The notes under the pieces are model-generated. The model had not been told where the DNA came from. It worked only from the letters and a program-made list of their open reading frames with translations, and made no database searches. DNA of 61,213 nt from Roseateles sp. (GTDB lineage: Bacteria; Pseudomonadota; Gammaproteobacteria; Burkholderiales; Burkholderiaceae_C): NCBI GenBank assembly GCA_015657635.1, contig JACDQM010000067.1, positions 1 through 61,213 on the forward strand. The letters are read 5' to 3'. Position 1 is the stretch's first letter; each line of letters opens with the position of its first letter. Below, piece by piece: positions 1 to 61,213 of this stretch. The position numbers were made by a program, and so were the translations under genes.

Positions 1-79
1 CTCAAGTGTGGCGGCACTCCCGCGGTTAGAATGCCGCCCTCGCTGCACAAGACCGCAAGGCTTGGCGCAGCACCCTGGG

Positions 80-116
80 AGCCCGGCTCCGGACATCGTT
101 CCGAGCCGGGCTTTTT
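80..116 (+). terminator. Rho-independent terminator of an upstream gene
   Basis: A 10-bp perfect stem (AGCCCGGCTC at 80-89, GAGCCGGGCT at 103-112) with a 13-nt loop is followed by a T run (112-116). It lies 90 bp before the first gene of the window, so it most likely ends a gene located left of the window. Confidence 0.75.
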
Positions 117-206
117 GACACAAACCCGGCTCCGCGCTGCAGCCTCCAGCCAGCGACAACGGCCGCCGGGGGGTTGACATTGGTTTCTTGGAGACCCTCT
201 TGGATC

Positions 207-1319
207 ATGTCCGACCTGAGCATCACTCTTTCGGCTCTTGAGCGCAGCGCGACCCAGCTGCCTGTTACGTCCTATTTCGATGAGGCCCTGTTCCGCAAGG
301 AACTCGAGCAAATCTTCCGACCTGGTCCGCGCTACCTCGGACACGCACTGGCGGTGCCCGAGGTCGGCGACTTCTACGCCCTGCCCCAGGAAGGCGAAGG
401 CCGCGCGCTGGTGCGCACGCCTGCCGGCATCCAGCTGATCTCCAATGTCTGCCGCCATCGTCAGGCCTTGATGCTGCGTGGACGTGGCAATACCAAGAAC
501 AGCATCGTCTGCCCGTTGCACCGCTGGACCTATGGCCTGGAAGGCAAGCTGATCGGCGCGCCGCACTTTGCCGAAGACCCCTGCCTGAACCTCAACAACT
601 ACAAGCTGCGTGAGTGGAACGGCCTGCTGTTCGAGGACAACGGCCACGACGTGGCCGGCAGCCTGGCCAAGCTGGGACCGGCAGCCGAGCTGGATTTCTC
701 CGGCTATGTGCTGGACAAGGTCGAGCTGCACGAGTGCAACTACAACTGGAAGACCTTCATCGAGGTCTATCTGGAGGACTACCACGTCGGCCCATTCCAT
801 CCGGGGCTGGGCCAGTTCGTCACCTGCGATGACTTGAAGTGGGAGTTCGAGGAGAACTACTCGGTGCAGACCGTCGGCGTCTCCTCAGGCTTCGGCCGTC
901 CCGGCTCTCCCACCTACCAGCGCTGGCATGACGCCCTGCTGAAGTACCGCGACGGCAAGCTGCCCGAGCGCGGCGCGATCTGGCTGACCTACTACCCGCA
1001 CATCATGGTGGAGTGGTATCCGCATGTGCTCACCGTCTCCACGCTGCACCCGATCAGCCCGGACAAGACGCTGAACATGGTGGAGTTCTACTACCCGGAA
1101 GAGATCGCCGCCTTCGAGCGCGACTTCGTCGAAGCCCAGCAGGCTGCCTATATGGAAACCTGCATCGAGGACGACGAGATCGCCGAGCGCATGGATGCCG
1201 GCCGCAAGGCGCTGATGCAGCGCGGCGACAACGAGGTCGGGCCCTATCAAAGCCCGATGGAGGACGGCATGCAGCACTTCCACGAGTGGTATCGCCGCAA
1301 GATGAGCCTCAAGGACTGA
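207..1319 (+). CDS. Rieske 2Fe-2S aromatic-ring-hydroxylating oxygenase, alpha subunit type
   Basis: Likely oxygenase component that inserts oxygen into an aromatic or other ring substrate using electrons from a separate reductase. The N-terminal third has the Rieske cluster motif CRH-x17-CPLH (C and H ligands near residues 86-109). The C-terminal catalytic domain has the mononuclear-iron region NWKTFIEVYLEDYHVGPFHP, with the typical D-Y-H-x3-F-H pattern. I start at the ATG at 207 (MSDLSITL) rather than the longer in-frame start at 174, because the family begins close to this point; length is 370 residues. No reductase or ferredoxin gene lies next to it, so the substrate cannot be told. Homologous proteins are often annotated simply as Rieske (2Fe-2S) proteins. 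Confidence 0.85.
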   Translation: MSDLSITLSALERSATQLPVTSYFDEALFRKELEQIFRPGPRYLGHALAVPEVGDFYALPQEGEGRALVRTPAGIQLISNVCRHRQALMLRGRGNTKNSIVCPLHRWTYGLEGKLIGAPHFAEDPCLNLNNYKLREWNGLLFEDNGHDVAGSLAKLGPAAELDFSGYVLDKVELHECNYNWKTFIEVYLEDYHVGPFHPGLGQFVTCDDLKWEFEENYSVQTVGVSSGFGRPGSPTYQRWHDALLKYRDGKLPERGAIWLTYYPHIMVEWYPHVLTVSTLHPISPDKTLNMVEFYYPEEIAAFERDFVEAQQAAYMETCIEDDEIAERMDAGRKALMQRGDNEVGPYQSPMEDGMQHFHEWYRRKMSLKD

Positions 1320-1390
1320 CAGGCACGGCGCAGCCGCCAAACGCCCCGACCAGCTGCTGCTGCGGCGGGCTGTTTGTCTTGGCCGGCACA

Positions 1391-2296
1391 ATGCGGCCCA
1401 TGTCCGCCCCCGTCCTGATGATCGCCGCCAGCTTTCTGTTCGCCACCATGGGCGTGTGCATCAAGCTGGCCTCGGAGTTCTACGACACCGGTGAGATCGT
1501 GATGTACCGCGGCCTGATCGGCGTGCTGATGATGGTCCTGCTGGCGCGCTGGCAAGGCCTGACCCTCACAACCCGCGTGCCGGCCATGCACTTCTGGCGC
1601 AGCCTCAGCGGCGTCAGCGCGCTGTCGCTGTGGTTCTATTCGATTGCGCACCTGCCGCTGGCCACCGCAATGACGCTGAACTACATGTCCTCGGTGTGGA
1701 TGGCGCTATTCCTGATCGGCGGCGCCGTGATGCTGGGCAGCCGGCGGGTCGATCCGCGGCTGGTGGCCGCGGTGCTGCTGGGTTTTGCTGGCGTCGCGCT
1801 GGTGCTGCGCCCGACCATGGAGCAGCAGCAGCTCTGGCACGGCCTGGCCGGCCTGCTGTCCGGCATGCTGTCAGCCATGGCCTATCTGCAGGTGACGACG
1901 CTGGGCCGCGCCGGCGAGCCCGAGTACCGCATCGTCTTCTACTTCTCGCTGGGCGGCGCGATTGCCGGCGCGCTGATGAACACCGGCCTGGGCCAATGGC
2001 ATGCCCATGACAGCCTGCAAGGCGCCGCCCTGCTGCTGGCGGTCGGCGTGCTGGCCACGCTGGCGCAGTTGATGATGACCCGCGCCTATGGCCGCGGCAC
2101 GCCGCTGGTCAATGCCAGCCTGCAATACCTGGGCATCGTGTTCGCAGTGATCTACGGCGTGCTGCTGTTCCAGGACCGGCTTTCGCTCTCGGCGCTGGCG
2201 GGCATCATGCTGATCGTGGGCGCCGGCCTCGGCGCCACCTTGCTGCGCAGCCGCGCCACCCCCAAGGACAGCCAACACTCGGTGACCGACTCATGA
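1391..2296 (+). CDS. EamA/DMT-family transporter
   Basis: Inner-membrane drug/metabolite transporter family protein of about 300 residues. About ten hydrophobic segments are visible, arranged as the usual two repeated five-helix halves. Starts at 1391 (MRPMSAPVL) and 1400 (MSAPVL) are both in frame, and I cannot separate them by ribosome binding site. The stop TGA overlaps the ATG of the sulfurtransferase gene (ATGA at 2293-2296), so the two are probably translationally coupled. The substrate is unknown. A link to sulfur metabolites is only suggested by the neighbour. Confidence 0.85.
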   Translation: MRPMSAPVLMIAASFLFATMGVCIKLASEFYDTGEIVMYRGLIGVLMMVLLARWQGLTLTTRVPAMHFWRSLSGVSALSLWFYSIAHLPLATAMTLNYMSSVWMALFLIGGAVMLGSRRVDPRLVAAVLLGFAGVALVLRPTMEQQQLWHGLAGLLSGMLSAMAYLQVTTLGRAGEPEYRIVFYFSLGGAIAGALMNTGLGQWHAHDSLQGAALLLAVGVLATLAQLMMTRAYGRGTPLVNASLQYLGIVFAVIYGVLLFQDRLSLSALAGIMLIVGAGLGATLLRSRATPKDSQHSVTDS

Positions 2297-3150
2297 ACCC
2301 ACAAGCCGCCTACCAGACCCTGATCAGCGCACAACAACTGCAGGCGCTGATCGAAGCCCGCCACCCCCTGTTGTTGCTGGATCTCAGCTTCGAGCTGGCC
2401 AACACCGAAGCCGGCACGCAGGCCTATGCAAACAGCCATCTGCCCGGCGCGCATTACCTGCATCTGGACCGCGACCTCAGCGCACCGAAGACCGGCCGCA
2501 ACGGCCGCCACCCGCTGCCCGGCCGCGAAGCATTCGCCGCGCGCATGGCCTCCCTCGGTCTGAGCGCTGACACGCAGGTGGTCTGCTACGACGCCCAGGG
2601 CGGCATGTATGCCGCCCGCGCCTGGTGGATGCTGCTTTGGCTGGGCCATGCCGCGGTGGCCGTGCTGGATGGCGGCCTGCAAGCCTGGCGGGACGCCGGC
2701 GGCGCCCTCAGCAGCGAACTGCCCACACCGCCCTCGCCCGGCGCATTCACGCCTGGCACGCCGCTGGTGGACGCGATCACGGCCGATGCGCTGCAAGGCC
2801 GACTCGGTCGCCTGCGCCTGATCGACGCGCGCGCCGGCGAGCGTTTTCGCGGCGAGGTGGAGCCCTTGGACAGCAAGGCCGGCCACATCCCCGGCGCCAG
2901 CAACCGCGCCTTCGCCGGCAACCTGAATCCTCAAGGCTGCTTCAAGCCCGCGGCACAGCTGCGCGCCGAGTTCGAGCCTTTGATCGCCCCTTACGCCGCC
3001 GTCGACGTGGTGCATCAATGCGGCTCCGGCGTCACCGCCTGCCACAACCTGCTGGCGATGGCACATGCCGGCCTGGGCCTCGGCGTGCTCTACCCCGGCT
3101 CCTGGAGCGAGTGGTCCAGCGACCCGGCGCGCCCAATCGCCACGGGCTGA
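2293..3150 (+). CDS. sseA: 3-mercaptopyruvate/thiosulfate sulfurtransferase (two-domain rhodanese)
   Basis: Transfers a sulfane sulfur from 3-mercaptopyruvate or thiosulfate to a thiol acceptor in the cytoplasm. The 285-residue length fits a tandem rhodanese. The first domain (about 15-140) carries the inactive-type DAQGGMYAAR loop. The second carries the active-site loop CGSGVTA with Cys243; the CGSGVT form is typical of mercaptopyruvate sulfurtransferases, while classical rhodaneses have CRxGx(R/T). It is coupled to the preceding EamA transporter gene by a 4-bp overlap. Confidence 0.88.
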   Translation: MNPQAAYQTLISAQQLQALIEARHPLLLLDLSFELANTEAGTQAYANSHLPGAHYLHLDRDLSAPKTGRNGRHPLPGREAFAARMASLGLSADTQVVCYDAQGGMYAARAWWMLLWLGHAAVAVLDGGLQAWRDAGGALSSELPTPPSPGAFTPGTPLVDAITADALQGRLGRLRLIDARAGERFRGEVEPLDSKAGHIPGASNRAFAGNLNPQGCFKPAAQLRAEFEPLIAPYAAVDVVHQCGSGVTACHNLLAMAHAGLGLGVLYPGSWSEWSSDPARPIATG

Positions 3151-3237
3151 CTTGATATTGCGCAAGACGCAATTCCTGCAGCCCGGCAAGATCCGTGGCA
3201 CAGCCCGACGCACGGGCAGCAACTGAGGAGAGCACAT

Positions 3238-3672
3238 ATGTTCAAGCGCATCGTGATCCCGACCGACGGATCAGAGATCACCAACAAGGCCGTGACCACG
3301 GCCATCGAGATGGCCAAGGCCCATGGCGCCCAGCTGTTCGCCATAAGCGTCAAGGAACCCTTCCCCTACAGCGCCGTGTCGGAAATGCAGCCGACGCCGC
3401 CGCAGGAGTTCTTCGACGCGCAGGAGCGCATTGCCGGCGGTCGCATCAAGACCGTGCTGGCCGCCGCGCAAGCCGCTGGCGTGCCTTGCGAAGGCCATAC
3501 CGTCGAAGCCCTGCACGCGTGGGAAGCCATCATCGACCACGTCAAGGACAAGCAAGCCGATCTGGTGGTGATGGCCTCGCACGGCCGCCGCGGCGTCCAG
3601 GCCCTGCTGCTGGGCAGCGAAACCCAGAAGCTGCTGACGCACAGCACGATTCCGGTGCTGGTGGTGCGCTGA
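3238..3672 (+). CDS. Universal stress protein, UspA family
   Basis: Single-domain Usp of 144 residues, the usual size. The N-terminus MFKRIVIPTDGSE has the conserved Asp of the ATP pocket. Near the C-terminus the SHG-x9-GS element (SHGRRGVQALLLGS) forms the phosphate-binding loop of ATP-binding Usp proteins. A strong ribosome binding site (GAGGAG) lies 7-9 bases before the ATG. It has its own terminator at 3702-3728. Usp proteins support survival under starvation and stress; the specific trigger is not visible here. Confidence 0.9.
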   Translation: MFKRIVIPTDGSEITNKAVTTAIEMAKAHGAQLFAISVKEPFPYSAVSEMQPTPPQEFFDAQERIAGGRIKTVLAAAQAAGVPCEGHTVEALHAWEAIIDHVKDKQADLVVMASHGRRGVQALLLGSETQKLLTHSTIPVLVVR

Positions 3673-3701
3673 CAGCGCCGCGTTCGCTTTCAGCCATGAA
3701 G

Positions 3702-3728
3702 AAGGGCCAGGCAAGACCTGGCCCTTTT
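3702..3728 (+). terminator. Rho-independent terminator after the usp gene
   Basis: Perfect 10-bp stem AAGGGCCAGG (3702-3711) and CCTGGCCCTT (3717-3726) with a 5-nt loop, ending in four T. It begins 30 bp after the usp stop codon. Confidence 0.88.
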
Positions 3729-3756
3729 CGTTTCAGGCGGTCAGGCCTTCGCCAGG

Positions 3757-3786
3757 CACAGGACAGGCCGCAGGGCCTGTCCTGTG
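3757..3786. repeat. Perfect 13-bp inverted repeat between convergent genes
   Basis: CACAGGACAGGCC (3757-3769) and its exact complement GGCCTGTCCTGTG (3774-3786) enclose a 4-nt loop. There is no T tract on either side. It sits just after the usp terminator and 8 bp beyond the end of the convergent ZIP gene, so it may stall read-through from both sides. Confidence 0.6.
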
Positions 3787-3793
3787 TCCGGGC

Positions 3794-4564
3794 TCAGTGA
3801 CTGCTGGTCACCAGGAGGGAGACGAGGCCGAGGCCGGCACCCAGCCAGGCCAGCTGCGCAATCGTGTCGCGCCAGGGCAGACGCCGCTGCAGCTGCGGGA
3901 TCAGGTCCGCCACCGCCACATAGACAAAGCTGCTGGACGCCACCACCAGCAGGTAGGGGAACAACGACTCCCAGGGGCCGACGACGAAGTAGCCCAGCAC
4001 CCCGCCCAGCACCGCCGCCAGGCCGGAGATCGCGTTGTAGAGCAAGGCCCGCGCGCGGCTGAAGCCGGCGTTCAGCAGCACGATGTAGTCGCCCACCTCC
4101 TGCGGGATCTCATGGGCGACGATGGCCATCGCGGTGACGAAACCCAGATGCGTGTCCGCCAGGAAGGCCGCCGCGATGATCACGCCGTCGCAGAAGTTGT
4201 GGATGCTGTCACCCACCAGCACGGCCATGCCGCCACGGCCGGCCTGCTGCGTGTCGAAATGGTGATGGTGGTGGTGCCCGTCACCCTCATGGTGGTGGGT
4301 GTGGCGGTACAGCTCGGCCTTCTCCAGCAGGAAGAAGAACAGCAGGCCGCCCAGCAAGGTCAGGAACAGCTCATGCGAACTGGCCTGGCCCTCGAAGGCT
4401 TCCGGCAGCACATGCAGCAGCGCGGTGCCGAGCAGCACACCGGTCGACAGGCTCACCAGATGCTTGACGAGGCGACCCAGCAGGCCGACGGTCAAACTGG
4501 CCGCGATCAGCACGGACAGCAGGCCGCCCGCGAAGGTCGTCAGCACGATATACAAAAGAGTCAT
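3794..4564 (-). CDS. ZIP-family divalent metal transporter
   Basis: Inner-membrane ZIP importer (probably zinc, possibly iron or manganese) of 256 residues. The metal-site helices are clear: HNFCDG in helix IV and HEIPQE in helix V. The cytoplasmic loop between helices III and IV is His-rich (HTHHHEGDGHHHHHHF), as in many ZIP proteins. I choose the ATG at 4564 (MTLLYIV), preceded by AGG six bases upstream; in-frame starts at 4570 and 4591 would add a polar stretch. No metal regulator gene is adjacent. Subfamily (GufA-like versus ZupT) is not certain. Confidence 0.85.
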   Translation of the reverse strand: MTLLYIVLTTFAGGLLSVLIAASLTVGLLGRLVKHLVSLSTGVLLGTALLHVLPEAFEGQASSHELFLTLLGGLLFFFLLEKAELYRHTHHHEGDGHHHHHHFDTQQAGRGGMAVLVGDSIHNFCDGVIIAAAFLADTHLGFVTAMAIVAHEIPQEVGDYIVLLNAGFSRARALLYNAISGLAAVLGGVLGYFVVGPWESLFPYLLVVASSSFVYVAVADLIPQLQRRLPWRDTIAQLAWLGAGLGLVSLLVTSSH

Positions 4565-4591
4565 GGACATCCTGTTCGGCCGCAAAGACAA

Positions 4592-4612
4592 ACCGCGCCC
4601 AGGTGGCGCGGT
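4592..4612 (-). terminator. Probable terminator after the dienelactone-hydrolase-like gene
   Basis: Read on the minus strand, an 8-bp stem (ACCGCGCC / GGCGCGGT, loop 5 nt) is followed by TTGTCTTT. It lies between the end of the hydrolase gene at 4659 and the start of the ZIP gene on the same strand, separating the two into different transcripts. Confidence 0.6.
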
Positions 4613-4658
4613 CTGCTCATCAGCCCTGTGGCTTTAGCAGCCTGGCCCCGACTCGCCG

Positions 4659-5531
4659 TCAGGCCAGGCCATTCGCCTTGAACCAGGCTGTGCAACGCTT
4701 CCAGCCGTCTTCGGCCGCATCCTTGCGATAGCTGGGGCGGTAGTCGGCATGGAAGGCATGCGGCGCATCGGCATAGATATGGAACTCACTACGCTTGGCA
4801 GCCGCGGAGCCTTGGCTCAGGGCAGATTTCATCTTATCAACCGTGTCAAGCGGGATGCCCGGGTCCTGTCCGCCATACAGGCCGAGCACCTGACCGCCGA
4901 TGCGGCCCGTCACATCCACCGGATGGCGCGGCGTCGGCGGCGTGCTGTTGCCGACCAGCCGCCCATACCAGGCCACGCCGGCCTTCACCGACGGGTTGTG
5001 CGCGGCATACAGCCAGGTGATGCGGCCGCCCCAGCAGAAGCCGGTGATGCCCAGCCGGGCGACATCGGCGCCCTGCGTCTTGGCCCAGGCCACAGTGGCG
5101 TCCAGATCCGCCATCACCTGCTCGTCGGGCACTTTGGAGATGACTTCGGCAATCAGCTTGGCGATCTCACCATAGGAACCGGCATCGCCCTGGCGCACAA
5201 ACATCTCGGGCGCGATGGCCATATAGCCCAGCTTGGCAAAGCGCCGCGCCACATCGGCAATGTGCTCATGCACGCCGAAGATTTCGCTGATCACCAGCAC
5301 CACCGGCAGGCTCTTGCCACCCGCAGGCATGGCGCGGTAGGCCGGCATCTTGAAGTCGCCAACGGGGATCATCACCTCGCCAGCCTCCAGGCCCTGCGCG
5401 TCGGTCTTGATGGTGCTGGCGGCCACCGGCAGCACCGCGGCTGCGAAGCCGCTGCCGACCGCCGCCTGGACAAATGTGCGGCGACTGAAGTCTCGGCCGG
5501 GGGCCAGGCTGTCCAACTCTTCCTTGATCAT
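4659..5531 (-). CDS. Tat-exported dienelactone-hydrolase-family protein
   Basis: Alpha/beta hydrolase of the dienelactone hydrolase (carboxymethylenebutenolidase) family, 290 residues. The N-terminus has a twin-arginine signal (SRRTFVQAAVGSG followed by a hydrophobic Ala-rich stretch), so export folded to the periplasm is likely. Triad candidates are Cys in GFCWGG, Asp in YGGQDPGIP and His in APHAFHADY, which is the Cys-Asp-His triad of this family. An AAGGAG ribosome binding site precedes the ATG. Cytoplasmic DLH enzymes work in chlorocatechol pathways; exported ones have no assigned substrate, and no catechol genes lie nearby. Confidence 0.87.
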   Translation of the reverse strand: MIKEELDSLAPGRDFSRRTFVQAAVGSGFAAAVLPVAASTIKTDAQGLEAGEVMIPVGDFKMPAYRAMPAGGKSLPVVLVISEIFGVHEHIADVARRFAKLGYMAIAPEMFVRQGDAGSYGEIAKLIAEVISKVPDEQVMADLDATVAWAKTQGADVARLGITGFCWGGRITWLYAAHNPSVKAGVAWYGRLVGNSTPPTPRHPVDVTGRIGGQVLGLYGGQDPGIPLDTVDKMKSALSQGSAAAKRSEFHIYADAPHAFHADYRPSYRKDAAEDGWKRCTAWFKANGLA

Positions 5532-5645
5532 CTCGCGCTCCTTGCAGTAGTCATGGATGAAACCGGCAGACTGCCCGGGGCGCAGATTCTAGGCAGCTGC
5601 GCCAAGCCCTGCTGGAGCAGGCGCTTTTGCACCGACAATGCCCCC

Positions 5646-7150
5646 ATGCTTTCCACCGTCTCCTCCGCGGCGCCGCTGGCTGCCATCGATATCGGCTCCA
5701 ACAGCTTTCGCCTCGAACTCGCCCAGCTGCATCGGGGCCAGTACAAGCGGCTGGAGTACCTGAAGGAAACCGTGCGGTTGGGGGCGGGTCTTGATGAGCA
5801 GGGTCTACTGACGGAAGAGGCCAGCCAGCGCGGCCTGGCCTGCCTGGCGCGCTTTGCCGGCCACCTCAAGGGCGTGCCGCCCGAGCGGGTGCGGGCCGTG
5901 GCCACGCAGACGCTGCGCGAGGCGCGCAACCGCGATGCCTTCCTGCGCCGCGCGGAGAAGACGCTCGGGTTCCCGATTGAAGTGATCTCCGGCCGCGAAG
6001 AGGCTCGCCTGATCTATGCCGGCGTGGCCCGACTGCAGGCCTCCGAGCAGCCGCGCCTGGTGATCGACATCGGCGGCCGCTCCACCGAGATGATCCTGGG
6101 CCAGGGGCGCCAGCCGCAGCTGGCCGAGTCCTTCCAGGTCGGCAGCGTCAGCCTGTCGCTGCGCTTCTTCCCCGATGGGCGCTTCACGCCCGAGTCCTTC
6201 CGCGCCGCCCAGGTGGCAGCCGGCGCTGAGTTGGAGGAAGCGCTGTCACTGTTCGACCGCTCGCGCTGGCGCGAGGCGCTGGGCTCCTCCGGCACGGTCG
6301 GCGCGGTCTCGCAGCTGCTGGCAGCCAACGGCATCACCGATGGCAGCATCACGCCCGCCGCGCTGCGCTGGTGCATCCAGCAGTGCCTCGCGGCCGGCTC
6401 GATGGACAAGCTCAAGCTGCCAGGTCTCAAGGACGATCGCCGCGCGGTGGTGGCTGGCGGCCTGTGCATCCTCTACACGCTGCTGACGCATTTCGACATC
6501 GCCGTGCTCTACCCCGCCAAGGGCGCGCTGCGCCAGGGCGTGATCTTCGATCTGGCCGAGCGGCTGGAGGCCGAGCGCAACGCGGGCCGCGGCGATATGC
6601 GCGACCACTCGGTGGCGGCGCTGCAGCAGCGCTATGCCGTCGACCGCATGCAGGCCGAGCGCGTGCGCCGCCTCTCGCTGTCGCTCTACAAGCAGCTGAT
6701 GCCGCAGGCCGCGCGCGAGCTGCAGCGCGAACTGGGCTGGGCCGCGGCCTTCATGAGATCGGCATGATGGTCTCGCATCACGACCACCACCGCCACAGCG
6801 CCTATCTATTGGCCCATGTCGACGCGCCCGGCTTCTCGCAAAGCCAGCTGCGCCGCCTTGGCGATCTGGCACTGGGCCAGCGTGGCGGCTTGCGCAAGCT
6901 GGAGCACCAGTTCGGCGATGCCAGCTTCATGACGCAGCTGCTGAGTCTGCGTCTGGCCGTGCTGGCCTGCCACGCACGCGCCGACTTCAGCGCGCAGGCG
7001 CTCAAGCTGACACGTGATCGCCAGGGCGTCTGCATCCATGTCGCCCGCAGCTGGGCCAAGCGCCTGCCCCGCGCCGTCTACCTGCTGCAGGAAGAGGTCG
7101 ATGCCTGGTCGAAGACCAGTGCCCTCAGTCTGCGTCTGCTGGTCGGCTGA
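5646..7150 (+). pseudogene. ppx: Exopolyphosphatase, frameshifted near residue 369
   Basis: Exopolyphosphatases release phosphate from polyphosphate ends. The first frame (5646-6767) begins LAAIDIGSNSFRLE and has VIDIGGRSTEM and GSSGTVGAV, the ASKHA nucleotide-fold motifs of the Ppx/GppA family. It stops after ARELQRELGW. The second frame continues at once with EIGMMVSHHDHHRHSAYLL, the conserved C-terminal helical domain of Ppx, to 7150. One extra base at about 6751-6753 (TTC-ATG to TTCCATG) restores a 501-residue protein, the normal Ppx length. The gene converges on ppk1, as expected for the pathway. I believe the gene is intact in the organism and the shift is a sequencing error, but a real mutation cannot be excluded. 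Confidence 0.85.
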
Positions 7151-7177
7151 GCACGCCTGCTTGCGGCGGGCCCAGCC

Positions 7178-9277
7178 TCAATCGCTGCCGTAGCGGCGCA
7201 TCAAGGCCTGCTGGGCGCTGACACCGCTGCTGCTGATGCGGCGCGACTGCCCGTCCGGCCCCAGCTGCCAGGCGTCGCGGCTGTCATGCAGATAGGGCTG
7301 CAGCGCCTCGTCGATCACGCGTTGGCGCAGCTTGGGATCCAGCACCGGCCAGGCCACCTCGATGCGACGGAACATATTGCGGCTCATCCAGTCGGCGCTG
7401 GACAGGTACAGCGCTTCCTGGTCGTCGCCATCGCCCCAGCGGAAATAGCTGACGCGCGAATGCTCCAGGAAACGCCCCACCACCGAGCGCACCAGGATGT
7501 TGTCGGTCTGCCCCGGCAGCCCCGGTGGCAGCATGCAGGCGCCGCGCACGATCAGGTCGATCTTGGCGCCAGCCTGGCCGGCTTCAACGAGCCCGCGGAT
7601 CATCTCGGTATCGGTCAGCGCATTGATCTTCAGCACGACGCGGGCCGCGTAGCCGGCCCGCGCAGCCGCAGCCACCTGACCCAGCATTTCCATCATGCGC
7701 TGGTGCATATTGAAGGGCGCCAGCAGCAGGCGCTTCGGCGGCTTGAAGCGCGACAGCGAGGCCAGCTGGCGGAACACCGTGTCCACATCCGAGGTCATGT
7801 CCGGGTCGGCCGTCAGGCAGCCCAGGTCGGTGTACAGGCGCGCCGTCTTTGGGTTGTAGTTGCCGGTCGACAGATGGGCGTAGCGCTTCAGGCGCCCGTT
7901 CTCACGGCGCGTCACCAGCAGCAGCTTGGCGTGAGTCTTCAGGCCGACGATGCCGTAGACCACCTGTGCGCCAACCGCCTCCAGGCGCTCGGCCCAGTTG
8001 ATATTCGCCTCTTCGTCGAAGCGCGCCTTCAGCTCGACCACCACCATCACTTCCTTGCCGCGCCGCGCGGCCTCGATCAGCAGGTCCATCAGCTCGGACT
8101 TGCTGCCGGTGCGGTAGACCGTCTGCTTGATCGCCAGCACATCGGGGTCATGCACTGCCTGCCGCAGCAGCTCGACCACTGGCTCGAAGCTCTCGAAGGG
8201 GTGGTGCAGCAGCACATCGCTCTTCGCGATGTTTTCGAACATCGACTTGCCGCGCGGCAGGCGCCGCTGTGGCCAGGCCGGCTCATGCGGCGCAAAGCGC
8301 AACTCCGACGCATCCGTCAGGTCGATGAGCTCGTTCAGCCGCACCAGATTGACCGGACCGTTGACGCGATACAGCGCCGCCTCCGGCAGATCGAACTGCT
8401 CCAGCAGAAAATCCGACAACTCCTGGGGGCAGGTGTTGACCACCTCTAGCCGCACCGCACGGCCGAAGTGGCGCGTCGTCAGCCCGGTGCGCAGCGCGTG
8501 GCGCAGATTGCCCACCTCTTCCTCGTCCACCGTCAGGTCCGAGTCGCGTGTGACGCGGAACTGCGAGAAGGCCTCCACCTTACGACCCGTGAACAGCTCT
8601 TCCAGATGGGCGCGGATCACGCTGGTCAGCAGCACGAAGATCTGCTGACCGCCGCTGACCGAATCGGGCAGCTTGATCACGCGCGGCAGCACCCGCGGCA
8701 CCTTGACAATGGCGATCCGGTTGTCGCGCCCGAAGGCATCCTTGCCCGACAGCCGCGCGATGAAATGCAGCGACTTGTTGGCCACCTGCGGGAAGGGATG
8801 TGCCGGGTCCAGCCCGACGGGCACCAGCAGCGGCCGCACTTCGCGCTCGAAGAAGCGCGCCACCCAGCGCCGCTGCGGCTCGTTGCGGTCCGCATGGTTG
8901 TGCACCACGATGCCCTGCGCGCGCAGCGCCGGCATCACCTGGTCGTTGAAGATGGCGTACTGCTGGTCGATCAGCTCATGCGCGGCGCGGCCGACACGGG
9001 CCACGTCGCGGTTGCTGACCAGGCCGGCCGGATCGCGCGCCGCATCCAGCATGTCGGCAAAGCGCACCTCGAAGAACTCGTCGAGATTGGACGAGACGAT
9101 GCAGATATAGCGCAGCCGCTCCAGCAGCGGCACATCCTCGCGCTGCGCCTGGGCCAGCACGCGGCGGTTGAACTCGAGAATCGCCTGCTCGCGATTCAGC
9201 AATGGAACCGTGGGTGCAAGAATGCGGGCCTCGCCGGCTTCAGGCGTGGCGGTCGGCAGCGGCGGATTTTTAGTCAT
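7178..9277 (-). CDS. ppk1: Polyphosphate kinase 1
   Basis: Reversibly polymerises the gamma-phosphate of ATP into polyphosphate at the inner membrane. It is 699 residues, close to E. coli PPK (688). The N domain starts LLNREQAILEFNRRVL and LRYICIVSSNLDEFFEVR. The phospholipase-D-like catalytic domains carry His449 (KTHAKLLL, the autophosphorylated His) and His606 (FLEHSRV). The 157-residue spacing of the two histidines equals that of H435 and H592 in E. coli. The YLSSADWM motif is also present. It is convergent with ppx, so the two are not one operon as in E. coli. No PHO box was seen in the 93-bp upstream gap. Confidence 0.96.
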   Translation of the reverse strand: MTKNPPLPTATPEAGEARILAPTVPLLNREQAILEFNRRVLAQAQREDVPLLERLRYICIVSSNLDEFFEVRFADMLDAARDPAGLVSNRDVARVGRAAHELIDQQYAIFNDQVMPALRAQGIVVHNHADRNEPQRRWVARFFEREVRPLLVPVGLDPAHPFPQVANKSLHFIARLSGKDAFGRDNRIAIVKVPRVLPRVIKLPDSVSGGQQIFVLLTSVIRAHLEELFTGRKVEAFSQFRVTRDSDLTVDEEEVGNLRHALRTGLTTRHFGRAVRLEVVNTCPQELSDFLLEQFDLPEAALYRVNGPVNLVRLNELIDLTDASELRFAPHEPAWPQRRLPRGKSMFENIAKSDVLLHHPFESFEPVVELLRQAVHDPDVLAIKQTVYRTGSKSELMDLLIEAARRGKEVMVVVELKARFDEEANINWAERLEAVGAQVVYGIVGLKTHAKLLLVTRRENGRLKRYAHLSTGNYNPKTARLYTDLGCLTADPDMTSDVDTVFRQLASLSRFKPPKRLLLAPFNMHQRMMEMLGQVAAAARAGYAARVVLKINALTDTEMIRGLVEAGQAGAKIDLIVRGACMLPPGLPGQTDNILVRSVVGRFLEHSRVSYFRWGDGDDQEALYLSSADWMSRNMFRRIEVAWPVLDPKLRQRVIDEALQPYLHDSRDAWQLGPDGQSRRISSSGVSAQQALMRRYGSD

Positions 9278-9370
9278 CGGACCATTCTATGAAGCGGCCA
9301 TGAAGAAATGGTGACACGGCTCAGCCGGCCCGCAGCCAGGACGGCGCAAGGCGCCAACGATAATTGCGCC

Positions 9371-10297
9371 ATGCACCTGATGATCTCCCATGCCAGTGCG
9401 CTGGATGATGCCTGCGAACAGACCCTGCAGACCCTGGCCCTGCCGCATATGGCCACCCTGCTTGGCGCGCTTCAGGCGCAAGCACCGCTGGGTGGCGACG
9501 AGTTCGCGCCGCTGATGCCGCAGGAACTGGCGCAAGCCCAGGCCTGGGGCTGGCAGGACGGCCGCAGCGCGTTTGCCGCCGCCCAGGCCGAAGACGATGG
9601 GCTGGACACCGCCGGCCAGGCCTGGGCCCTGCTGACGCCGCTGCATCTGAACGTGACCAGCGACCAGATCACTGCGCTGCACCCGGCGCTGCTGGGACTG
9701 GGTGCCGACGAATCGCGCGCCTTCCTGGACGCGCTGGCGCCACTGTTCCCGGCCGAGGAAGGCTGGCGTTTTGCCTGGGGCGCCGCCACGCGCTGGTATG
9801 TCGCCCATCCGGACCTGGCCGGCCAGACCAGCGCCAGCCTGGACCGCGTCATCAACCGCAATGTCGACCCCTGGATGCCCGAAACTCGCCTGTTGCGCCG
9901 CCTGCAGAACGAGTTGCAGATGCTGCTGCACCGTCTGCCGCTGAACGAACAGCGCGAGGCACGCGGCGCGCTGGCGCTGAACTCGGTGTGGATTTCCGGC
10001 TGCGGCCAGGCGCTGCCCCGCCAGCCGGACGCGGCGCTGCAACTGGACAGCCGCCTGCGCGAACCGCTGCTGACGCAGGACTGGGCTGCCTGGCGCGAGG
10101 CCTGGCAGGCGCTGGACGCCGGGCCGGTGCGGGCGCTGCTTCAGGCCCATCAGGCTGGCACGCCGGTGGCGCTGACCCTGTGCGGCGAGCGCAGCGCACA
10201 GCGCTGGGAAGGCGGGTCGCGCAGCGGCCTCGCCCGCCTGTGGCAGCGCCTGGCCGCGCCGCGCACTGACATCGCCAGCACATTGGCCGCCCTATGA
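9371..10297 (+). CDS. RpfE-like protein (annotated in relatives as phosphoglycerate-mutase-like)
   Basis: A 308-residue protein, rich in Leu and Ala, whose stop overlaps the recJ start (ATGA at 10294-10297). The gene pair matches rpfE-recJ of Xanthomonas and the same pair in Burkholderiales. That context, with the conserved start MHLMISHAS and the internal VISGCGQ-like stretch (WISGCGQALP), is the basis of the call. I see no complete catalytic motif of a metal-dependent phosphoglycerate mutase, so no enzymatic role is proposed. Chosen start is the ATG at 9371. Confidence 0.65.
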   Translation: MHLMISHASALDDACEQTLQTLALPHMATLLGALQAQAPLGGDEFAPLMPQELAQAQAWGWQDGRSAFAAAQAEDDGLDTAGQAWALLTPLHLNVTSDQITALHPALLGLGADESRAFLDALAPLFPAEEGWRFAWGAATRWYVAHPDLAGQTSASLDRVINRNVDPWMPETRLLRRLQNELQMLLHRLPLNEQREARGALALNSVWISGCGQALPRQPDAALQLDSRLREPLLTQDWAAWREAWQALDAGPVRALLQAHQAGTPVALTLCGERSAQRWEGGSRSGLARLWQRLAAPRTDIASTLAAL

Positions 10298-12036
10298 GCC
10301 AGGCCCACCCGCAACTGATCACCCGCGATGCCCCGCCGCGCGCCGTCTGGGCGCTGGAGCAAGCCGGCCTGTCCCCGCTGCTGGCGCGCCTGTTCGCGGC
10401 CCGCGGCGTGCGCAGCGCCGATGAGCTGGACGACAGCCTGGCACGGCTGCTGCCGCCCGAAGGGCTGAAGGGCATCGACGTGGCGGCCACGCTGCTGGCC
10501 GACACGCTGCAGCGCGGCGCGCGCATCTGCATCGTGGCCGACTACGACTGCGACGGCGCCACCGCCTGCGCGGTGATGCTGCGCGGTCTGCGCATGCTGG
10601 GCGCTAGGCCTGGCAGCGTGGACTATGTGGTGCCCGACCGCGCAGTGCATGGCTACGGCCTGACACCCGCGATCGTGGACCTGGCCCTGCCCCAGCAGCC
10701 CGCGCTGCTGGTGACGGTGGACAACGGCATTGCCAGCCTGGCGGGCGTGGCCCATGCCAAGGCCCTGGGCCTGCAGGTGCTTGTGACCGACCACCACCTG
10801 CCCGCGCTGGTGGATGAACGCATCGAGCTGCCCGCGGCCGATGCCCTGGTCAACCCCAGCCAGCCCGGCTGCGAGTTCGCCAGCAAGAACCTGGCCGGCG
10901 TCGGCGTGGCCTTTTACGTGCTGCTGGCGCTGCGCGGCGAGCTGCGCCGGCGCGGCGTCTTTGATGCCGCCACGCAGCCCCGGCTCGATGCCCTGCTCGA
11001 CTTGGTGGCGCTCGGCACCGTGGCCGATGTCGTCAGGCTCGACGCCAACAACCGGCGCCTGGTGGCTCAGGGCCTGCGTCGCATGCGCGCCGGCCGCATG
11101 CAGCCGGGCGTGGCCGGGCTGTTCAGCGCCGCCGGCCGCGATGCCAGCCGCGCCACCGCCTTCGACCTGGGCTTTGCGCTGGGGCCGCGCGTCAATGCCG
11201 CCGGGCGCCTGTCCGACATGACACTGGGCATCGAATGCCTGACCACCGATGACAGCACGCGCGCGCTGGAGCTGGCACGCCAGCTCGATGCCATCAACCG
11301 CGAGCGCCGCGAGATCGAGGCCGGCATGCGCGAGCAGGCCGAGTTCAGGCTCGATCAACTGCTCGCCGATCCTGCGCTGGGTGGCGACCCGCCACCGGCA
11401 TTGGCCTTGTTCGAGCCCGAGTTCCACGAAGGCGTGGTTGGCATCGTCGCATCGCGGATCAAGGACAGGCTGCACCGGCCGACCTTTGTGTTCGCGCGCG
11501 GCGCGGACGGGCAGCTGAAGGGTTCGGGCCGCTCGATCGCCGGCTTCCATCTGCGCGACGCACTGGACCTGGTCTCCAAGCGCCATCCCGATCTGCTGAA
11601 GAAGTTCGGCGGCCACGCGATGGCAGCCGGCTGCACGCTGGCCGACGACGGCTTCGAGCGCTTCAACGCCGCGCTGCAGCAGGTGGCCGGCGAATGGCTG
11701 GACGAGGCCACGCTCACGCGCACGCTGCGCACCGACGGCCCGCTGCCGCCCGAGGCCTTCACTGCAGCCGCCGTGGCCGAGCTGGAGGCCCAGGTCTGGG
11801 GCCAGGCCTTCGAGGCGCCGCTGTTCTGTGACGAAGTGCAGGTGCTGTCACAGCGCATCGTCGGCGAGCGTCATCTGAAGCTGCGCCTGAAGGCACCGGG
11901 CGGGCTGCAGCGCGACGCGATCTGGTTCGGTCATATCGACCCGCTGCCCGACACCGCGCGCCTGGCCTACCGCCTGAGCCTGGACGAATACCAGGGCCAG
12001 CAGCGGGTGCAGATGATCGTCGAGGCGATGGACTGA
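10294..12036 (+). CDS. recJ: Single-stranded-DNA exonuclease RecJ
   Basis: 5'-3' exonuclease specific for single-stranded DNA, used in RecF-pathway recombination, base-excision and mismatch repair. It is 580 residues, as usual for proteobacterial RecJ. The DHH phosphoesterase motifs are in order: VADYDCDGATA (motif I), TVDNG (II), VTDHHLP (III, the DHH itself), GTVADVV (IV). The DHHA1 domain follows with GSGRSIAGFHLRDAL and KFGGHAMAAG. The C-terminal part is an OB fold. It is translationally coupled to the upstream rpfE-like gene. Confidence 0.96.
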   Translation: MSQAHPQLITRDAPPRAVWALEQAGLSPLLARLFAARGVRSADELDDSLARLLPPEGLKGIDVAATLLADTLQRGARICIVADYDCDGATACAVMLRGLRMLGARPGSVDYVVPDRAVHGYGLTPAIVDLALPQQPALLVTVDNGIASLAGVAHAKALGLQVLVTDHHLPALVDERIELPAADALVNPSQPGCEFASKNLAGVGVAFYVLLALRGELRRRGVFDAATQPRLDALLDLVALGTVADVVRLDANNRRLVAQGLRRMRAGRMQPGVAGLFSAAGRDASRATAFDLGFALGPRVNAAGRLSDMTLGIECLTTDDSTRALELARQLDAINRERREIEAGMREQAEFRLDQLLADPALGGDPPPALALFEPEFHEGVVGIVASRIKDRLHRPTFVFARGADGQLKGSGRSIAGFHLRDALDLVSKRHPDLLKKFGGHAMAAGCTLADDGFERFNAALQQVAGEWLDEATLTRTLRTDGPLPPEAFTAAAVAELEAQVWGQAFEAPLFCDEVQVLSQRIVGERHLKLRLKAPGGLQRDAIWFGHIDPLPDTARLAYRLSLDEYQGQQRVQMIVEAMD

Positions 12037-12093
12037 TGGCCTGTCCCACAAGTTCCTGCACATGAAGCCACGCCGCTTCTGCCGAGCAGACGC

Positions 12094-12717
12094 CTAGGCG
12101 AAGGCCAGCACTTCCTGCAGCGGCTTGCGTGGCTTCTGCGGCCAGATGCCCTCGCGGGCATGGCCCAGCGTGACCAGCATCACCGGCACATCCTGGGCAT
12201 CAAGCCCGAACTCCTGCGCCACCCGCGCGGCATCGAAGCCGCCCATCGCACCGCTGGCCAGGCCCATGCCCTGCGCGGCCAGCATCAGGGTCATCGCCGC
12301 CAGCGAGGCGGAGCGCAGCGCCTCGTCGCGCTGCAGTTGCGGGTCGCCGGCGTGAGCCGCATTGGCTGCGGCCACCCAGCTTTGCACCACCGCGGCCGGC
12401 ATCACGCCCTGCGCCAGCGCCGGCTGCAGGGCCTGCGACATTTGCTCATGCGCCGCCAGCCGGCCCAGCACGATGACCGTGGCAGCCGCCTCCTGCACCT
12501 GCGGCTGCCCATAGGCCGCCGCCATCAGGCGCGCCTTGGCCTCGGGGGTGCGCACCACGATGAATTTCCAGTTCTGCAGGTGGTAAGCCGAAGGCGCCAG
12601 CGTGGCCAGCCGCACCAGCTCGGTCAGGGTCTCGTCGGGCACACCGCGGCTGGCGTCGTAGCGGGTCACGGAGTTGCGGGTCTCGATCAGGTGAAGGATG
12701 GAAGAGGACTTGCTCAT
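12094..12717 (-). CDS. Nitroreductase-family flavoprotein
   Basis: FMN-dependent NAD(P)H oxidoreductase family, 207 residues. The start MSKSSSILHLIETRNSVTRYD leads into the R-x-S/T phosphate-binding motif. LAPSAYHLQNWKFIVV is the classic FMN-contact segment, and the C-terminus VTLGHAREGIWPQKPRKPL is typical. It lies downstream of an EamA exporter gene on the same strand (53 bp gap), under the divergent MarR regulator. This suggests a small inducible response to an electrophile, nitro compound or quinone. The actual substrate is unknown. Confidence 0.88.
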   Translation of the reverse strand: MSKSSSILHLIETRNSVTRYDASRGVPDETLTELVRLATLAPSAYHLQNWKFIVVRTPEAKARLMAAAYGQPQVQEAAATVIVLGRLAAHEQMSQALQPALAQGVMPAAVVQSWVAAANAAHAGDPQLQRDEALRSASLAAMTLMLAAQGMGLASGAMGGFDAARVAQEFGLDAQDVPVMLVTLGHAREGIWPQKPRKPLQEVLAFA

Positions 12718-12770
12718 CGCGCGCTTTCGTTCGAAGTGAAGGGTGAAAGGAGGACAGGGAATCGGCTTGA

Positions 12771-13646
12771 TCAGGCCGCCGCGGCGCGCGGGCTCATCGC
12801 CCACTGCACCGCCAGCACGCTGGCCAGCACCACCAGCAGGCCCAGCAGCGACAACCCGGCCAGGGTCTGGCCCAGCAGAGCCCAGCCCAGCAGCACCGCA
12901 GTGACCGGGCTCAGCAGGCCCAGCGAGGACACCGCCACCGGCGACAGCCGGGCAATGCCGCGGAACCACAAGGCATAGGCCAGCAGCGCCCCGGCCAGCG
13001 ACAGGTAGGCATAGGCCGCCCATTGCGAGGCGGCCAGGCGCGGCAGCGGCGCATCCAGTGCGGCCGCCAGCGGCAGCAGCATCAGGCCGGCCACCAGCAG
13101 CTGCCAGCCGGTGAAGGCCAGCAGCGGCATCGCCGGCTTCCAACGCCGCGCCAGATAGGTGCCAGCGGCCATGCTGGCCGCTCCGGCCAGGGCTGCGGCG
13201 ATGCCCAGCCCATCCCAGCGCGCCTGTGGCGAAAGCAGCAGCGCCGCCATGCCGGCCACACCCAGCACACTGGCGCCCAGCGCCAGCCACGGCGGGCGCC
13301 GCGCATCGACACCCCAGGCCAGGCCCATCACCAGCAGTGGCTGGATCGCCCCCACCACCGCAGCCACCCCGCCTGGCAGCCGGTAGGCTGCGACGAAAAG
13401 CAGGGCCTGAAACACCGCCAGGTTCAGCGCCGCCAGCACCAGCAGCCGGCCCCACTCGCCGCGCTGCGGCAGCTGGCGAGTCCACAGCAGCAACAGCAAG
13501 CCGGCCGGCAAGGTGCGCAGCAGTGCAGCGGTAAAGGGCCGGTCCGGCGGCAAGAACTCGGTCGTGACGATGTAGGTCGAGCCCCAGATCACCGGCGCCA
13601 GCGCGGTCAGCAGGGCATCGAGGGAACTCTTGTCCGAGGCTTTCAT
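12771..13646 (-). CDS. EamA/DMT-family exporter
   Basis: Membrane protein of about 291 residues with ten hydrophobic segments and two EamA halves, of the YdcZ/RhtA-like type. The start MKASDKSSLDALLTAL at 13646 is preferred because the upstream in-frame codons (to 13706) run through the operator-like dyad and would encode an unlikely N-terminus. The gene is divergent from a MarR regulator and followed by a nitroreductase gene. Export of a toxic or regulatory small molecule is the natural inference. Confidence 0.86.
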   Translation of the reverse strand: MKASDKSSLDALLTALAPVIWGSTYIVTTEFLPPDRPFTAALLRTLPAGLLLLLWTRQLPQRGEWGRLLVLAALNLAVFQALLFVAAYRLPGGVAAVVGAIQPLLVMGLAWGVDARRPPWLALGASVLGVAGMAALLLSPQARWDGLGIAAALAGAASMAAGTYLARRWKPAMPLLAFTGWQLLVAGLMLLPLAAALDAPLPRLAASQWAAYAYLSLAGALLAYALWFRGIARLSPVAVSSLGLLSPVTAVLLGWALLGQTLAGLSLLGLLVVLASVLAVQWAMSPRAAAA

Positions 13647-13656
13647 CAGCACACCA

Positions 13657-13678
13657 TTTATCTTGATTTCGAGATAAA
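13657..13678. promoter_or_regulatory. Candidate MarR operator, site 1
   Basis: A 22-bp near-perfect palindrome, TTTATCTtGAttTCgAGATAAA, lies 11 bp upstream of the EamA ATG. The size and dyad form fit a MarR dimer site. A protein bound here would cover the start region of the exporter gene. Confidence 0.65.
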
Positions 13679-13693
13679 CAATCCTAGCCGATA

Positions 13694-13709
13694 ATCTCGA
13701 CATCAAGAC
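13694..13709. promoter_or_regulatory. Candidate MarR operator, site 2
   Basis: ATCTCGACATCAAGAC repeats the core of site 1 (read on its other strand, ATCTCGAAATCAAGAT) with two differences. It lies 15 bp before the MarR ATG, so the regulator probably also controls itself. Confidence 0.6.
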
Positions 13710-13723
13710 AATTGGATGGCTTT

Positions 13724-14239
13724 ATGAAAGCGATAGCCCGCCCCGCCGACGCCGTCGATCGCATCCTGGAGCAGTGGCGGCGCGAGCGCCCGGACCTGGA
13801 GCTAGCGCCGATGGCAACCATCGGCCGCCTGAATCGCTGCGCTGCGCTGCTGCAACGGCGGCTGGACGAGACATTTGCCGAATTCGGTCTCAATGGCGGG
13901 GAGTTCGACGTGCTGGCCACGCTGCGGCGCGCCGGCACGCCGCACTGCCTGGCGCCGACCGAGCTGTTCTGCAGCCTGATGGTCAGCTCAGGCACGATGA
14001 CGCACCGGCTGCAGCGCCTGGAGGCCGCAGGCTGGGTTGAGCGCGAACCCAACCCCAAGGATGCGCGCAGCCTGCTGGTGCGGCTCACCCCGGCGGGGCT
14101 GGCCCTGATCGACCGAGCGGTCAGCGCACACCTGGACAACGAGCGGCGCATCCTGGCGCCGCTCAAGGCAGCCGAGCAGGCCGCCGTGGACAAGCAGTTG
14201 ATCGCACTGCTGGCGCTCCTGGAAGCACCCCCAATCTAA
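13724..14239 (+). CDS. MarR-family transcriptional regulator
   Basis: Dimeric winged-helix repressor or activator of 171 residues. The recognition region LAPTELFCSLMVSSGTMTHRLQRLEAAGWVER and the wing DARSLLVRLTPAG are standard MarR features. I start at the ATG at 13724 (MKAIARPADAV); a TTG at 13712 is also in frame. It is transcribed away from the EamA-nitroreductase pair, with two similar dyads in between, so control of that pair and autoregulation are likely. The effector cannot be inferred. Confidence 0.9.
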   Translation: MKAIARPADAVDRILEQWRRERPDLELAPMATIGRLNRCAALLQRRLDETFAEFGLNGGEFDVLATLRRAGTPHCLAPTELFCSLMVSSGTMTHRLQRLEAAGWVEREPNPKDARSLLVRLTPAGLALIDRAVSAHLDNERRILAPLKAAEQAAVDKQLIALLALLEAPPI

Positions 14240-14479
14240 GGAGGCTCTGCATCAAGCGGCGCGGGGCCGCGTCGAGCGGATCAGGATGGATTGCTAGGCC
14301 CGGTTTGCTGCCAGGACCCGCCGTTGTTGGCGAGAACTGCGACGCCCCGCCTGTCGCCTGTTCGGGCTGACAACATGACCGATCAGCGCCGTGTTGAAAG
14401 GCCCTAAAGCAGCGCCCCGGCACCGCCTGCGCGCCGCGCAAAGCCCGCGGCGCGAGCTCGCCCGGGCCGGCCTCCTAAA

Positions 14480-15361
14480 ATGCGGGCAATGGACGCTTCC
14501 CCGCACCTGATCAACGCCGACCTGCACTGCCACTCCACCGTCTCGGACGGCACGATGGAGCCTGAAGCCCTGGCGGCGCGCGCCAAGGCCAATGGCGTGG
14601 AACTCTGGGCCCTGACCGATCACGACGAGGTCGGCGGCCAGCAGCGCGCGCTGGAAGCCGCGCTGGATCAGGGCATGGCCTATCTGACCGGCTGCGAGAT
14701 CTCGGTCACCTTCGCTGGCAAGGTGGTGCACATCGTCGGCCTAGGCTTCGACCACCGCAATCAGCAGATGATCGACGGCCTGCGCGCCACCCGCGGCGGC
14801 CGCGAACTGCGCGCCCGCGAGATGGCAGCCGGTCTGGCCCAGGTGGGCATCAAGGGTGCCTACGAGGGCGCGCTGCACTATGTGGGCAATCCCGAGGCGA
14901 TCTCGCGCACCCATTTCGCCCGCTTCCTGGTGGAGGCCGGGTATTGCAGCGATGTGCCCGAGGTGTTCCGCCGCTTCCTCACCGAGGGCAAGCCGGGCTT
15001 CGTCGAGCACAAATGGGCCAGGCTGGGTGATGCGCTGCGCTGGATCCACGAAGCCGGCGGCATCGCCGTGATCGCCCACCCGGCGCGCTATGGCTTCACG
15101 CCCACCGAGGAATACGCGCTGTTCACCGAGTTCATCGCCCATGGCGGGCGCGGTGTCGAGGTGGTGACCGGCAGCCACACCGCCGCCGAGGCGGTGAAGT
15201 ACGCCGACACTGCGCTGGAGTTCGGCCTGCTGGCTTCGCGCGGTTCCGATTTCCACAGCCCCGAGGAAAGCCACACCGATCTGGGGCGCCTGCCGGCCCT
15301 GCCGGGTCGGCTGGAGCCGGTCTGGCAGGCGCTGGCGGCCCGCGTGCACCAGCCCGCTTGA
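14480..15361 (+). CDS. rnm: PHP-domain phosphoesterase, RNase AM / YciV-like
   Basis: PHP-fold metal-dependent enzyme of 293 residues, the same length as E. coli YciV (RNase AM), which hydrolyses 3',5'-nucleoside bisphosphates and trims 5' ends of rRNAs. Metal-ligand motifs are DLHCHSTVSDG at the start, TDHDEVGG, and the late HPARYG and SRGSDFHSPEESH. A second ATG (14489, MDASPHL) is an equally good start. The gene is followed by an EamA transporter and yciO. E. coli also has yciV next to yciO, which supports the assignment. Confidence 0.85.
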   Translation: MRAMDASPHLINADLHCHSTVSDGTMEPEALAARAKANGVELWALTDHDEVGGQQRALEAALDQGMAYLTGCEISVTFAGKVVHIVGLGFDHRNQQMIDGLRATRGGRELRAREMAAGLAQVGIKGAYEGALHYVGNPEAISRTHFARFLVEAGYCSDVPEVFRRFLTEGKPGFVEHKWARLGDALRWIHEAGGIAVIAHPARYGFTPTEEYALFTEFIAHGGRGVEVVTGSHTAAEAVKYADTALEFGLLASRGSDFHSPEESHTDLGRLPALPGRLEPVWQALAARVHQPA

Positions 15362-15372
15362 GCCAGGCGACG

Positions 15373-16314
15373 ATGTCTGCATCCGGCCAGCGCCCGGCGC
15401 TGGGCATCCTGCTGATCCTGCTGATGGCGGCCTGCTTCGCCTCGATGGACAGCAGCATCCGCTACCTGGGTGGCTTCCTGCCGGTGCTGATCATCCTGTG
15501 GGCGCGCTACAGCTTCCAGGCGCTGACGATGGCGGTCTGGCTCGGCCTGCAGAGCCTGCGCGGCCGCACTGGGCAGTTCCGGGCCGCGCATCCGCGCTTC
15601 CAGCTCGCCCGCGGCCTGCTACTGCTGGCGACCAGCGCGATGAGCTTCTACGGCGTGCAGTACATGCCGGTGGCCGAGTTCACCGCCATCAATATGCTGA
15701 CGCCAGTGTTGGTGACCCTGCTGGCCGCGCTGCTGCTGCACGAGCGCGTGTCGCGGCTGCGCTGGGCGCTGGTGATCGGCGGCTTTGCCGGCGCGCTGAT
15801 CGTGATCCGGCCCGGCAGCGGCCTGTTCGGCTGGGCGGTGCTGTTTCCGCTGGCGGGTGCGCTGACCTATGCCAGCTTCCAGATCCTCACCGCCAAACTG
15901 GCGGCGCTGGAGAGCCCCTACACCACGCACTTCTACACCGGCCTGACCGGCGCGCTGCTGCTGAGCGTGCTGCTGGCGCTGCTGCCGCTGGACCTGATCG
16001 GCACGCTGCGTGCGGCCAGCGCCGGACAGCTGGGCTTGCTGGCGCTGATCGGCCTGCTGGGTACGTTGGGCCACCTGCTGCTGATCCTGGCCCTGGGCAT
16101 GGCACCGACCGGCACGCTGATGCCTTTTGTCTATGTGCAGATCGGCGTGGCGGCCTTCATCGGCTGGCTGGCCTTCGACCATGTGCCGGACAGCGTCGCC
16201 TGGCTGGGCATGGCCGTGGTCTCGGCCTGCGGCGCGGCATCGGCCTGGCTGAACGTGCGCCGTGCGCAGCGCGAGGCGGCCTCGCCGGTGGCGCTGGACA
16301 CCATCGCCGACTGA
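15373..16314 (+). CDS. EamA/DMT-family transporter
   Basis: Ten-helix inner-membrane transporter of about 313 residues with two EamA domains (first half to about residue 140, second from about 150). It starts 11 bp after the PHP gene stop. An in-frame TTG at 15358 overlaps that stop and is an alternative start, giving coupling. The gene is inserted between rnm and yciO. The substrate is unknown. Confidence 0.85.
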   Translation: MSASGQRPALGILLILLMAACFASMDSSIRYLGGFLPVLIILWARYSFQALTMAVWLGLQSLRGRTGQFRAAHPRFQLARGLLLLATSAMSFYGVQYMPVAEFTAINMLTPVLVTLLAALLLHERVSRLRWALVIGGFAGALIVIRPGSGLFGWAVLFPLAGALTYASFQILTAKLAALESPYTTHFYTGLTGALLLSVLLALLPLDLIGTLRAASAGQLGLLALIGLLGTLGHLLLILALGMAPTGTLMPFVYVQIGVAAFIGWLAFDHVPDSVAWLGMAVVSACGAASAWLNVRRAQREAASPVALDTIAD

Positions 16315-16372
16315 GAACAACAGCGCCGCCGGGCAAAGCTGAAACGGCCGCAAATGCAGCCACAATTCAGCC

Positions 16373-16996
16373 ATGGCACAGCGTTTCGAAGTCCACCCCG
16401 ACAACCCGCAGGCCCGCTTCCTGAAGCAGGCCGCGCAGATTCTCGACAAGGGCGGCATTGCCGCCATCCCCACCGATTCCAGCTACGCCCTGGTCTGCCA
16501 TCTGGACGACAAGGCGGCGGCCGAGAACCTGCGGCGCATCCGCGGCGTGGATGACAAGCACCACCTGACCCTGCTGTGCCGCGACCTGAGCGAACTCGCC
16601 AGCTACGCGCGCGTGGACAACAAGCAGTTCCGCCTGATCAAGAACGCCACGCCGGGGCCCTTCACCTTCATCCTGGAAGCCACCAAGGAAGTGCCGCGCC
16701 GCGTCTCGCACCCCTCACGCCGCACCATCGGCCTGCGCGTGCCGGATCACCGGGTGACGCAGGATCTGCTGGCCCTGCTGGGGCAGCCGCTGCTGGCCAC
16801 CACGCTGATTCCGCCCGGCGAGAGCGAGCCGGTCAACGATCCGGATGACATCGCCGAGCGCTATGACAAGCTGCTGCAGGTGATCGTCGACGCTGGAGCC
16901 TGTCCGATGCAGCCCACCACCGTGGTCGACATGACACAGGACGAGCCGGAACTGGTGCGCCAGGGCCGCGGCGATCTGGCGCTGCTGGGCCTGTAG
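16373..16996 (+). CDS. yciO: YciO-type member of the Sua5/YciO/YrdC family
   Basis: 207-residue protein of the fold that makes threonylcarbamoyl-AMP for the t6A37 tRNA modification. The ATP/threonine-site elements are visible: GGIAAIPTDSSYALVC near residue 25, the KxR-like KHHLTLLCRDLSE, GPFTFILEATKEVPRRVSHPSRRTIGLRVPDH, and a late TTVVDMT. The YciO branch, as opposed to TsaC/Sua5, is inferred from this pattern and from linkage to rnm. Its role in t6A formation is less certain than for TsaC. Confidence 0.87.
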   Translation: MAQRFEVHPDNPQARFLKQAAQILDKGGIAAIPTDSSYALVCHLDDKAAAENLRRIRGVDDKHHLTLLCRDLSELASYARVDNKQFRLIKNATPGPFTFILEATKEVPRRVSHPSRRTIGLRVPDHRVTQDLLALLGQPLLATTLIPPGESEPVNDPDDIAERYDKLLQVIVDAGACPMQPTTVVDMTQDEPELVRQGRGDLALLGL

Positions 16997-17168
16997 CCCC
17001 GCCCGCGCGGCTCGGGCTGCCCCTGTTGTGGCCCGCCGTTAAATCCACTATATTGGACTTGCGAGATAACAAAGTAGACGACGAACCCGGGCAATGAGGG
17101 CTTTCTGACTTGCGTGCTGCGCGCTGCCCAGCCTCGCGCCCACCCGTCGCCCTGAACCGGAGCCCCGC

Positions 17169-18535
17169 ATGCCAAGAGAGATCCACGTCAACGCCTTCGA
17201 CATGAACTGCGTCGGCCATATCCAGCATGGGCTGTGGCGACATCCCCGTGACCAGTCGACCCGCTACCTCGACCTGAAGTACTGGACGGCCTATGCACGC
17301 AAGCTGGAGGCCGGTCTGTTCGATGGCGTGTTCTTTGCCGATGTGATCGGGGTCTACGACGTCTACGGTGCCAGCCCGGATGCCGCCGTGCGCGGCGCCG
17401 TGCAAGTGCCCGTCAACGACCCCATGCTGCTGATCCCGGCGATGGCGGCCGCACCGAGCATCTGGGCTTCGGCGTCACCAGCAACCTCAGCTACGAAGCA
17501 CCGTTCCTGTTCGCGCGCCGCATGTCGACGCTGGACCATCTGACCGGCGGCCGCATCGGCTGGAACATCGTCACCGGCTATCTGGACAGTGCCGCACGCG
17601 CAGCCGGCCTGCCGGCGCAGACCGCGCATGACGACCGTTATGACCTGGCCGACGAGTACATGGAGCTGGTCTACAAGCTTTGGGAAGGCAGTTGGGAAGA
17701 TGGCGCCGTCCAGCCGCGCAGCCGCGCCACAGGCCCGGACAGCACCTATGCCGACCCGTCCAAGGTGCATGTGGTGCACCACCAGGGCAAGCAGTACCGC
17801 GTGGATGCCATGCACTTGTGCGAGCCCTCGCCCCAGCGCACGCCCGTGCTCTACCAGGCCGGCTCGTCAACGCGCGGCCGGCAGTTCGCCGCCACGCATG
17901 CCGAGTGCGTGTTCGTGAATGGCCAGTCGATGCCCGGCGTGAAGGACATCGTGCAGGACATCCGCTCGCAAGCCGTGCAGCGCGGCCGCAGCGCCAGCGA
18001 CATCAAGGTGTTTCTCGGCGCCACCATCGTCACCGGACGCAGCGATGCCGAGGCGCGTGACAAGTTCGAGGACTACCGGCAATACGTCAGCTCCGAGGCC
18101 GCGCTGGTGCATGCGGCCGCCTCGATGGGCATCGACCTCGCCAAGTTCGACCTCGATGAGCCGGTAGACGCCGGCAAGAGCCAGGCCATCGTCTCCAATA
18201 TCGAGGCCATGACGCGCAGCGCCGGCCCGCAATGGACGCGCCGCAAGCTGCTGGAGCAGATGGTGCTCGGCAGCCGGCAGGCGCCCTGGGTCGGGTCAGC
18301 CGAAAAGATTGCCGACCTGATGATGGAATGGAGCCAACAGGCCGATGTCGATGGCTTCAACCTCTCGCGCACCGTGGTGCCCGAGTGCTTTGACGACTTC
18401 ATCAGCCATGTGGTGCCGGTGCTGCAGGAACGCGGCGTCTACAAGACCGGCTATCGTGAGGGCAGCCTGCGCGACAAGCTGTTCGGCCATGCCCTCCTGC
18501 CGGCCAGCCACCACGCGCAGCAATTCCGCCCTTGA
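17169..18535 (+). pseudogene. NtaA/SnaA/DszA-type flavin-dependent monooxygenase, frameshifted
   Basis: Luciferase-like monooxygenase using reduced FMN supplied by a separate reductase. The first frame starts MPREIHVNAFDMNCVGHIQHGLW, typical of the NtaA/SnaA/DszA/SoxA group. At about 17450-17453 the frame breaks; the other frame continues with EHLGFGVTSNLSYEAPFLF and STLDHLTGGRIGWNIVTGY. One added base gives a 455-residue protein, the family length. The HpaC-like flavin reductase follows and an MFS carrier comes next, so this is a two-component oxygenase unit. Family substrates include nitrilotriacetate, EDTA and sulfur heterocycles; the one here is unknown. An AT-rich stretch (17041-17090) upstream is the likely promoter. 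Confidence 0.82.
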
Positions 18536-18569
18536 GCGCAGCGCCGCCGCCCTCGATCCGTCCGCTTTC

Positions 18570-19097
18570 ATGGCCCTGCCCGACGCCTCCATGACGATAG
18601 ACAAGCAGAACTACCGCCAAGCCATGTCCAGCCTGGGCAGCGCGGTCAATATCGTCACCAGCGCCGGCGCCTCCGGGCCGGCAGGCTGCACGGTGTCTTC
18701 CGTCTGCAGCGTCACCGACGAGCCGCCGACCCTGCTGGTGTGCATCAACCGCGAGAGCCGCAATGCCGCCGCCTTTCGCGAGGCCGGCGCCCTGTGTGTC
18801 AACATTGCCAATGCCGACCAGCAAGCCCTGGCCCAGCGCTTTGCCGACAAGGCGGTGAGCGTGGAACAGCGCTTCGGTGCGGCTACATGGCGCACCTTGC
18901 ACACCGGAGCGCCGGTGCTGGATGGCGCGCTCGCCTCGCTGGACTGCAGCATCGAGTCGGTGATCACCGTCGGCACCCACGACCTGTTCCTGTGCGCCGT
19001 GAAGGCCTTGCACAGCGGCAGTGAGGACGGCGATGCGCTGATCTACTTCGGCCGACGCTTTCACCGGCTGGCCGCGGGCCGCCCCGCAACGCCGTGA
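18570..19097 (+). CDS. NAD(P)H:FMN/FAD oxidoreductase, HpaC-like reductase component
   Basis: Flavin reductase of the flavin_Reduct domain family, about 175 residues. QAMSSLGSAVNIVTS, GCTVSSVCSVTDEPPTLLVCIN and the end LIYFGRRFHRL match the HpaC/NtaB pattern closely. It delivers reduced flavin to the monooxygenase encoded just upstream. Starts at 18570 (MALPDASM) and 18591 (MTIDKQNY) are both possible; the second is nearer to the conserved start. Its TGA at 19095-19097 overlaps a GTG that may be the true start of the MFS gene. Confidence 0.88.
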   Translation: MALPDASMTIDKQNYRQAMSSLGSAVNIVTSAGASGPAGCTVSSVCSVTDEPPTLLVCINRESRNAAAFREAGALCVNIANADQQALAQRFADKAVSVEQRFGAATWRTLHTGAPVLDGALASLDCSIESVITVGTHDLFLCAVKALHSGSEDGDALIYFGRRFHRLAAGRPATP

Positions 19098-19134
19098 GCG
19101 CGAGCAGCCTGCCGGCAAGCGCGCGGCACTGCTG

Positions 19135-20313
19135 GTGCTGCTGCTGTGCCAGGTCGGCACGATGACGGTGTGGTTCTCCTCGGCCGCCATCGCGGCCTTG
19201 CTCAAGCAGGGTGAGGCGCTGACACCCGGCCAGGCCGCCCTGCTGACCAGTTCGGTGCAGATCGGCTTTGTGCTGGGCACGCTGATCAGCGCCCTGTTTG
19301 CGCTGTCCGATCGGCTGGACCCGCGCCGCCTCTTCCTGGGCAGTGCGCTGACGGCTGCGGCCGCCAGCGCTGCACTGGCGCTGCTTGATCCGGTCAGCCC
19401 GCTGGTGTTCGCTCTTCGCCTGCTGACAGGCGCCTGCATGGCCGGCGTCTACCCGGTCGGCATGCGCCTGGCGGCCACCTGGGCACGCGGCGACCTCGGT
19501 CTGCTGGTGGGCTTCCTGGTCGGTGCGTTGACGCTCGGCTCGGCCAGTCCGCATGCCTTGAGCGCCTGGCTGAGCCCGCAGGACTGGCGTGCCGTCTACG
19601 GCGTCTCGGCCGCCTGCGCGGCGCTCTCCGCGCTGGGCATCCTGGCCTTTCGCATCGGGCCGAACATGGCCCGCGCGAGCCGGCTCGACTACTCGCTGAT
19701 GCTGCAGGCCTGGCGGCAGCCCGCACTGCGTCTGGCCAATCTGGGCTACCTCGGCCATATGTGGGAGCTGTATGCCATGTGGGCCTGGCTGGCGCTGTTC
19801 CTGACCGCCAGCTTCGAGGCGCAAGGCATGCCTGACGCCGCTCAGGCGGCCGCCTGGCTGACCTTCGCCGCCGTCGCGGCCGGCGCGCCTGGCGCCTGGC
19901 TGGGCGGCCTGCTGGCCGACCGCCACGGACGCACCGCGGTCACCACCGGCGCCATGGCGCTGAGCGCCGCCTGCGCCTTGTTGATCGGTTGGCTGGCCAA
20001 CGCGCCGCTGTGGCTGATCGCGTTGGTCGCCCTGCTTTGGGGCGCTTCGGTGATTGCCGACTCGGCCCAGTTCTCCGCCAGCGTGGCCGAACTGAGCGAA
20101 CCCCGCGCCGTGGGCACCATGCTCACCATGCAGACCTGCAGCGGCTTCCTGCTGACCCTGTTCAGCATCCACCTTGTTCCGGAACTGGTGCGTTGGTCAG
20201 GGTGGCCGCTGGCGTTCAGTGTGCTGGCCTTGGGACCGATGGCTGGGTGTGTGGCGATGCTGCGCTTGCGGGCCCGGCCTGAATCACTGCGGATGGCCGG
20301 CGGCAAACGCTAA
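19135..20313 (+). CDS. MFS transporter (probable substrate carrier of the monooxygenase cluster)
   Basis: Major facilitator of at least 392 residues with 12 hydrophobic helices. The first helix is VLLLCQVGTMTVWFSSAAI, and the loop 2-3 region and ADRHGRTAVTTGA loop 8-9 are typical. The only in-frame start is a GTG at 19135, which leaves almost no N-terminal tail. A GTG at 19094, overlapping the flavin reductase stop as GTGA, would be in frame if one base were missing between 19094 and 19135, and I suspect that is the real start. The stop (19311-20313 frame, TAA at 20311-20313) overlaps the convergent XRE gene stop by two bases. Confidence 0.82.
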   Translation: MLLLCQVGTMTVWFSSAAIAALLKQGEALTPGQAALLTSSVQIGFVLGTLISALFALSDRLDPRRLFLGSALTAAAASAALALLDPVSPLVFALRLLTGACMAGVYPVGMRLAATWARGDLGLLVGFLVGALTLGSASPHALSAWLSPQDWRAVYGVSAACAALSALGILAFRIGPNMARASRLDYSLMLQAWRQPALRLANLGYLGHMWELYAMWAWLALFLTASFEAQGMPDAAQAAAWLTFAAVAAGAPGAWLGGLLADRHGRTAVTTGAMALSAACALLIGWLANAPLWLIALVALLWGASVIADSAQFSASVAELSEPRAVGTMLTMQTCSGFLLTLFSIHLVPELVRWSGWPLAFSVLALGPMAGCVAMLRLRARPESLRMAGGKR

Positions 20314-20900
20314 CGTCGCACCAACACCACCAGATAGCGGCAGGCCTGCCGTCCCGGGTTGACGAACACGCAGTCCTGCGGCTCGCCGAGTTGCAGACAG
20401 TCACCCGCGCTGAGCCGATGCTCCGTCCCGCCCTCGATGAAGAGCAGCGTGTTGTGGGTCACCAGAATCTGCTGGTGCTGAAAGCTGAAGGCGCCAGCCG
20501 GATAAGGCACGCGGACACCCGCCGGCAGCTCCACCTCCAGCAACTCCAGCAGACCGCCGGCCGTCGGCGACAGCAGACGCCGCGTGTAGCCCGTCTCGGG
20601 GTCCTCCCACAGGGTCTGATCCGCGCGCCGGCTGAGCCGCTCGCCGGACTGCTCGGCCAAGGCCAGCAGCTTGGACAAGGCGAGCCCGAAGGCAGCGGAC
20701 AAGCGGCCCAGCACCGTGGCCGTCGGGCTGGCCTCGCCACGCTCAATCTTGCTGATCATGGCCTTGGAAACCCCGGAGCGCTCAGCCAGCTCGGCCAGGG
20801 ACCAGGCGCGCTGCGCCCGCTCAAGCTTGATGCGCAAGCCGATGGCTGCACTCGGATCGGCGGGCGCATCTGGGCTTTCGGCGGGCGGGGTGGCGTTCAT
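20310..20900 (-). CDS. XRE-family regulator with C-terminal cupin domain
   Basis: 196-residue transcription factor. Residues about 20-75 form the helix-turn-helix (GLRIKLERAQRAWSLAELAE, then SGVSKAMISKIERGEASPT). The C-terminal part is a small cupin barrel (LPAGVRVPYPAGAF, ILVTHNTLLFIEGGTEHRL, GDCLQL), which usually binds a small ligand. Start at the ATG at 20900; the longer in-frame extension to 21020 is not family-like. It is divergent from the Bug receptor genes and convergent with the MFS gene, and is the best candidate regulator of the whole cluster. Confidence 0.88.
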   Translation of the reverse strand: MNATPPAESPDAPADPSAAIGLRIKLERAQRAWSLAELAERSGVSKAMISKIERGEASPTATVLGRLSAAFGLALSKLLALAEQSGERLSRRADQTLWEDPETGYTRRLLSPTAGGLLELLEVELPAGVRVPYPAGAFSFQHQQILVTHNTLLFIEGGTEHRLSAGDCLQLGEPQDCVFVNPGRQACRYLVVLVRR

Positions 20901-20950
20901 GGTGCAGGGGCTGGCGCGGCGATGGGCCTGAGCGCAGGCAGTGTAGCGGC

Positions 20951-21031
20951 GCGCTATCGCAGCTCGGCAGCCGCATGACACGCAGCCGGCGCTTGGCAGC
21001 CCGGCGATAACGCGAAACAAGGCGCGATAAC
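20951..21031. promoter_or_regulatory. Candidate operator repeats in the XRE-cupin upstream region
   Basis: Two direct copies of GCGATAAC at 21004-21011 and 21024-21031 are exactly 20 bp apart (about two helical turns). An inverted relative, GCGCTATCGC, lies at 20951-20960. They sit in the 288-bp gap between the regulator gene and the Bug-receptor genes. No gene is seen in that gap. Confidence 0.4.
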
Positions 21032-21188
21032 CAGAGGAAATAGCGCACCCTGGGAGTATTCGCTGCAGGCATATCTGCTATGCGGCCGGGCCGCTAGGTG
21101 GGGTCTGGAATCGTCGCCAGAATCCGCGCAAACCAAACGGCCCGACCCCGACCGGAGCCCTCAGCAACAAGCCTGGAGACAAGCCACG

Positions 21189-21419
21189 ATGAATGCTCTG
21201 ACCCGCCGCGCTGAGGCTTTGCTGCTGCTCACTCTGACCGCTAGCAGCTTTGCACAAGCGCCGGCCGGCTATCCCAACCGCCCGGTCAAGCTGATGGTCG
21301 GCTACAGCCCCGACGGCGCGGTCGACCTGATCGCCCGCACGCTGCCGCCCGAGACCGCCGAGCCGCGCTCGACCCAGCCCTGATCGATGGACAACAAGCA
21401 ATCCCCTGGAGACGCCCTG
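21189..21419 (+). pseudogene. Remnant of a tripartite-tricarboxylate (Bug) receptor gene
   Basis: Encodes a signal peptide and the first part of a Bug-type periplasmic receptor (YPNRPVKLMVGYSPDGAVDLIARTL), then stops at 21383 after 64 residues. In another frame the next bases still resemble the following family segment (MDNKQSPGDA, compare DNKPGAGG). The rest of the roughly 320-residue protein is missing. The next, intact Bug gene begins directly, at 21420. A deletion joining two neighbouring paralogs is the simplest explanation. Confidence 0.65.
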
Positions 21420-22403
21420 ATGCCTGACCGCCCTGCCTTGGATTCGCTGCGCCGCCAGCTGCTGCTGGCCGCCATCGGCACCACCGCCCTGCCCAGTGCC
21501 TGGGCCCAGCAGAGCAAGACGCTGCGCGTGATCGTGCCCTTTCCGCCGGGCGGCTCCACCGACATACTGGCGCGCGCCGTCGGCGCCAAGCTGGCGCAGT
21601 CGCAGGGTCAGGCCTTGCTGATCGACAACAAGCCCGGTGCCGGCGGTTCACTCGGGGCGACCGAAGCGGCCAAGGCCGAGGCCGATGGCAACACCTTGCT
21701 GATGGGCCATATCGGCACGTTGGCGGTCAACCCTTCGCTGTATCCCAAGTTGGGCTATGACCCGCTGAAGAGCTTCGCGCCGGTGGCCTGGGTGGCGCGC
21801 GTGCCCAATGTGCTGGTGGTCAATGCCAATGCGCCGGTGAAGAACTTCAAGGAGTTCCTGGCCTATGCCCGCGCCCGGCCCGGCAAGCTCAGTTATTCGT
21901 CGGGCGGCAATGGCAGCGCGGCCCACATCAGCTTCGAGTATCTGAAGCTGAAGACCCAGATCTTCATGCTGCACGTTCCCTACCGTGGCACGGCGCCCTC
22001 GATCACCGACCTGATCGGCGGCCAGGTGGACGCCACCTTCACCGGCGCGCCCACCGTCCTGCCGCATATCCGCTCGGGCAAGCTGCGGGCGCTCGCAGTC
22101 TCCAGCCCCCAGCGCTTGGCCGCGCTGCCGGATGTGCCCACCGTGGCCGAGAGCGGCTACCCCGGCTTCGAGGCCGACCAGTGGTATGGCTTCGTCGCGC
22201 CGGCTGGCACGCCTGCCGCCGTGGTGGCGCGTCTGAACGCCGCCATCAACAAGGCGCTGCAGGACCCGGGTGTGGCGCAGCAACTGGCCGCTGAGGGTGC
22301 CATCGCCACGCCGACCAGCCCCAGAGCCTATGGCGATCTGATCGCCAAGGAGATTCCTCGCTGGGCCGAGGTGATCCGGGCCGGCAATGTCAGGCCTGAC
22401 TGA
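21420..22403 (+). CDS. Tripartite-tricarboxylate (Bug) family periplasmic receptor
   Basis: Extracytoplasmic solute receptor of 327 residues. The N-terminus has a signal peptide (RRQLLLAAIGTTALPSAWAQ). The mature protein starts TLRVIVPFPPGGSTDILARAV, then LIDNKPGAGGSLG, SYSSGGNGSAAHI and VPYRGTAPSITDLIGGQVD, all classical Bug signatures. The ATG at 21420 is preferred over 21387 because GGAG lies 9-11 bases upstream. No TctA/TctB membrane genes are nearby, so it is an orphan receptor, common in Burkholderiales, acting either with a remote permease or as a sensor. The ligand is probably a carboxylate. Confidence 0.93.
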   Translation: MPDRPALDSLRRQLLLAAIGTTALPSAWAQQSKTLRVIVPFPPGGSTDILARAVGAKLAQSQGQALLIDNKPGAGGSLGATEAAKAEADGNTLLMGHIGTLAVNPSLYPKLGYDPLKSFAPVAWVARVPNVLVVNANAPVKNFKEFLAYARARPGKLSYSSGGNGSAAHISFEYLKLKTQIFMLHVPYRGTAPSITDLIGGQVDATFTGAPTVLPHIRSGKLRALAVSSPQRLAALPDVPTVAESGYPGFEADQWYGFVAPAGTPAAVVARLNAAINKALQDPGVAQQLAAEGAIATPTSPRAYGDLIAKEIPRWAEVIRAGNVRPD

Positions 22404-22427
22404 TTTCCCCGCTGAAGGACGCACGCC

Positions 22428-23255
22428 ATGAATGCACTCATCAAGACCCTTCTCACGCTGACGCTGGCCAGCGCGGCGGCCTGGGCCTCGGCACAGAGCG
22501 CGGCACCGGCCAAGGTCGAAGTCACCTGGCTGGGCCAGGCGGCCTTCAAGATCGTGTCGCCGGGTGGCAAGACCATCGTCACCGACCCCTGGCTGCGCAT
22601 GAACCCGCTGACGCCGCCCGAGTACAAACAGCTTGAGAACCTGGGCAAGGTCGATGTACTGCTGGTCACGCATGGGCACTGGGACCATTTCGCTGATGCA
22701 CCGGCGCTGGCGCTGATGCATGACACGCCAATCCGCGCGCCTGGCGGCCTGAACCAGTCCGCGACGACGCTGGGCCTGCTACCGGCCAAGCTGCTGCCGC
22801 GCATGAACAAGGGCGGCACGGTCGCTGCCGCGCCGGGCATCAAGATCACCGCCGTGCGCGCCGAGCATTCGTCCGAGCTGGTCTGGCGCAATCCGGCCAC
22901 CGACAAGGACGAGACCCATGTGGGCGGCGAAGCGATCGGCTGGATCATCGAGCTGGAGAACGGCTTTCGCATCTACCACGCCGGCGACACCGCATTGTTC
23001 GGCGATATGCGACTGATCGGCGAGCGCTACAAGCCGGACCTGGCGCTGCTGCCGATCGGCGGCAACTTCACGATGGACCCGGTCGATGCCGCCTATGCCG
23101 TCACCGACATGCTCAAGCCGCGTTATGTGATCCCGATGCACTACGGCGCCAACCCGCTGGCCAAGGGCACGCCCAAGGAATTCACCGATGCCCTGGGCAG
23201 CGGCCATGCGGTGAAGGTGATCGTCGCCACGCCGGGACAGACCCACAGCTTCTAA
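22428..23255 (+). CDS. Exported metallo-beta-lactamase-fold hydrolase (UPF0173-like)
   Basis: 275-residue protein with a Sec signal peptide ending near ASAQS. The metal-binding motif is THGHWDHFADA (HxHxDH), followed by AVRAEHSSE, HAGDTALFGDM and a late IPMHYG. This order fits the UPF0173/YtkL-like branch of the metallo-beta-lactamase fold, which hydrolyses phosphoester or ester bonds; those proteins are usually cytoplasmic, so the signal peptide is notable. It lies between a Bug receptor and a porin, suggesting periplasmic processing of an imported compound. Substrate unknown. Confidence 0.85.
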   Translation: MNALIKTLLTLTLASAAAWASAQSAAPAKVEVTWLGQAAFKIVSPGGKTIVTDPWLRMNPLTPPEYKQLENLGKVDVLLVTHGHWDHFADAPALALMHDTPIRAPGGLNQSATTLGLLPAKLLPRMNKGGTVAAAPGIKITAVRAEHSSELVWRNPATDKDETHVGGEAIGWIIELENGFRIYHAGDTALFGDMRLIGERYKPDLALLPIGGNFTMDPVDAAYAVTDMLKPRYVIPMHYGANPLAKGTPKEFTDALGSGHAVKVIVATPGQTHSF

Positions 23256-23345
23256 GCCCCCCCTCAACCGCAGTCCAAGCCGCCGGCGCGCAAGCCCGGT
23301 TGAGCCGCTGCATGCCCTGATGACAACAACGATGGAGACACAACC

Positions 23346-24419
23346 ATGACAAAGAACTGCACACGCCGCCTGATCACCGCGGGCAGCAGCGCACTGCTGC
23401 TGGCTGCCAGCACCCTGGCCGCTGCCCAGACCACCCCTGCCGCCAGCACCGTGACGGTCTACGGCCTGATTGACGCCGCGATGCGCCAGGCCAACAACGC
23501 CAGCGCCAACCGTGGCACGCTGCGCAGCATGGAAGACGGCATCTTCACCGGCAGCCGGCTGGGCTTTCGCGGCCGCGAGGATCTGGGCGGAGGCTTGAGC
23601 GCCGTATTCACGATGGAGTCCGGTTTCGAGCCCGGCAGCGGCACTTCGCTGCAAGGCACGCCGACGGCCGACTACGGCCAGAACCAGGCCACTCCGCGCT
23701 TCTGGGGCCGCGAGATCCATATGGGGCTGCGCAGCCAGACCTGGGGCCTGACGGCGGGCCGCCAGTACACGCTGGCGCACAGCATCGCGGCGCGCTTCCA
23801 GCCGCTGGGCAATCCCAACAGCACCGCGCACTCGCTGTTCAGCAGCCATCACGTGGCACGCCAGGACAATGTGCTGCGCGTCGACTTGCGCGCGGGCGGC
23901 ATCGAGTTCAGCGCCACCCACACGGCCGGCGAAGTGCCGGGCAGCAGCGCCAATGGCGCCTTCGCGCTGGGGGCCAGCTATGCCACGCCAACGCTGGCGC
24001 TGGGCGCCTATGTGCAGCAGATGGAGAACCTGGCCGGCAACGAGAAGCGCAAGATCATCGGCGCCGGCGGCAACTACAAGCTCAGCAGCACGCTTCAGCT
24101 GTTCGGCGGCCTGATGCAGCGCGACTCGGAAGTCAGCGCCCAGGTCAACAGGGCCTGGACCGCCGGCCTCAACTACGAGCTGAGCCCCGCCATCACGTTG
24201 AGCCTGGCGCATTACAAGGACCGCCAGAGCGGCAGCGCTGCGCTGGCCGGCAAGCGCCAGCTCAGCTGGGTCACGGCCAGCTATCGCTTCTCGAAGCGCA
24301 GCGATGTCTATGCGGTGTTGGACGAGAACAAAGTTGACGGCGGCTATGCCAAGCCCGCTTTCATGGGCACCAAGGGCTCGCAGACCGGTGTCGTGCTGGG
24401 CCTGCGCCACCGCTTCTGA
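23346..24419 (+). CDS. General porin, Burkholderiales Gram-negative porin family
   Basis: Outer-membrane beta-barrel of 357 residues with a signal peptide (ALLLAASTLAAAQ). The mature start STVTVYGLIDAAMRQ and SRLGFRGREDLGGGLSAVFTMESGF are the standard opening strands. The C-terminal residue is Phe (LGLRHRF), needed for barrel insertion. An amphipathic strand pattern runs through the sequence. Its position inside the catabolic cluster suggests it admits the substrate of the neighbouring receptors. Confidence 0.94.
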   Translation: MTKNCTRRLITAGSSALLLAASTLAAAQTTPAASTVTVYGLIDAAMRQANNASANRGTLRSMEDGIFTGSRLGFRGREDLGGGLSAVFTMESGFEPGSGTSLQGTPTADYGQNQATPRFWGREIHMGLRSQTWGLTAGRQYTLAHSIAARFQPLGNPNSTAHSLFSSHHVARQDNVLRVDLRAGGIEFSATHTAGEVPGSSANGAFALGASYATPTLALGAYVQQMENLAGNEKRKIIGAGGNYKLSSTLQLFGGLMQRDSEVSAQVNRAWTAGLNYELSPAITLSLAHYKDRQSGSAALAGKRQLSWVTASYRFSKRSDVYAVLDENKVDGGYAKPAFMGTKGSQTGVVLGLRHRF

Positions 24420-24436
24420 TGTTGGAGACTTCACGC

Positions 24437-25415
24437 ATGTTCAAACCCTCTGTATCACGCCGCAGCGCGCTGGCCGCCCTCGTGCTGGCCGCCTGCGCCG
24501 GCAGCGCGTTCGCGCAAGGAAACTTCCCGGAGCGGCCATCACGCTGCTGGTGCCCTTCGGCGCCGGCGGCATCGCTGACGTGACGGCCGCGCGGTTGCCG
24601 AGTCCATGAGCAAGACATTCGGCCAGCCCATCGTGGTCGAGAACAAGCCCAGCGCCGGCAGCATCGTGGCCTCGCAGGCCGTGGCCACGTCCAAGCCTGA
24701 CGGCCACACGCTGCTGCTGATCAGCAATGCCAATGCCGTCAGCGTCAACCTGTTCAAGAAACTGCCCTATGACGTGCAGAAGGACCTGCTGCCGGTGTCC
24801 ACGCTGGGCTATTTCGACCTGGGGGTCTTCACTTCGGCCAAGTCGCGCTACAGCACGCTCCGGCAGGTGATTGATGCCGGCCGCGCCAGCCCAGGCAAGC
24901 TGAGCATCGGCACCATCGCCGTCGGCAGCACCCAGCATCTGGCGGCCAAGCTGTTCGAGGCCGAGGCCGGCATCGACGCGCTGATCGTGCCCTACAAGAG
25001 CTCACCGGCGGTGCTGATGGGTCTGCTGGGTGGAGAGATCGACCTGGCGGTCGAGATCCTCGGGCCGATGCTGGGCCAGACCAGCTCCGGCGCCGTGCGT
25101 GCGCTGGCAATCAGCGCCGAGACGCGCCATGCCACACTGCCCGAGGTGCCGACGGCGGCACAGGCCGGCCTGCCGAACTACCGCGTGGCGTCCTGGAACG
25201 CCATCGCGGTGCCGGCCGCCACGCCGGCACCGGTGGTCGAGCGGCTCAATCGCGCGATCCGCGAGGCCCTGGCCTCGCCGGCCGTACAGGCCAAGCTGGA
25301 CAAGGCCGGCATGCGCTACCAGGCCAGCACGCCGGCCGAGGCGCAGGCCCTGCTGGGCAGCGAGATCAAGCGCTGGGGCGAGGCGATACGCCGCGCCAAG
25401 ATCGAGCTGGAGTGA
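24437..25415 (+). pseudogene. Tripartite-tricarboxylate (Bug) receptor, frameshifted twice
   Basis: Third Bug receptor of the cluster. The signal peptide (ALAALVLAACAGSAFAQ) and FPERP are in one frame; ITLLVPFGAGGIADVTA is in the second; ESMSKTFGQPIVVENKPSAGS onward to 25415 is in the third. One added base at about 24534-24537 and one at about 24585-24590 give a 326-residue protein of normal length and sequence. Two losses within 55 bases, both in GGCC/GCGC context, look like sequencing error. Like the intact paralog it has no membrane partners nearby. Confidence 0.8.
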
Positions 25416-25431
25416 GCGCGCAGCCCCTCGC

Positions 25432-25808
25432 TTAGCGGCCTTGCAGCAGCTCGACGATGCGCGGGCGGTCGAAGCCGATCACCGTGTGATCGCGCACCAC
25501 GAAGGTGGGCGTACCGCGCGCGCCGCGCGCCTGGTATTCGGCCATGCAGGCGCCGTCGCGCTCGACCAGACATTCGCGGAACGGCACCTGCTGCTCGCTC
25601 AGCCAGGCATGAGCGCGCTTGCAGAACACGCAGGTATCGGACGAGATCATCAGGATGTCGCCCGGCCGGCCAGCGCGCGCATCTGCTCGGCGTGCGCGTC
25701 AGCCTGCCGGCCACCGGCCCATTGACTGACGCCGATGAAAACGGTCAGCAAGGCCAATAGCACCCACAGATCTTTGTACTTGCGCAACGGCGCGCGAAAG
25801 AGCTTCAT
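25432..25808 (-). pseudogene. Membrane-anchored glutaredoxin-like protein, frameshifted
   Basis: The first frame, from the ATG at 25808, encodes MKLFRAPLRKYKDLW, a single hydrophobic helix (WVLLALLTVFIGVSQW) and a linker, and stops at about 25650. The next frame gives the rest: ISSDTCVFCKRAHAWLSEQ, with the CxxC thiol pair of glutaredoxins, then GTPTFVV with the conserved cis-Pro. One extra base at 25661-25671 (GGCCGGCCGGG context) joins them into about 125 residues. The result would be an inner-membrane protein with its thiol domain probably in the periplasm. Redox partner unknown. Confidence 0.7.
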
Positions 25809-25851
25809 GAAGCCATCTTAGGATCGCAGGCGCAAGTCTGGGGCCGCCCTC

Positions 25852-27420
25852 TCAGGTCCAACGGTTATTGCTGAGCTGAACGAAGAGCTGAGCGCGCAAG
25901 TCTCGATAGCGTTGCGGCACCTGGCCCATCCAGCGCTGTGCTGCCTCCGTGGCACGCCACTGCCGCTGCGCCTGATCGGCCTCCTGGCGTAGCACCGCGT
26001 CCAGAGCTTCAAACTCGGCGACAACGGCCGCCTCCAGCTCCTCACGTGCCTTTGTGACCAGGGGCAAGGCACGCTGGTATCCCAGACGCATCAGGTTGTC
26101 GACCGCATCGACACACCAGCGCGCCGAGGCCTCGTCGAATTGCTCGGGGTCATAGACCTGCCAGCATGCGTGGGGCTGCTCGACGCCCAGATGCATGGGC
26201 AGGCAGGGACTAACCAAGGGGTTGTCGAGCATCGTCCAGTAGACGCCGGCTATATCGTCCGGGCGGTCGCTGCGCAACTGGCATAGCGCGGCGTAATGCC
26301 CGAAGTGCCTGGCCACCGGCCGGCGGCTGGTCAGTTTGAGCAGGCGCCGCCACTCCGGCCCCGGAAAAGGCGTTGCCAGCTCGCTGCGGCGCCAGGCGCC
26401 GTTGGCGTCCTGCAGCATCCACTGCGGCTGGGCGCTGATGTCGTAGACCGTGCCTTCGAAGGTGTTGCGATGAAAGGCCAGCAGCTCGTGGCGGCCCAGT
26501 GGTCGCTCAGGTCGCACCGAAAAGGGATAGAAGTCGGCCGGTTCCAGCGCCTGCCCATAGGCATCCTGGGTCTGGTGCAGATCAGCGCCCAGCTGGCGCT
26601 GCGGCCAGCGCTTCAGCGTGGGGGCCACCTGGCTGTAGAAGAGCCACAGTCGCGAGATCGCCCATTCGCGCACCGGCGGGATGAAGCTGCGCTGCCATTG
26701 CAGCACCGGCTCTTCGGCCGGGTGCCAGCCGCGCGCGATGGCGAACTCGCGCACGCCACGGCCAATGCGCACCTCCGCATCCGCCGGGTCCAAGTCGCGC
26801 AGCAGGCTCCAGTTGGCCGCTACCAGAGTCTGATCGGGCGCCACCCGGCGGGCCGCCCACAGTGCACCGGGCCGGCCGCTGGCGCGCTGCCAGCCCGGCC
26901 CGACGCCGAGCACCTCAAACACCCAGGCGTCCAGCGGATCGGCCAGCACCAGCAGCTCGCTGCCACCGCCGCAGGAGGGCAGAAAGCCCCAGTCCTCCAT
27001 CAAACGCCCCAGCAAGGCAAGCGCATCGACCGCACGTCGGCAGCGCTGCAATACAAACACCATGGCCTGCTCAATCGTCAGGATCTGCTCGCCCTGCCCG
27101 CGCTCGAAATCCAGCTCTGGGCGCTGGCTGGTGGTGCATTCGGACAGGGCCAGCTGGTGCTCGTTGATGTGCGAGTAAGCGCTGTGGAAGTAGGCATAGG
27201 TGTGCGCCACCTGGGGGATCTCGCCGATGCGTTCGCCCTGATCAGCCCAGTCAGCGCCGCGCACCTCCTGCAGGCCCCAGAACACCCCGGCCATGCTGCC
27301 GGGCGCATGGTCCGCGGCCGGCACTCGGCGGATGCGCGAATCCTGGCCGGCATCCGAATGCGTCAGCCAGCTTGAACCGTCGTCGCTGGCCTGTGGCCCC
27401 ACATAGATGACCGTGCACAT
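25852..27420 (-). CDS. C69-family dipeptidase (PepD-like Ntn hydrolase)
   Basis: 522-residue N-terminal-nucleophile hydrolase. I start at the ATG at 27420 because this puts Cys directly after the initiator Met (MCTVIYVG). In the C69 family that Cys is exposed by Met removal and is the catalytic residue. SHINEHQLALSECTT and the Gly-rich region GGGSELLVLADPLDAWVFEVL are consistent. The family cleaves dipeptides with broad specificity. The gene is divergent from an M24 proline peptidase across an AT-rich promoter region (27458-27486), which suggests joint control in peptide breakdown. Confidence 0.86.
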   Translation of the reverse strand: MCTVIYVGPQASDDGSSWLTHSDAGQDSRIRRVPAADHAPGSMAGVFWGLQEVRGADWADQGERIGEIPQVAHTYAYFHSAYSHINEHQLALSECTTSQRPELDFERGQGEQILTIEQAMVFVLQRCRRAVDALALLGRLMEDWGFLPSCGGGSELLVLADPLDAWVFEVLGVGPGWQRASGRPGALWAARRVAPDQTLVAANWSLLRDLDPADAEVRIGRGVREFAIARGWHPAEEPVLQWQRSFIPPVREWAISRLWLFYSQVAPTLKRWPQRQLGADLHQTQDAYGQALEPADFYPFSVRPERPLGRHELLAFHRNTFEGTVYDISAQPQWMLQDANGAWRRSELATPFPGPEWRRLLKLTSRRPVARHFGHYAALCQLRSDRPDDIAGVYWTMLDNPLVSPCLPMHLGVEQPHACWQVYDPEQFDEASARWCVDAVDNLMRLGYQRALPLVTKAREELEAAVVAEFEALDAVLRQEADQAQRQWRATEAAQRWMGQVPQRYRDLRAQLFVQLSNNRWT

Positions 27421-27536
27421 GGATTTGCCTCTGCTGCTGCTGCGAATCGGACTGGGATTCAAATATATTAGCGGCATATTTTCAACAGAACGGCACGCCG
27501 GCCGGCCCGGAATGTCGCAGCAAGCAGGAGTCAGCT

Positions 27537-28766
27537 ATGGGTTTGGGAATTGGTGGGCGCAGTGCCGATGAGGCACTGAGCAGTCTGAGCCCCATGCTGG
27601 GCGATATCGCCGACATCCAGCCGTCGGAATATCAGGCGCGGCAGGCCAAGGTTCAGGCGCTGATGCGCCAGCAAGGCGTGGCAGCCTTGGTGCTGCACGC
27701 GGGCGCCAATTTGCGCTATTTCAGTGGCTTGATCTGGCATGCCAGCGAGCGCTTCGTGGGTGCAGTGCTGCCCGCCGAGGGCCCGCTGCGCTATGTGGCA
27801 CCCTGGTTCGAGCTGGGCACCGTCGGTGAGATGATGCAGCTGTCCGGGCCCATCCACAGCTGGCATGAGCATGAGAACGCCTACGCCTGCGTGCAGCAAG
27901 CACTCGTCGCGGCCGGAGTGCGCCAGGGCCAGGTAGCCCTGGACGAGACCATGCCCTATTTCATGGTCGATGGCCTGCAGCGTGTAGCTCCGGAACAGAT
28001 GCAGCTGTTCAGCGCTGCCAATCTCACCGCAGCCTGCCGCATGCAGAAGTCCGCGCAGGAAATCGCGCTGATGCAGCGCGCCTTCGACATGACGCTGGCC
28101 GTGCACCGCGCCACCGCCAGCATGCTGCACGAGGGCATCAGCAGCACCGAGGTGGCGGCCTTCATCGACAAGGCCCATCGCCGTGTTGGTGCGAATGGCT
28201 CAAGCTTCGTGATCGTGCTGTTCGGCGCGGCCTCTTCCTTCCCGCATGGGGTGAAGCACGCCCAGCACCTGCGCGATGGCGATGTGGTGCTGATCGACAC
28301 TGGCTGCTATGTGCACGGTTACACCTCCGACCTGACGCGCAGCTATGTGTTCGGCACGCCCAGCGCACGGGTGCGCGAGATCTGGGCACTCGAAAAGCAG
28401 GCCCAGGCTGCTGCCTTCGCGGCTGCGCGCCTTGGCGCACCCTGCAGCGCGGTCGATGCAGCGGCACGCTCCTGCCTCGAAGCGGCCGGCCTCGGTCCGG
28501 GCTATGAACTGCCGGGGCTGCCGCACCGCACCGGCCACGGTATCGGCCTGAGCATCCATGAGCAGCCGTATCTGGTGGGCAGCGATCACACGCCGTTGGC
28601 GCCTGGGATGTGCTTCAGCAACGAACCGATGATCGTGGTGCCCGGCGAATTCGGTATTCGTCTGGAAGACCACTTCTACATGGGCGAGCAGGGGCCGCAC
28701 TGGTTCACGCTGCCCTCGCACAGCCTGGACGACCCCTTCGGCCTGGCCACAAAAGCGCAGGGCTGA
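27537..28766 (+). CDS. M24-family Xaa-Pro aminopeptidase/dipeptidase-like protein
   Basis: 409-residue pita-bread metallopeptidase with an N-terminal creatinase-like domain (to about 160). The five metal ligands are recognisable: the two Asp in VLIDTGCYVHGYTSDLTR, the His in GHGIGLSIHE, and the Glu in FSNEPMIVVPG and in GIRLEDHF. A GCAGGAG ribosome binding site precedes the ATG. It probably removes residues next to proline from small peptides. It is divergent from the C69 dipeptidase gene. The stop lies inside a 13-bp hairpin. Confidence 0.9.
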   Translation: MGLGIGGRSADEALSSLSPMLGDIADIQPSEYQARQAKVQALMRQQGVAALVLHAGANLRYFSGLIWHASERFVGAVLPAEGPLRYVAPWFELGTVGEMMQLSGPIHSWHEHENAYACVQQALVAAGVRQGQVALDETMPYFMVDGLQRVAPEQMQLFSAANLTAACRMQKSAQEIALMQRAFDMTLAVHRATASMLHEGISSTEVAAFIDKAHRRVGANGSSFVIVLFGAASSFPHGVKHAQHLRDGDVVLIDTGCYVHGYTSDLTRSYVFGTPSARVREIWALEKQAQAAAFAAARLGAPCSAVDAAARSCLEAAGLGPGYELPGLPHRTGHGIGLSIHEQPYLVGSDHTPLAPGMCFSNEPMIVVPGEFGIRLEDHFYMGEQGPHWFTLPSHSLDDPFGLATKAQG

Positions 28767-28787
28767 AGCACTGCTGCTTCAGCCCTG
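28758..28787. terminator. Perfect 13-bp hairpin at a convergent junction
   Basis: CAGGGCTGAAGCA (28758-28770) and TGCTTCAGCCCTG (28775-28787) pair perfectly around a 4-nt loop. The M24 peptidase stop (28764-28766) is inside the left arm. No T tract follows on either strand, so a bidirectional attenuating role is likely but not certain. Confidence 0.5.
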
Positions 28788-28839
28788 TCGCTCCCTGTCG
28801 CTGTGTGCCTTCCCCGTCGCGCAGGACCAGCGCAGCGGA

Positions 28840-29193
28840 TCAGACCGCCGCTGTAACGACGATCTCGATCTTCCACTCCGGCTTGGCCAGGTCAGCCTTC
28901 ACCGTTGCGCGTGGCGGCGTGTGGCCGGGCACGACCCAGGCTTCCCAGACCGCGTTCATCGCGGCGAAATCGGCCAGATCCTTGATGAAGATCTGCGCGC
29001 GCAGGATCTTGCTCTTGTCGCTGCCGGCGCGGGCCAGCAGTGCGTCGATCGCGGCCAGCACCTGCTGGGTCTGGCCGGTGATGTCCTGGCTGCCGTCTTC
29101 GGCGATCTGGCCGGCCAGATAGACAGTGCCGTTGTGCACGGCCATCTCGGACATGCGGGCGCCGACGTCAAAACGCTGGATGCTGGAGCTCAT
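28840..29193 (-). CDS. RidA/YjgF family reactive-intermediate deaminase
   Basis: 117-residue trimer-forming protein that hydrolyses reactive enamines and imines released by PLP enzymes. Family marks are [31 protein letters not shown] and the late [10 protein letters not shown] with the conserved Arg, followed by the IEI motif. The ATG overlaps the stop of plsY (TGA at 29190-29192), so the two are translated together. It belongs to one of the RidA subfamilies other than the archetypal one, as the sequence is quite diverged from RidA itself. Confidence 0.88.
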
Positions 29194-29930
29194 TGCTTCT
29201 TGCCTTTGGGTTTGGAATCGTGATGGTGATGCGAATGGCCGTGCGGCCTAGGGCCGACGCCATGCGGATGCTTCTTGCTGCTGCCGGCCGGCGGCGTGGC
29301 TGCTGCTGCGGCGGCGCCGGACTTCTGGCCGATCTTGCTTTCGGTGCCGTTGAGCAGCTTCTTGATATTGGCCTCATGCCGCCAGATCAGCAGCAGGGCC
29401 ATGATGCCGGCCGTCAGCACGATGGGGCTCATGCCCCAGATCAGCATCTGATAGAAGGGCGCGAACACCGCGGCGACCATCGCCGCCAGTGAGGAATAGC
29501 GCGAGAAGTAGGCAATGATCAGCCAGGTCGCCAGCGTGGCCGCACCCAGCAGCGGGTTCAGCGCCAACAGCACACCAGCCGCGGTGGCCACGCCCTTGCC
29601 GCCTTCGAACTTGAAGAACACCGGCCACAGATGGCCCAGGAACGCACCCAGGCCGACCAGCGCCGCGGTGCCTTCGCCCAGGCCCAGCGGTGCGCCCCAC
29701 AGCACCACCGCCAACACCGGCAGATAGCCCTTCAGCGCGTCGAAGACCAGGGTGAGGATGGCGGCCAGCTTGTTGCCGGAACGCAGCACGTTGGTGGCGC
29801 CCGGATTGCCCGAGCCATAGCTGCGCGGATCGGACAGGCCCATCACGCGGCTGATGATGACGGCGAACGACAGCGAGCCGATGAGGTAGCCGGCCAGTGC
29901 GGCCAGCAAGGGGTAGAGGGTGTCTTGCAT
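29190..29930 (-). CDS. plsY: Glycerol-3-phosphate acyltransferase PlsY with basic/His-rich tail
   Basis: Integral inner-membrane enzyme that transfers acyl from acyl-phosphate to glycerol-3-phosphate, the first step of phospholipid synthesis. The three conserved motifs are present: [35 protein letters not shown], and the later region around [15 protein letters not shown]. The core ends near residue 205. A further 40 residues follow, rich in Ala, His and Lys ([20 protein letters not shown]), an unusual cytoplasmic tail. Overlaps the RidA-family gene by 4 bp and follows ybaK closely. Confidence 0.93.
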
Positions 29931-29936
29931 GGGGCG

Positions 29937-30437
29937 CTATTCTGCCCGGATGGCGCACTGCACCGGCCGGGCCTGCAAGAGCTGCGTCAGAACCTGCGGC
30001 GAGATGCCCACCAGATAGCCGCGCCGCCCGCCATTGATGCAGATGCGCTCCAGCGCCAGGATGCCCGACTCCACATACACCGGCATCGCCTTGCGTGTGC
30101 CAAACGGCGAGGTGCCACCGACCATATAGCCGCTGTGGCGCTGCGCGACATCGGGCTTGCAGGGCTCGACTTTTTTGCAGGGAATCTGCCGCGCCAACTC
30201 CTTCAGGCTGACCTGGCAGTCGCCATGCATCAGCACGATCAGCGGCTGCGCCTTTTCGTCCTGCATCACCAGGGTCTTGACCACCTCATGCTCGGGCACG
30301 CCGAGCTGGCGCGAGCTCTCCGCCGTGCCGCCATGCTCGACATAGTCGTAGACATGCTCGGTAAAGGCCACCTTGTGCTGGCGCAGCAGCTGGGTGGCCG
30401 GGGTCTCGCTGACATGGGCGTGGTTCTTCTTCGACAT
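29937..30437 (-). CDS. ybaK: Cys-tRNA(Pro)/Cys-tRNA(Cys) deacylase
   Basis: 166-residue YbaK/EbsC family editing enzyme that removes Cys mischarged onto tRNA-Pro. The conserved features are VVKTLVMQ, the catalytic-region Lys in SLKELARQIPCKKVE, and the long motif GYMVGGTSPFGTRKAMPVYVE, followed by GGRRGYLVGISP. It leads a minus-strand run ybaK-plsY-ridA with gaps of 6 bp and an overlap. Confidence 0.93.
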   Translation of the reverse strand: MSKKNHAHVSETPATQLLRQHKVAFTEHVYDYVEHGGTAESSRQLGVPEHEVVKTLVMQDEKAQPLIVLMHGDCQVSLKELARQIPCKKVEPCKPDVAQRHSGYMVGGTSPFGTRKAMPVYVESGILALERICINGGRRGYLVGISPQVLTQLLQARPVQCAIRAE

Positions 30438-30482
30438 GAGGATGGATTTTCCCCCATGCCGAAGCCCCAGACCGGCGCAGGC

Positions 30483-31526
30483 TCAGGCGGCCTGTCGACG
30501 CCGGCGCGCAGCGCCCGTGCCCATCACACCCAGCAAGCCCAGACCCAGCAGAGCCACCGTGGCCGGCTCGGAGACCGGGTAGGCCGCATTCACCGCCGCA
30601 CGCGCCAGATCCGGGTTGTTGCTGAAGATGCCATCGACGCCATAGCCCAGGATGGTGGCGTAGCTCTTGCCCGAGGCGCCCATCAGCGCATCGGTGGTCA
30701 GCGTGTAGGCATGCACCAGCAGGCCGGCCGCATGCAGCTGATCGACGCAGGCCTGGTTCATATTGGCGATGCTGGTGCCCACACCGTCGGCAATGGTCTT
30801 GATGGTGGCCGCGTTGGCAGCGGCCATCTGGCAGTTGGTGATCAGGTAGGCGACGGGCAAGTCGTTGAGGTTGTTGGCGCTGTCGTTCAGGTAGCGCACC
30901 ACCGTCTCATCAAAGGACTGCAGGAAGACGTTGTTGTGCTGGCCGTTGAAGAAGCCCTGGTACTTGGGATCGCGCAACTGGGCCAGCATGGCCGCAGCCA
31001 TCGCCAGGTTGTAGCTGCTGTTGCCGCTGATCGTCTTGATCTCCGGATAGACGCCAATGATGGTGCCATCGGCCTTGTAGAGGCTGTAGGCGTAGTCCAG
31101 CACCTCGCCGAAGGTCGCGATGTCGAAGCGGTCGCTGCTGCTGTAGTAGCCATTGCCCGCCCTGGAGTAGCCGGCGGTGCCGACTTCGTCACCGCGCGAG
31201 GTCGCCTGCAAGGCCAGCACCTGCGCCAAGGTCAGGCTGTCGATATTGGTGGTGCTGGTGGCACTGGTGGTGGCGCTCAGGTTGCGGTCATGCCGGGCGA
31301 CGAGCTGGCCGTCAGCCGTCATGAACAGGTCGGGCTCGATGAAGTCCGCGCCCATGCCGACCGCCAGACGGTACGAGGCCATCGTGTGCTCGGGCAGGTA
31401 GCCACTTGCGCCGCGATGGGCAATCACGAGAGGACGCTCCACCAGCGGGCCGGCTTGAGCAGCCAGGGGGGAGATCAGGGTGCCGGCGGCGATCAGGCTG
31501 GCGAACAGCGGGGCGAGTTTCAGCAT
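30483..31526 (-). CDS. Exported glycerophosphodiester phosphodiesterase with PEP-CTERM tail
   Basis: 347-residue GDPD that splits glycerophosphodiesters into glycerol-3-phosphate and an alcohol. The signal peptide runs to about AAQAG. Catalytic motifs: VIAHRGASGYLPEHT (two His), GADFIEPDLFMTADGQLVARHD, and IGVYPEIK. The C-terminus VSEPATVALLGLGLLGVMG followed by RRRR is a PEP-CTERM sorting signal, processed by exosortase and linked to export with exopolysaccharide. The ATG at 31526 has a GGAG upstream; 31538 is an alternative. A possible PHO box lies about 85 bp upstream, so phosphate control is plausible. Confidence 0.9.
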   Translation of the reverse strand: MLKLAPLFASLIAAGTLISPLAAQAGPLVERPLVIAHRGASGYLPEHTMASYRLAVGMGADFIEPDLFMTADGQLVARHDRNLSATTSATSTTNIDSLTLAQVLALQATSRGDEVGTAGYSRAGNGYYSSSDRFDIATFGEVLDYAYSLYKADGTIIGVYPEIKTISGNSSYNLAMAAAMLAQLRDPKYQGFFNGQHNNVFLQSFDETVVRYLNDSANNLNDLPVAYLITNCQMAAANAATIKTIADGVGTSIANMNQACVDQLHAAGLLVHAYTLTTDALMGASGKSYATILGYGVDGIFSNNPDLARAAVNAAYPVSEPATVALLGLGLLGVMGTGAARRRRQAA

Positions 31527-31610
31527 CGGGAGCTCCAACGGATTGAGTTTGGGGTGAAGCCCAGCCCCGCAGCGGAGCGGGCCAGGAACTCGTGCATTAC
31601 TTCACACCGA

Positions 31611-31628
31611 TGTGATCCGCTGATGACA
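31611..31628 (-). promoter_or_regulatory. Possible PHO box upstream of the glycerophosphodiesterase
   Basis: Read on the minus strand: CTGTCATCAGCGGATCAC. The first half matches the PhoB half-site CTGTCAT exactly; the second (GGATCAC against CTGTCAC) matches in four of seven positions, with the usual 4-bp spacer. Confidence 0.35.
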
Positions 31629-31771
31629 GCGCCATGACGGCCCGGGATGTGCGCAAATCGCCCACCTTTTCGGGGCGCACAGTCCATTCGATAGCAACTG
31701 TCCTCGGTGCTGCCACGGCGCAGTGGCTGATCAGGCTGCGGGGGTCGATGCGAGATGTGGACCGAGCTCGC

Positions 31772-32191
31772 TCATCGCGCCGACTCCGGCAGGCCGAAGA
31801 TGCGATCAAACGCCCAGGTGAATCCGATCGCGTAGAAAAAGAAAAACACCAGCACCGCCAGGTCGGCCAGAAAGGCCTGCCACAGCGAGATCTGCAACCA
31901 CCAGGCCATCGGCGGCACCAGCAGCAACACCAGGCCGCCCTCGAAACCGAGGCCGTGCAGCAGGCGCCGCTGCAGGTTGCGGCCCTTGACGCTCTGGCGC
32001 GCTTCCCAGCGCTCGAACCAGCCGTTGAAGACATAGTTCCACAGCAGCGCGATGGTCGACATCAGCAGCGCCAGCCCCAGCGCCGAACCCAGCCCTTCAT
32101 CAAACAGCCAGCCCAGAGTCGGGCCGACCACTGCCACGGCGATAAGCTCATACAGCAGCGCCTGGACGACGCGACGGGTTCTCGGACTCAT
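31772..32191 (-). CDS. PACE-family (AceI-like) multidrug efflux protein
   Basis: 139-residue protein with four hydrophobic helices and two bacterial-transmembrane-pair domains, as in the chlorhexidine exporter AceI. The conserved membrane Glu falls at position 15 (ALLYELIAVA), as in AceI. The other family marks are LLWNYVFNGWFERWE after helix 2 and FYAIGFTWAFDRIFG at the C-terminus. I start at 32191 (MSPRTRRV). Family members export biocides and probably polyamines. No LysR regulator, frequent for this family, is adjacent. Confidence 0.88.
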   Translation of the reverse strand: MSPRTRRVVQALLYELIAVAVVGPTLGWLFDEGLGSALGLALLMSTIALLWNYVFNGWFERWEARQSVKGRNLQRRLLHGLGFEGGLVLLLVPPMAWWLQISLWQAFLADLAVLVFFFFYAIGFTWAFDRIFGLPESAR

Positions 32192-32202
32192 GCCGCGCCC
32201 CT

Positions 32203-33261
32203 TCACTGCGCCGGGTCGCGGATCTCCCAGCGGATCTTGTCGATCTCGGCCAGCAGTTCCGGCGCCAAGGTGATGCCCCAGGCCTCGATGTTCTCGTCCA
32301 GCTGGGCCTGGCTGGTGACGCCGATGATGGTGGAGGCCACGCACCAGCGCGTGTAGCACCAGGCCAGTGCCATCTGCGTGGGCGTCAGGTCATGGGCGCG
32401 TGCCAGCGCGTTGTAGCGCTGCGCGGCGGCCAGCGATTCAGGGCGCGCCCAGCGCTGCTTCTTGAAGCTCTCGAACACCGACAGCCGGCCGCGCTGCGCC
32501 GGGTCCAGCAGGCCTTGCGCGTCGTACTTGCCGGTCAGCGTGCCGAAGCCCAGCGGCGAATAGGCCAGCAGGCCCACGCCGTGGCGGTGCAGCGCCTCGT
32601 CCAGGCCGTTGTCGACCACCCGGTTGACCAGCGAATAAGGGTTCTGCACCGAGACGATGCGCGGCAGGCCGTGCTGTTCGGCCAGGCGGATGAACTCACC
32701 CACGCCGTAGGGCGTCTCGTTGGACAGGCCGATATGGCGCACCTTGCCGGCGCGCACCAGTTGCTGCAGGGCTTCGAGCTGCTCGTGCATGCCGGTGACG
32801 GGTTGGTCCTTGGCGGGGTCGAAATACAGGCCGCCGAACATCGGCACATGTCGGTTCGGCCAGTGGATCTGGTAGAGGTCGATCACCTCGGTCTGCAGAC
32901 GCCGCAGGCTGTCCTCGCAGGCCTGCACGATGTCCTGTGCACGCAGATCGGCACTGCCCTCTCGGATCCAGTTGTAGCCGCGCGCCGGCCCGGCCACCTT
33001 GGTGGCCAGCACGATTTTGTGGCGCAGCCCCGGCCGCGCCGCCAGCCAGCGGCCGATGAAGCTCTCGGTGACGGTGAAGGTGTCGGCGCGGGCCGGCACC
33101 GGGTACATCTCAGCGGTGTCGATGAAGTTGATGCCACGCGCCACGGCGTGGTCCAGCAGCGCCTGGGTGGCGGCTTCGTCCACCTGTTCGCCAAAGGTCA
33201 TGGTGCCCAGGCAGATGGGGCTGACGCTCAAGTCCGAGCGTCCAAGGGGTGTGCTTTGCAT
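32203..33261 (-). CDS. tas: Aldo/keto reductase, Tas-like
   Basis: 352-residue NADPH-dependent TIM-barrel oxidoreductase. The tetrad can be read as Asp and Tyr in FIDTAEMYPVP, Lys in ATKVAG, and His in YQIHWPNRH. The NADPH-binding end IIGVTSQAQLDENIEAW is present. Length and the AEMYPVP signature fit the E. coli Tas protein (346 residues). Start at 33261 (MQSTPLGRSDL). It lies 11 bp before the PACE exporter gene on the same strand. The physiological substrate is unknown. Confidence 0.88.
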   Translation of the reverse strand: MQSTPLGRSDLSVSPICLGTMTFGEQVDEAATQALLDHAVARGINFIDTAEMYPVPARADTFTVTESFIGRWLAARPGLRHKIVLATKVAGPARGYNWIREGSADLRAQDIVQACEDSLRRLQTEVIDLYQIHWPNRHVPMFGGLYFDPAKDQPVTGMHEQLEALQQLVRAGKVRHIGLSNETPYGVGEFIRLAEQHGLPRIVSVQNPYSLVNRVVDNGLDEALHRHGVGLLAYSPLGFGTLTGKYDAQGLLDPAQRGRLSVFESFKKQRWARPESLAAAQRYNALARAHDLTPTQMALAWCYTRWCVASTIIGVTSQAQLDENIEAWGITLAPELLAEIDKIRWEIRDPAQ

Positions 33262-33321
33262 AGTGACGGGGTCCTGCTTCAGGTCAGCCGGCAGTTTGCC
33301 CCAGAAGACGAAAATGAAAGG

Positions 33322-34956
33322 ATGCACATCGCACTGTCATTCTTTCCGCCCCGCGCCAGCGGCCGCATCGCCTTGCTCCGCCACAGCCTGTGCGCCCTGC
33401 TGCTGGCCCTGGGCTGCATCAGCGCCCTCGCCACGCCGGCGAGCGAGTCCTCCCCCTGGTTCGACGCCAGCGGCCGCCCCAACGCGCAGGCGCGCCTGGC
33501 CCTGGCCCTGCTAGCCGATGCACCCAGCCATGGCCTGGTGGCCGAGGATTACCAGACGCCCGCCCTGGCCCAACTGATGCAGCAGGCCGAGCGCGAGCCG
33601 CTGCCGGATGGGGCGCGCCAGAGCCGGCTCGCGCAGGCGCTGACGGCGGCACTGCAGCGCTATCTGCGCGATCTGCACCAGGGGCGGCTGGACCCGCGCC
33701 AGGTGCACCATGATTTCGAGCCCCCGGCCCGCAATGGCTTCGACGCCGAAGCCCTGCTGGCGAGCGCGCTGCAGACCCGGCGCCTCGCCGAGGCCGTGCA
33801 GGCTGCCGCGCCACAGCTGCCGCTCTACGGCCAGCTGCGCCAGGCGCTGGCACAGCTGCGCGCCGCACCCGACGCCGCCTGGGATGCCCCGTTGCCGCCG
33901 CTGCCGCGCCCGGCCAAGGCCCGCGCCGGCGCGCCGTCCAAGCTGGAACCCGGCCAAGCCTGGGCTGGGCTGCCGCTGCTGACGCGCCGACTGCAGGCCC
34001 TGGGTGATCTGCCGGCTGATGTAGCGCCCCCGGCGCTGCTGGACGGCCCGCTGCTGCAGGCGCTGCAAAGCTTCCAGCAGCGCCACGGTCTGGCGCCGGA
34101 TGGCGTGATCGGCCGCGACACGCTCACCGCGCTGGCGCCGACGCCTGCCGCGCGCGCACGCCAGATCGAGCTGAACCTGGAGCGCCTGCGCTGGACGCCA
34201 CTGACCCAATCGCGGCGCATGGTGGTGATCAATATCCCGGAGTTCGTGCTGCGCGCCTACGAGGTCAGCAACGGCCGGATCGAGGTCAAGCAGACGATGA
34301 AGGTGATCGTCGGCAAGGCGATGGACACGCAGACGCCGCTGTTCGACGAGGCGATGCGCTTCATCGAATTCAGCCCCTTCTGGAACGTGCCGCCCTCGAT
34401 CGCCCGCAAGGAAACCGTGCCGCGCCTGCGCCGTGACCCCGGCTATCTGGAGCGCGAGCAGATGGAGTTCGTGCTGGCTGACGGCCGCATCAGCACTGAA
34501 GTGACGCCGGCCGTGCTGGCCGACGTGCAGGCCGGCCGCGCACGCATCCGCCAGCGCCCGGGGCCGAAGAATGCGCTGGGCGAGATCAAGTTCGTGTTTC
34601 CCAACAGCGAGCACATCTTTCTGCACCACACGCCCTCGGTCGGCCTGTTCGGCCGTGAGCGCCGCGACTTCAGCCACGGCTGCATCCGTGTGGAGGCGCC
34701 GGTCGAACTGGCGCTGTTCGTGCTGCAGGACATGCCGCAGTGGAGCGAGCCGCGCGTGCGCGAGGCCATGGGCGCCGGCCAGCTGCAGACGATCAAGCTC
34801 GCCACGCCGGTGCCGGTGCTGATCGCCTACGGCACCACCTTGGTCAAGCAGGGCCGGCTGTACGTCTATCCCGACATCTACGGCCATGACCGCGTGCTCG
34901 ACCAGGCCTTGCGCCAGCGCAAGCCCCCCGCCCTGATTCCAGCGAGGATTGAATGA
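33322..34956 (+). CDS. L,D-transpeptidase, YcbB/LdtD type
   Basis: 544-residue periplasmic enzyme that forms 3-3 cross-links in peptidoglycan. A signal peptide (ALLLALGCISALA) is followed by a long helical region, a peptidoglycan-binding-like segment (LLQALQSFQQRHGLAPDGVIGRDTL, around residue 250) and the YkuD catalytic domain. The active site is SHGCIRV with Cys454, with upstream His in IFLHHTPS. I start at 33322 (MHIALSFFP). The last bases overlap the MepK-like gene (ATGA), the same order as ycbB-ycbK in E. coli. Confidence 0.92.
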   Translation: MHIALSFFPPRASGRIALLRHSLCALLLALGCISALATPASESSPWFDASGRPNAQARLALALLADAPSHGLVAEDYQTPALAQLMQQAEREPLPDGARQSRLAQALTAALQRYLRDLHQGRLDPRQVHHDFEPPARNGFDAEALLASALQTRRLAEAVQAAAPQLPLYGQLRQALAQLRAAPDAAWDAPLPPLPRPAKARAGAPSKLEPGQAWAGLPLLTRRLQALGDLPADVAPPALLDGPLLQALQSFQQRHGLAPDGVIGRDTLTALAPTPAARARQIELNLERLRWTPLTQSRRMVVINIPEFVLRAYEVSNGRIEVKQTMKVIVGKAMDTQTPLFDEAMRFIEFSPFWNVPPSIARKETVPRLRRDPGYLEREQMEFVLADGRISTEVTPAVLADVQAGRARIRQRPGPKNALGEIKFVFPNSEHIFLHHTPSVGLFGRERRDFSHGCIRVEAPVELALFVLQDMPQWSEPRVREAMGAGQLQTIKLATPVPVLIAYGTTLVKQGRLYVYPDIYGHDRVLDQALRQRKPPALIPARIE

Positions 34957-35525
34957 TGAACTCTGACGACCGCCACACCGCCAACCGCCGCGGCTTTCTG
35001 CGCCGCAGCCTCACCTTGACCGCCGCCGGCACCCTGGCCGGCATGGCCACGGGCGCGGCGCGCGCCTCGGTGGGCAGCGGCGAACGCGCGCTGGCCTTTG
35101 CCCACACCCACACCGGCGAACGCATCCAGATCGTCTATGCGGTGGGCGAGCGTTTCATCGACGAATCGCTGAGCCGGCTCAACCACTTCATGCGCGACCA
35201 CTACAGCGGCGAGGTGGGGCAGATGGACCCGCAGCTGTTCGAGCTGCTGCACCGCCTGCACGCGCGGCTGGGCGGCTTAGGCGCCTTCGAGGTGATCTCG
35301 GCCTACCGCAGCCCGGCCACCAATGCGGCGCTGCGCGTCAGCCGTGCCGGCGGCGTGGCCAAGCGCAGCCTGCATATGGAAGGCCGTGCCATCGACGTGC
35401 GCCTGCCCGGCGTGCCGCTGGCTGCGCTACGCCTCGCGGCACTGTCGCTGCGCGCCGGCGGCGTGGGCTACTACCCGAAGGACGGCTTCGTACACATCGA
35501 CACGGGCACGCCGCGCGCCTGGTAA
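34953..35525 (+). CDS. mepK: Tat-exported DUF882/M15A murein endopeptidase, MepK (YcbK)-like
   Basis: 190-residue exported metallopeptidase. A twin-arginine signal (NRRGFLRRSLTLTAAG) ends near GAARA. The M15A zinc motifs are SRAGG-type HMEGRAIDVRL (His and Asp ligands in LHMEGRAIDVRLPG) and the late GFVHIDTG. E. coli MepK cleaves D,D cross-links and also the L,D (3-3) cross-links made by Ldt enzymes, so the coupled pair can both make and open such links. ATG at 34953 or 34956; both overlap or abut the transpeptidase stop. Confidence 0.9.
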   Translation: MMNSDDRHTANRRGFLRRSLTLTAAGTLAGMATGAARASVGSGERALAFAHTHTGERIQIVYAVGERFIDESLSRLNHFMRDHYSGEVGQMDPQLFELLHRLHARLGGLGAFEVISAYRSPATNAALRVSRAGGVAKRSLHMEGRAIDVRLPGVPLAALRLAALSLRAGGVGYYPKDGFVHIDTGTPRAW

Positions 35526-35553
35526 GACGGGCTTGCTGGCGAGGGGACGGCCT

Positions 35554-36621
35554 TCAGTGGCCGTGCCGGTGATGCGCATCCGGGAAATGCGCGTGGCTGT
35601 GTTCCAGCGGCTCGTGCCGGTGCCAGTGGCTGTGGCGGGTGCCCGGCGACACGGGTTCGGCATGGGCGTGCTCATGGTGTGGGTCGCCAGCGCCGTGTAC
35701 ATGGCTATGGCTGTGCTCCAGCGGCTCATGGCGGTGCGCATGCACATGGCGCTCGCTCAGGTGCAGCGCCATCCCGAGCGCCATCAGGGCGGCAGCCAGC
35801 GCCAGCGTCACCGTCATCGGCTCGCCCAGCACCAGCACTGACAGCAAGGCACCGATGAAAGGCGCCAGCGAGAAATAGGCGCCGGTGCGCGCCGTGCCCA
35901 GATGGCGTAGCCCCAGCACGAACAACACCAGACTCAGGCCATAGCTGGCAAAGCCCAGCAGCGCCGCCGCCGTCACCGTGCCGGGCGCAGGCCACTCGGC
36001 ACCGGCCAGCAGCGCCAGCAGCAGATTGGTCGAGCCGGCCGCCAGGCCCTTGCTCATCGCGATGAAGCCGGCATCGTTGAGCGCCACCTTGCGGGTCAGG
36101 TTGTTGTCGAGCGCCCAGGCCGCACAGGCACCCACGACGGCCAGCGCCGGCAGCCAGGACAGCTCCGCCGTCTGCCCGCCCGGCTGCGACGGCCAGGCGA
36201 TCAGCAAACCGCCAGCGACGATGGCCAGCATGCCCAGGGCGATGCGCCGGTCGAAGTTCTCCTTGAAGACGAACCAGGCCAGCAGCGCGGTCAGCACACC
36301 TTCCAGGTTCAGCAGCAGCGAAGCGCTTGAGGCCGGCATGCCTGACAGCCCCAGCATCAGCAAGGCCGGGCCTAGGACGCCGCCCGTCACGATGGCGGCC
36401 AGCAGCCAGCGGCCCTCGCCCGGCGCCAGTTGCACGGCTGGCGCGCGGCTCAGGCGGCGCCAGCACCACAGGCCCAGCCCCGACCCCAGATAGAGCAAGG
36501 CCGCCAGCATCCAGGGGCTGGTCTGCGCCAGCAGCGGCTTGGCCAGCGGTGTTGCCGCGCCGAACAGCAAGGCGGCCAACAGCACTGCAGCAACGCCAGG
36601 CTCGGGGCGGAAGCGGCGCAT
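35554..36621 (-). CDS. EamA/DMT-family transporter with a long His-rich tail
   Basis: 355-residue protein. Residues 1-288 are a normal ten-helix EamA transporter. The last 66 residues are hydrophilic and contain 23 His. HRHEPLEHSH occurs twice in that tail, the second copy followed by AHFPDAHHRHGH. Such a tail would bind Zn, Ni or Co in the cytoplasm, so metal transport or metal gating is a reasonable guess, although the EamA family mostly moves metabolites. The DNA behind the two units is also a direct repeat (about 35592 and 35707). It follows a methyltransferase gene by 10 bp on the same strand. Confidence 0.88.
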   Translation of the reverse strand: MRRFRPEPGVAAVLLAALLFGAATPLAKPLLAQTSPWMLAALLYLGSGLGLWCWRRLSRAPAVQLAPGEGRWLLAAIVTGGVLGPALLMLGLSGMPASSASLLLNLEGVLTALLAWFVFKENFDRRIALGMLAIVAGGLLIAWPSQPGGQTAELSWLPALAVVGACAAWALDNNLTRKVALNDAGFIAMSKGLAAGSTNLLLALLAGAEWPAPGTVTAAALLGFASYGLSLVLFVLGLRHLGTARTGAYFSLAPFIGALLSVLVLGEPMTVTLALAAALMALGMALHLSERHVHAHRHEPLEHSHSHVHGAGDPHHEHAHAEPVSPGTRHSHWHRHEPLEHSHAHFPDAHHRHGH

Positions 36622-36631
36622 CGGCGGTCGC

Positions 36632-37270
36632 TCAGTGCAGCAGGCAGTGGCAGTAGACGAACTGCTGCACCGCGCCGGACGGCGTGAGGTGCGATTCGCT
36701 CAGGTGCTCCAGCAGCTCGAAGGCGCCGCCGAATTGCGCGTGCAGCGCGTCCGGCGCATAGCGCATCACCGGCAAACCGCTGCAATGCGTCGGGCCATCT
36801 GGCGCGAAAGCTGCCACGATCACATGGCCGCCGGGCCGCACCGCGCGGCGCACCTGCGCCACATAAGCCTCGCGCTGCGCCGGCTCGGTGAGGAAGTGAA
36901 ACACCGCACGGTCATGCCAGATGTCCCAGGCTTTCGCGGGCAGCGCGATCTGGGTGATATCGCCCTCCAGCCAGCGCACCGCTGCCGCACGCTGCTGCAA
37001 GCGGCGCCGCGCCACATCGAGCGCCGCGGCCGAGATATCGAGCACCGCCACCGAGAAGTCCTCGGGGGCGTCCAGCAGATCGTCGACCAGCGTCGAGGCG
37101 CCGCCGCCCACGTCGATCACGCGAGCCGCCTGCCCGGCGGCGATGCCGCGGATCAGCGCCAGCGACTGCTGCGCATGCCGCTGGAACCAGCTGACGGAAT
37201 CAGCCGGCTTGTCGCGGTAGACACGCTCCCAATGGCTCTTGGCAGGATCGGTGGGACGCGGCTCATTCAT
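36632..37270 (-). CDS. Class I SAM-dependent methyltransferase
   Basis: 212-residue Rossmann methyltransferase. Motif I is VIDVGGGASTLVDDLL; the acidic end of beta2 is VLDISAAAL; motif II/III regions are WLEGDITQIAL and RRAVRPGGHVIVAAF. The N-terminus SHWERVYRDKPADSVSWFQ is typical of a family that acts on small molecules, including thiopurine- or tellurite-type substrates. The real substrate is unknown. It lies downstream of the diguanylate cyclase gene and directly upstream of the His-tailed transporter. Confidence 0.86.
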   Translation of the reverse strand: MNEPRPTDPAKSHWERVYRDKPADSVSWFQRHAQQSLALIRGIAAGQAARVIDVGGGASTLVDDLLDAPEDFSVAVLDISAAALDVARRRLQQRAAAVRWLEGDITQIALPAKAWDIWHDRAVFHFLTEPAQREAYVAQVRRAVRPGGHVIVAAFAPDGPTHCSGLPVMRYAPDALHAQFGGAFELLEHLSESHLTPSGAVQQFVYCHCLLH

Positions 37271-37323
37271 GCAAAGGCTCCATCAAAGAGGACCACCCGC
37301 GCATTGTCGCCACAGGCCGGAAA

Positions 37324-38469
37324 TCACGCCGAGCCGACGAACTCGCGCTCGGTCCAGACCGCAGACTCCGGCGCATCGCAGACCACGCGGTTGCGCCCGC
37401 CATGCTTGGCCGCGTAGAGCGCCTGATCGGCGGAAGCCACCAGCCGCTCGGCCAACTTGCCCGGCGATTGCCCCGCTGTCTCGCCGCCCAGCATGGCCAG
37501 GCCGATGGAGATGGTCAGGCCGATGCCGTCGCCCGAGGCGGCCAGCAGGCGGCGCTCGGCAATGCTGGCGCGGATGCGCTCGGCGATCTCGCGGGCGAAG
37601 AAGCCCGGCGTGCGCGGCAGCAGCACGACGAACTCCTCACCGCCATAGCGAGCGATGGTGTCGCCGGCACGCAGCTGGCTGCGGATGGCTTCGCCGATGG
37701 TGCGCAGCACCTCGTCGCCGGTCTGGTGGCCATGCGTGTCGTTGATGCGCTTGAAGTGGTCGATGTCCAGGAACATGCAGGCCAGCGGATGCCGGTAGCG
37801 CCGCGCCTGCGCGATCTCGATGCCGCAGCGGTGCTCGAAATAACGCCGGTTGTGGACCCCCGTCAGCATGTCGGTCAGGCCGGCCAGCTTGAGGCGCTCC
37901 TGGTTGAGCGCACTCTCCAGGCAGACCGCCACGATATCGGCCAGGCGTTCCAGAAAGCGGGTGCCGGCGGCAGCGTCATAGCGCTCGGCACTGCGGCTGC
38001 CGAAATGCAGGCTGCCGATCAGCTCGCCATGGCGCGACAGCGGCAGCAGCGCCACCGAGGCAAGCGGCCCGTCCGCGGCATCGAACAGTCCGGCGTGGCT
38101 GGTGGCGTCGAAGGCGCCAAGCCAGGGCTGCAGCTCGTCGCCGTACAGCGCACGCATCGCAAAGGCAGACTGGCTCAGGTCCAGCCCCGCCAGCAACTGG
38201 GCCGAGGGCTCGCGCAGCTCGCTCTCGAGGATGCGGCGGATCTCCTGCTCGGGGTCCAGCAGCGTCAGCGTCACCGCCTCGATGCCGAAAGCCAGCTTGT
38301 ATTCGCCCAACAGCAGGCGCAGCAGTTCCAACACCGAGGCCGCGCCGATCAGCCGGTGTTCCAGCTGCTCGAAGCGGCGCATCTTGTCCTCGTTGGACCG
38401 GGCCTCGCGCAGCAGGGCCTCCAACTGGCGGCGCAGCGCCTGGTTCTCTGCCTGAAGATCACTGAGCAT
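37324..38469 (-). CDS. GAF/DUF484-like sensor diguanylate cyclase (GGDEF)
   Basis: 381-residue cytoplasmic protein that makes cyclic di-GMP. An N-terminal coiled coil (SDLQAENQALRRQLEALL) leads to a GAF-like sensor domain (about 45-200) and then GGDEF. The active site is GGEEF (ARYGGEEFVVLL). The product-inhibition I-site RxxD is intact, five residues before it (RAGDTIARY). GAF entry FLDIDHFKRINDTHGHQ carries the metal-binding Asp and substrate-binding residues. Start at 38469 (MLSDLQAEN); a longer in-frame extension to 38577 is not supported. No EAL domain. Confidence 0.92.
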   Translation of the reverse strand: MLSDLQAENQALRRQLEALLREARSNEDKMRRFEQLEHRLIGAASVLELLRLLLGEYKLAFGIEAVTLTLLDPEQEIRRILESELREPSAQLLAGLDLSQSAFAMRALYGDELQPWLGAFDATSHAGLFDAADGPLASVALLPLSRHGELIGSLHFGSRSAERYDAAAGTRFLERLADIVAVCLESALNQERLKLAGLTDMLTGVHNRRYFEHRCGIEIAQARRYRHPLACMFLDIDHFKRINDTHGHQTGDEVLRTIGEAIRSQLRAGDTIARYGGEEFVVLLPRTPGFFAREIAERIRASIAERRLLAASGDGIGLTISIGLAMLGGETAGQSPGKLAERLVASADQALYAAKHGGRNRVVCDAPESAVWTEREFVGSA

Positions 38470-38689
38470 CGTGTGTGCCGTCGCCCTTCGTCGCGTCGCT
38501 CGCTTGATCGATCGATGAACCGGTGCTGCCGCGCATTCGGCCGCCGAGGCAACTTCGCGCCCCGCAGGTTCCCCCACTCACTCCAGCGCCGACTGTATCG
38601 GCGAAATGCAGCTCTCTCGCCGAACCCGCGGTCGACGCTGTCACGCAACGCAACTTTGGCGAGCACCCTGCAAGACAGGCAATTCGCGC

Positions 38690-38750
38690 CGCACTTGCAT
38701 TTATTTATTGTTTAAAGATAATTTCTTGGTATTTAACAGAAACTTGCAAC
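38690..38750 (+). promoter_or_regulatory. AT-rich promoter region of the DUF2975 operon
   Basis: The only strongly AT-rich tract of the neighbourhood (38697-38745) lies just before the DUF2975 ATG. It contains GTTTAAAGAT and, facing it, GTATTTAAC, an imperfect inverted repeat that could bind the co-encoded XRE regulator. The rest of the 285-bp divergent gap (38470-38690) shows no gene. Confidence 0.45.
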
Positions 38751-38754
38751 GCCC

Positions 38755-39315
38755 ATGCGCGCCACACCGACCGCCTCCTTTCCTGGCTTGCCGCGCATCC
38801 AGCGCCTGGCGCGCTGCGTGCGCCTGATGTGCCTGCTGGGCATTGGTGTCGCCCTGGCGCTGCCGCTGGCGCTGTGGGGCCAGCCGGACTGGCTCAGCGA
38901 GGTGGTGCAGCGGGAATGGGGCCTGCGCGGGCAGCCGTTCCAGCTGGACGCGCAGGCCCGCAGCTTCGGACTGCTGGCCTGCGCCCTGCCAAGCTTGCTG
39001 CTGGGCTATCTGCTGTGGCAGCTGTACGCGCTGTTCGGCCGCTACCAGTGCGGCGAAGTCTGGACGCTGGAATGCGCCGTGCTGCTGCGCCGGGCCGCCT
39101 TGGCAATGACAGCGCTGGCGCCGGCCCTGCCGCTGTCCAAGACCTTGTCCATCCTGGCGCTGACCCTGGGCAATCCGCCGGGCCAGCGCATGCTGAACCT
39201 GAGTTTCTCCGGACAGGACTACCTCACGCTGCTGCTCGGCCTGGTGCTGCTGGCGATTGCCACCGTGATGCGCGAAGCCGTGCGCATGGCCGAGGAAAAC
39301 GCGGAGTTCGTCTGA
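38755..39315 (+). CDS. DUF2975 membrane protein
   Basis: 186-residue integral membrane protein with four hydrophobic helices (about 24-45, 72-95, 110-130, 155-175). The order and the FGRYQCGEVWTLECAVLLRRAALAM loop between helices 2 and 3 match DUF2975. In Bacillus and many other bacteria a DUF2975 gene is paired with a small XRE regulator, as here: the stop overlaps the ATG of the XRE gene (TGATG). Function unknown. Confidence 0.82.
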   Translation: MRATPTASFPGLPRIQRLARCVRLMCLLGIGVALALPLALWGQPDWLSEVVQREWGLRGQPFQLDAQARSFGLLACALPSLLLGYLLWQLYALFGRYQCGEVWTLECAVLLRRAALAMTALAPALPLSKTLSILALTLGNPPGQRMLNLSFSGQDYLTLLLGLVLLAIATVMREAVRMAEENAEFV

Positions 39316-39557
39316 TGCCCATCATCGTCACCCTGGACATGATGCTGGCGCGGCGCAAGATGCGTTCCCGCGAACTGGCCGAGGCGGTAGGCATGACCGA
39401 GGCCAACCTTTCGCTGCTGAAGTCCGGCAAGGTACGCGGCGTGCGTTTTGAGACGCTGGCGCGCATTTGCAAGGTGCTGGACTGCCAGCCTGGCGACCTG
39501 CTCAGCCATGTGCCAGGCCCCGACGGCGAGGACGGGCCGGACGGCCCCGACGCATGA
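39315..39557 (+). CDS. Small XRE/Cro-CI family regulator (YozG-like)
   Basis: 80 residues, almost entirely one helix-turn-helix domain: LARRKMRSRELAEAVGMTEANL, then SLLKSGKVRGVRFETLARIC and LDCQPGDLL. This is the short regulator type that accompanies DUF2975 proteins. A tail PGPDGEDGPDGPDA is acidic and probably disordered. It overlaps both neighbours (start in the DUF2975 stop, stop in the next ATG), so all are in one operon. Confidence 0.87.
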   Translation: MPIIVTLDMMLARRKMRSRELAEAVGMTEANLSLLKSGKVRGVRFETLARICKVLDCQPGDLLSHVPGPDGEDGPDGPDA

Positions 39558-40180
39558 GCCCCAGCCTGCGCACGGCTGCGCGCCACCTCCCAATCCTGCT
39601 GCTGGTGCTGCTCTTGCACGCATTGCTGCTGAGCCAGCTGCTGCGAACGCGCGCCGACGTGCGCCAGCCACCCATTGCCGCGGCCGAGCCTGGCGTGCTG
39701 CTGCGCCTGCTGCCACTGCCTGCGGTGCAGCGGCCCAGCCCGGCCGACGCTGCGCGAGCCCGGCCGGCCGGCACAAACGCCCGGCGTGCAGGCGCGCCCA
39801 GCGCGCTGGCCGCCGCTTCCAGCCCGTCGAGCGTCGCAGCGGCCGAGCCGGCGCCGAGCGCGACGCCCGAGACGCCGCCAGCCACGCTGGCGGGCACGAC
39901 AGCGTCTGGCCCCGCCAGCGCCCCCCTCCCCTCGCTGCTGGACAGCGAAGGCACGCGCCGCGCGATACGCCAGGCCAGCCGCGAGCCGCTGCTGGCCGAA
40001 CGTGCGGCATCGGCCAGCGACAACCCCGGCCGCCTCAACAGCCAGCAGCGCCTGGCCAAGGGCATCGCCGCCGGCGGCGACGGCGACTGCCTGAAGGGCG
40101 AGTACGCTGGCGCCGGCATGGGTCTGCTGAGTCTGCCCTTCTGGGTGCTGGCCGAAGCGCGCGGCAAATGCCGACGTTAG
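39554..40180 (+). CDS. Membrane-anchored protein of unknown function, Ala/Pro-rich linker
   Basis: 208 residues; family not recognised. An uncleaved-looking N-terminal anchor (LPILLLVLLLHALLLSQLL) is followed by about 95 residues rich in Ala, Pro and Ser, and by a compact C-terminal part with two Cys (GDGDCLKGEYAG and the end ARGKCRR). The arrangement of anchor, long flexible linker and small periplasmic domain recalls TonB-like architecture, but I see no TonB motif. It is coupled to the XRE gene (ATGA) and followed after 44 bp by another exported unknown protein. Confidence 0.7.
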   Translation: MSPSLRTAARHLPILLLVLLLHALLLSQLLRTRADVRQPPIAAAEPGVLLRLLPLPAVQRPSPADAARARPAGTNARRAGAPSALAAASSPSSVAAAEPAPSATPETPPATLAGTTASGPASAPLPSLLDSEGTRRAIRQASREPLLAERAASASDNPGRLNSQQRLAKGIAAGGDGDCLKGEYAGAGMGLLSLPFWVLAEARGKCRR

Positions 40181-40224
40181 CCGCAGCACCACTTTCCTCT
40201 CAATTCCAGATCGGAACCCCGCGC

Positions 40225-41016
40225 ATGAAGCCCTCCCTCCAACGCCGCCTGGCCCCGCTGTGCCTTCCCCTGCTGCTGAGCCTGGCCAGCGCCACGGCAC
40301 TGGCACAGAGCAGCGAGCCCGCTGCCGCAGTGCAAAGACTCGACGAGGTGAGCGTCGCCCTGGTCAAGGACCCGGCGATCATGCCGTACGCCCGCATGAA
40401 CGAGTTCCTGGGCCAGCTGGGCCGGGTCGGTCAGGGCCTGTTCCGCATGGACTTCAAACTCAGCGCCAAGGATCCAGCCCGGCCACTGCATGCACCCAAG
40501 CTGGCGATCCTGACCGACGAGCGGAACCTGCCGATCACATTCGATGCACAGGGCCGATTCGAGCTGCCCGTGCTGCCGGCCGCTGAAGCCAAGACGGCCG
40601 ACCTGGCCACCAACCAGCCCAAGGGCAGCCTCGCGATCGCCGGCCAGCTGCACCTGACCGTGCCCGCCGACAAGCTGGACATGGCCACCGTGCGCCGTGT
40701 GATGGCGGTAGCCAGGCAGGCGCGCAGCGAGCTGCTGCCCTGGTACCTGCGCTGGATGTTCCCCCAGGTCGGCGGTGTGCGGGTCTGCAGCGCCCAGCCT
40801 CAGTGGGAGCTGGAGTGGCGCGAAGCCGGGCAACTGCTGGGCGTGCCGCTGAGCGCCGACGCCAGGGACCGCGACCCCAATGCGCCCACCGGCAAGCCCG
40901 GCAATCCCTGCGCCACGCTCACCGGCGACGAGAGCTGGCCCGATGCGGCACGGCTGCTCGCGCCGGCCGATGCGCGCTTGAGCGTGCGGCTGGCCAGCAG
41001 CCGGCAGGGTTCATGA
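40225..41016 (+). CDS. Exported protein of unknown function
   Basis: 263 residues with a clear Sec signal peptide (LPLLLSLASATALAQ). The mature part has no family I recognise. It includes MNEFLGQLGRVGQGLFRMDF, a region with alternating hydrophobic residues (LPITFDAQGRFELPVLP), one Trp-rich helix (LLPWYLRWMFPQ) and two Cys (RVCSAQ, NPCATL) that could pair in the periplasm. It probably shares the operon with the three preceding genes. Confidence 0.7.
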   Translation: MKPSLQRRLAPLCLPLLLSLASATALAQSSEPAAAVQRLDEVSVALVKDPAIMPYARMNEFLGQLGRVGQGLFRMDFKLSAKDPARPLHAPKLAILTDERNLPITFDAQGRFELPVLPAAEAKTADLATNQPKGSLAIAGQLHLTVPADKLDMATVRRVMAVARQARSELLPWYLRWMFPQVGGVRVCSAQPQWELEWREAGQLLGVPLSADARDRDPNAPTGKPGNPCATLTGDESWPDAARLLAPADARLSVRLASSRQGS

Positions 41017-41061
41017 GCCTCATCACCGCAGGCAAGACGCTCGAAGTTCGGGCCTTGCAGC

Positions 41062-41856
41062 TCACTGGGCGGGCGCCGCAGTCGCCAGCGGCACGCCTGG
41101 CAGCCAGCGCTGATGGATGATGGCGTAGCTGCCATCGCGCTTCATTTCATCCAGCACCTGCTGCCAGCGCTGCACCACCGCCGCCGGTGTGCCCCTCGAG
41201 AAGGCGATGTACAACAGAGCCTCGGAGATCTTGACGATGGGCTGCGGCGGGTCTGCCACCAGCCCGGCCATGCGCATGCTCTCGGCCACGGTGCTTTCGT
41301 CCATCGCGATGACCACGCTTCGATTGGCCAGCAACATGCGCATGGCATCTGCCGGCGAGGCGACGGGCAGCAGGTTGGTGAACCCGCGCGCCCTCAGGTC
41401 CTGATGCACATACCACTCGCGCGGCACCATGATTTCCTTGACCTTGCGCGCATCGTCCAGGGTTCGAATGCCGGTCTGCTCACCGCGGCGCGCATACAGA
41501 TGGGCGCGGGTGGCGCTGATCGGGCCGACCCACTGAAACAGCGATTCACGCTCGGCGGAGCGCGCAGTCACGAAAAGTCCGACCCAGGCTTCAGTCTGAG
41601 CAGCCCTGTAGCCGCGCGCCCAAGGCACCACCTCAATCGGCACCTCGGTCTTGAGGCGCCGCTGGATCTCGAGCACCAGTTCCACCGACAGGCCGGCAGG
41701 GCGTCCCTTGATGGTGTAGTTGTAGGGCGGGTATTCCTCGGTGTAGAGCCGCAGCGCCGGCTCGTTCGCCCATGTGGGGTCGGCCAGAAACTGAGAAGCC
41801 AGCAAGGCCAGGGCCGCGACAAGTCGCCGTCCGACGAAGCAATTCAAGGCGTCCAT
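41062..41856 (-). CDS. Periplasmic solute-binding protein, family 3 (amino-acid type)
   Basis: 264 residues with a signal peptide ending near TWANE. The mature part starts LRLYTEEYPPYNYTIKGRPAGLSVELVLEI, the usual SBP_bac_3 opening, and AYIIHQRWLPG-like end is present. An ideal AGGAGG lies 8 bases before the ATG at 41856. No permease or ATPase gene is adjacent, so it is an orphan binding protein; such proteins of this length in beta-proteobacteria often resemble the sensor domains of regulators rather than working transporters. Confidence 0.85.
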   Translation of the reverse strand: MDALNCFVGRRLVAALALLASQFLADPTWANEPALRLYTEEYPPYNYTIKGRPAGLSVELVLEIQRRLKTEVPIEVVPWARGYRAAQTEAWVGLFVTARSAERESLFQWVGPISATRAHLYARRGEQTGIRTLDDARKVKEIMVPREWYVHQDLRARGFTNLLPVASPADAMRMLLANRSVVIAMDESTVAESMRMAGLVADPPQPIVKISEALLYIAFSRGTPAAVVQRWQQVLDEMKRDGSYAIIHQRWLPGVPLATAAPAQ

Positions 41857-41938
41857 CTCATGCCTCCTGATCGTCACTGCGGACCGCCGCTCGTGCGCCG
41901 GCAGTCGCGGCCTCATCTTAGCAACGACCGCTTCTGCC

Positions 41939-42403
41939 TCAGGCAATGTGCTTTTCAAAGCACACGCTGCTGGGGTCCCCCACATAGGGACCGAAAGGCT
42001 CGATGCGCTGGAAGCCGAAAGCTTCGTACAGGCGCATCGCGGGCAGCTGGCGAAAGCCGGTCTCCAGGCACAACCGCGTGAAGCCCTCGGTCCGCGCGTG
42101 GGCCTGCAGGGCTTCGAGCAAGGCCCGCGCCACGCCGTGGCGGCGCGCATCGGCGCGCACGAACATGCGGCGCAGCTCGGTGCTGTGCGCATCCAGCGGG
42201 CGATGTGCACCCATGCCCACCAACTCATCACCCAACCAGGCCAGCAGGTAGATGCCGTGTGGCGGGGTGGGCTCGTTGCCCGGCCAGGGTGCGTCTGGCG
42301 CGTGCAACTCCGGATAGAGCGCGCGGGCCTCGATCGCAGCCTGCCGCAGCAGCGACAACGCCGCCTCACCCTGCGGATCGGCAGCCCCGATGCTGAGCGT
42401 CAT
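41939..42403 (-). CDS. GNAT-family N-acetyltransferase
   Basis: 154-residue acetyltransferase. The acetyl-CoA pyrophosphate loop is RADARRHGVARALLEAL (R-x2-G-x-A/G form), followed by FTRLCLETGFRQLPAMRLYEAFGF, the typical beta5-alpha4 end. The ATG overlaps the stop of the acyl-CoA synthetase gene by 4 bp, so they are co-translated. Acceptor unknown. Confidence 0.88.
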   Translation of the reverse strand: MTLSIGAADPQGEAALSLLRQAAIEARALYPELHAPDAPWPGNEPTPPHGIYLLAWLGDELVGMGAHRPLDAHSTELRRMFVRADARRHGVARALLEALQAHARTEGFTRLCLETGFRQLPAMRLYEAFGFQRIEPFGPYVGDPSSVCFEKHIA

Positions 42404-44166
42404 GCCGGCGCGCGAGCGCGGGCGCGCTCTTCTTCCTGCAGCTTCAAGACCCGGCGCTGCAGCTTGCCGGTGGTGGTCATCGGCAAGCTGGCGATGAACT
42501 CGATCTCCTTGGGATATTCATAGGGTGCGAGCTGGCCCTTCACATGCGTCTGCAACTGCTGAACCAGGGCCGGCGTGCCGGCATGGCCGGCGGCCAGCAC
42601 CACATAGGCCTTCACCACCGCGCCGCGCTCGGGGTCGGGCTTGGGCACGACGGCGGCATTGGCCACTGCCGGGTGCTTGACCAGGCAGTTCTCGATTTCG
42701 CTGGGGCCGATGCGGTAGCCCGCGGCCTTGAATACATCGTCGCTGCGGCCCTGGTACCAGAGGTAGCCCTCGGCATCCTGAATGGCCATATCACCGGTGC
42801 GGCACCAGCTGTCCAGCGGGTCGCCGGTGTACTTGGCACGGGTGGCGTCGTCGCGCCGCCAATAGCCCAGGAAGAACACCGGATCAAGATCACCGTGCAG
42901 GTCGCGGCGGTGCACCGCCACATCGCCGGCCACGCCTGGGGGACAGGTCTTGCCGTCGTCGTCGATCACCGCCACGCGGTGGCCCGGGTAGGCACGCCCC
43001 ATGCTGCCGGGCCGCGCTGGCCACAGGCGGCTGCAGTTGCCGATCACATAGTTGATTTCGGTCTGGCCGAACATCTCGTTGACGGTCAGGCCCAGCTGCT
43101 GCTCGCAGTAGGAAAAAACAGCATCGCCCACCGCCTCGCCAGCGCTCATGATGGCCTGCAGGCGCAGCTGCGGATACTGCTCGCGCGGTCGCGGCACGGC
43201 CTTCATCATGGCTTTCAGCGCGGTCGGGAACAGGAAGGTGTGGGTCACCCCATGGCCCTGCATCAGCTCGAAGGCCTTCTCGGGGCCGAAGCGGCCCTGG
43301 TAGGCGACGATGGGCCGGCCAAAGTAGAGCGTGGGCAGCAGCGCATCCATCAGCCCGCCGGTCCAGGCCCAGTCGGCCGGGCTCCACAGCACCGCTTCGC
43401 TCGGCTTGGCTGCATCGCCGGGATCAAAACCGAACCAGTTCTGACTGGCGATGAAGCCGCTCAGATTGCCGATCAGCGCGCGCTGAGGAATCAGCGCGCC
43501 CTTGGGTGGGCCGGTGGTGCCGCTGGTGTAGATCAGCACCGCCGCGTCGTCGGCGCGCGTGTCCACCGGCGTGAAGCGGGCGGCCTCGGCCTGCAGCGAA
43601 GCCATCCAGTCGAGCTCGCCTTCCTGCAGCGTGCCGGCCTCGGCGCCGACCGCGGTGACCTGGCGCAGCGCCGGGCAACTGGCACGCACAGCGCGCAGTG
43701 ACGGCAGGCAGCCGGCTTCCACGATGGCCAGCACGGCCGCGCTGTCCTGCAGCCGGTATTCCAGCGCCTCGGGGCCGAACAGCATCGACAGCGGCATGGC
43801 CACCGCGCCGAGCTGCTGGATGGCGATATGCGCCACGGCCGTCTCGAAGCGCTGCGGCAGCACGATGGCCACGCGATCACCCCGTTGCACGCCCTGCGCG
43901 TGAAGCACATTGGACAGGCGATGGGCCGCGCGCTGCAGCTGGCCGTAGCTGTAATGCGCGCGGCAGCCGGCCTCGGTCTCGAACAGAATCGCCATCGCCT
44001 CTGGCGTCTCGCGCGCCCAGCGGCCGCAGCAGGCCTCGGCGATATTGAAACGCTCGGGCACCTGCCAGCGGAAATCGGCATGGATGGCGGCGTAACGGTC
44101 TTCGCCGGCAGCTGCGCCCCTGAGGGGTGCACCCAAGCTGCGGCCTTGTTGTTTCTTGTTTGGCAT
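42400..44166 (-). CDS. AMP-forming acyl-CoA synthetase (acetyl/medium-chain type)
   Basis: 588-residue ANL-superfamily enzyme that activates a carboxylic acid to its CoA ester through an acyl-adenylate. The phosphate-binding loop is YTSGTTGPPKGAL; the adenylate motifs MFGQTEINYVIG and WCRTGDMAIQD follow; the hinge and catalytic Lys regions are GRSDDVFKAAGYRIGPSEIE and MTTTGKLQRR. The overall pattern fits the acyl-CoA synthetases related to acetyl-CoA synthetase/ACSM rather than long-chain FadD. Coupled to a GNAT gene. Confidence 0.9.
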   Translation of the reverse strand: MPNKKQQGRSLGAPLRGAAAGEDRYAAIHADFRWQVPERFNIAEACCGRWARETPEAMAILFETEAGCRAHYSYGQLQRAAHRLSNVLHAQGVQRGDRVAIVLPQRFETAVAHIAIQQLGAVAMPLSMLFGPEALEYRLQDSAAVLAIVEAGCLPSLRAVRASCPALRQVTAVGAEAGTLQEGELDWMASLQAEAARFTPVDTRADDAAVLIYTSGTTGPPKGALIPQRALIGNLSGFIASQNWFGFDPGDAAKPSEAVLWSPADWAWTGGLMDALLPTLYFGRPIVAYQGRFGPEKAFELMQGHGVTHTFLFPTALKAMMKAVPRPREQYPQLRLQAIMSAGEAVGDAVFSYCEQQLGLTVNEMFGQTEINYVIGNCSRLWPARPGSMGRAYPGHRVAVIDDDGKTCPPGVAGDVAVHRRDLHGDLDPVFFLGYWRRDDATRAKYTGDPLDSWCRTGDMAIQDAEGYLWYQGRSDDVFKAAGYRIGPSEIENCLVKHPAVANAAVVPKPDPERGAVVKAYVVLAAGHAGTPALVQQLQTHVKGQLAPYEYPKEIEFIASLPMTTTGKLQRRVLKLQEEERARARAPA

Positions 44167-44280
44167 TCGGACTCCTCAGGGCTTCCCCCCGCTGCTTCAG
44201 GCCAGCGGCGAAGCGTAGCCACGCCGCGCCGCCAGCCAGCCTATGGCTTACCCCAGGCCGCCGGCGCCTAAACTGCCGCC

Positions 44281-44637
44281 ATGAGCCTGAGCATTTTTCA
44301 CAATCCGCGCTGCTCCAAATCCCGCGAAGCCCTGGCCCTGCTGCAACAGCGTGGCCTGGAGCCGACCGTGATCGAGTACCTGAAGACCGCACCCAGCGTC
44401 GAAGCTCTCACGCAACTGCTGGGCCAGCTCGGCCTGCCGGCGCGCGCACTCTTGCGCACCGGCGAGGACGCCTATCAAAGCCTGGGGCTTGCCGATGAAT
44501 CGCTGAGCGACGCGCAGCTGCTGCAGGCCATCGCCGACGCGCCGATTCTGCTGCAGCGGCCCATCGTGGTGCATCAAGGCCGTGCGGTGATCGCCCGGCC
44601 GCCGGAGCTGGCGCTGATGCTGCTGGATCGGGCCTGA
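44281..44637 (+). CDS. arsC: ArsC-family (glutaredoxin-dependent) arsenate-reductase-like protein
   Basis: 118-residue thioredoxin-fold protein of the ArsC/Spx/Yfgd group. It starts SIFHNPRCSKSREALALLQQ with the nucleophile Cys11, and has LLRTGEDAYQSLGL and ILLQRPIVVHQGRAVIARPPE with the conserved Arg residues of ArsC. The YfgD branch, common as a stand-alone gene, is equally possible. No arsR or arsB gene is near, so arsenate resistance cannot be concluded. Confidence 0.85.
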   Translation: MSLSIFHNPRCSKSREALALLQQRGLEPTVIEYLKTAPSVEALTQLLGQLGLPARALLRTGEDAYQSLGLADESLSDAQLLQAIADAPILLQRPIVVHQGRAVIARPPELALMLLDRA

Positions 44638-44667
44638 GGCCAGCAGAGCGGCCGCTCAGGAGCGAAC

Positions 44668-44690
44668 CCGGCCGGACGACAGCCGGCCGG
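44668..44690. terminator. GC-rich hairpin between convergent genes
   Basis: CCGGCCGG at 44668-44675 and again at 44683-44690 (self-complementary) can pair around a 7-nt loop, 31 bp after the arsC-like stop and 14 bp from the end of the convergent hydrolase gene. No T tract, so the role is uncertain. Confidence 0.35.
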
Positions 44691-44703
44691 CCGGCCGCAG
44701 CGA

Positions 44704-45723
44704 TCATTGGGCGCAGAGTTGGCTGTCCAGCAGCAGCTCGATGAACGCCCAGCTCTGCTGGTGCATGCCGCGCTGGTTGTAGTGCGTGCGGGTCAGCACC
44801 AGACTCATGCCGGCGTCCGGAAACACGGCGACGATATTGCCGCCGTTGCCCGACATCATCCAGCCCTGCTGCGCGCCGCAGCGGGTCTTGAACGCCCGTT
44901 GCCAGAACAGCTGCCCATAGCCCAGGCCCATCGGCGTGTCGCGCTGCACGCTGAGCACCCGGGCCACCAGCTCGGGCTTCAGCAAGACCTGACCCTGCCA
45001 GACGCCGCGCTGCTGCAGCAGCTGGGCCAGCTTGCCGAGGTCGCGTGTGCGCATGCGCAAACCGCCGCCGGTCAGCAGCTCGCCGCTGTCGGAACGCTTC
45101 CACTGCCAGTGCTGGATGTTCAAGGGCGCAAACAGGCGCCTGTGCTGGTAGGCCTCCAAGCCACCCGGCGCGCGGCGCTCCAGCAACTGGCCCAGCAGGA
45201 ACACACCGGCTGTGCAGTAGGCAAACGGCCCCCGCCCACTGGCGTCACGGGCATAGGGCGTGCGTGTCGGCAAGTCCAGCGTCCAGCGCAGCCAGGACTT
45301 GTGCGGGTACATGTTCTCTTCGTTGCCGGGGCTGCTGTCTTCCCAGTCGTTGCAGTCCAGCGCCGACGACATGCTCAGCAGGTCCTCGACGGTGATCGCT
45401 CGCTTGGCAACGCCGTCATGCTGAAACGGTCGCTCGGCGGCAAAGGCATCGAACACCGGGCTGTCCCAGCGCAGCAGCCCGTCCTGCACGGCCGCGGCCA
45501 CCACCAGAGCCGTGACCGACTTGGTGACGGAGCGACTGTCATGCAGGGTGTCGGCATCAGCGCCTTGGCCGTACCACTCGATCACCGGCTTGCCCTCGCG
45601 CTGCAGCAGCAGGCTGGTGCCCTGCGGCAAGGCCTGCCAGGCGGCATGGACGGGGTCGGTGGCCTGGGCCTTGGCCCCGAGCAACACAAAGAACAGCGAA
45701 GTGGTGAGGAGGAGTCGTTTCAT
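44704..45723 (-). CDS. Exported serine hydrolase of the beta-lactamase/class C PBP family
   Basis: 339 residues with a signal peptide (LLLTTSLFFVLLGAKAQA). The nucleophile motif is S65-V-T-K68 (SRSVTKSVTALVV). The second motif, usually YxN or YSS, appears as YCT in FAYCTAGVFLLGQLL. The third (H/KxG) may be the late SGNGGNIVAVFPD region. These proteins are mostly esterases or peptidases; there is no reason to read it as antibiotic resistance. The next gene upstream on this strand is an AraC regulator. Confidence 0.87.
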   Translation of the reverse strand: MKRLLLTTSLFFVLLGAKAQATDPVHAAWQALPQGTSLLLQREGKPVIEWYGQGADADTLHDSRSVTKSVTALVVAAAVQDGLLRWDSPVFDAFAAERPFQHDGVAKRAITVEDLLSMSSALDCNDWEDSSPGNEENMYPHKSWLRWTLDLPTRTPYARDASGRGPFAYCTAGVFLLGQLLERRAPGGLEAYQHRRLFAPLNIQHWQWKRSDSGELLTGGGLRMRTRDLGKLAQLLQQRGVWQGQVLLKPELVARVLSVQRDTPMGLGYGQLFWQRAFKTRCGAQQGWMMSGNGGNIVAVFPDAGMSLVLTRTHYNQRGMHQQSWAFIELLLDSQLCAQ

Positions 45724-45756
45724 GCGGCGCAGTGTGCTCAGCTGCCGCGGCCCGGT

Positions 45757-46563
45757 CTAGAACGTTTTTAACCCGGCCTGCCAGCGCGCTGGCGTGATGC
45801 GGTACTCGGCGCGAAAGAGCCGGGTGAAATGGCTCTGGTCGGCAAAGCCACAGGCGAGGGCAACCTGGCCGACGGCCTCGCCCTGCCGCAGCAGGGCGGC
45901 GGCGCGGTTGAGCTGGCTGCGGCGCTGCAACTGCCCCGGGGAGAGTCCGTAATGGCGGCGGAAGGCACGCGCCAACGACACCGGGTGCACGCCAGCTTCG
46001 CGCGCCAGATCGCCCAGGCGCAGCGCCTGCTCGCTCTCATCGACCAGACGCTCCATGCAGCGCCGCAGCCAGGGCGGCGCACGCTGGACCTCGATCTCGG
46101 GCGCGCATTCACCAGCAGTCAGTGCACACAGGCGAAGGCATTGCGTCTCGGTGTCGAGCAGGCCGCCAAGATCCAGCGCTTCGGCATGCTGAACCAGCGC
46201 GTGCCCGAGCCGCTCAGTCAGGCCGTGCAGGCGCCGCGCACCGCCATCGCCCAGGCCCAGTTCCTGCGCCTGGCGGGCCGGCAGGCTGAGGCTCAGAAAG
46301 CGGCCGCTGGCGCTGCTGAAGCAATCCTGGTGATGCGTGCCCGGCGGGTTCCACAGCAGAGCCCCGGGGCCAAGGCTTTCTTCGGCGCCGCGCGCGCTGC
46401 TGCGGTATCGGCCGGCCAGCACCAGGATGAAATGGCCGTCCTCATGCTCATGCGGCAGCACATGGTGGGCCGGCGTGGTGGCGTGCAGGCGCGCCAGGCT
46501 GAAGCCGGCCACGTCGCAGCGGCGCTCGAAGCGGCCGAAAAACTGGGCGTGGCGCAGCCTCAA
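45757..46563 (-). CDS. AraC-family transcriptional regulator
   Basis: 268 residues with an N-terminal cupin-like sensing domain (HHVLPHEHEDGHFILVLAG, then WNPPGTHHQDCF) and C-terminal double helix-turn-helix (LGDLAREAGVHPVSLARAFR, then VGQVALACGFADQSHFTRLF and RAEYRITPARWQ). Lies directly upstream of the serine hydrolase gene and after a GNAT gene on the same strand; its target is not clear. Confidence 0.92.
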   Translation of the reverse strand: MRLRHAQFFGRFERRCDVAGFSLARLHATTPAHHVLPHEHEDGHFILVLAGRYRSSARGAEESLGPGALLWNPPGTHHQDCFSSASGRFLSLSLPARQAQELGLGDGGARRLHGLTERLGHALVQHAEALDLGGLLDTETQCLRLCALTAGECAPEIEVQRAPPWLRRCMERLVDESEQALRLGDLAREAGVHPVSLARAFRRHYGLSPGQLQRRSQLNRAAALLRQGEAVGQVALACGFADQSHFTRLFRAEYRITPARWQAGLKTF

Positions 46564-46564
46564 C

Positions 46565-47050
46565 TCAAACCTTGCGATAGGCCGCCAGCGCTTCGCCCGT
46601 CAGGCGGCAGATGCGCCATTCGGGCAGCACGCTGGCGCCCATGTTCTCGTAGAAGCGGATCGCGTCTTCATTCCAGTCCAGCACGCTCCATTCGAAGCGG
46701 CCGTAGTCGCGCTCGACCGCAATCTGGGCCAGCCGGCTCAGGATGGCCTTGCCCAGGCCGCTGCGGCGGTGCGCAGGACGCACATAGAGGTCTTCCAGAT
46801 ACAGGCCCGGCTTGGCCAGGAAGGTCGAGAAATTGGTGAAGTAGAGCGCGAAGGCCACCACCTCGCCCTCCCACTCGCCGACCAGGGCTTCGACCACCGG
46901 CTTGGGGCCGAACAGGTGCGGCTGCAGCTTCTCGGGCGTGAGCTGAAGCATGTGGCTCAGCCCTTCGAACTCGGCCAGTTCGGCGATCAGGCCGGCGATG
47001 GCCGGGACATCGCGCGGCTCGGCGGCGCGCAGGGAGTAGGAAGAATTCAT
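46565..47050 (-). CDS. GNAT-family N-acetyltransferase (diamine-acetyltransferase-like)
   Basis: 161 residues. The CoA loop is YVRPAHRRSGLGKAILSRL, and the segments LYFTNFSTFLAKPGLYLEDLYV and WSVLDWNEDAIRFYENMGA closely follow the spermidine/spermine or thialysine acetyltransferase type. Start at 47050 (MNSSYSL). The stop is 1 bp from the AraC gene start, so both are likely in one transcript. The amine substrate is inferred only from family resemblance. Confidence 0.9.
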   Translation of the reverse strand: MNSSYSLRAAEPRDVPAIAGLIAELAEFEGLSHMLQLTPEKLQPHLFGPKPVVEALVGEWEGEVVAFALYFTNFSTFLAKPGLYLEDLYVRPAHRRSGLGKAILSRLAQIAVERDYGRFEWSVLDWNEDAIRFYENMGASVLPEWRICRLTGEALAAYRKV

Positions 47051-47138
47051 GCGCTGCATTCTGCCCGTGCGGCGCGGCCTCTTCACACTGTCACCGCGCC
47101 GACAGCCGCGTCGGCGCAACAGCCCTACAGTGCAGCCC

Positions 47139-48068
47139 ATGACCCACACGCCCTACCTCCCCCGCCGCGCGCATCGCAGCGAGTTCATCACGCTGCGCGG
47201 CCTGCGCCACCATGTCCTGAGCTGGGGCGACGCGGCTCTCGCCAGCCCCGCGCGGCCGACGCTGCTGATGCTGCACGGCTGGATGGATGTCGGCGCCTCG
47301 TTCCAGTTCGTCGTCGACGCGCTGCAGCAGGACCGGCATGTGGTGGCGATGGACTGGCGCGGCTTCGGCCAGAGCGACAGCAGCGGCGCCGATGCCTACT
47401 GGTTCCCCGATTACCTGGGCGACCTGGATGCGCTGATCGATGCCGTCAGCCCGGAAGCACCCATCGACCTGCTGGGCCACAGCATGGGCGGCAATATCGT
47501 GATGAGCTATGCCGGCGTGCGGCCCGAGCGCATCCGCCGCCTGATCAATCTGGAAGGATTCGGCCTGCCCGACGCCACGCCGGACCAGGGCCCGGCGCGG
47601 CTGCGCCAATGGCTGGACGAGCTGAAGCAGCCGCAGACGCTCAAGCCCTACGCCAGCATCGAGGGTGTGGAGCAGCGCCTGATGAAGACCAACCCACGCC
47701 TCAGCGCCGATAAGGCGGCCTGGCTGGCGCCGCTGTGGTCGCGCGAAGTCGCCGGGGCCGACGGCGGGCGCGAATGGCAGATCCTCGGCGACCCGGCCCA
47801 TAAACGGACCAATCCGGTGCTCTACCGCCGCGCCGAGGCGCTGGAGCTCTGGCAGCGCATCGCCGCACCAACGCTGTGGGTCGAGGGCAGCGAGACCGAT
47901 ATGACGCAGTGGTGGGGCAAGCGCTACCCGCGCGAGGACTTCGAGTCGCGCCTGGCCGTGGTGCCCCAGCTGGAGCGCGTGCTGCTGCAAGGGGCCGGCC
48001 ATATGCTGCACCACGACCAGCCCGAGGCGCTGGCTGCGGCGCTGGAGGCTTTCCTGGCCCGAGACTGA
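47139..48068 (+). CDS. Alpha/beta hydrolase
   Basis: 309-residue single-domain alpha/beta hydrolase. The oxyanion region is LLMLHGWMDVGASFQ, the nucleophile elbow LLGHSMGGNIV, and the catalytic His lies in GAGHMLHHDQPE near the C-terminus; the acid is probably in VEGSETDM. I start at 47139 (MTHTPYLPRRAHRSEF), inside a longer open frame. It is divergent from the GNAT gene. Substrate unknown. Confidence 0.88.
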   Translation: MTHTPYLPRRAHRSEFITLRGLRHHVLSWGDAALASPARPTLLMLHGWMDVGASFQFVVDALQQDRHVVAMDWRGFGQSDSSGADAYWFPDYLGDLDALIDAVSPEAPIDLLGHSMGGNIVMSYAGVRPERIRRLINLEGFGLPDATPDQGPARLRQWLDELKQPQTLKPYASIEGVEQRLMKTNPRLSADKAAWLAPLWSREVAGADGGREWQILGDPAHKRTNPVLYRRAEALELWQRIAAPTLWVEGSETDMTQWWGKRYPREDFESRLAVVPQLERVLLQGAGHMLHHDQPEALAAALEAFLARD

Positions 48069-48077
48069 GGCAGACGC

Positions 48078-48752
48078 TCAGGCGCGCAGCCAGCGGCGCT
48101 GCGCTTCCATCTGCTGCAATTCGGCAAAACGGGGCCGGCCGCGCTTGAGCAGCGCCGGCCACAGGCGCAGCAGCAGCTCGGCGGTGGCCATGGTGTCGGC
48201 CGCGGCCTGGTGGCGTTGCGCGCAGCGGATGTCGAAGTGGGCCATCCAGTCGTCGAGCGAGCGGCAGTCGGCCTGCGGGTGGCTCAGTGCCGCCACCGGC
48301 TCCAGGTCCAGCCAGGGGTTGGGGAGCTTGCGGCCCAGCAGCCTGGCCATCTCGCGCTGGATCATGCCCTGGTCGAAAGCAGCATGGAAAGCGACCAGCG
48401 GCGCATCGCCGATCCATTGCTCGAAGTCCTGCAGCGCCTGTATCGGCTCGACGCCGCCACGCTGCGCCCCCAGCCCGATGCCGTGCAGCAGGATGTTGGC
48501 CTTGAAGTCCTCCGCCATCGGCAGATCCGCCGGCTGGCGCAGCAGGATCTCGAAGCTGTCGCCCAGCAGGATGCGCGGCGGCGTGGCGGACATGTCGAGC
48601 GCGATGGCGGCAATCGCCAGCAAGCGGTCGTGCTCCAGGTTCAGGCCGCTGGTCTCGACATCCAGCACCACCCAGCGTGTGGGCTCACCACGGGCGGCCG
48701 CGTCGCTGCTGCCACCGGACAGGCGGCGGATCAGGTCTTGCAGCCAGCTCAT
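48078..48752 (-). CDS. DnaQ-like DEDDh 3'-5' exonuclease
   Basis: 224 residues of the RNase-T/DnaQ exonuclease fold. Exo I is VLDVETSGL, exo II is the HAAFDQGMI region, and exo III is HQAAADTMATAELLLRLW with the catalytic His and Asp. It is shorter than the replicative DnaQ and lacks the C-terminal alpha-subunit tether. The start overlaps the stop of the CBS/DUF294 gene by 4 bp. The same gene order next to a sodium:solute symporter is known in several proteobacteria, which ties it to that module rather than to replication. Confidence 0.88.
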   Translation of the reverse strand: MSWLQDLIRRLSGGSSDAAARGEPTRWVVLDVETSGLNLEHDRLLAIAAIALDMSATPPRILLGDSFEILLRQPADLPMAEDFKANILLHGIGLGAQRGGVEPIQALQDFEQWIGDAPLVAFHAAFDQGMIQREMARLLGRKLPNPWLDLEPVAALSHPQADCRSLDDWMAHFDIRCAQRHQAAADTMATAELLLRLWPALLKRGRPRFAELQQMEAQRRWLRA

Positions 48753-50683
48753 CGCAGCCAGTCCAGTTCAAGGCGCTGCTGCAGGCGCCGGGCGACGCGA
48801 AAGCTCTCCTTGAGCACGCGGCGGTCGATGTCGTTGAGCGCGTCCAGCGCGATCCAATTCGGCTGATCGCTCGGCATGGCTCCTTCGCCGGCGGCCTCCA
48901 TCTGCACACGCAGGCGCAGCATCTGCAGAAACTCGAAAGCGCCGATCCAGCCCTCGCTTTCGGCCGCGCTCACCTGCAGTGCGCGACCCATGGCCTCAAA
49001 GCGCTCGCGCGTGTTGGTGGCGCTGATGCCATGGGCTAGCGCGTGAATGCGTGCCACGTCCACAAAGATGGCGGTGCCATGCAGCTTCAGGTCAATGCCC
49101 TCGCGCCCCGCGGCGTTCTTCTCGCCCTCCACGGCGCCCAGCCAGTTCAGCGGCGGCCGGCTGCGCAGGGAGTTCTCGGCCATCTGGCGCATGAAGCGCG
49201 GCAGTCGCGCCGCATGGCTGCCCAGCAGCTCGCGCAGCGGCGTCACCAGCGACACATCGCCCCAGATCGGGCGGAAGTCGAAATAGATGCTGGCCTTCAG
49301 CAGGTCCTCCGGCGCGCCATGCTCCATCCATTCATTGAAGGCCTCCAGCCACTCTTGTGCGCTCAGGCAGCAACTCGGGTTGGAAGCCATCACCCCGCCC
49401 TTGCACAGCGGATAGCCGCAGGCGTCCAGTGCCTGATTGACATCCAGCGCAAAGGCCAGCCAGCGTGGCCGGTCGCGCTCGGGATCATCGCTGACGAACA
49501 GCAGGCCGTTGTCCTGGTCGGTGGCAATGGTCTGCTCGCCGCGCCCTTCCGAGCCGAAGGCCAGCCAGCAGGCCTGGCGCTCATCCAAGCCATGCTGCTC
49601 AGCCTTGAGCTGGAGCAGGCGCTGGGTGAGCACATCGTTGAGGTGCGAGATCAATTCAGTGAGCTGGCGGGCGGCCACGCCCTGCGCCAGCAGATTGCGC
49701 GCGAAGCGGCGGATGTCCTGCGCCACCACACGCAGCGTGTCGACGTCCGGCGCAGCACGGATGCTGGTGCTGACCTGCTTGAGTGAGAGCCGCTGCATCG
49801 CGAACAGGTCACGCTCGGAAACGATGCTGACCACTCGGCCGTCCTCGGTCACCGGCACATGGCGCACGCCGTGGCGCGACATCAGCAGCGCCGCCTGCTG
49901 CGCGCTGTCGGCCAGCGTGAGGCAATGCACCGGCTGGCTCATCACCTGACCGATCGGCGTGCTCAGCGGCAGCTGCGGCAGCGTGATGCGCGACAGGATG
50001 TCATGGCGCGTCAGGATGCCCAAGGCGGCGCCGGCGCCATCGCAGACCAGCACCGAGCCGATATGGCGCAGATGCATCATCTCCAGCGCGGTCTGCAGCG
50101 GCGTGTCGGGCGACACGCTGGCCGGCGCACGGCGCTTGAGCTGCGCCAGCGGCGTCTCCATCGACTGCTCGGACAGGGTCTGCGAGGAATAGGCCACCTG
50201 CAGCGCGCGGCGTGACAGCGCCAGAAACTGGGCCACGCGCCGGTTCAGGAAATCGGCAAAGGGCGCGCTGAGCTTGGCCAGCGCATGCACCTGATCGGCC
50301 GGCAGCAGCAGACAGAAAGTGTCGCCCTGTGAGGTGTACGTGGCCGTGACGGCACGCGCGCCCAGCACGGCCCCGACGGGAAAGAACTCGCCCGGCTCGA
50401 AGTGAAAGCCACCGGCCGCTTCAGCAATGCCGCGCTGGCCGCTGACCGCCCCCTGGCGGACAAAGAACAAATGCTGCACCGGCCCGGACTCGGGCGACAG
50501 CATGGCCTCGCCTGGGGCGTAATAAGCTTGGCTGGCATGGCGCACGAAGTGCAGCACATGCTCGGCTTGCATCTGCGCGAAAGGCGCGTAGCGCTGCAGT
50601 TCGGCCTGCAGCTGGGCCATCAGCTGCCAGAAGGGCTGGCAGCGGGGCTGGCGGATGGTTGAAGCTGGGTTCATGGCAAGCAT
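48749..50683 (-). CDS. cNMP-binding/CBS/DUF294 nucleotidyltransferase-like regulator
   Basis: 644 residues in four parts: a cyclic-nucleotide-binding-like domain (about 20-140), two CBS domains (about 175-285; TALEMMHLRHIGSVLVCD and HGVRHVPVTEDGRVVSIVSERD), a DUF294 putative nucleotidyltransferase (GSEGRGEQTIATDQDNGLLF, the GS-x-GR-x-E and DxD metal motif of the GlnD/GlnE fold), and the DUF294 C-terminal helical domain. It probably senses adenylates and modifies or controls the neighbouring symporter. Starts at 50683 and 50674 cannot be separated. A terminator lies between it and the symporter genes upstream. Confidence 0.9.
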   Translation of the reverse strand: MLAMNPASTIRQPRCQPFWQLMAQLQAELQRYAPFAQMQAEHVLHFVRHASQAYYAPGEAMLSPESGPVQHLFFVRQGAVSGQRGIAEAAGGFHFEPGEFFPVGAVLGARAVTATYTSQGDTFCLLLPADQVHALAKLSAPFADFLNRRVAQFLALSRRALQVAYSSQTLSEQSMETPLAQLKRRAPASVSPDTPLQTALEMMHLRHIGSVLVCDGAGAALGILTRHDILSRITLPQLPLSTPIGQVMSQPVHCLTLADSAQQAALLMSRHGVRHVPVTEDGRVVSIVSERDLFAMQRLSLKQVSTSIRAAPDVDTLRVVAQDIRRFARNLLAQGVAARQLTELISHLNDVLTQRLLQLKAEQHGLDERQACWLAFGSEGRGEQTIATDQDNGLLFVSDDPERDRPRWLAFALDVNQALDACGYPLCKGGVMASNPSCCLSAQEWLEAFNEWMEHGAPEDLLKASIYFDFRPIWGDVSLVTPLRELLGSHAARLPRFMRQMAENSLRSRPPLNWLGAVEGEKNAAGREGIDLKLHGTAIFVDVARIHALAHGISATNTRERFEAMGRALQVSAAESEGWIGAFEFLQMLRLRVQMEAAGEGAMPSDQPNWIALDALNDIDRRVLKESFRVARRLQQRLELDWLR

Positions 50684-50715
50684 CCGATGAACGGAGTTCG
50701 TGAGGTCAATGAAAA

Positions 50716-50743
50716 AAGGCCCCGCAGCGGGCTGCGGGGCCTT
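50716..50743 (-). terminator. Rho-independent terminator after the symporter genes
   Basis: On the minus strand a 13-bp stem (AAGGCCCCGCAGC / GCTGCGGGGCCTT, 2-nt nominal loop) runs into a run of six T. It lies 26 bp after the symporter stop and before the CBS/DUF294 gene of the same strand, so symporter messages should mostly end here. Confidence 0.9.
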
Positions 50744-50768
50744 GGCTCTCAGTCAATCAAGCCGAGGG

Positions 50769-52896
50769 TCAGGACTTGCCCAGTTTCAGGTCGGGGTAGC
50801 GCACATGCTCGACCAGTTCCTGCGTTTCCTTCTTCGGCGCCGGGGTCAGCAGGCTGACGATGATGATCGTCGCGAAGCCCAGCGGCACGCCGAAGATACC
50901 GGCACTGATCGGCAGGATGCCGAACCAGAGCTCGATCGGCGAGGTCACGCCGAACACGCCGCGCAGCCAGGGCTGGGTGGTCACCATGTAGTAGAAGGTG
51001 ATACCCAGGCCTGCCGCGATGCCCAGCGAGGCGCCCCACTTGTTGGCACGCTTCCAGAACACCCCCAGCACCAGGGCCGGGAAGAAGGAAGCTGCCGCAA
51101 AGGAGAACGCGGCGGAGACCAGGAACAGGATGTCAGCCGGCTCTGCGCGCGACGTAAGCCGCAGCCAAAGCCACCACCAGCAGCAGCACCTTGGAGATGG
51201 TGACGCGGCGAGCAGTCGAAGCGTTCGGGTCGATCATCTTGTAGTAGACGTCGTGCGACAGCGCATTGGCGATGGTCAGCAGCAGGCCGTCCGCAGTGGA
51301 CAGCGCCGCAGCCAGACCACCAGCCGCCACCATGCCCGACACCACATAGGGCAGGCCACCGATTTCCGGCGTGGCCAGCACGATGATGTCGCCGCCGATC
51401 CTCATCTCGCCGAGCTGGAAGATGCCGTCCTTGTTGACGTCAGCCACCGAGAGCAACGCCGGGTCGACCTTGGCCCAGTTGGCAATCCAGGCCGGTAGCT
51501 GATCAAACGGCGTGCCCACCAGCACATTGAACACCTCGTACTTGACCAGCACTGCCAGAGCAGGCGCCGAGAAGTACAGCAGGAAGATGAAGAACAAGCT
51601 CCAGGTCACCGACTCGCGCGCCTCCTTGACGGACGGCGTGGTGTAGTAGCGCATCAGGATGTGCGGCAGCGCGGCCGTCCCCACCATCAAGCAGAACACC
51701 AGAGCGAGGAAGTTGCGGCGCGATTCGTCGAAGGTCTTGCGGGCCTTTTCGTCGCCGTTCGGGTCGCCCGCAAATTGCTGCGAATGCACAGGCATGCCGG
51801 CCAGCGGCTTGGCCCGACCTTCGTTGGCCGTCTTGGCGGCCGTCCAGGCCTTCTTCGCGTCAGCTTCGTTGGCAGGCACGGCGGCCAGAGCCTTCTCTGC
51901 GGCAGCGATCTGGTCAGCCGGAGCGTTGGCGGCCTTCAAGTCGGCCAGCTTCTGCGTGGCGGCGGCCTTGTCGGCAGCCAGCGCGGCAGGCACGTCCTTG
52001 AGCTTGGCGTCGAACTCGGCGGCGCGAGCCTTGAAGATCGCGATGACCTCCTGCTCCTTGGGATCAGCCTTGATGCGCTTCTCGGCCTCGGAGACCTTCT
52101 GCAGCTGGTAGCCGTAGATGGCTTGCGGCACCGGGACGCCGGTCTGCTTCACCGACAGCCACACCACCGGGATCATGTAGGCAATGATCAGAATGATGTA
52201 CTGCGCCACCTGTGTCCAGGTGACGGCGCGCATGCCGCCCAGGAAGGAGCAGACCAGGATGCCCGCCAGACCGACGAAGACGCCGATCTCGAAGGCCAGG
52301 CCCGACAGACGCGCGGTGATCAGGCCCACGCCGTAGATCTGCGCCACCACATAGACGAAGGAGCACAGGATCGCCGCCGCAACGCCCAGGATACGCGGCA
52401 GGTTGCCCTCATAGCGCGCGCCCAGGAAGTCAGGGATGGTGAACTGGCCGAACTTGCGCAGGTAAGGCGCCAGGAACAGCGCCACCAGGCAGTAGCCGCC
52501 GGTCCAGCCCATGATGAAGGCCAGGCCGCCGTAACCGGTCAGGTAGAGCGTACCGGCCATGCCGATGAAGGAGGCAGCCGACATCCAGTCAGCGCCGGTG
52601 GCCATGCCGTTGTAGACCGCAGGCACGCGACGGCCGGCGACGTAGTACTCGCTGGCGTCGGACGTGCGGCTCATGAAGCCGATGCCGGCGTACAAGAGCA
52701 CCGTGGCGACCAGGAACACGAAGCCGATGTACTGCCTTGACAGGCCCATCTGCTCGGCAATCGCGAGGACGATGATGAAAGCAAGGAAGCCACCCGTATA
52801 CCAGGCGTAGACCTTGTTCAGCTGTTGCTTGAAGGCCGCGTTGGCGGCCTTGTTGATTGGGCCTTCACCGCCCATTGAAGGAGTTGCGCCTGCCAT
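50769..52896 (-). pseudogene. Sodium:solute symporter, large subunit (VC_2705-like), frameshifted
   Basis: Sodium-coupled uptake of acetate-like monocarboxylates is the likely role. It has about 13 hydrophobic helices, starting AGRRVPAVYNGMATGADWMSAAS, the SSSF signature region. The frame breaks at 51145-51151: the first frame ends AAYVARRAG, the second continues with ILFLVSAAFSFAAASFFPALVLG and FWKRANKWGAS to 50769. A 2-base loss in the GCGCGC run explains it, giving 709 residues. The protein is longer than usual because of a 130-residue Ala/Lys-rich helical insert (about residues 265-393). It starts 1 bp after the small-subunit stop with AGGAG upstream. Confidence 0.85.
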
Positions 52897-52897
52897 C

Positions 52898-53158
52898 TCA
52901 GATCTCCTCTTCGGCAACGCCGTGTTCCTGGTCCAGGCGGTTCATGTACCGCGCATAGAACCAGATGATCAGGCAGTACACGATCAATGCGCCCTGGGAC
53001 CCAACCCAGAAGCTGAACGGCCAGCCAAAAAAGGTGAAGCTCAGGTCGCGGGCAAAAAAGCCTACGACGAAGGTCACCACGAACCAGATCGCCAGCAGAA
53101 CTGCGGTGATCCGCAGGTTCTTCTGCCAGTACTGGCGGTGTCTTTCGGTCAATTGCAT
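52898..53158 (-). CDS. DUF4212 small subunit of the sodium:solute symporter
   Basis: 86 residues with two transmembrane helices (ITAVLLAIWFVVTFVVGFFA and GALIVYCLIIWFYARYM) separated by DLSFTFFGWPFSFWVGSQ, the DUF4212 pattern. It is always next to the large subunit of this symporter subfamily. I prefer the ATG at 53158 (MQLTERHRQYW), which has AGGAG about 10 bases upstream; the ATG at 53176 has none. Confidence 0.92.
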   Translation of the reverse strand: MQLTERHRQYWQKNLRITAVLLAIWFVVTFVVGFFARDLSFTFFGWPFSFWVGSQGALIVYCLIIWFYARYMNRLDQEHGVAEEEI

Positions 53159-53273
53159 CGCTGTCGTCTCCTTCATGTCGTAAGAAGGCCTTCACCCTCT
53201 GCGGGATCTCGGGCACCGATGGACCACCCCATGCGCCAACAGCGCGCATGCTGCGCGGGTGAACCGCTTGACG

Positions 53274-53867
53274 TCAGGCGAGCAGTCCGGTCTCGCGCTC
53301 AAGCTGAGCGGCGACCTTGGGCTCAAACCCTTTGAGGTGGGCGATGATGCGCCGCGCCTCTTCGGGTTTCTGACGGTCCACATGAACCCGGGCCAGCTGA
53401 TACCAGCCGTAGGGGCTCATGGGTTGCAGTTCGGTGTTGCGCTTCAGAGCGGCGACCGCCTCCTCGAAGCGCTGCATGCGGATCAGGCACAGGCCCAGGC
53501 CGTACCAGGCGCGGTCCAGCTTGGCGTCCAGTTCGACAGCTTGGCGGAAGGCGGCCTCGGCCTCATCCAGCCGGCCCTCGGCTTCCAGCAGATGGGCCAG
53601 GTTGAACCAGTCGCCAGCACTGCGCCGGGGATGGGACGCCACCAGCGCTTGCAGATCGCTGATCGCCTCGACCCGGGCCGCGCGCGAAGAGCGCAGGTGG
53701 GCACGGCTGGCCAGCGCGTAGGCATCACCCGGCCAGGTCTCCAACATCTCGTCGAAGATCTGCTCGGCCAGCTGGCGCTGGGCGAACACCAGCGCGGTCA
53801 GCGCCTTCAGCTTGAGCAACTGGTAGCGCCAGGATCTGGCGACGCTGGGCTGGGTGTCTACTGGCAT
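53274..53867 (-). CDS. Tetratricopeptide-repeat protein
   Basis: 197 residues made of about five TPR units (for example GDWFNLAHLLEAEGRLDEAE and RAWYGLGLCLIRMQRFEEAV). No signal peptide, so cytoplasmic. TPR proteins are scaffolds; the partner is unknown. Start at 53867 (MPVDTQPSVARSW) is inside the 3' end of the small membrane-protein gene, which overlaps it by 10 bp, suggesting coupled expression. Confidence 0.85.
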   Translation of the reverse strand: MPVDTQPSVARSWRYQLLKLKALTALVFAQRQLAEQIFDEMLETWPGDAYALASRAHLRSSRAARVEAISDLQALVASHPRRSAGDWFNLAHLLEAEGRLDEAEAAFRQAVELDAKLDRAWYGLGLCLIRMQRFEEAVAALKRNTELQPMSPYGWYQLARVHVDRQKPEEARRIIAHLKGFEPKVAAQLERETGLLA

Positions 53868-54154
53868 TGCGCAACTCCGATCTGCAGGCACAGGCTGATC
53901 TTGGCCACCGTCACCACCAGCCACAGGCTCAGCAGCAGCAGGAAGGCGGCCAGCGGGATGTGACGGTCCAGCACGACACGCGGGCTGATCAGGCGGGTCA
54001 GACGCGTGAACGGCCGCGTCAGGATCGCCAGCAACTGGTAGAAGAAGTTCTGCTCACGCTTGGCCCCCGCCAGCAGGCCTAACAGCCATTGGCCGGCCAT
54101 CGCGAGCAAGGCGATTTCGGCGATCAACTTTAAGGAAGATGTCAGCAAGAGCAT
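53858..54154 (-). CDS. Small membrane protein, YggT-like
   Basis: 98 residues with two hydrophobic segments (LKLIAEIALLAMAGQWLLGLL and HIPLAAFLLLLSLWLVVTVA) flanking a short loop, FYQLLAILTRPFTRLTRLISP. The RPFTRLTR-x-ISP element resembles the YggT family loop. Start at 54154 (MLLLTSSLK). Common next to the TPR gene and prfB in Burkholderiales. Function unknown. Confidence 0.72.
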   Translation of the reverse strand: MLLLTSSLKLIAEIALLAMAGQWLLGLLAGAKREQNFFYQLLAILTRPFTRLTRLISPRVVLDRHIPLAAFLLLLSLWLVVTVAKISLCLQIGVAQCQ

Positions 54155-54362
54155 GGTGCGTTCCGGGTTGTGCGTACTGTGGATCAAATCCGCTTACTGT
54201 TTTCTGACAAATCAGCCTTCCCCTGGGCTGCCCCCACTATCGCTAACCCTGCTTGAGGGGCTGCCACCGGCGCGGCGGGAGGCCAAGGTGGCGCCATGTA
54301 AAAATAGCGCCCTTGCCTGCCCCAGCGGCCGCCATCCCGGCGCCGCCCACTCCAAGAACATC

Positions 54363-55467
54363 ATGGACATCGAACGCATCAATGCCATCGGCACCAACCT
54401 GGCCGACCTGACAGCGCGCACCGCCGCGCTAAGGGGGTATCTTTGACTACGACCGCAAAGCACTGCGGCTGAACGAGGTCAACGCCGCCCTCGAAAACCC
54501 CAAGGTCTGGGATGAGCCCAAGCGGGCCCAGGAACTGGGCAAGGAGAAGCGCACGCTGGAGACGGTGGTCGAGACCATCGATCACCTCGAAAGCAATCTG
54601 TCCGACAACAGCGAGCTCTATGAGATGAGCAAGGCGGACGGTGACTTCGCGGGCCTGGAAGCCATCGAGGCGGATGCCGCCAAGCTGCAGGAGACGGTGG
54701 AGCAGCTGGAGTTCCGCCGCATGTTCAACAACCCGGCCGATCCGCTGAACTGCTTCATCGACATCCAGGCCGGCGCCGGCGGCACCGAGGCCTGCGACTG
54801 GGCCGGCATGCTGCTGCGCCAGTACCTGAAGTACGCCGAGCGCAAGGGTTTCAAGACCACGATGGAAGACGAGACGCCGGGCGACGTGGCCGGCATCAAG
54901 AGCGCCACCATCAAGGTCGAGGGCGAATACGCTTTCGGTCTGCTCCGCACCGAGACCGGCGTGCACCGCCTGGTGCGCAAGAGCCCCTTCGACAGCTCGG
55001 GTGGCCGCCACACCAGCTTTGCCTCGCTGTTCGTCTATCCGGAAGTCGATGACTCGATCGAGATCGACATCAACCCGGCCGATGTGCGAACCGACACCTT
55101 CCGCGCCAGCGGCGCCGGCGGCCAGCACATCAACAAGACCGACTCGGCGGTGCGGCTGACCCACATCCCGACCGGTATCGTGGTGCAGTGCCAGGACGGC
55201 CGCAGCCAGCACAGCAACCGCGACACCGCCTGGAAGCGCCTGCGCTCACGCCTGTACGACCATGAGATGCGCAAGCGCATGGAAGAGCAGCAGAAGCTGG
55301 AAGACACCAAGACCGACGTGGGCTGGGGTCACCAGATCCGCAGCTACGTGCTGGACCAGAGCCGCATCAAGGATCTGCGTACCAACTACGAGACTTCGGC
55401 AACGCAGAAGGTGCTGGACGGCGACCTCGATCCCTTCATCACCGAGAGCCTCAAGCAAGGCGTTTGA
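54363..55467 (+). CDS. prfB: Peptide chain release factor 2, programmed +1 frameshift
   Basis: RF2 reads UGA and UAA stop codons and releases the peptide. The first 27 codons (54363-54443) end at an in-frame UGA (54444-54446). Translation resumes after skipping one base, at 54445, and runs to 55467, giving 367 residues (365 in E. coli). The SPF specificity motif ([10 protein letters not shown]) and the GGQ catalytic motif (residues 252-254, [14 protein letters not shown]) are present. Unlike the other frame breaks in this window, this one is real, since it carries the standard autoregulatory signal. pepN follows after a terminator; lysS, a common neighbour, is absent. Confidence 0.97.
54430..54446 (+). 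promoter_or_regulatory. RF2 programmed-frameshift site
   Basis: AGGGGG (Shine-Dalgarno-like stimulator, 54432-54437) is followed three bases later by CTT-TGA-C, the same slippery stop as in E. coli prfB. Low RF2 gives slow termination at UGA and a +1 slip from CUU to UUU. Confidence 0.97.
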
Positions 55468-55478
55468 TGCCGACCCGT

Positions 55479-55509
55479 GCCCCGGTGTGATCCACCGGGG
55501 CTTTGCTTT
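55479..55509 (+). terminator. Rho-independent terminator after prfB
   Basis: Perfect 9-bp stem GCCCCGGTG (55479-55487) and CACCGGGGC (55493-55501) with a 5-nt loop, followed by TTTGCTTTG. Confidence 0.85.
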
Positions 55510-55534
55510 GTACTGAACCCCAAGGATGCCCGCC

Positions 55535-58219
55535 ATGATGCGTGAAGGCACTGCCACCCTGATCCGCCGTGAGGACTACACGGCGCCCGCCTTTTGGATC
55601 CGCAACGTCGACCTGACTTTCGATCTGGAACCGGCCAAGACCCTGGTCACCAGCAAGATGCAGGTCGAGCGCAACACAGCCGTGCCGCACGGCCCGCTGC
55701 GCCTGCACGGCGAGGAACTGAACCTGCTGCGCGTGCTGATCAACGGCGAAAGCGTGTCCTTCCGCCAGGAAGGCCATGAGCTGATCATCGAAGGTGCGCC
55801 GGACGCCGACTTCGCGCTGGAGATCCGCAACACCTGCGCGCCGGAGAAGAACACTGCGCTGTCGGGCCTGTACACCTCGGGTGGCGGCTTCTTCACGCAG
55901 TGCGAGGCAGAGGGCTTCCGCCGCATCACCTATTTCCTGGACCGCCCTGACGTGATGGCGGTCTACACGGTGACGCTGCGCGCCGACCAGACCAAGTACC
56001 CGGTGCTGCTGTCCAACGGCAATCTGCTGGAAACTGGCGCGCTGGACAATGGCCGCCACTTCGCCAAGTGGCACGACCCCTTCCCCAAGCCGAGCTATCT
56101 GTTCGCGCTGGTGGCGGCCGACCTGGTGGCGCGCGAGCAGCGCGTGCGCACCCGCGCCGGCAAGGACCACCTGCTGCAGGTCTATGTGCGCCGTGGCGAT
56201 CTGGAGAAGACCGAGCATGCGATGAACTCGCTGATCGCCTCGCTGGTATGGGACGAAGCGCGCTTCAAGCTGCCGCTGGATCTGGAGCGTTTCATGGTGG
56301 TCGGCGTGTCCGACTTCAATATGGGCGCGATGGAGAACAAGGGCCTCAACATCTTCAACACCAGCGCCCTGCTGGCATCGCCCGCCACCGCCACCGATGC
56401 CGACTTCGGCCGCATCGAGAGCATCGTCGCCCACGAGTACTTCCACAACTGGACCGGCAACCGCGTGACCTGCCGCGACTGGTTCCAGCTCTCGCTGAAG
56501 GAAGGTCTGACCGTGTTCCGCGATCAGGAATTCTCGATGGACATGGCCGGCAGCCCCAGCGCCCGCGCAGTCTGCCGCATCCAGGACGTGCGTGGCCTGC
56601 GTGCGATGCAGTTTCCCGAGGACGGCGGCGCGATGGCGCACCCGGTGCGCCCGGACAGCTATGTCGAGATCAACAACTTCTACACGTCCACCGTCTATGA
56701 CAAGGGCTCGGAAGTGGTGCGCATGTACCAGACCCTGGTGGGCCGCGCCGGCTTCGAGAAGGGCATGGCGCTGTATTTCGAGCGCCATGACGGCCAGGCC
56801 GTCACCTGCGACGACTTCGCGCAGGCGATTGCCGATGCCAACCCGGGATCCGAACTGAGCAGCCGCCTGGACACCTTCAAGCGCTGGTACTCGCAAGCCG
56901 GCACGCCGCGCGTGCAGGCCCGCGGCCGGTACGATGCCGCCGCCCAGACCTACACGCTGGACCTGCAGCAGAGCAACCCGCCCTCGCCGGGCCAGGACAC
57001 CAAGCTGCCGCAGGTGATCCCGGTGGCACTGGGCCTGCTGTCCCGCGAGGGTCAGGCCTTGCCGCTGCAACTTCAGGGCGAAGCCGCGCCCGTCGGCACC
57101 GAGCGCGTGCTGGTGCTGGACGCGGCCGAACAGCGCTTCGTCTTCACCGGCGTGGCCAGTGAGCCCGTGCCTTCGCTGCTGCGCGGTTTCTCGGCCCCGG
57201 TGCTGCTGGACGACGGCCTCGCCGACGCCGACCTGCTGGTGCTGCTCAAGCACGACAGCGACGCCTTCAACCGCTGGGAAGCCGGCCAGCGCCTGGGCCT
57301 GAATCGCCTGCTGGCCGCCGTGCGCAGCGGCCAGCCACTGCTGCTGGACGAGGCCTACATCGACGCGATGCGCGCCGTGCTGCGCCACACCGAGCTGGAC
57401 TCGGCCTTCAAGGCGCTGGCCCTGACCCTGCCGGACGAGGCCTATATCGCCGAGCAGCTGGACCAGGTCGACCCGCAGGCCATCCACGCGGTGGTCGAGG
57501 CGGCCCAGCAGCAACTGGCCCAGGCCCTGCGTGACGACTGGGCAGCCGCCTTCGAGGCCAACCAGATACAGGGCGGCTACACGCCCGACCCGGTGTCCTC
57601 GGGCAAGCGCGCGCTGGCCAATCTGGCGCTGGCGATGCTGGTGCTGGACGCGACGCGCCGTGGCGACACGGTCTGGCCGGGCCGCGCTTTCCAGCGCTTC
57701 AAGGATGCCGGCGACATGACGGTGCGCCTGGGTGCGCTGTCGGCCCTGGTCGGCGCCCATGCCGAACTGGCGCAGCCCGCGCTGGACCGCTTCCATGCAC
57801 TGTTCAAGGGCGATGCACTGGTGACTGACAAATGGTTCGCGCTGCAGGCACGCGCGCCCGAGCAGGACGGCAAGACCTTTGCCCGCGTCAAGCAACTGCT
57901 GCAGCACCCGGACTTCACGCTGAAGAACCCGAACCGTGCGCGCAGCCTGGTGTCCTCGCTGTGCCTGTTCAACCCGGCCGCCTTCCACCGCAAGGACGCG
58001 GCAGGCTATGTGTTCTGGGCCGAACAAGTGCTGGCGCTGGACGCGATCAACCCGCAGATCGCCAGCCGTCTGGCGCGCGGCATGGACCGTTGGGCCTCGC
58101 TGGCCGAGCCCTATCGCAGCGCGGCCCGCGAAGCGATTGCCCGCGTCACCGCCAAGCCCGACCTCTCGCCCGATGTGCGCGAAATCGTCGAGCATGCGCT
58201 GGCTTCCGGCCAGGCCTGA
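55535..58219 (+). CDS. pepN: Aminopeptidase N
   Basis: 894-residue M1 zinc aminopeptidase (E. coli 870) for removing N-terminal residues from peptides in the cytoplasm. The substrate anchor is GAMENKGLNIFN. The zinc site HEYFHNWTGNR has His300, Glu301 and His304, with Glu323 in LKEGLTVFRDQEF as the third ligand. These numbers are three above the E. coli ones throughout. The C-terminal helical domain of E. coli type is complete. I prefer the ATG at 55535 (AAGG nine bases upstream) over 55526 and 55538. Confidence 0.96.
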   Translation: MMREGTATLIRREDYTAPAFWIRNVDLTFDLEPAKTLVTSKMQVERNTAVPHGPLRLHGEELNLLRVLINGESVSFRQEGHELIIEGAPDADFALEIRNTCAPEKNTALSGLYTSGGGFFTQCEAEGFRRITYFLDRPDVMAVYTVTLRADQTKYPVLLSNGNLLETGALDNGRHFAKWHDPFPKPSYLFALVAADLVAREQRVRTRAGKDHLLQVYVRRGDLEKTEHAMNSLIASLVWDEARFKLPLDLERFMVVGVSDFNMGAMENKGLNIFNTSALLASPATATDADFGRIESIVAHEYFHNWTGNRVTCRDWFQLSLKEGLTVFRDQEFSMDMAGSPSARAVCRIQDVRGLRAMQFPEDGGAMAHPVRPDSYVEINNFYTSTVYDKGSEVVRMYQTLVGRAGFEKGMALYFERHDGQAVTCDDFAQAIADANPGSELSSRLDTFKRWYSQAGTPRVQARGRYDAAAQTYTLDLQQSNPPSPGQDTKLPQVIPVALGLLSREGQALPLQLQGEAAPVGTERVLVLDAAEQRFVFTGVASEPVPSLLRGFSAPVLLDDGLADADLLVLLKHDSDAFNRWEAGQRLGLNRLLAAVRSGQPLLLDEAYIDAMRAVLRHTELDSAFKALALTLPDEAYIAEQLDQVDPQAIHAVVEAAQQQLAQALRDDWAAAFEANQIQGGYTPDPVSSGKRALANLALAMLVLDATRRGDTVWPGRAFQRFKDAGDMTVRLGALSALVGAHAELAQPALDRFHALFKGDALVTDKWFALQARAPEQDGKTFARVKQLLQHPDFTLKNPNRARSLVSSLCLFNPAAFHRKDAAGYVFWAEQVLALDAINPQIASRLARGMDRWASLAEPYRSAAREAIARVTAKPDLSPDVREIVEHALASGQA

Positions 58220-58249
58220 CCCCTCACTTCACAGCCAGAGCTCACCATC

Positions 58250-59263
58250 ATGACCCGTCGCGTCAGCCTCACCCAGTACCTGATCGAGCAGCAGCGCCAG
58301 CATGGCCACATCCCGCAGGAGCTGCGCCTGCTGATCGAAGTCGTCGCACGCGCCTGCAAGCGCATCGCAATCAGCGTCAACAAGGGCGCTCTCGGCGATG
58401 TGCTGGGCACGGCCGGCAGCGAGAACGTGCAGGGTGAGGTGCAGAAGAAGCTCGACATCATCGCCAACGAGGTGCTGATCGAAGCCAACGAATGGGGCGG
58501 CCACCTGGCCGCGATGGCCTCCGAGGAAATGGAAGGCATCTACCTGGTGCCCAACCGCTTCCCGCAGGGCGAGTACCTCCTGATGTTCGACCCGCTGGAC
58601 GGCTCGTCCAATATCGACGTCAACGTCTCGATCGGCACCATCTTCTCGGTGCTGAAGAAACCTGAAGGCGCCAAGGGCGTCAGCGAAGAGGACTTCCTGC
58701 AGCCTGGCAGCCAGCAGGCCGCCGCCGGCTACTGCGTCTATGGCCCGCAGACCACGCTGGTGCTGACGGTGGGCGACGGCGTCACGATGTTCACGCTGGA
58801 CCGCGAGCAAGGCTCCTTCGTGCTGACGACCGAGAGCGTGAGCATCCCGGAGGACACCAAGGAGTTCGCCATCAATATGTCGAACATGCGCCATTGGGAC
58901 GAGCCGATGAAGCGCTATATCGACGAATGCCTGGCCGGCAAGGAAGGCCCGCGCGGCAAGGATTTCAATATGCGCTGGATCGCCTCCATGGTGGCCGATG
59001 TGCACCGCATCCTGACGCGTGGCGGCGTCTTCATGTATCCCTGGGACAAGCGCGAACCGAACAAGGCCGGCAAGCTGCGCCTCATGTACGAAGCCAACCC
59101 GATGGCCTTCCTGATCGAGCAGGCCGGTGGCGCCGCCACCAACACGCGCCAGCGCATCATGGACCTGACGCCGACTCAATTGCACGAGCGCGTCTCGGTG
59201 GTGCTGGGGTCGAAGAACGAGGTGGAACGCATCACTGCTTACCACCTTGACGCGAAGCCCTAA
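58250..59263 (+). CDS. fbp: Fructose-1,6-bisphosphatase, class I
   Basis: 337-residue gluconeogenic phosphatase. The metal-binding signature [18 protein letters not shown] and EQAGGAATN region are intact, and ECLAGKEG and [27 protein letters not shown] are standard. The gene begins 30 bp after pepN. Its 3' end contains the -35 element of the tRNA-Thr promoter. Confidence 0.97.
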
Positions 59264-59277
59264 AACTCGTCTATAAT
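59247..59277 (+). promoter_or_regulatory. Promoter of tRNA-Thr
   Basis: A perfect -10 TATAAT (59272-59277) lies 12 bp before the tRNA, with TTGACG (59247-59252) at a 19-bp spacing as -35, inside fbp. A GC-rich discriminator (GGCGGGC) follows the -10, as usual in stable-RNA promoters under stringent control. Confidence 0.75.
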
Positions 59278-59289
59278 GGCGGGCTTGAC

Positions 59290-59365
59290 GCCGATGTAGC
59301 TCAGTTGGTAGAGCAGCGCATTCGTAATGCGAAGGTCGGGAGTTCGACTCTCTTCATCGGCACCA
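59290..59365 (+). tRNA. tRNA-Thr (anticodon CGT)
   Basis: 76 nt including an encoded CCA. The acceptor GCCGATG pairs with CATCGGC. D arm GCTC/GAGC and T arm GGGAG/CTCTT (two G-U pairs) are formed. The anticodon loop is TTCGTAA, so the anticodon is CGT and the codon ACG. The 27-43 pair of the anticodon stem is a G-A mismatch. A terminator follows at once. tRNA 3' ends are common integration sites, and the DNA to the right looks foreign. Confidence 0.96.
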
Positions 59366-59372
59366 GAAAAAT

Positions 59373-59410
59373 CAAGGGGTTAGCGCTGCAAGGTGCTGAC
59401 CCCTTGTCCT
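59373..59410 (+). terminator. Terminator of tRNA-Thr
   Basis: A 12-bp stem with one G-U pair (CAAGGGGTTAGC at 59373-59384, GCTGACCCCTTG at 59395-59406) encloses a 10-nt loop and is followed by TCCTTTT. It begins 7 bp after the tRNA. Confidence 0.85.
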
Positions 59411-59427
59411 TTTCAGGCCTCAGTGGA

Positions 59428-59601
59428 TCAGGTTGTAGGGGCTCTGTAGGGGCAAGGATCAACTTCTCTGTCCACCAACAGCTGCCAGCTACGCTGCGTG
59501 CCCTTGGCAATGAGGTACGCCTGCGCCTCAATCGCCAGTCCAGAGTCGAGCATTGGGCCAGCTCCGTGAGTCGTCGCCTGGACGCCGCAGTACCTGGTCA
59601 C
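59428..59601 (-). CDS. Possible small gene of unknown function (57 residues)
   Basis: A GTG at 59601 overlaps the stop of the upstream unknown gene (GTGA). The frame encodes MTRYCGVQATTHGAGPMLDS, followed by about 37 residues with no known motif. There is no clear ribosome binding site. The tight overlap is the main support. Confidence 0.35.
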   Translation of the reverse strand: MTRYCGVQATTHGAGPMLDSGLAIEAQAYLIAKGTQRSWQLLVDREVDPCPYRAPTT

Positions 59602-60534
59602 GCGGACAACACGAGGGACTGTCGGTCGCTGATCTGTTCCAGGACGGGCAGTCCCCGCTCGCGCAGGGGCCATCTGTAGTCATCCAGGGTGTCCAGCGCC
59701 ACATTCTTGGCGGCCTCGAGGTCAAGCACTTGCTGGTCGACCTTGCGCGACTCCATGCGGTTACGCCGAGGCGCGCCGCGCAGGCCCATCAGCAGGTTGT
59801 CGCGGATCTCGATTGAGCGCTTGCCGAAGGCGCCGAAGCCCTTGGGGTCAGCATCGCGCAGCTTGTCTAGGAACCCCTGTTCGTCGGAGCGGTTGCTCAT
59901 GGAGTCGGCCGTTATCTCCGAACGGAGGTACTGCCACTTGAGCAGCTCCTGCAAGCGCACCTCCCTGGGTGTCTCATCGCCAATGGCGTCGAGCTCGCCC
60001 TTGTAGAGCAACAGCTCAGCGCAAGCGCCCATGCCCTCCTCCGACATTTCATCCAACAGCCCCCCCCGATGCGGGCCATGAAGCGCTGCAGAGGCGTGCC
60101 CTTCAGGACGGCCTTGGTCTCGCGCTCGGCGACGCGGTCGATGATGTACTTGGGCTCGTGCCAGGTCGTGTGCGCCGCGCCCATGGCATTGCCACACGAC
60201 ACGTTGACCATGGCGTAGCCGCCAAGTTGCATGCCGTTGGCGGCGCCCTGGCTGTCGTCCCTGTAGGCGACGATGCATCTGCCGCGGCCAAACGACACGC
60301 CCAGCGCCCCGGCGATGCCGCCGAATGTGACTGCCGCCTCCAGGTCGAGGTCGTTCAGGCTGGGGGCGTCTGAGGCGTAGATGTGTCTTTGCTGGACGAG
60401 GTGAGCCAGTCGTTCCGCGACCACTCGGCGATGGCCTCGGACGTCATCTTCCGCAGCAGCTTTGCCGGTATCCCCATCGGGCACCCCTGCGCCTGCGACT
60501 GCTGTTCCTCGACCGGCTGCTCGTTGCTGTCCAT
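59598..60534 (-). pseudogene. Unrecognised gene to the right of tRNA-Thr, two apparent frameshifts
   Basis: Starts at 60534 (MDSNEQPVEEQQ) with AGGAGG 7 bases upstream. The frame breaks at about 60385 (after NDWLTSS), continues with IYASDAPSLNDLDLEAAVTF, breaks again at a run of eight G (60060-60067) and ends at 59598. Two added bases give 312 residues. Visible parts: an opening with LLRKMTSEAIAEWSRNDWL, a Gly-rich region (FGGIAGALGVSFGRGRC), a Trp/His region (AHTTWHEPKYIID), then a long charged helical part (GFLDKLRDADPKGFGAFGKR). No signal peptide. I do not recognise a family; phage or mobile-element origin is possible given the tRNA site. Confidence 0.55.
59646..59674 (-). repeat. Solitary degenerate copy of the type I-E-like CRISPR repeat
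   Basis: A 29-nt segment matches the right-end repeat at 23 of 29 positions, including the central CCCCGCTCGCGC. It lies 1.4 kb from the array and no further copy occurs 61 bp away. It also lies inside the open frame of the unknown gene (region WPLRERGLPV), so chance or shared ancestry are both possible. Confidence 0.3.
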
Positions 60535-60537
60535 CAT

Positions 60538-61067
60538 TGGCCTCCTGTGTGACCATTGTGCCCCCCCGGTAAACGGGGCCTCCGCCGCTACGATGTCCTG
60601 CGGCACGCCTGAAAAGTCCGCGTTAGCCGGCACTACGCTAGGTTCAGCCACGGTGGCGTTGCCACGGCTTGCACTTGCTACCGGAGCGGCGACTGCAGCG
60701 GCCTGCTGTCCGGCAGCCGCAGATGCGCTGGCGCTGCCCACAGGAGTGATACCTCCCGGGGCAACCGGCGCTCCGGCATCGACAGCGCAGCCGGGGCGTC
60801 CTTGCCCCAAGTCTCGCTAGCCGAGTCGGTGAACGAGTCGCCGGCTAGGGGCTCGCCCAGCGCAGCGCGCTGGACCAGTGTTGCCCCGTTGGCCGGGCGC
60901 ATCGTCCTGCCAAGCTAAGCCCGGCGCCACCAGCGTCGGCATCTGCAGCTCGGCAGGCCACGCGGCGCGGTCGGAGCCGACGAGGCGCTCCTGGCTCGAG
61001 TCGGGCCTGCCGTTGCGCAGTTCCATCACCGCGTCGACGATCGAGGTCTGGTCGCCGGTAGGTGTTC
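60538..61067 (-). pseudogene. Broken coding region of unknown function upstream of the unrecognised gene
   Basis: Protein-like sequence on the minus strand switches frame at least twice: TSIVDAVMELRNGRPDSSQE and MPTLVAPGLAWQDDAPGQ in one frame, RPANGATLVQRAALGEPLAG and DSFTDSASETWGKDAPAA in the next, and an Ala/Ser/Val-rich linker (about 60730-60540) with FSGVPQDIVAAEAPFTGG in a third. The breaks lie near 60905, 60765 and perhaps in a seven-G run near 60565. No start is certain and the family is unknown. It may form one operon with the gene that follows. Confidence 0.4.
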
Positions 61068-61213
61068 GGGGTCATCCTCGATCGCGCGGGGCAGCCCTGC
61101 GGCCACGGCTGCGTTCAACGTGCATGCAGGGGTCCCATCCCCGCTCGCGCGGGGGCAACCTCCAGCTTCAGCGCCTTGCGGGCGCGCACCATGGGGTCCA
61201 TCCCCGCTCGCGC
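61068..61213 (-). CRISPR. Trailer end of a probable type I-E CRISPR array, cut by the window edge
   Basis: Three copies of a repeat occur: 61068-61096 (29 nt, degenerate), 61129-61160 (32 nt) and 61193-61213 (truncated by the window). Two spacers, 61097-61128 and 61161-61192, are both exactly 32 nt, the standard I-E spacer. The repeat has the I-E palindrome CCCCGC-TCGC-GCGGGG and, on the minus strand, ends GGGGATGGACC, close to the E. coli form GGGGATAAACC. The degenerate copy is at the lower coordinate, as expected for the last repeat, so transcription runs right to left and leader and cas genes should be right of the window. Copies differ by short homopolymer indels. Confidence 0.6.

Follow-up and report, generated by a model that had tools for sequence, protein, structure and literature searches.

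The window, the whole stretch of 61213 bases that was analysed, is the entire contig C129 of a Roseateles assembly (G000; 4.6 Mb, 191 contigs, 93.8 % complete). Its last 145 bases (61069-61213) contain two spacers of 32 nt and three repeat copies, of which one is degenerate, one complete and one cut. The features are as follows.

59290-59365, plus strand: tRNA-Thr (CGT), the apparent integration site of an island
59316-59365, plus strand: left attachment repeat, made up of the last 50 nt of tRNA-Thr and matching G000:C130:1881-1930 at every position
59366-61213, plus strand: left end of the apparent island; the match to the same-genus genome G036 stops at 59384
59388-59422, plus strand: hairpin-like stretch, seen by eye, which replaces the chromosomal one after tRNA-Thr
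59598-60810, minus strand: coding-looking stretch, seemingly split over three frames
61069-61096, minus strand: copy 1 of the repeat, degenerate and likely marking the array's trailer end
61097-61128, minus strand: spacer 1, 32 nt, read in the sequence, without a convincing target
61129-61160, minus strand: repeat copy 2, complete, with one surplus base in each of two runs
61161-61192, minus strand: spacer 2, 32 nt, with a prophage match in genome G077 (30/32 nt)
61193-61213, minus strand: repeat copy 3, truncated where the contig stops, presumably on the leader side

The repeat is palindromic, of the type I-E kind and about 28-30 nt long, and the two spacers are unique and evenly spaced, with a core-to-core distance of 63 nt found twice. 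Copy 3 is identical to the repeat consensus at 19 of 19 aligned bases. The original prediction, a partial type I-E CRISPR array with two 32-nt spacers at the right end of the window, is confirmed by these repeats and spacers and by the sister arrays described below. Its statement that the window stops within a repeat holds as well, the window being a whole contig and copy 3 being cut. The left-most copy is degenerate, as is that of the arrays in two genomes of the same family (G120 and G177), which places the trailer side at the left, where the decayed copy had been predicted to mark it. The piece is thus likely the trailer end, with the leader beyond the contig end, to the right. A PRARGDG-like translation had also been attributed to this stretch; the loose likeness stands, the actual frames giving PARAGM and HPRSRG.

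Beside the array, the coding-looking stretch shows a marked periodic G+C bias in parts. Its 226-aa frame recovered only the prediction from its own contig among 587 candidates in a search of about 5.8 billion proteins, and no fitting Pfam or PHROG family was found for the frames beside the array. The apparent split of this stretch over three frames, together with the extra bases in the runs of copy 2, suggests possible decay or poor sequence quality at the contig end.

With up to 2 mismatches, the 18-nt core of the repeat occurs three times in the genome (4.6 Mb), each time in the final 1.6 kb of C129: in copy 1, in copy 2 and, outside the array, as a lone core at 59651. The reversed core pattern occurs at no place in the genome at the same tolerance. 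No further full repeat was found elsewhere in the assembly, and no other contig has the 18-nt core (≤2 mismatches). When both strands of the window were scanned with gaps allowed, scores of 48, 38 and 38 were obtained for the three copies and 32 for the lone core, the best score elsewhere being 26. A looser count, of a 16-mer at ≤3 mismatches, stands at chance level (5 matches, shuffle mean 5.26); two of the five are exact, and both lie inside the array. The lone repeat-like core (59651-59668, plus strand) is located 1.4 kb from the array, within the coding-looking stretch. Nowhere else in the genome, the array excepted, does the sequence come within 2 mismatches of the core, and the score of 32 for the lone core compares with a best of 30 among 100 random draws.

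When the island end was used as a query against 200 family genomes, matches at E 0.001 or better were found in 38, the own genome included. Most of these 38 have one short match each. Three have several, nearly all to the array part: G120 (31 matches), G177 (17) and G115 (8). Their arrays share the repeat core and have 76 (G120), 43 (G177) and 26 (G115) detected copies at a constant period of 61 nt. Cas7e was found in the same three of the eight genomes searched, each time at E 4.1e-94 or lower, and in G120 and G177 it lies on the right side of the array, presumably the leader side. Detailed typing as I-E was made at the G115 locus, where seven adjoining reading frames match models of Cas3e, Cas8e, Cas11e, Cas7e, Cas5e, Cas6/Cas6e and Cas1e, Cas2 being outside the models tested there. 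On the strength of the core common to the arrays in these three Cas7e-bearing genomes of the same family, the window array is assigned by sequence to type I-E, and the type named in the original prediction is upheld. The G115 contig also breaks inside its array, 41 bases past the last detected core; a contig break at such a place is therefore not unusual.

The exact 23-nt core, GGTCCATCCCCGCTCGCGCGGGG, was found in eight stretches of the named genome collection. These include the long arrays of a Burkholderiaceae MAG (JAEUOY010000064.1, period 61) and a Rubrivivax MAG (JADCGP010000003.1, period mostly 62). Other stretches with the exact core belong to planctomycete, Rhizobiales and Acidobacteriia MAGs, so the core is not particular to the family of the window. 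The repeat core of the window is like that of G115, G120, G177 and both long MAG arrays. The distance from the repeat plus its following C to the next repeat is 32 nt in the window as in G115, G120, G177 and the Burkholderiaceae MAG, whereas the spacing of 63 nt differs from the 61 nt of G115, G120 and G177 and the 62 nt that prevails in the Rubrivivax MAG. In contrast to the sister arrays, only three copies are seen in the window and cas genes were not found in its assembly. The window array also sits on an apparent tRNA-Thr island, whereas the sister arrays were compared by their repeat, irrespective of their location. Additional lone or paired I-E-like cores lie off the long array in Burkholderiaceae MAG-211 (L058 at about 7394-7416, L055 at 7609).

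The spacing of 63 nt is divisible by three, and a 112-aa frame is open to the contig end. Both would suit a protein-coding repeat with a period of 21 residues in place of a CRISPR array. However, the core is that of arrays with periods of 61 or 62 nt, three of them in genomes with Cas7e; the two spacers differ from each other, one of them matching a prophage; and the frame has no Pfam or PHROG match. A coding repeat is therefore extremely improbable and for practical purposes refuted. Likewise, the idea raised with the original prediction that a conserved coding frame might overturn it fails, because the repeat is the array repeat of other genomes.

A 33-nt query for spacer 2, run against 399 genomes of the family with ≤3 mismatches allowed, matched its own locus and one other, G077:C8:21010-21042, with 30 of 32 nt identical and mismatches at positions 21 and 25. 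Reversed spacer 2, searched as a control in the same 399 genomes at ≤3 mismatches, gave no match. G077 belongs to another genus, and the neighbourhood of the target is a prophage, with genes for a head maturation protease, terminase large subunit, HNH nuclease, primase, CII-like activator and S24 repressor. Between the primase and the CII-like gene, the target falls within a reading frame of 84 aa, which a 211-aa frame overlaps. Pfam gave no family for either frame, nor did PHROGs for the 211-aa one, and the protein of the protospacer frame is without a relative in phage records or viral contigs. The comparison of the spacers with phage sequence, proposed along with the original prediction, was thus productive for spacer 2.

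Directly before the 32-nt protospacer of spacer 2 stands AAC, as ahead of phage targets of G120. Two sister arrays (G120 and the Burkholderiaceae MAG) were searched against phage records, and 266 spacers of four sister arrays were compared with pieces of three of the phage records that matched. Of the 12 rows listed, 7 have the target preceded by AA and the C that follows the 28-nt repeat, and every one of these pairs a G120 spacer with Variovorax phage V45v66. The five rows without AAC are a second-place V45v66 match, AcaML1, Paolo and two short V45v66 matches. AAC is thus likely, from one array and one phage, to be the motif next to the targets. The 28-nt repeat is followed by two Cs in the window, and AAC takes its C from the second of these, as against the first in the sister arrays. 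Counted back 32 nt from the neighbouring repeat, this C is placed as in the sister arrays, and the register fits only in this way. One of the two spacers, spacer 2, therefore matches a mobile element beside a short motif.

Spacer 1 has no match at ≤3 mismatches in 398 other family genomes. In searches of phage and plasmid records with the spacers, the best E value among the matches listed (the best 20 of 135, 20 of 55, 5 of 42 and 1 of 1) was 0.006, and none of those listed covered a whole spacer. The best of them, to the Caballeronia plasmid p1 (31 nt, 90 %), was set aside, as it lies in an unrelated-looking frame. Four exact spacer pieces of 20 to 22 nt gave 0 stretches each in viral contigs.

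The hint of an acquired island in the original prediction is supported by a duplicated tRNA end, an empty site and mobility genes at the opposite end. The 50 nt at the 3′ end of tRNA-Thr recur at C130:1881-1930, identical at 50 of 50 positions, the kind of duplication by which tRNA islands are recognized. In G036, the sole same-genus genome searched, similarity to the window stops at 59384, shortly past tRNA-Thr, and a LonB-like gene follows directly, as at an empty site. The LonB-like gene of G000 is located on contig C130, directly behind the copy of the tRNA-Thr repeat and a hairpin-like stretch of the G036 type. The duplicated tRNA-Thr end and the position of the LonB-like gene thus suggest that C129:59366-61213 and C130:1-1880 are the two ends of one insertion, the middle of which is unassembled.

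The C130 end of the island encodes a Mob_Pre relaxase (E 2.6e-12) and an integrase remnant. The remnant (C130:1530-1679) corresponds to residues 428-477, the last 50, of the integrase of genome G111, with 78 % identity. For the first 427 residues the two stretches searched (C130:1-2000 and window 59201-61213) offered no equivalent, nor was the intact integrase that characterizes tRNA islands found there. The island is probably immobile at present, since only a remnant of the integrase is apparent. With the Mob_Pre relaxase as query, 28 of 399 family genomes (own included) had a match at E 0.001 or better, several of these matches being weak and partial. A 23-nt direct repeat lies near both island ends (window 59433-59455 and G000:C130:1734-1756, 22/23 identical) and is possibly formed of arm-type integrase sites.

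G111 and G058, two genomes that were picked for a flank resembling that of the window and give no rate, also have islands at this tRNA-Thr, each with an integrase and duplicated tRNA ends. The G111 island (4.6 kb between attachment repeats) and the G058 island (9.2 kb) share with that of the window the tRNA gene, its duplicated 3′ end and a related integrase, and the G058 island also shares the Mob_Pre relaxase. The hairpin-like stretch at 59388-59422 resembles the corresponding place of the G111 island at 89 %. Unlike in the window island, the array repeat core was not found in the stretches fetched from G111 and G058. Eight further relaxase-bearing stretches were scanned for tRNAs, attachment repeats, island-end matches and the repeat core; one lone repeat core is present in one such stretch, L077. 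The 1848-base island end has nothing alike in plasmid and phage records at E 1e-5, and short tblastx matches to the GC-rich locus L057, among the matches listed, were discarded as composition noise. tRNA-Thr is the sole match in an Rfam scan of the window. A tRNA-Ala called by ARAGORN at 50530-50618 is not confirmed by Rfam, lies within a 644-aa frame of the opposite strand and is probably a false call.

A cas operon had been expected with the array. Cas1 (two models), Cse1 and Cas7e were not found in the 94 %-complete assembly, in which the leader side falls beyond the contig end; among these models a positive control on three I-E relatives applies to Cas7e only. Cas7e was not found in G036 either. 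The Cas3e model has four weak matches in G000 (best 1.1e-6) and four in G036 (best 3.2e-8), compared with 5.7e-161 or lower in three I-E genomes. The operon may be located in the unassembled middle of the island, may lie elsewhere and have been lost from the assembly, or may be absent.

If it is absent, the array could be an orphan, the leftover of a lost I-E system on a decayed island and no longer working. Such an outcome would agree with the failure to find Cas1, Cse1 and Cas7e, with the degenerate copy and the seemingly split neighbouring stretch, and with an integrase of which only the last 50 residues are seen. However, the assembly has a completeness of 94 % and the contig break falls right inside the array, which leaves the far side out of view. 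Additionally, spacer 2 is only 2 mismatches from a prophage in another genus, and the arrays of G120 and G177 also have degenerate left-most copies. An orphan array is accordingly considered rather unlikely, though it keeps a substantial minority of the weight. A different role for an array devoid of cas genes would be as cargo or weapon of a mobilizable island, borrowing Cascade and Cas3 from the host or another element against rival phages or prophages. The position of the array inward of the tRNA-Thr attachment repeat, the relaxase at the other island end, the prophage match of a spacer and the cas genes not being found are all in keeping with this. However, Cas1e and Cas7e were not found in the own genome or in the only same-genus relative searched, which leaves no known provider of Cas proteins and makes this role quite improbable.

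The locus is best explained, with high confidence, as a cut-off piece of a type I-E array, likely its trailer end, on an apparent tRNA-Thr island, which likely provided RNA-guided immunity against phages, including relatives of the prophage matched by spacer 2. In type I-E systems Cascade and Cas3 act in sequence, and an A/T-rich leader is a usual feature at the young end of the array. By that scheme a leader past the end of the contig would drive transcription of the window array on the minus strand, and Cas6e would cleave every hairpin repeat. Each crRNA would then be carried by Cascade (Cas8e, Cas11e, Cas7e, Cas5e and Cas6e), which would locate its target beside 5′-AAC, and Cas3 would degrade the target DNA. 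The orientation, transcription, processing and interference are thus those predicted from known I-E systems, and the cas operon would be situated on the unassembled island middle or elsewhere in the cell.

Type I-E arrays on genomic islands have already been described, for example on GI-24 in Vibrio, an excisable island with a type I-E system, attL and attR, an integrase and cas genes (PMC6360697). GI-24 is like the window island in having an I-E array on an island bounded by attL and attR. It differs in its integrase and cas genes, as the window island has an integrase remnant and cas genes were not seen (PMC6360697). No literature joining Burkholderiales, type I-E, CRISPR array and mobile genetic element was found, and absence from print is not claimed. 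The present locus contributes, for its own family, an I-E array on an apparent tRNA island, where the point of interest is an island carrying an array with as opposed to without its own cas genes. The ends of C129 and C130 are named as the bounds within which the missing array and any cas genes would be expected. The prophage target with its AAC motif is open to testing.

A further observation concerns the array of G120 (G120:C1, L026, around 1027566-1032164). The seven spacers that match Variovorax phage V45v66 (L090), each by AAC, are located within ten consecutive places of the array. This cluster may record several acquisitions from a single phage.
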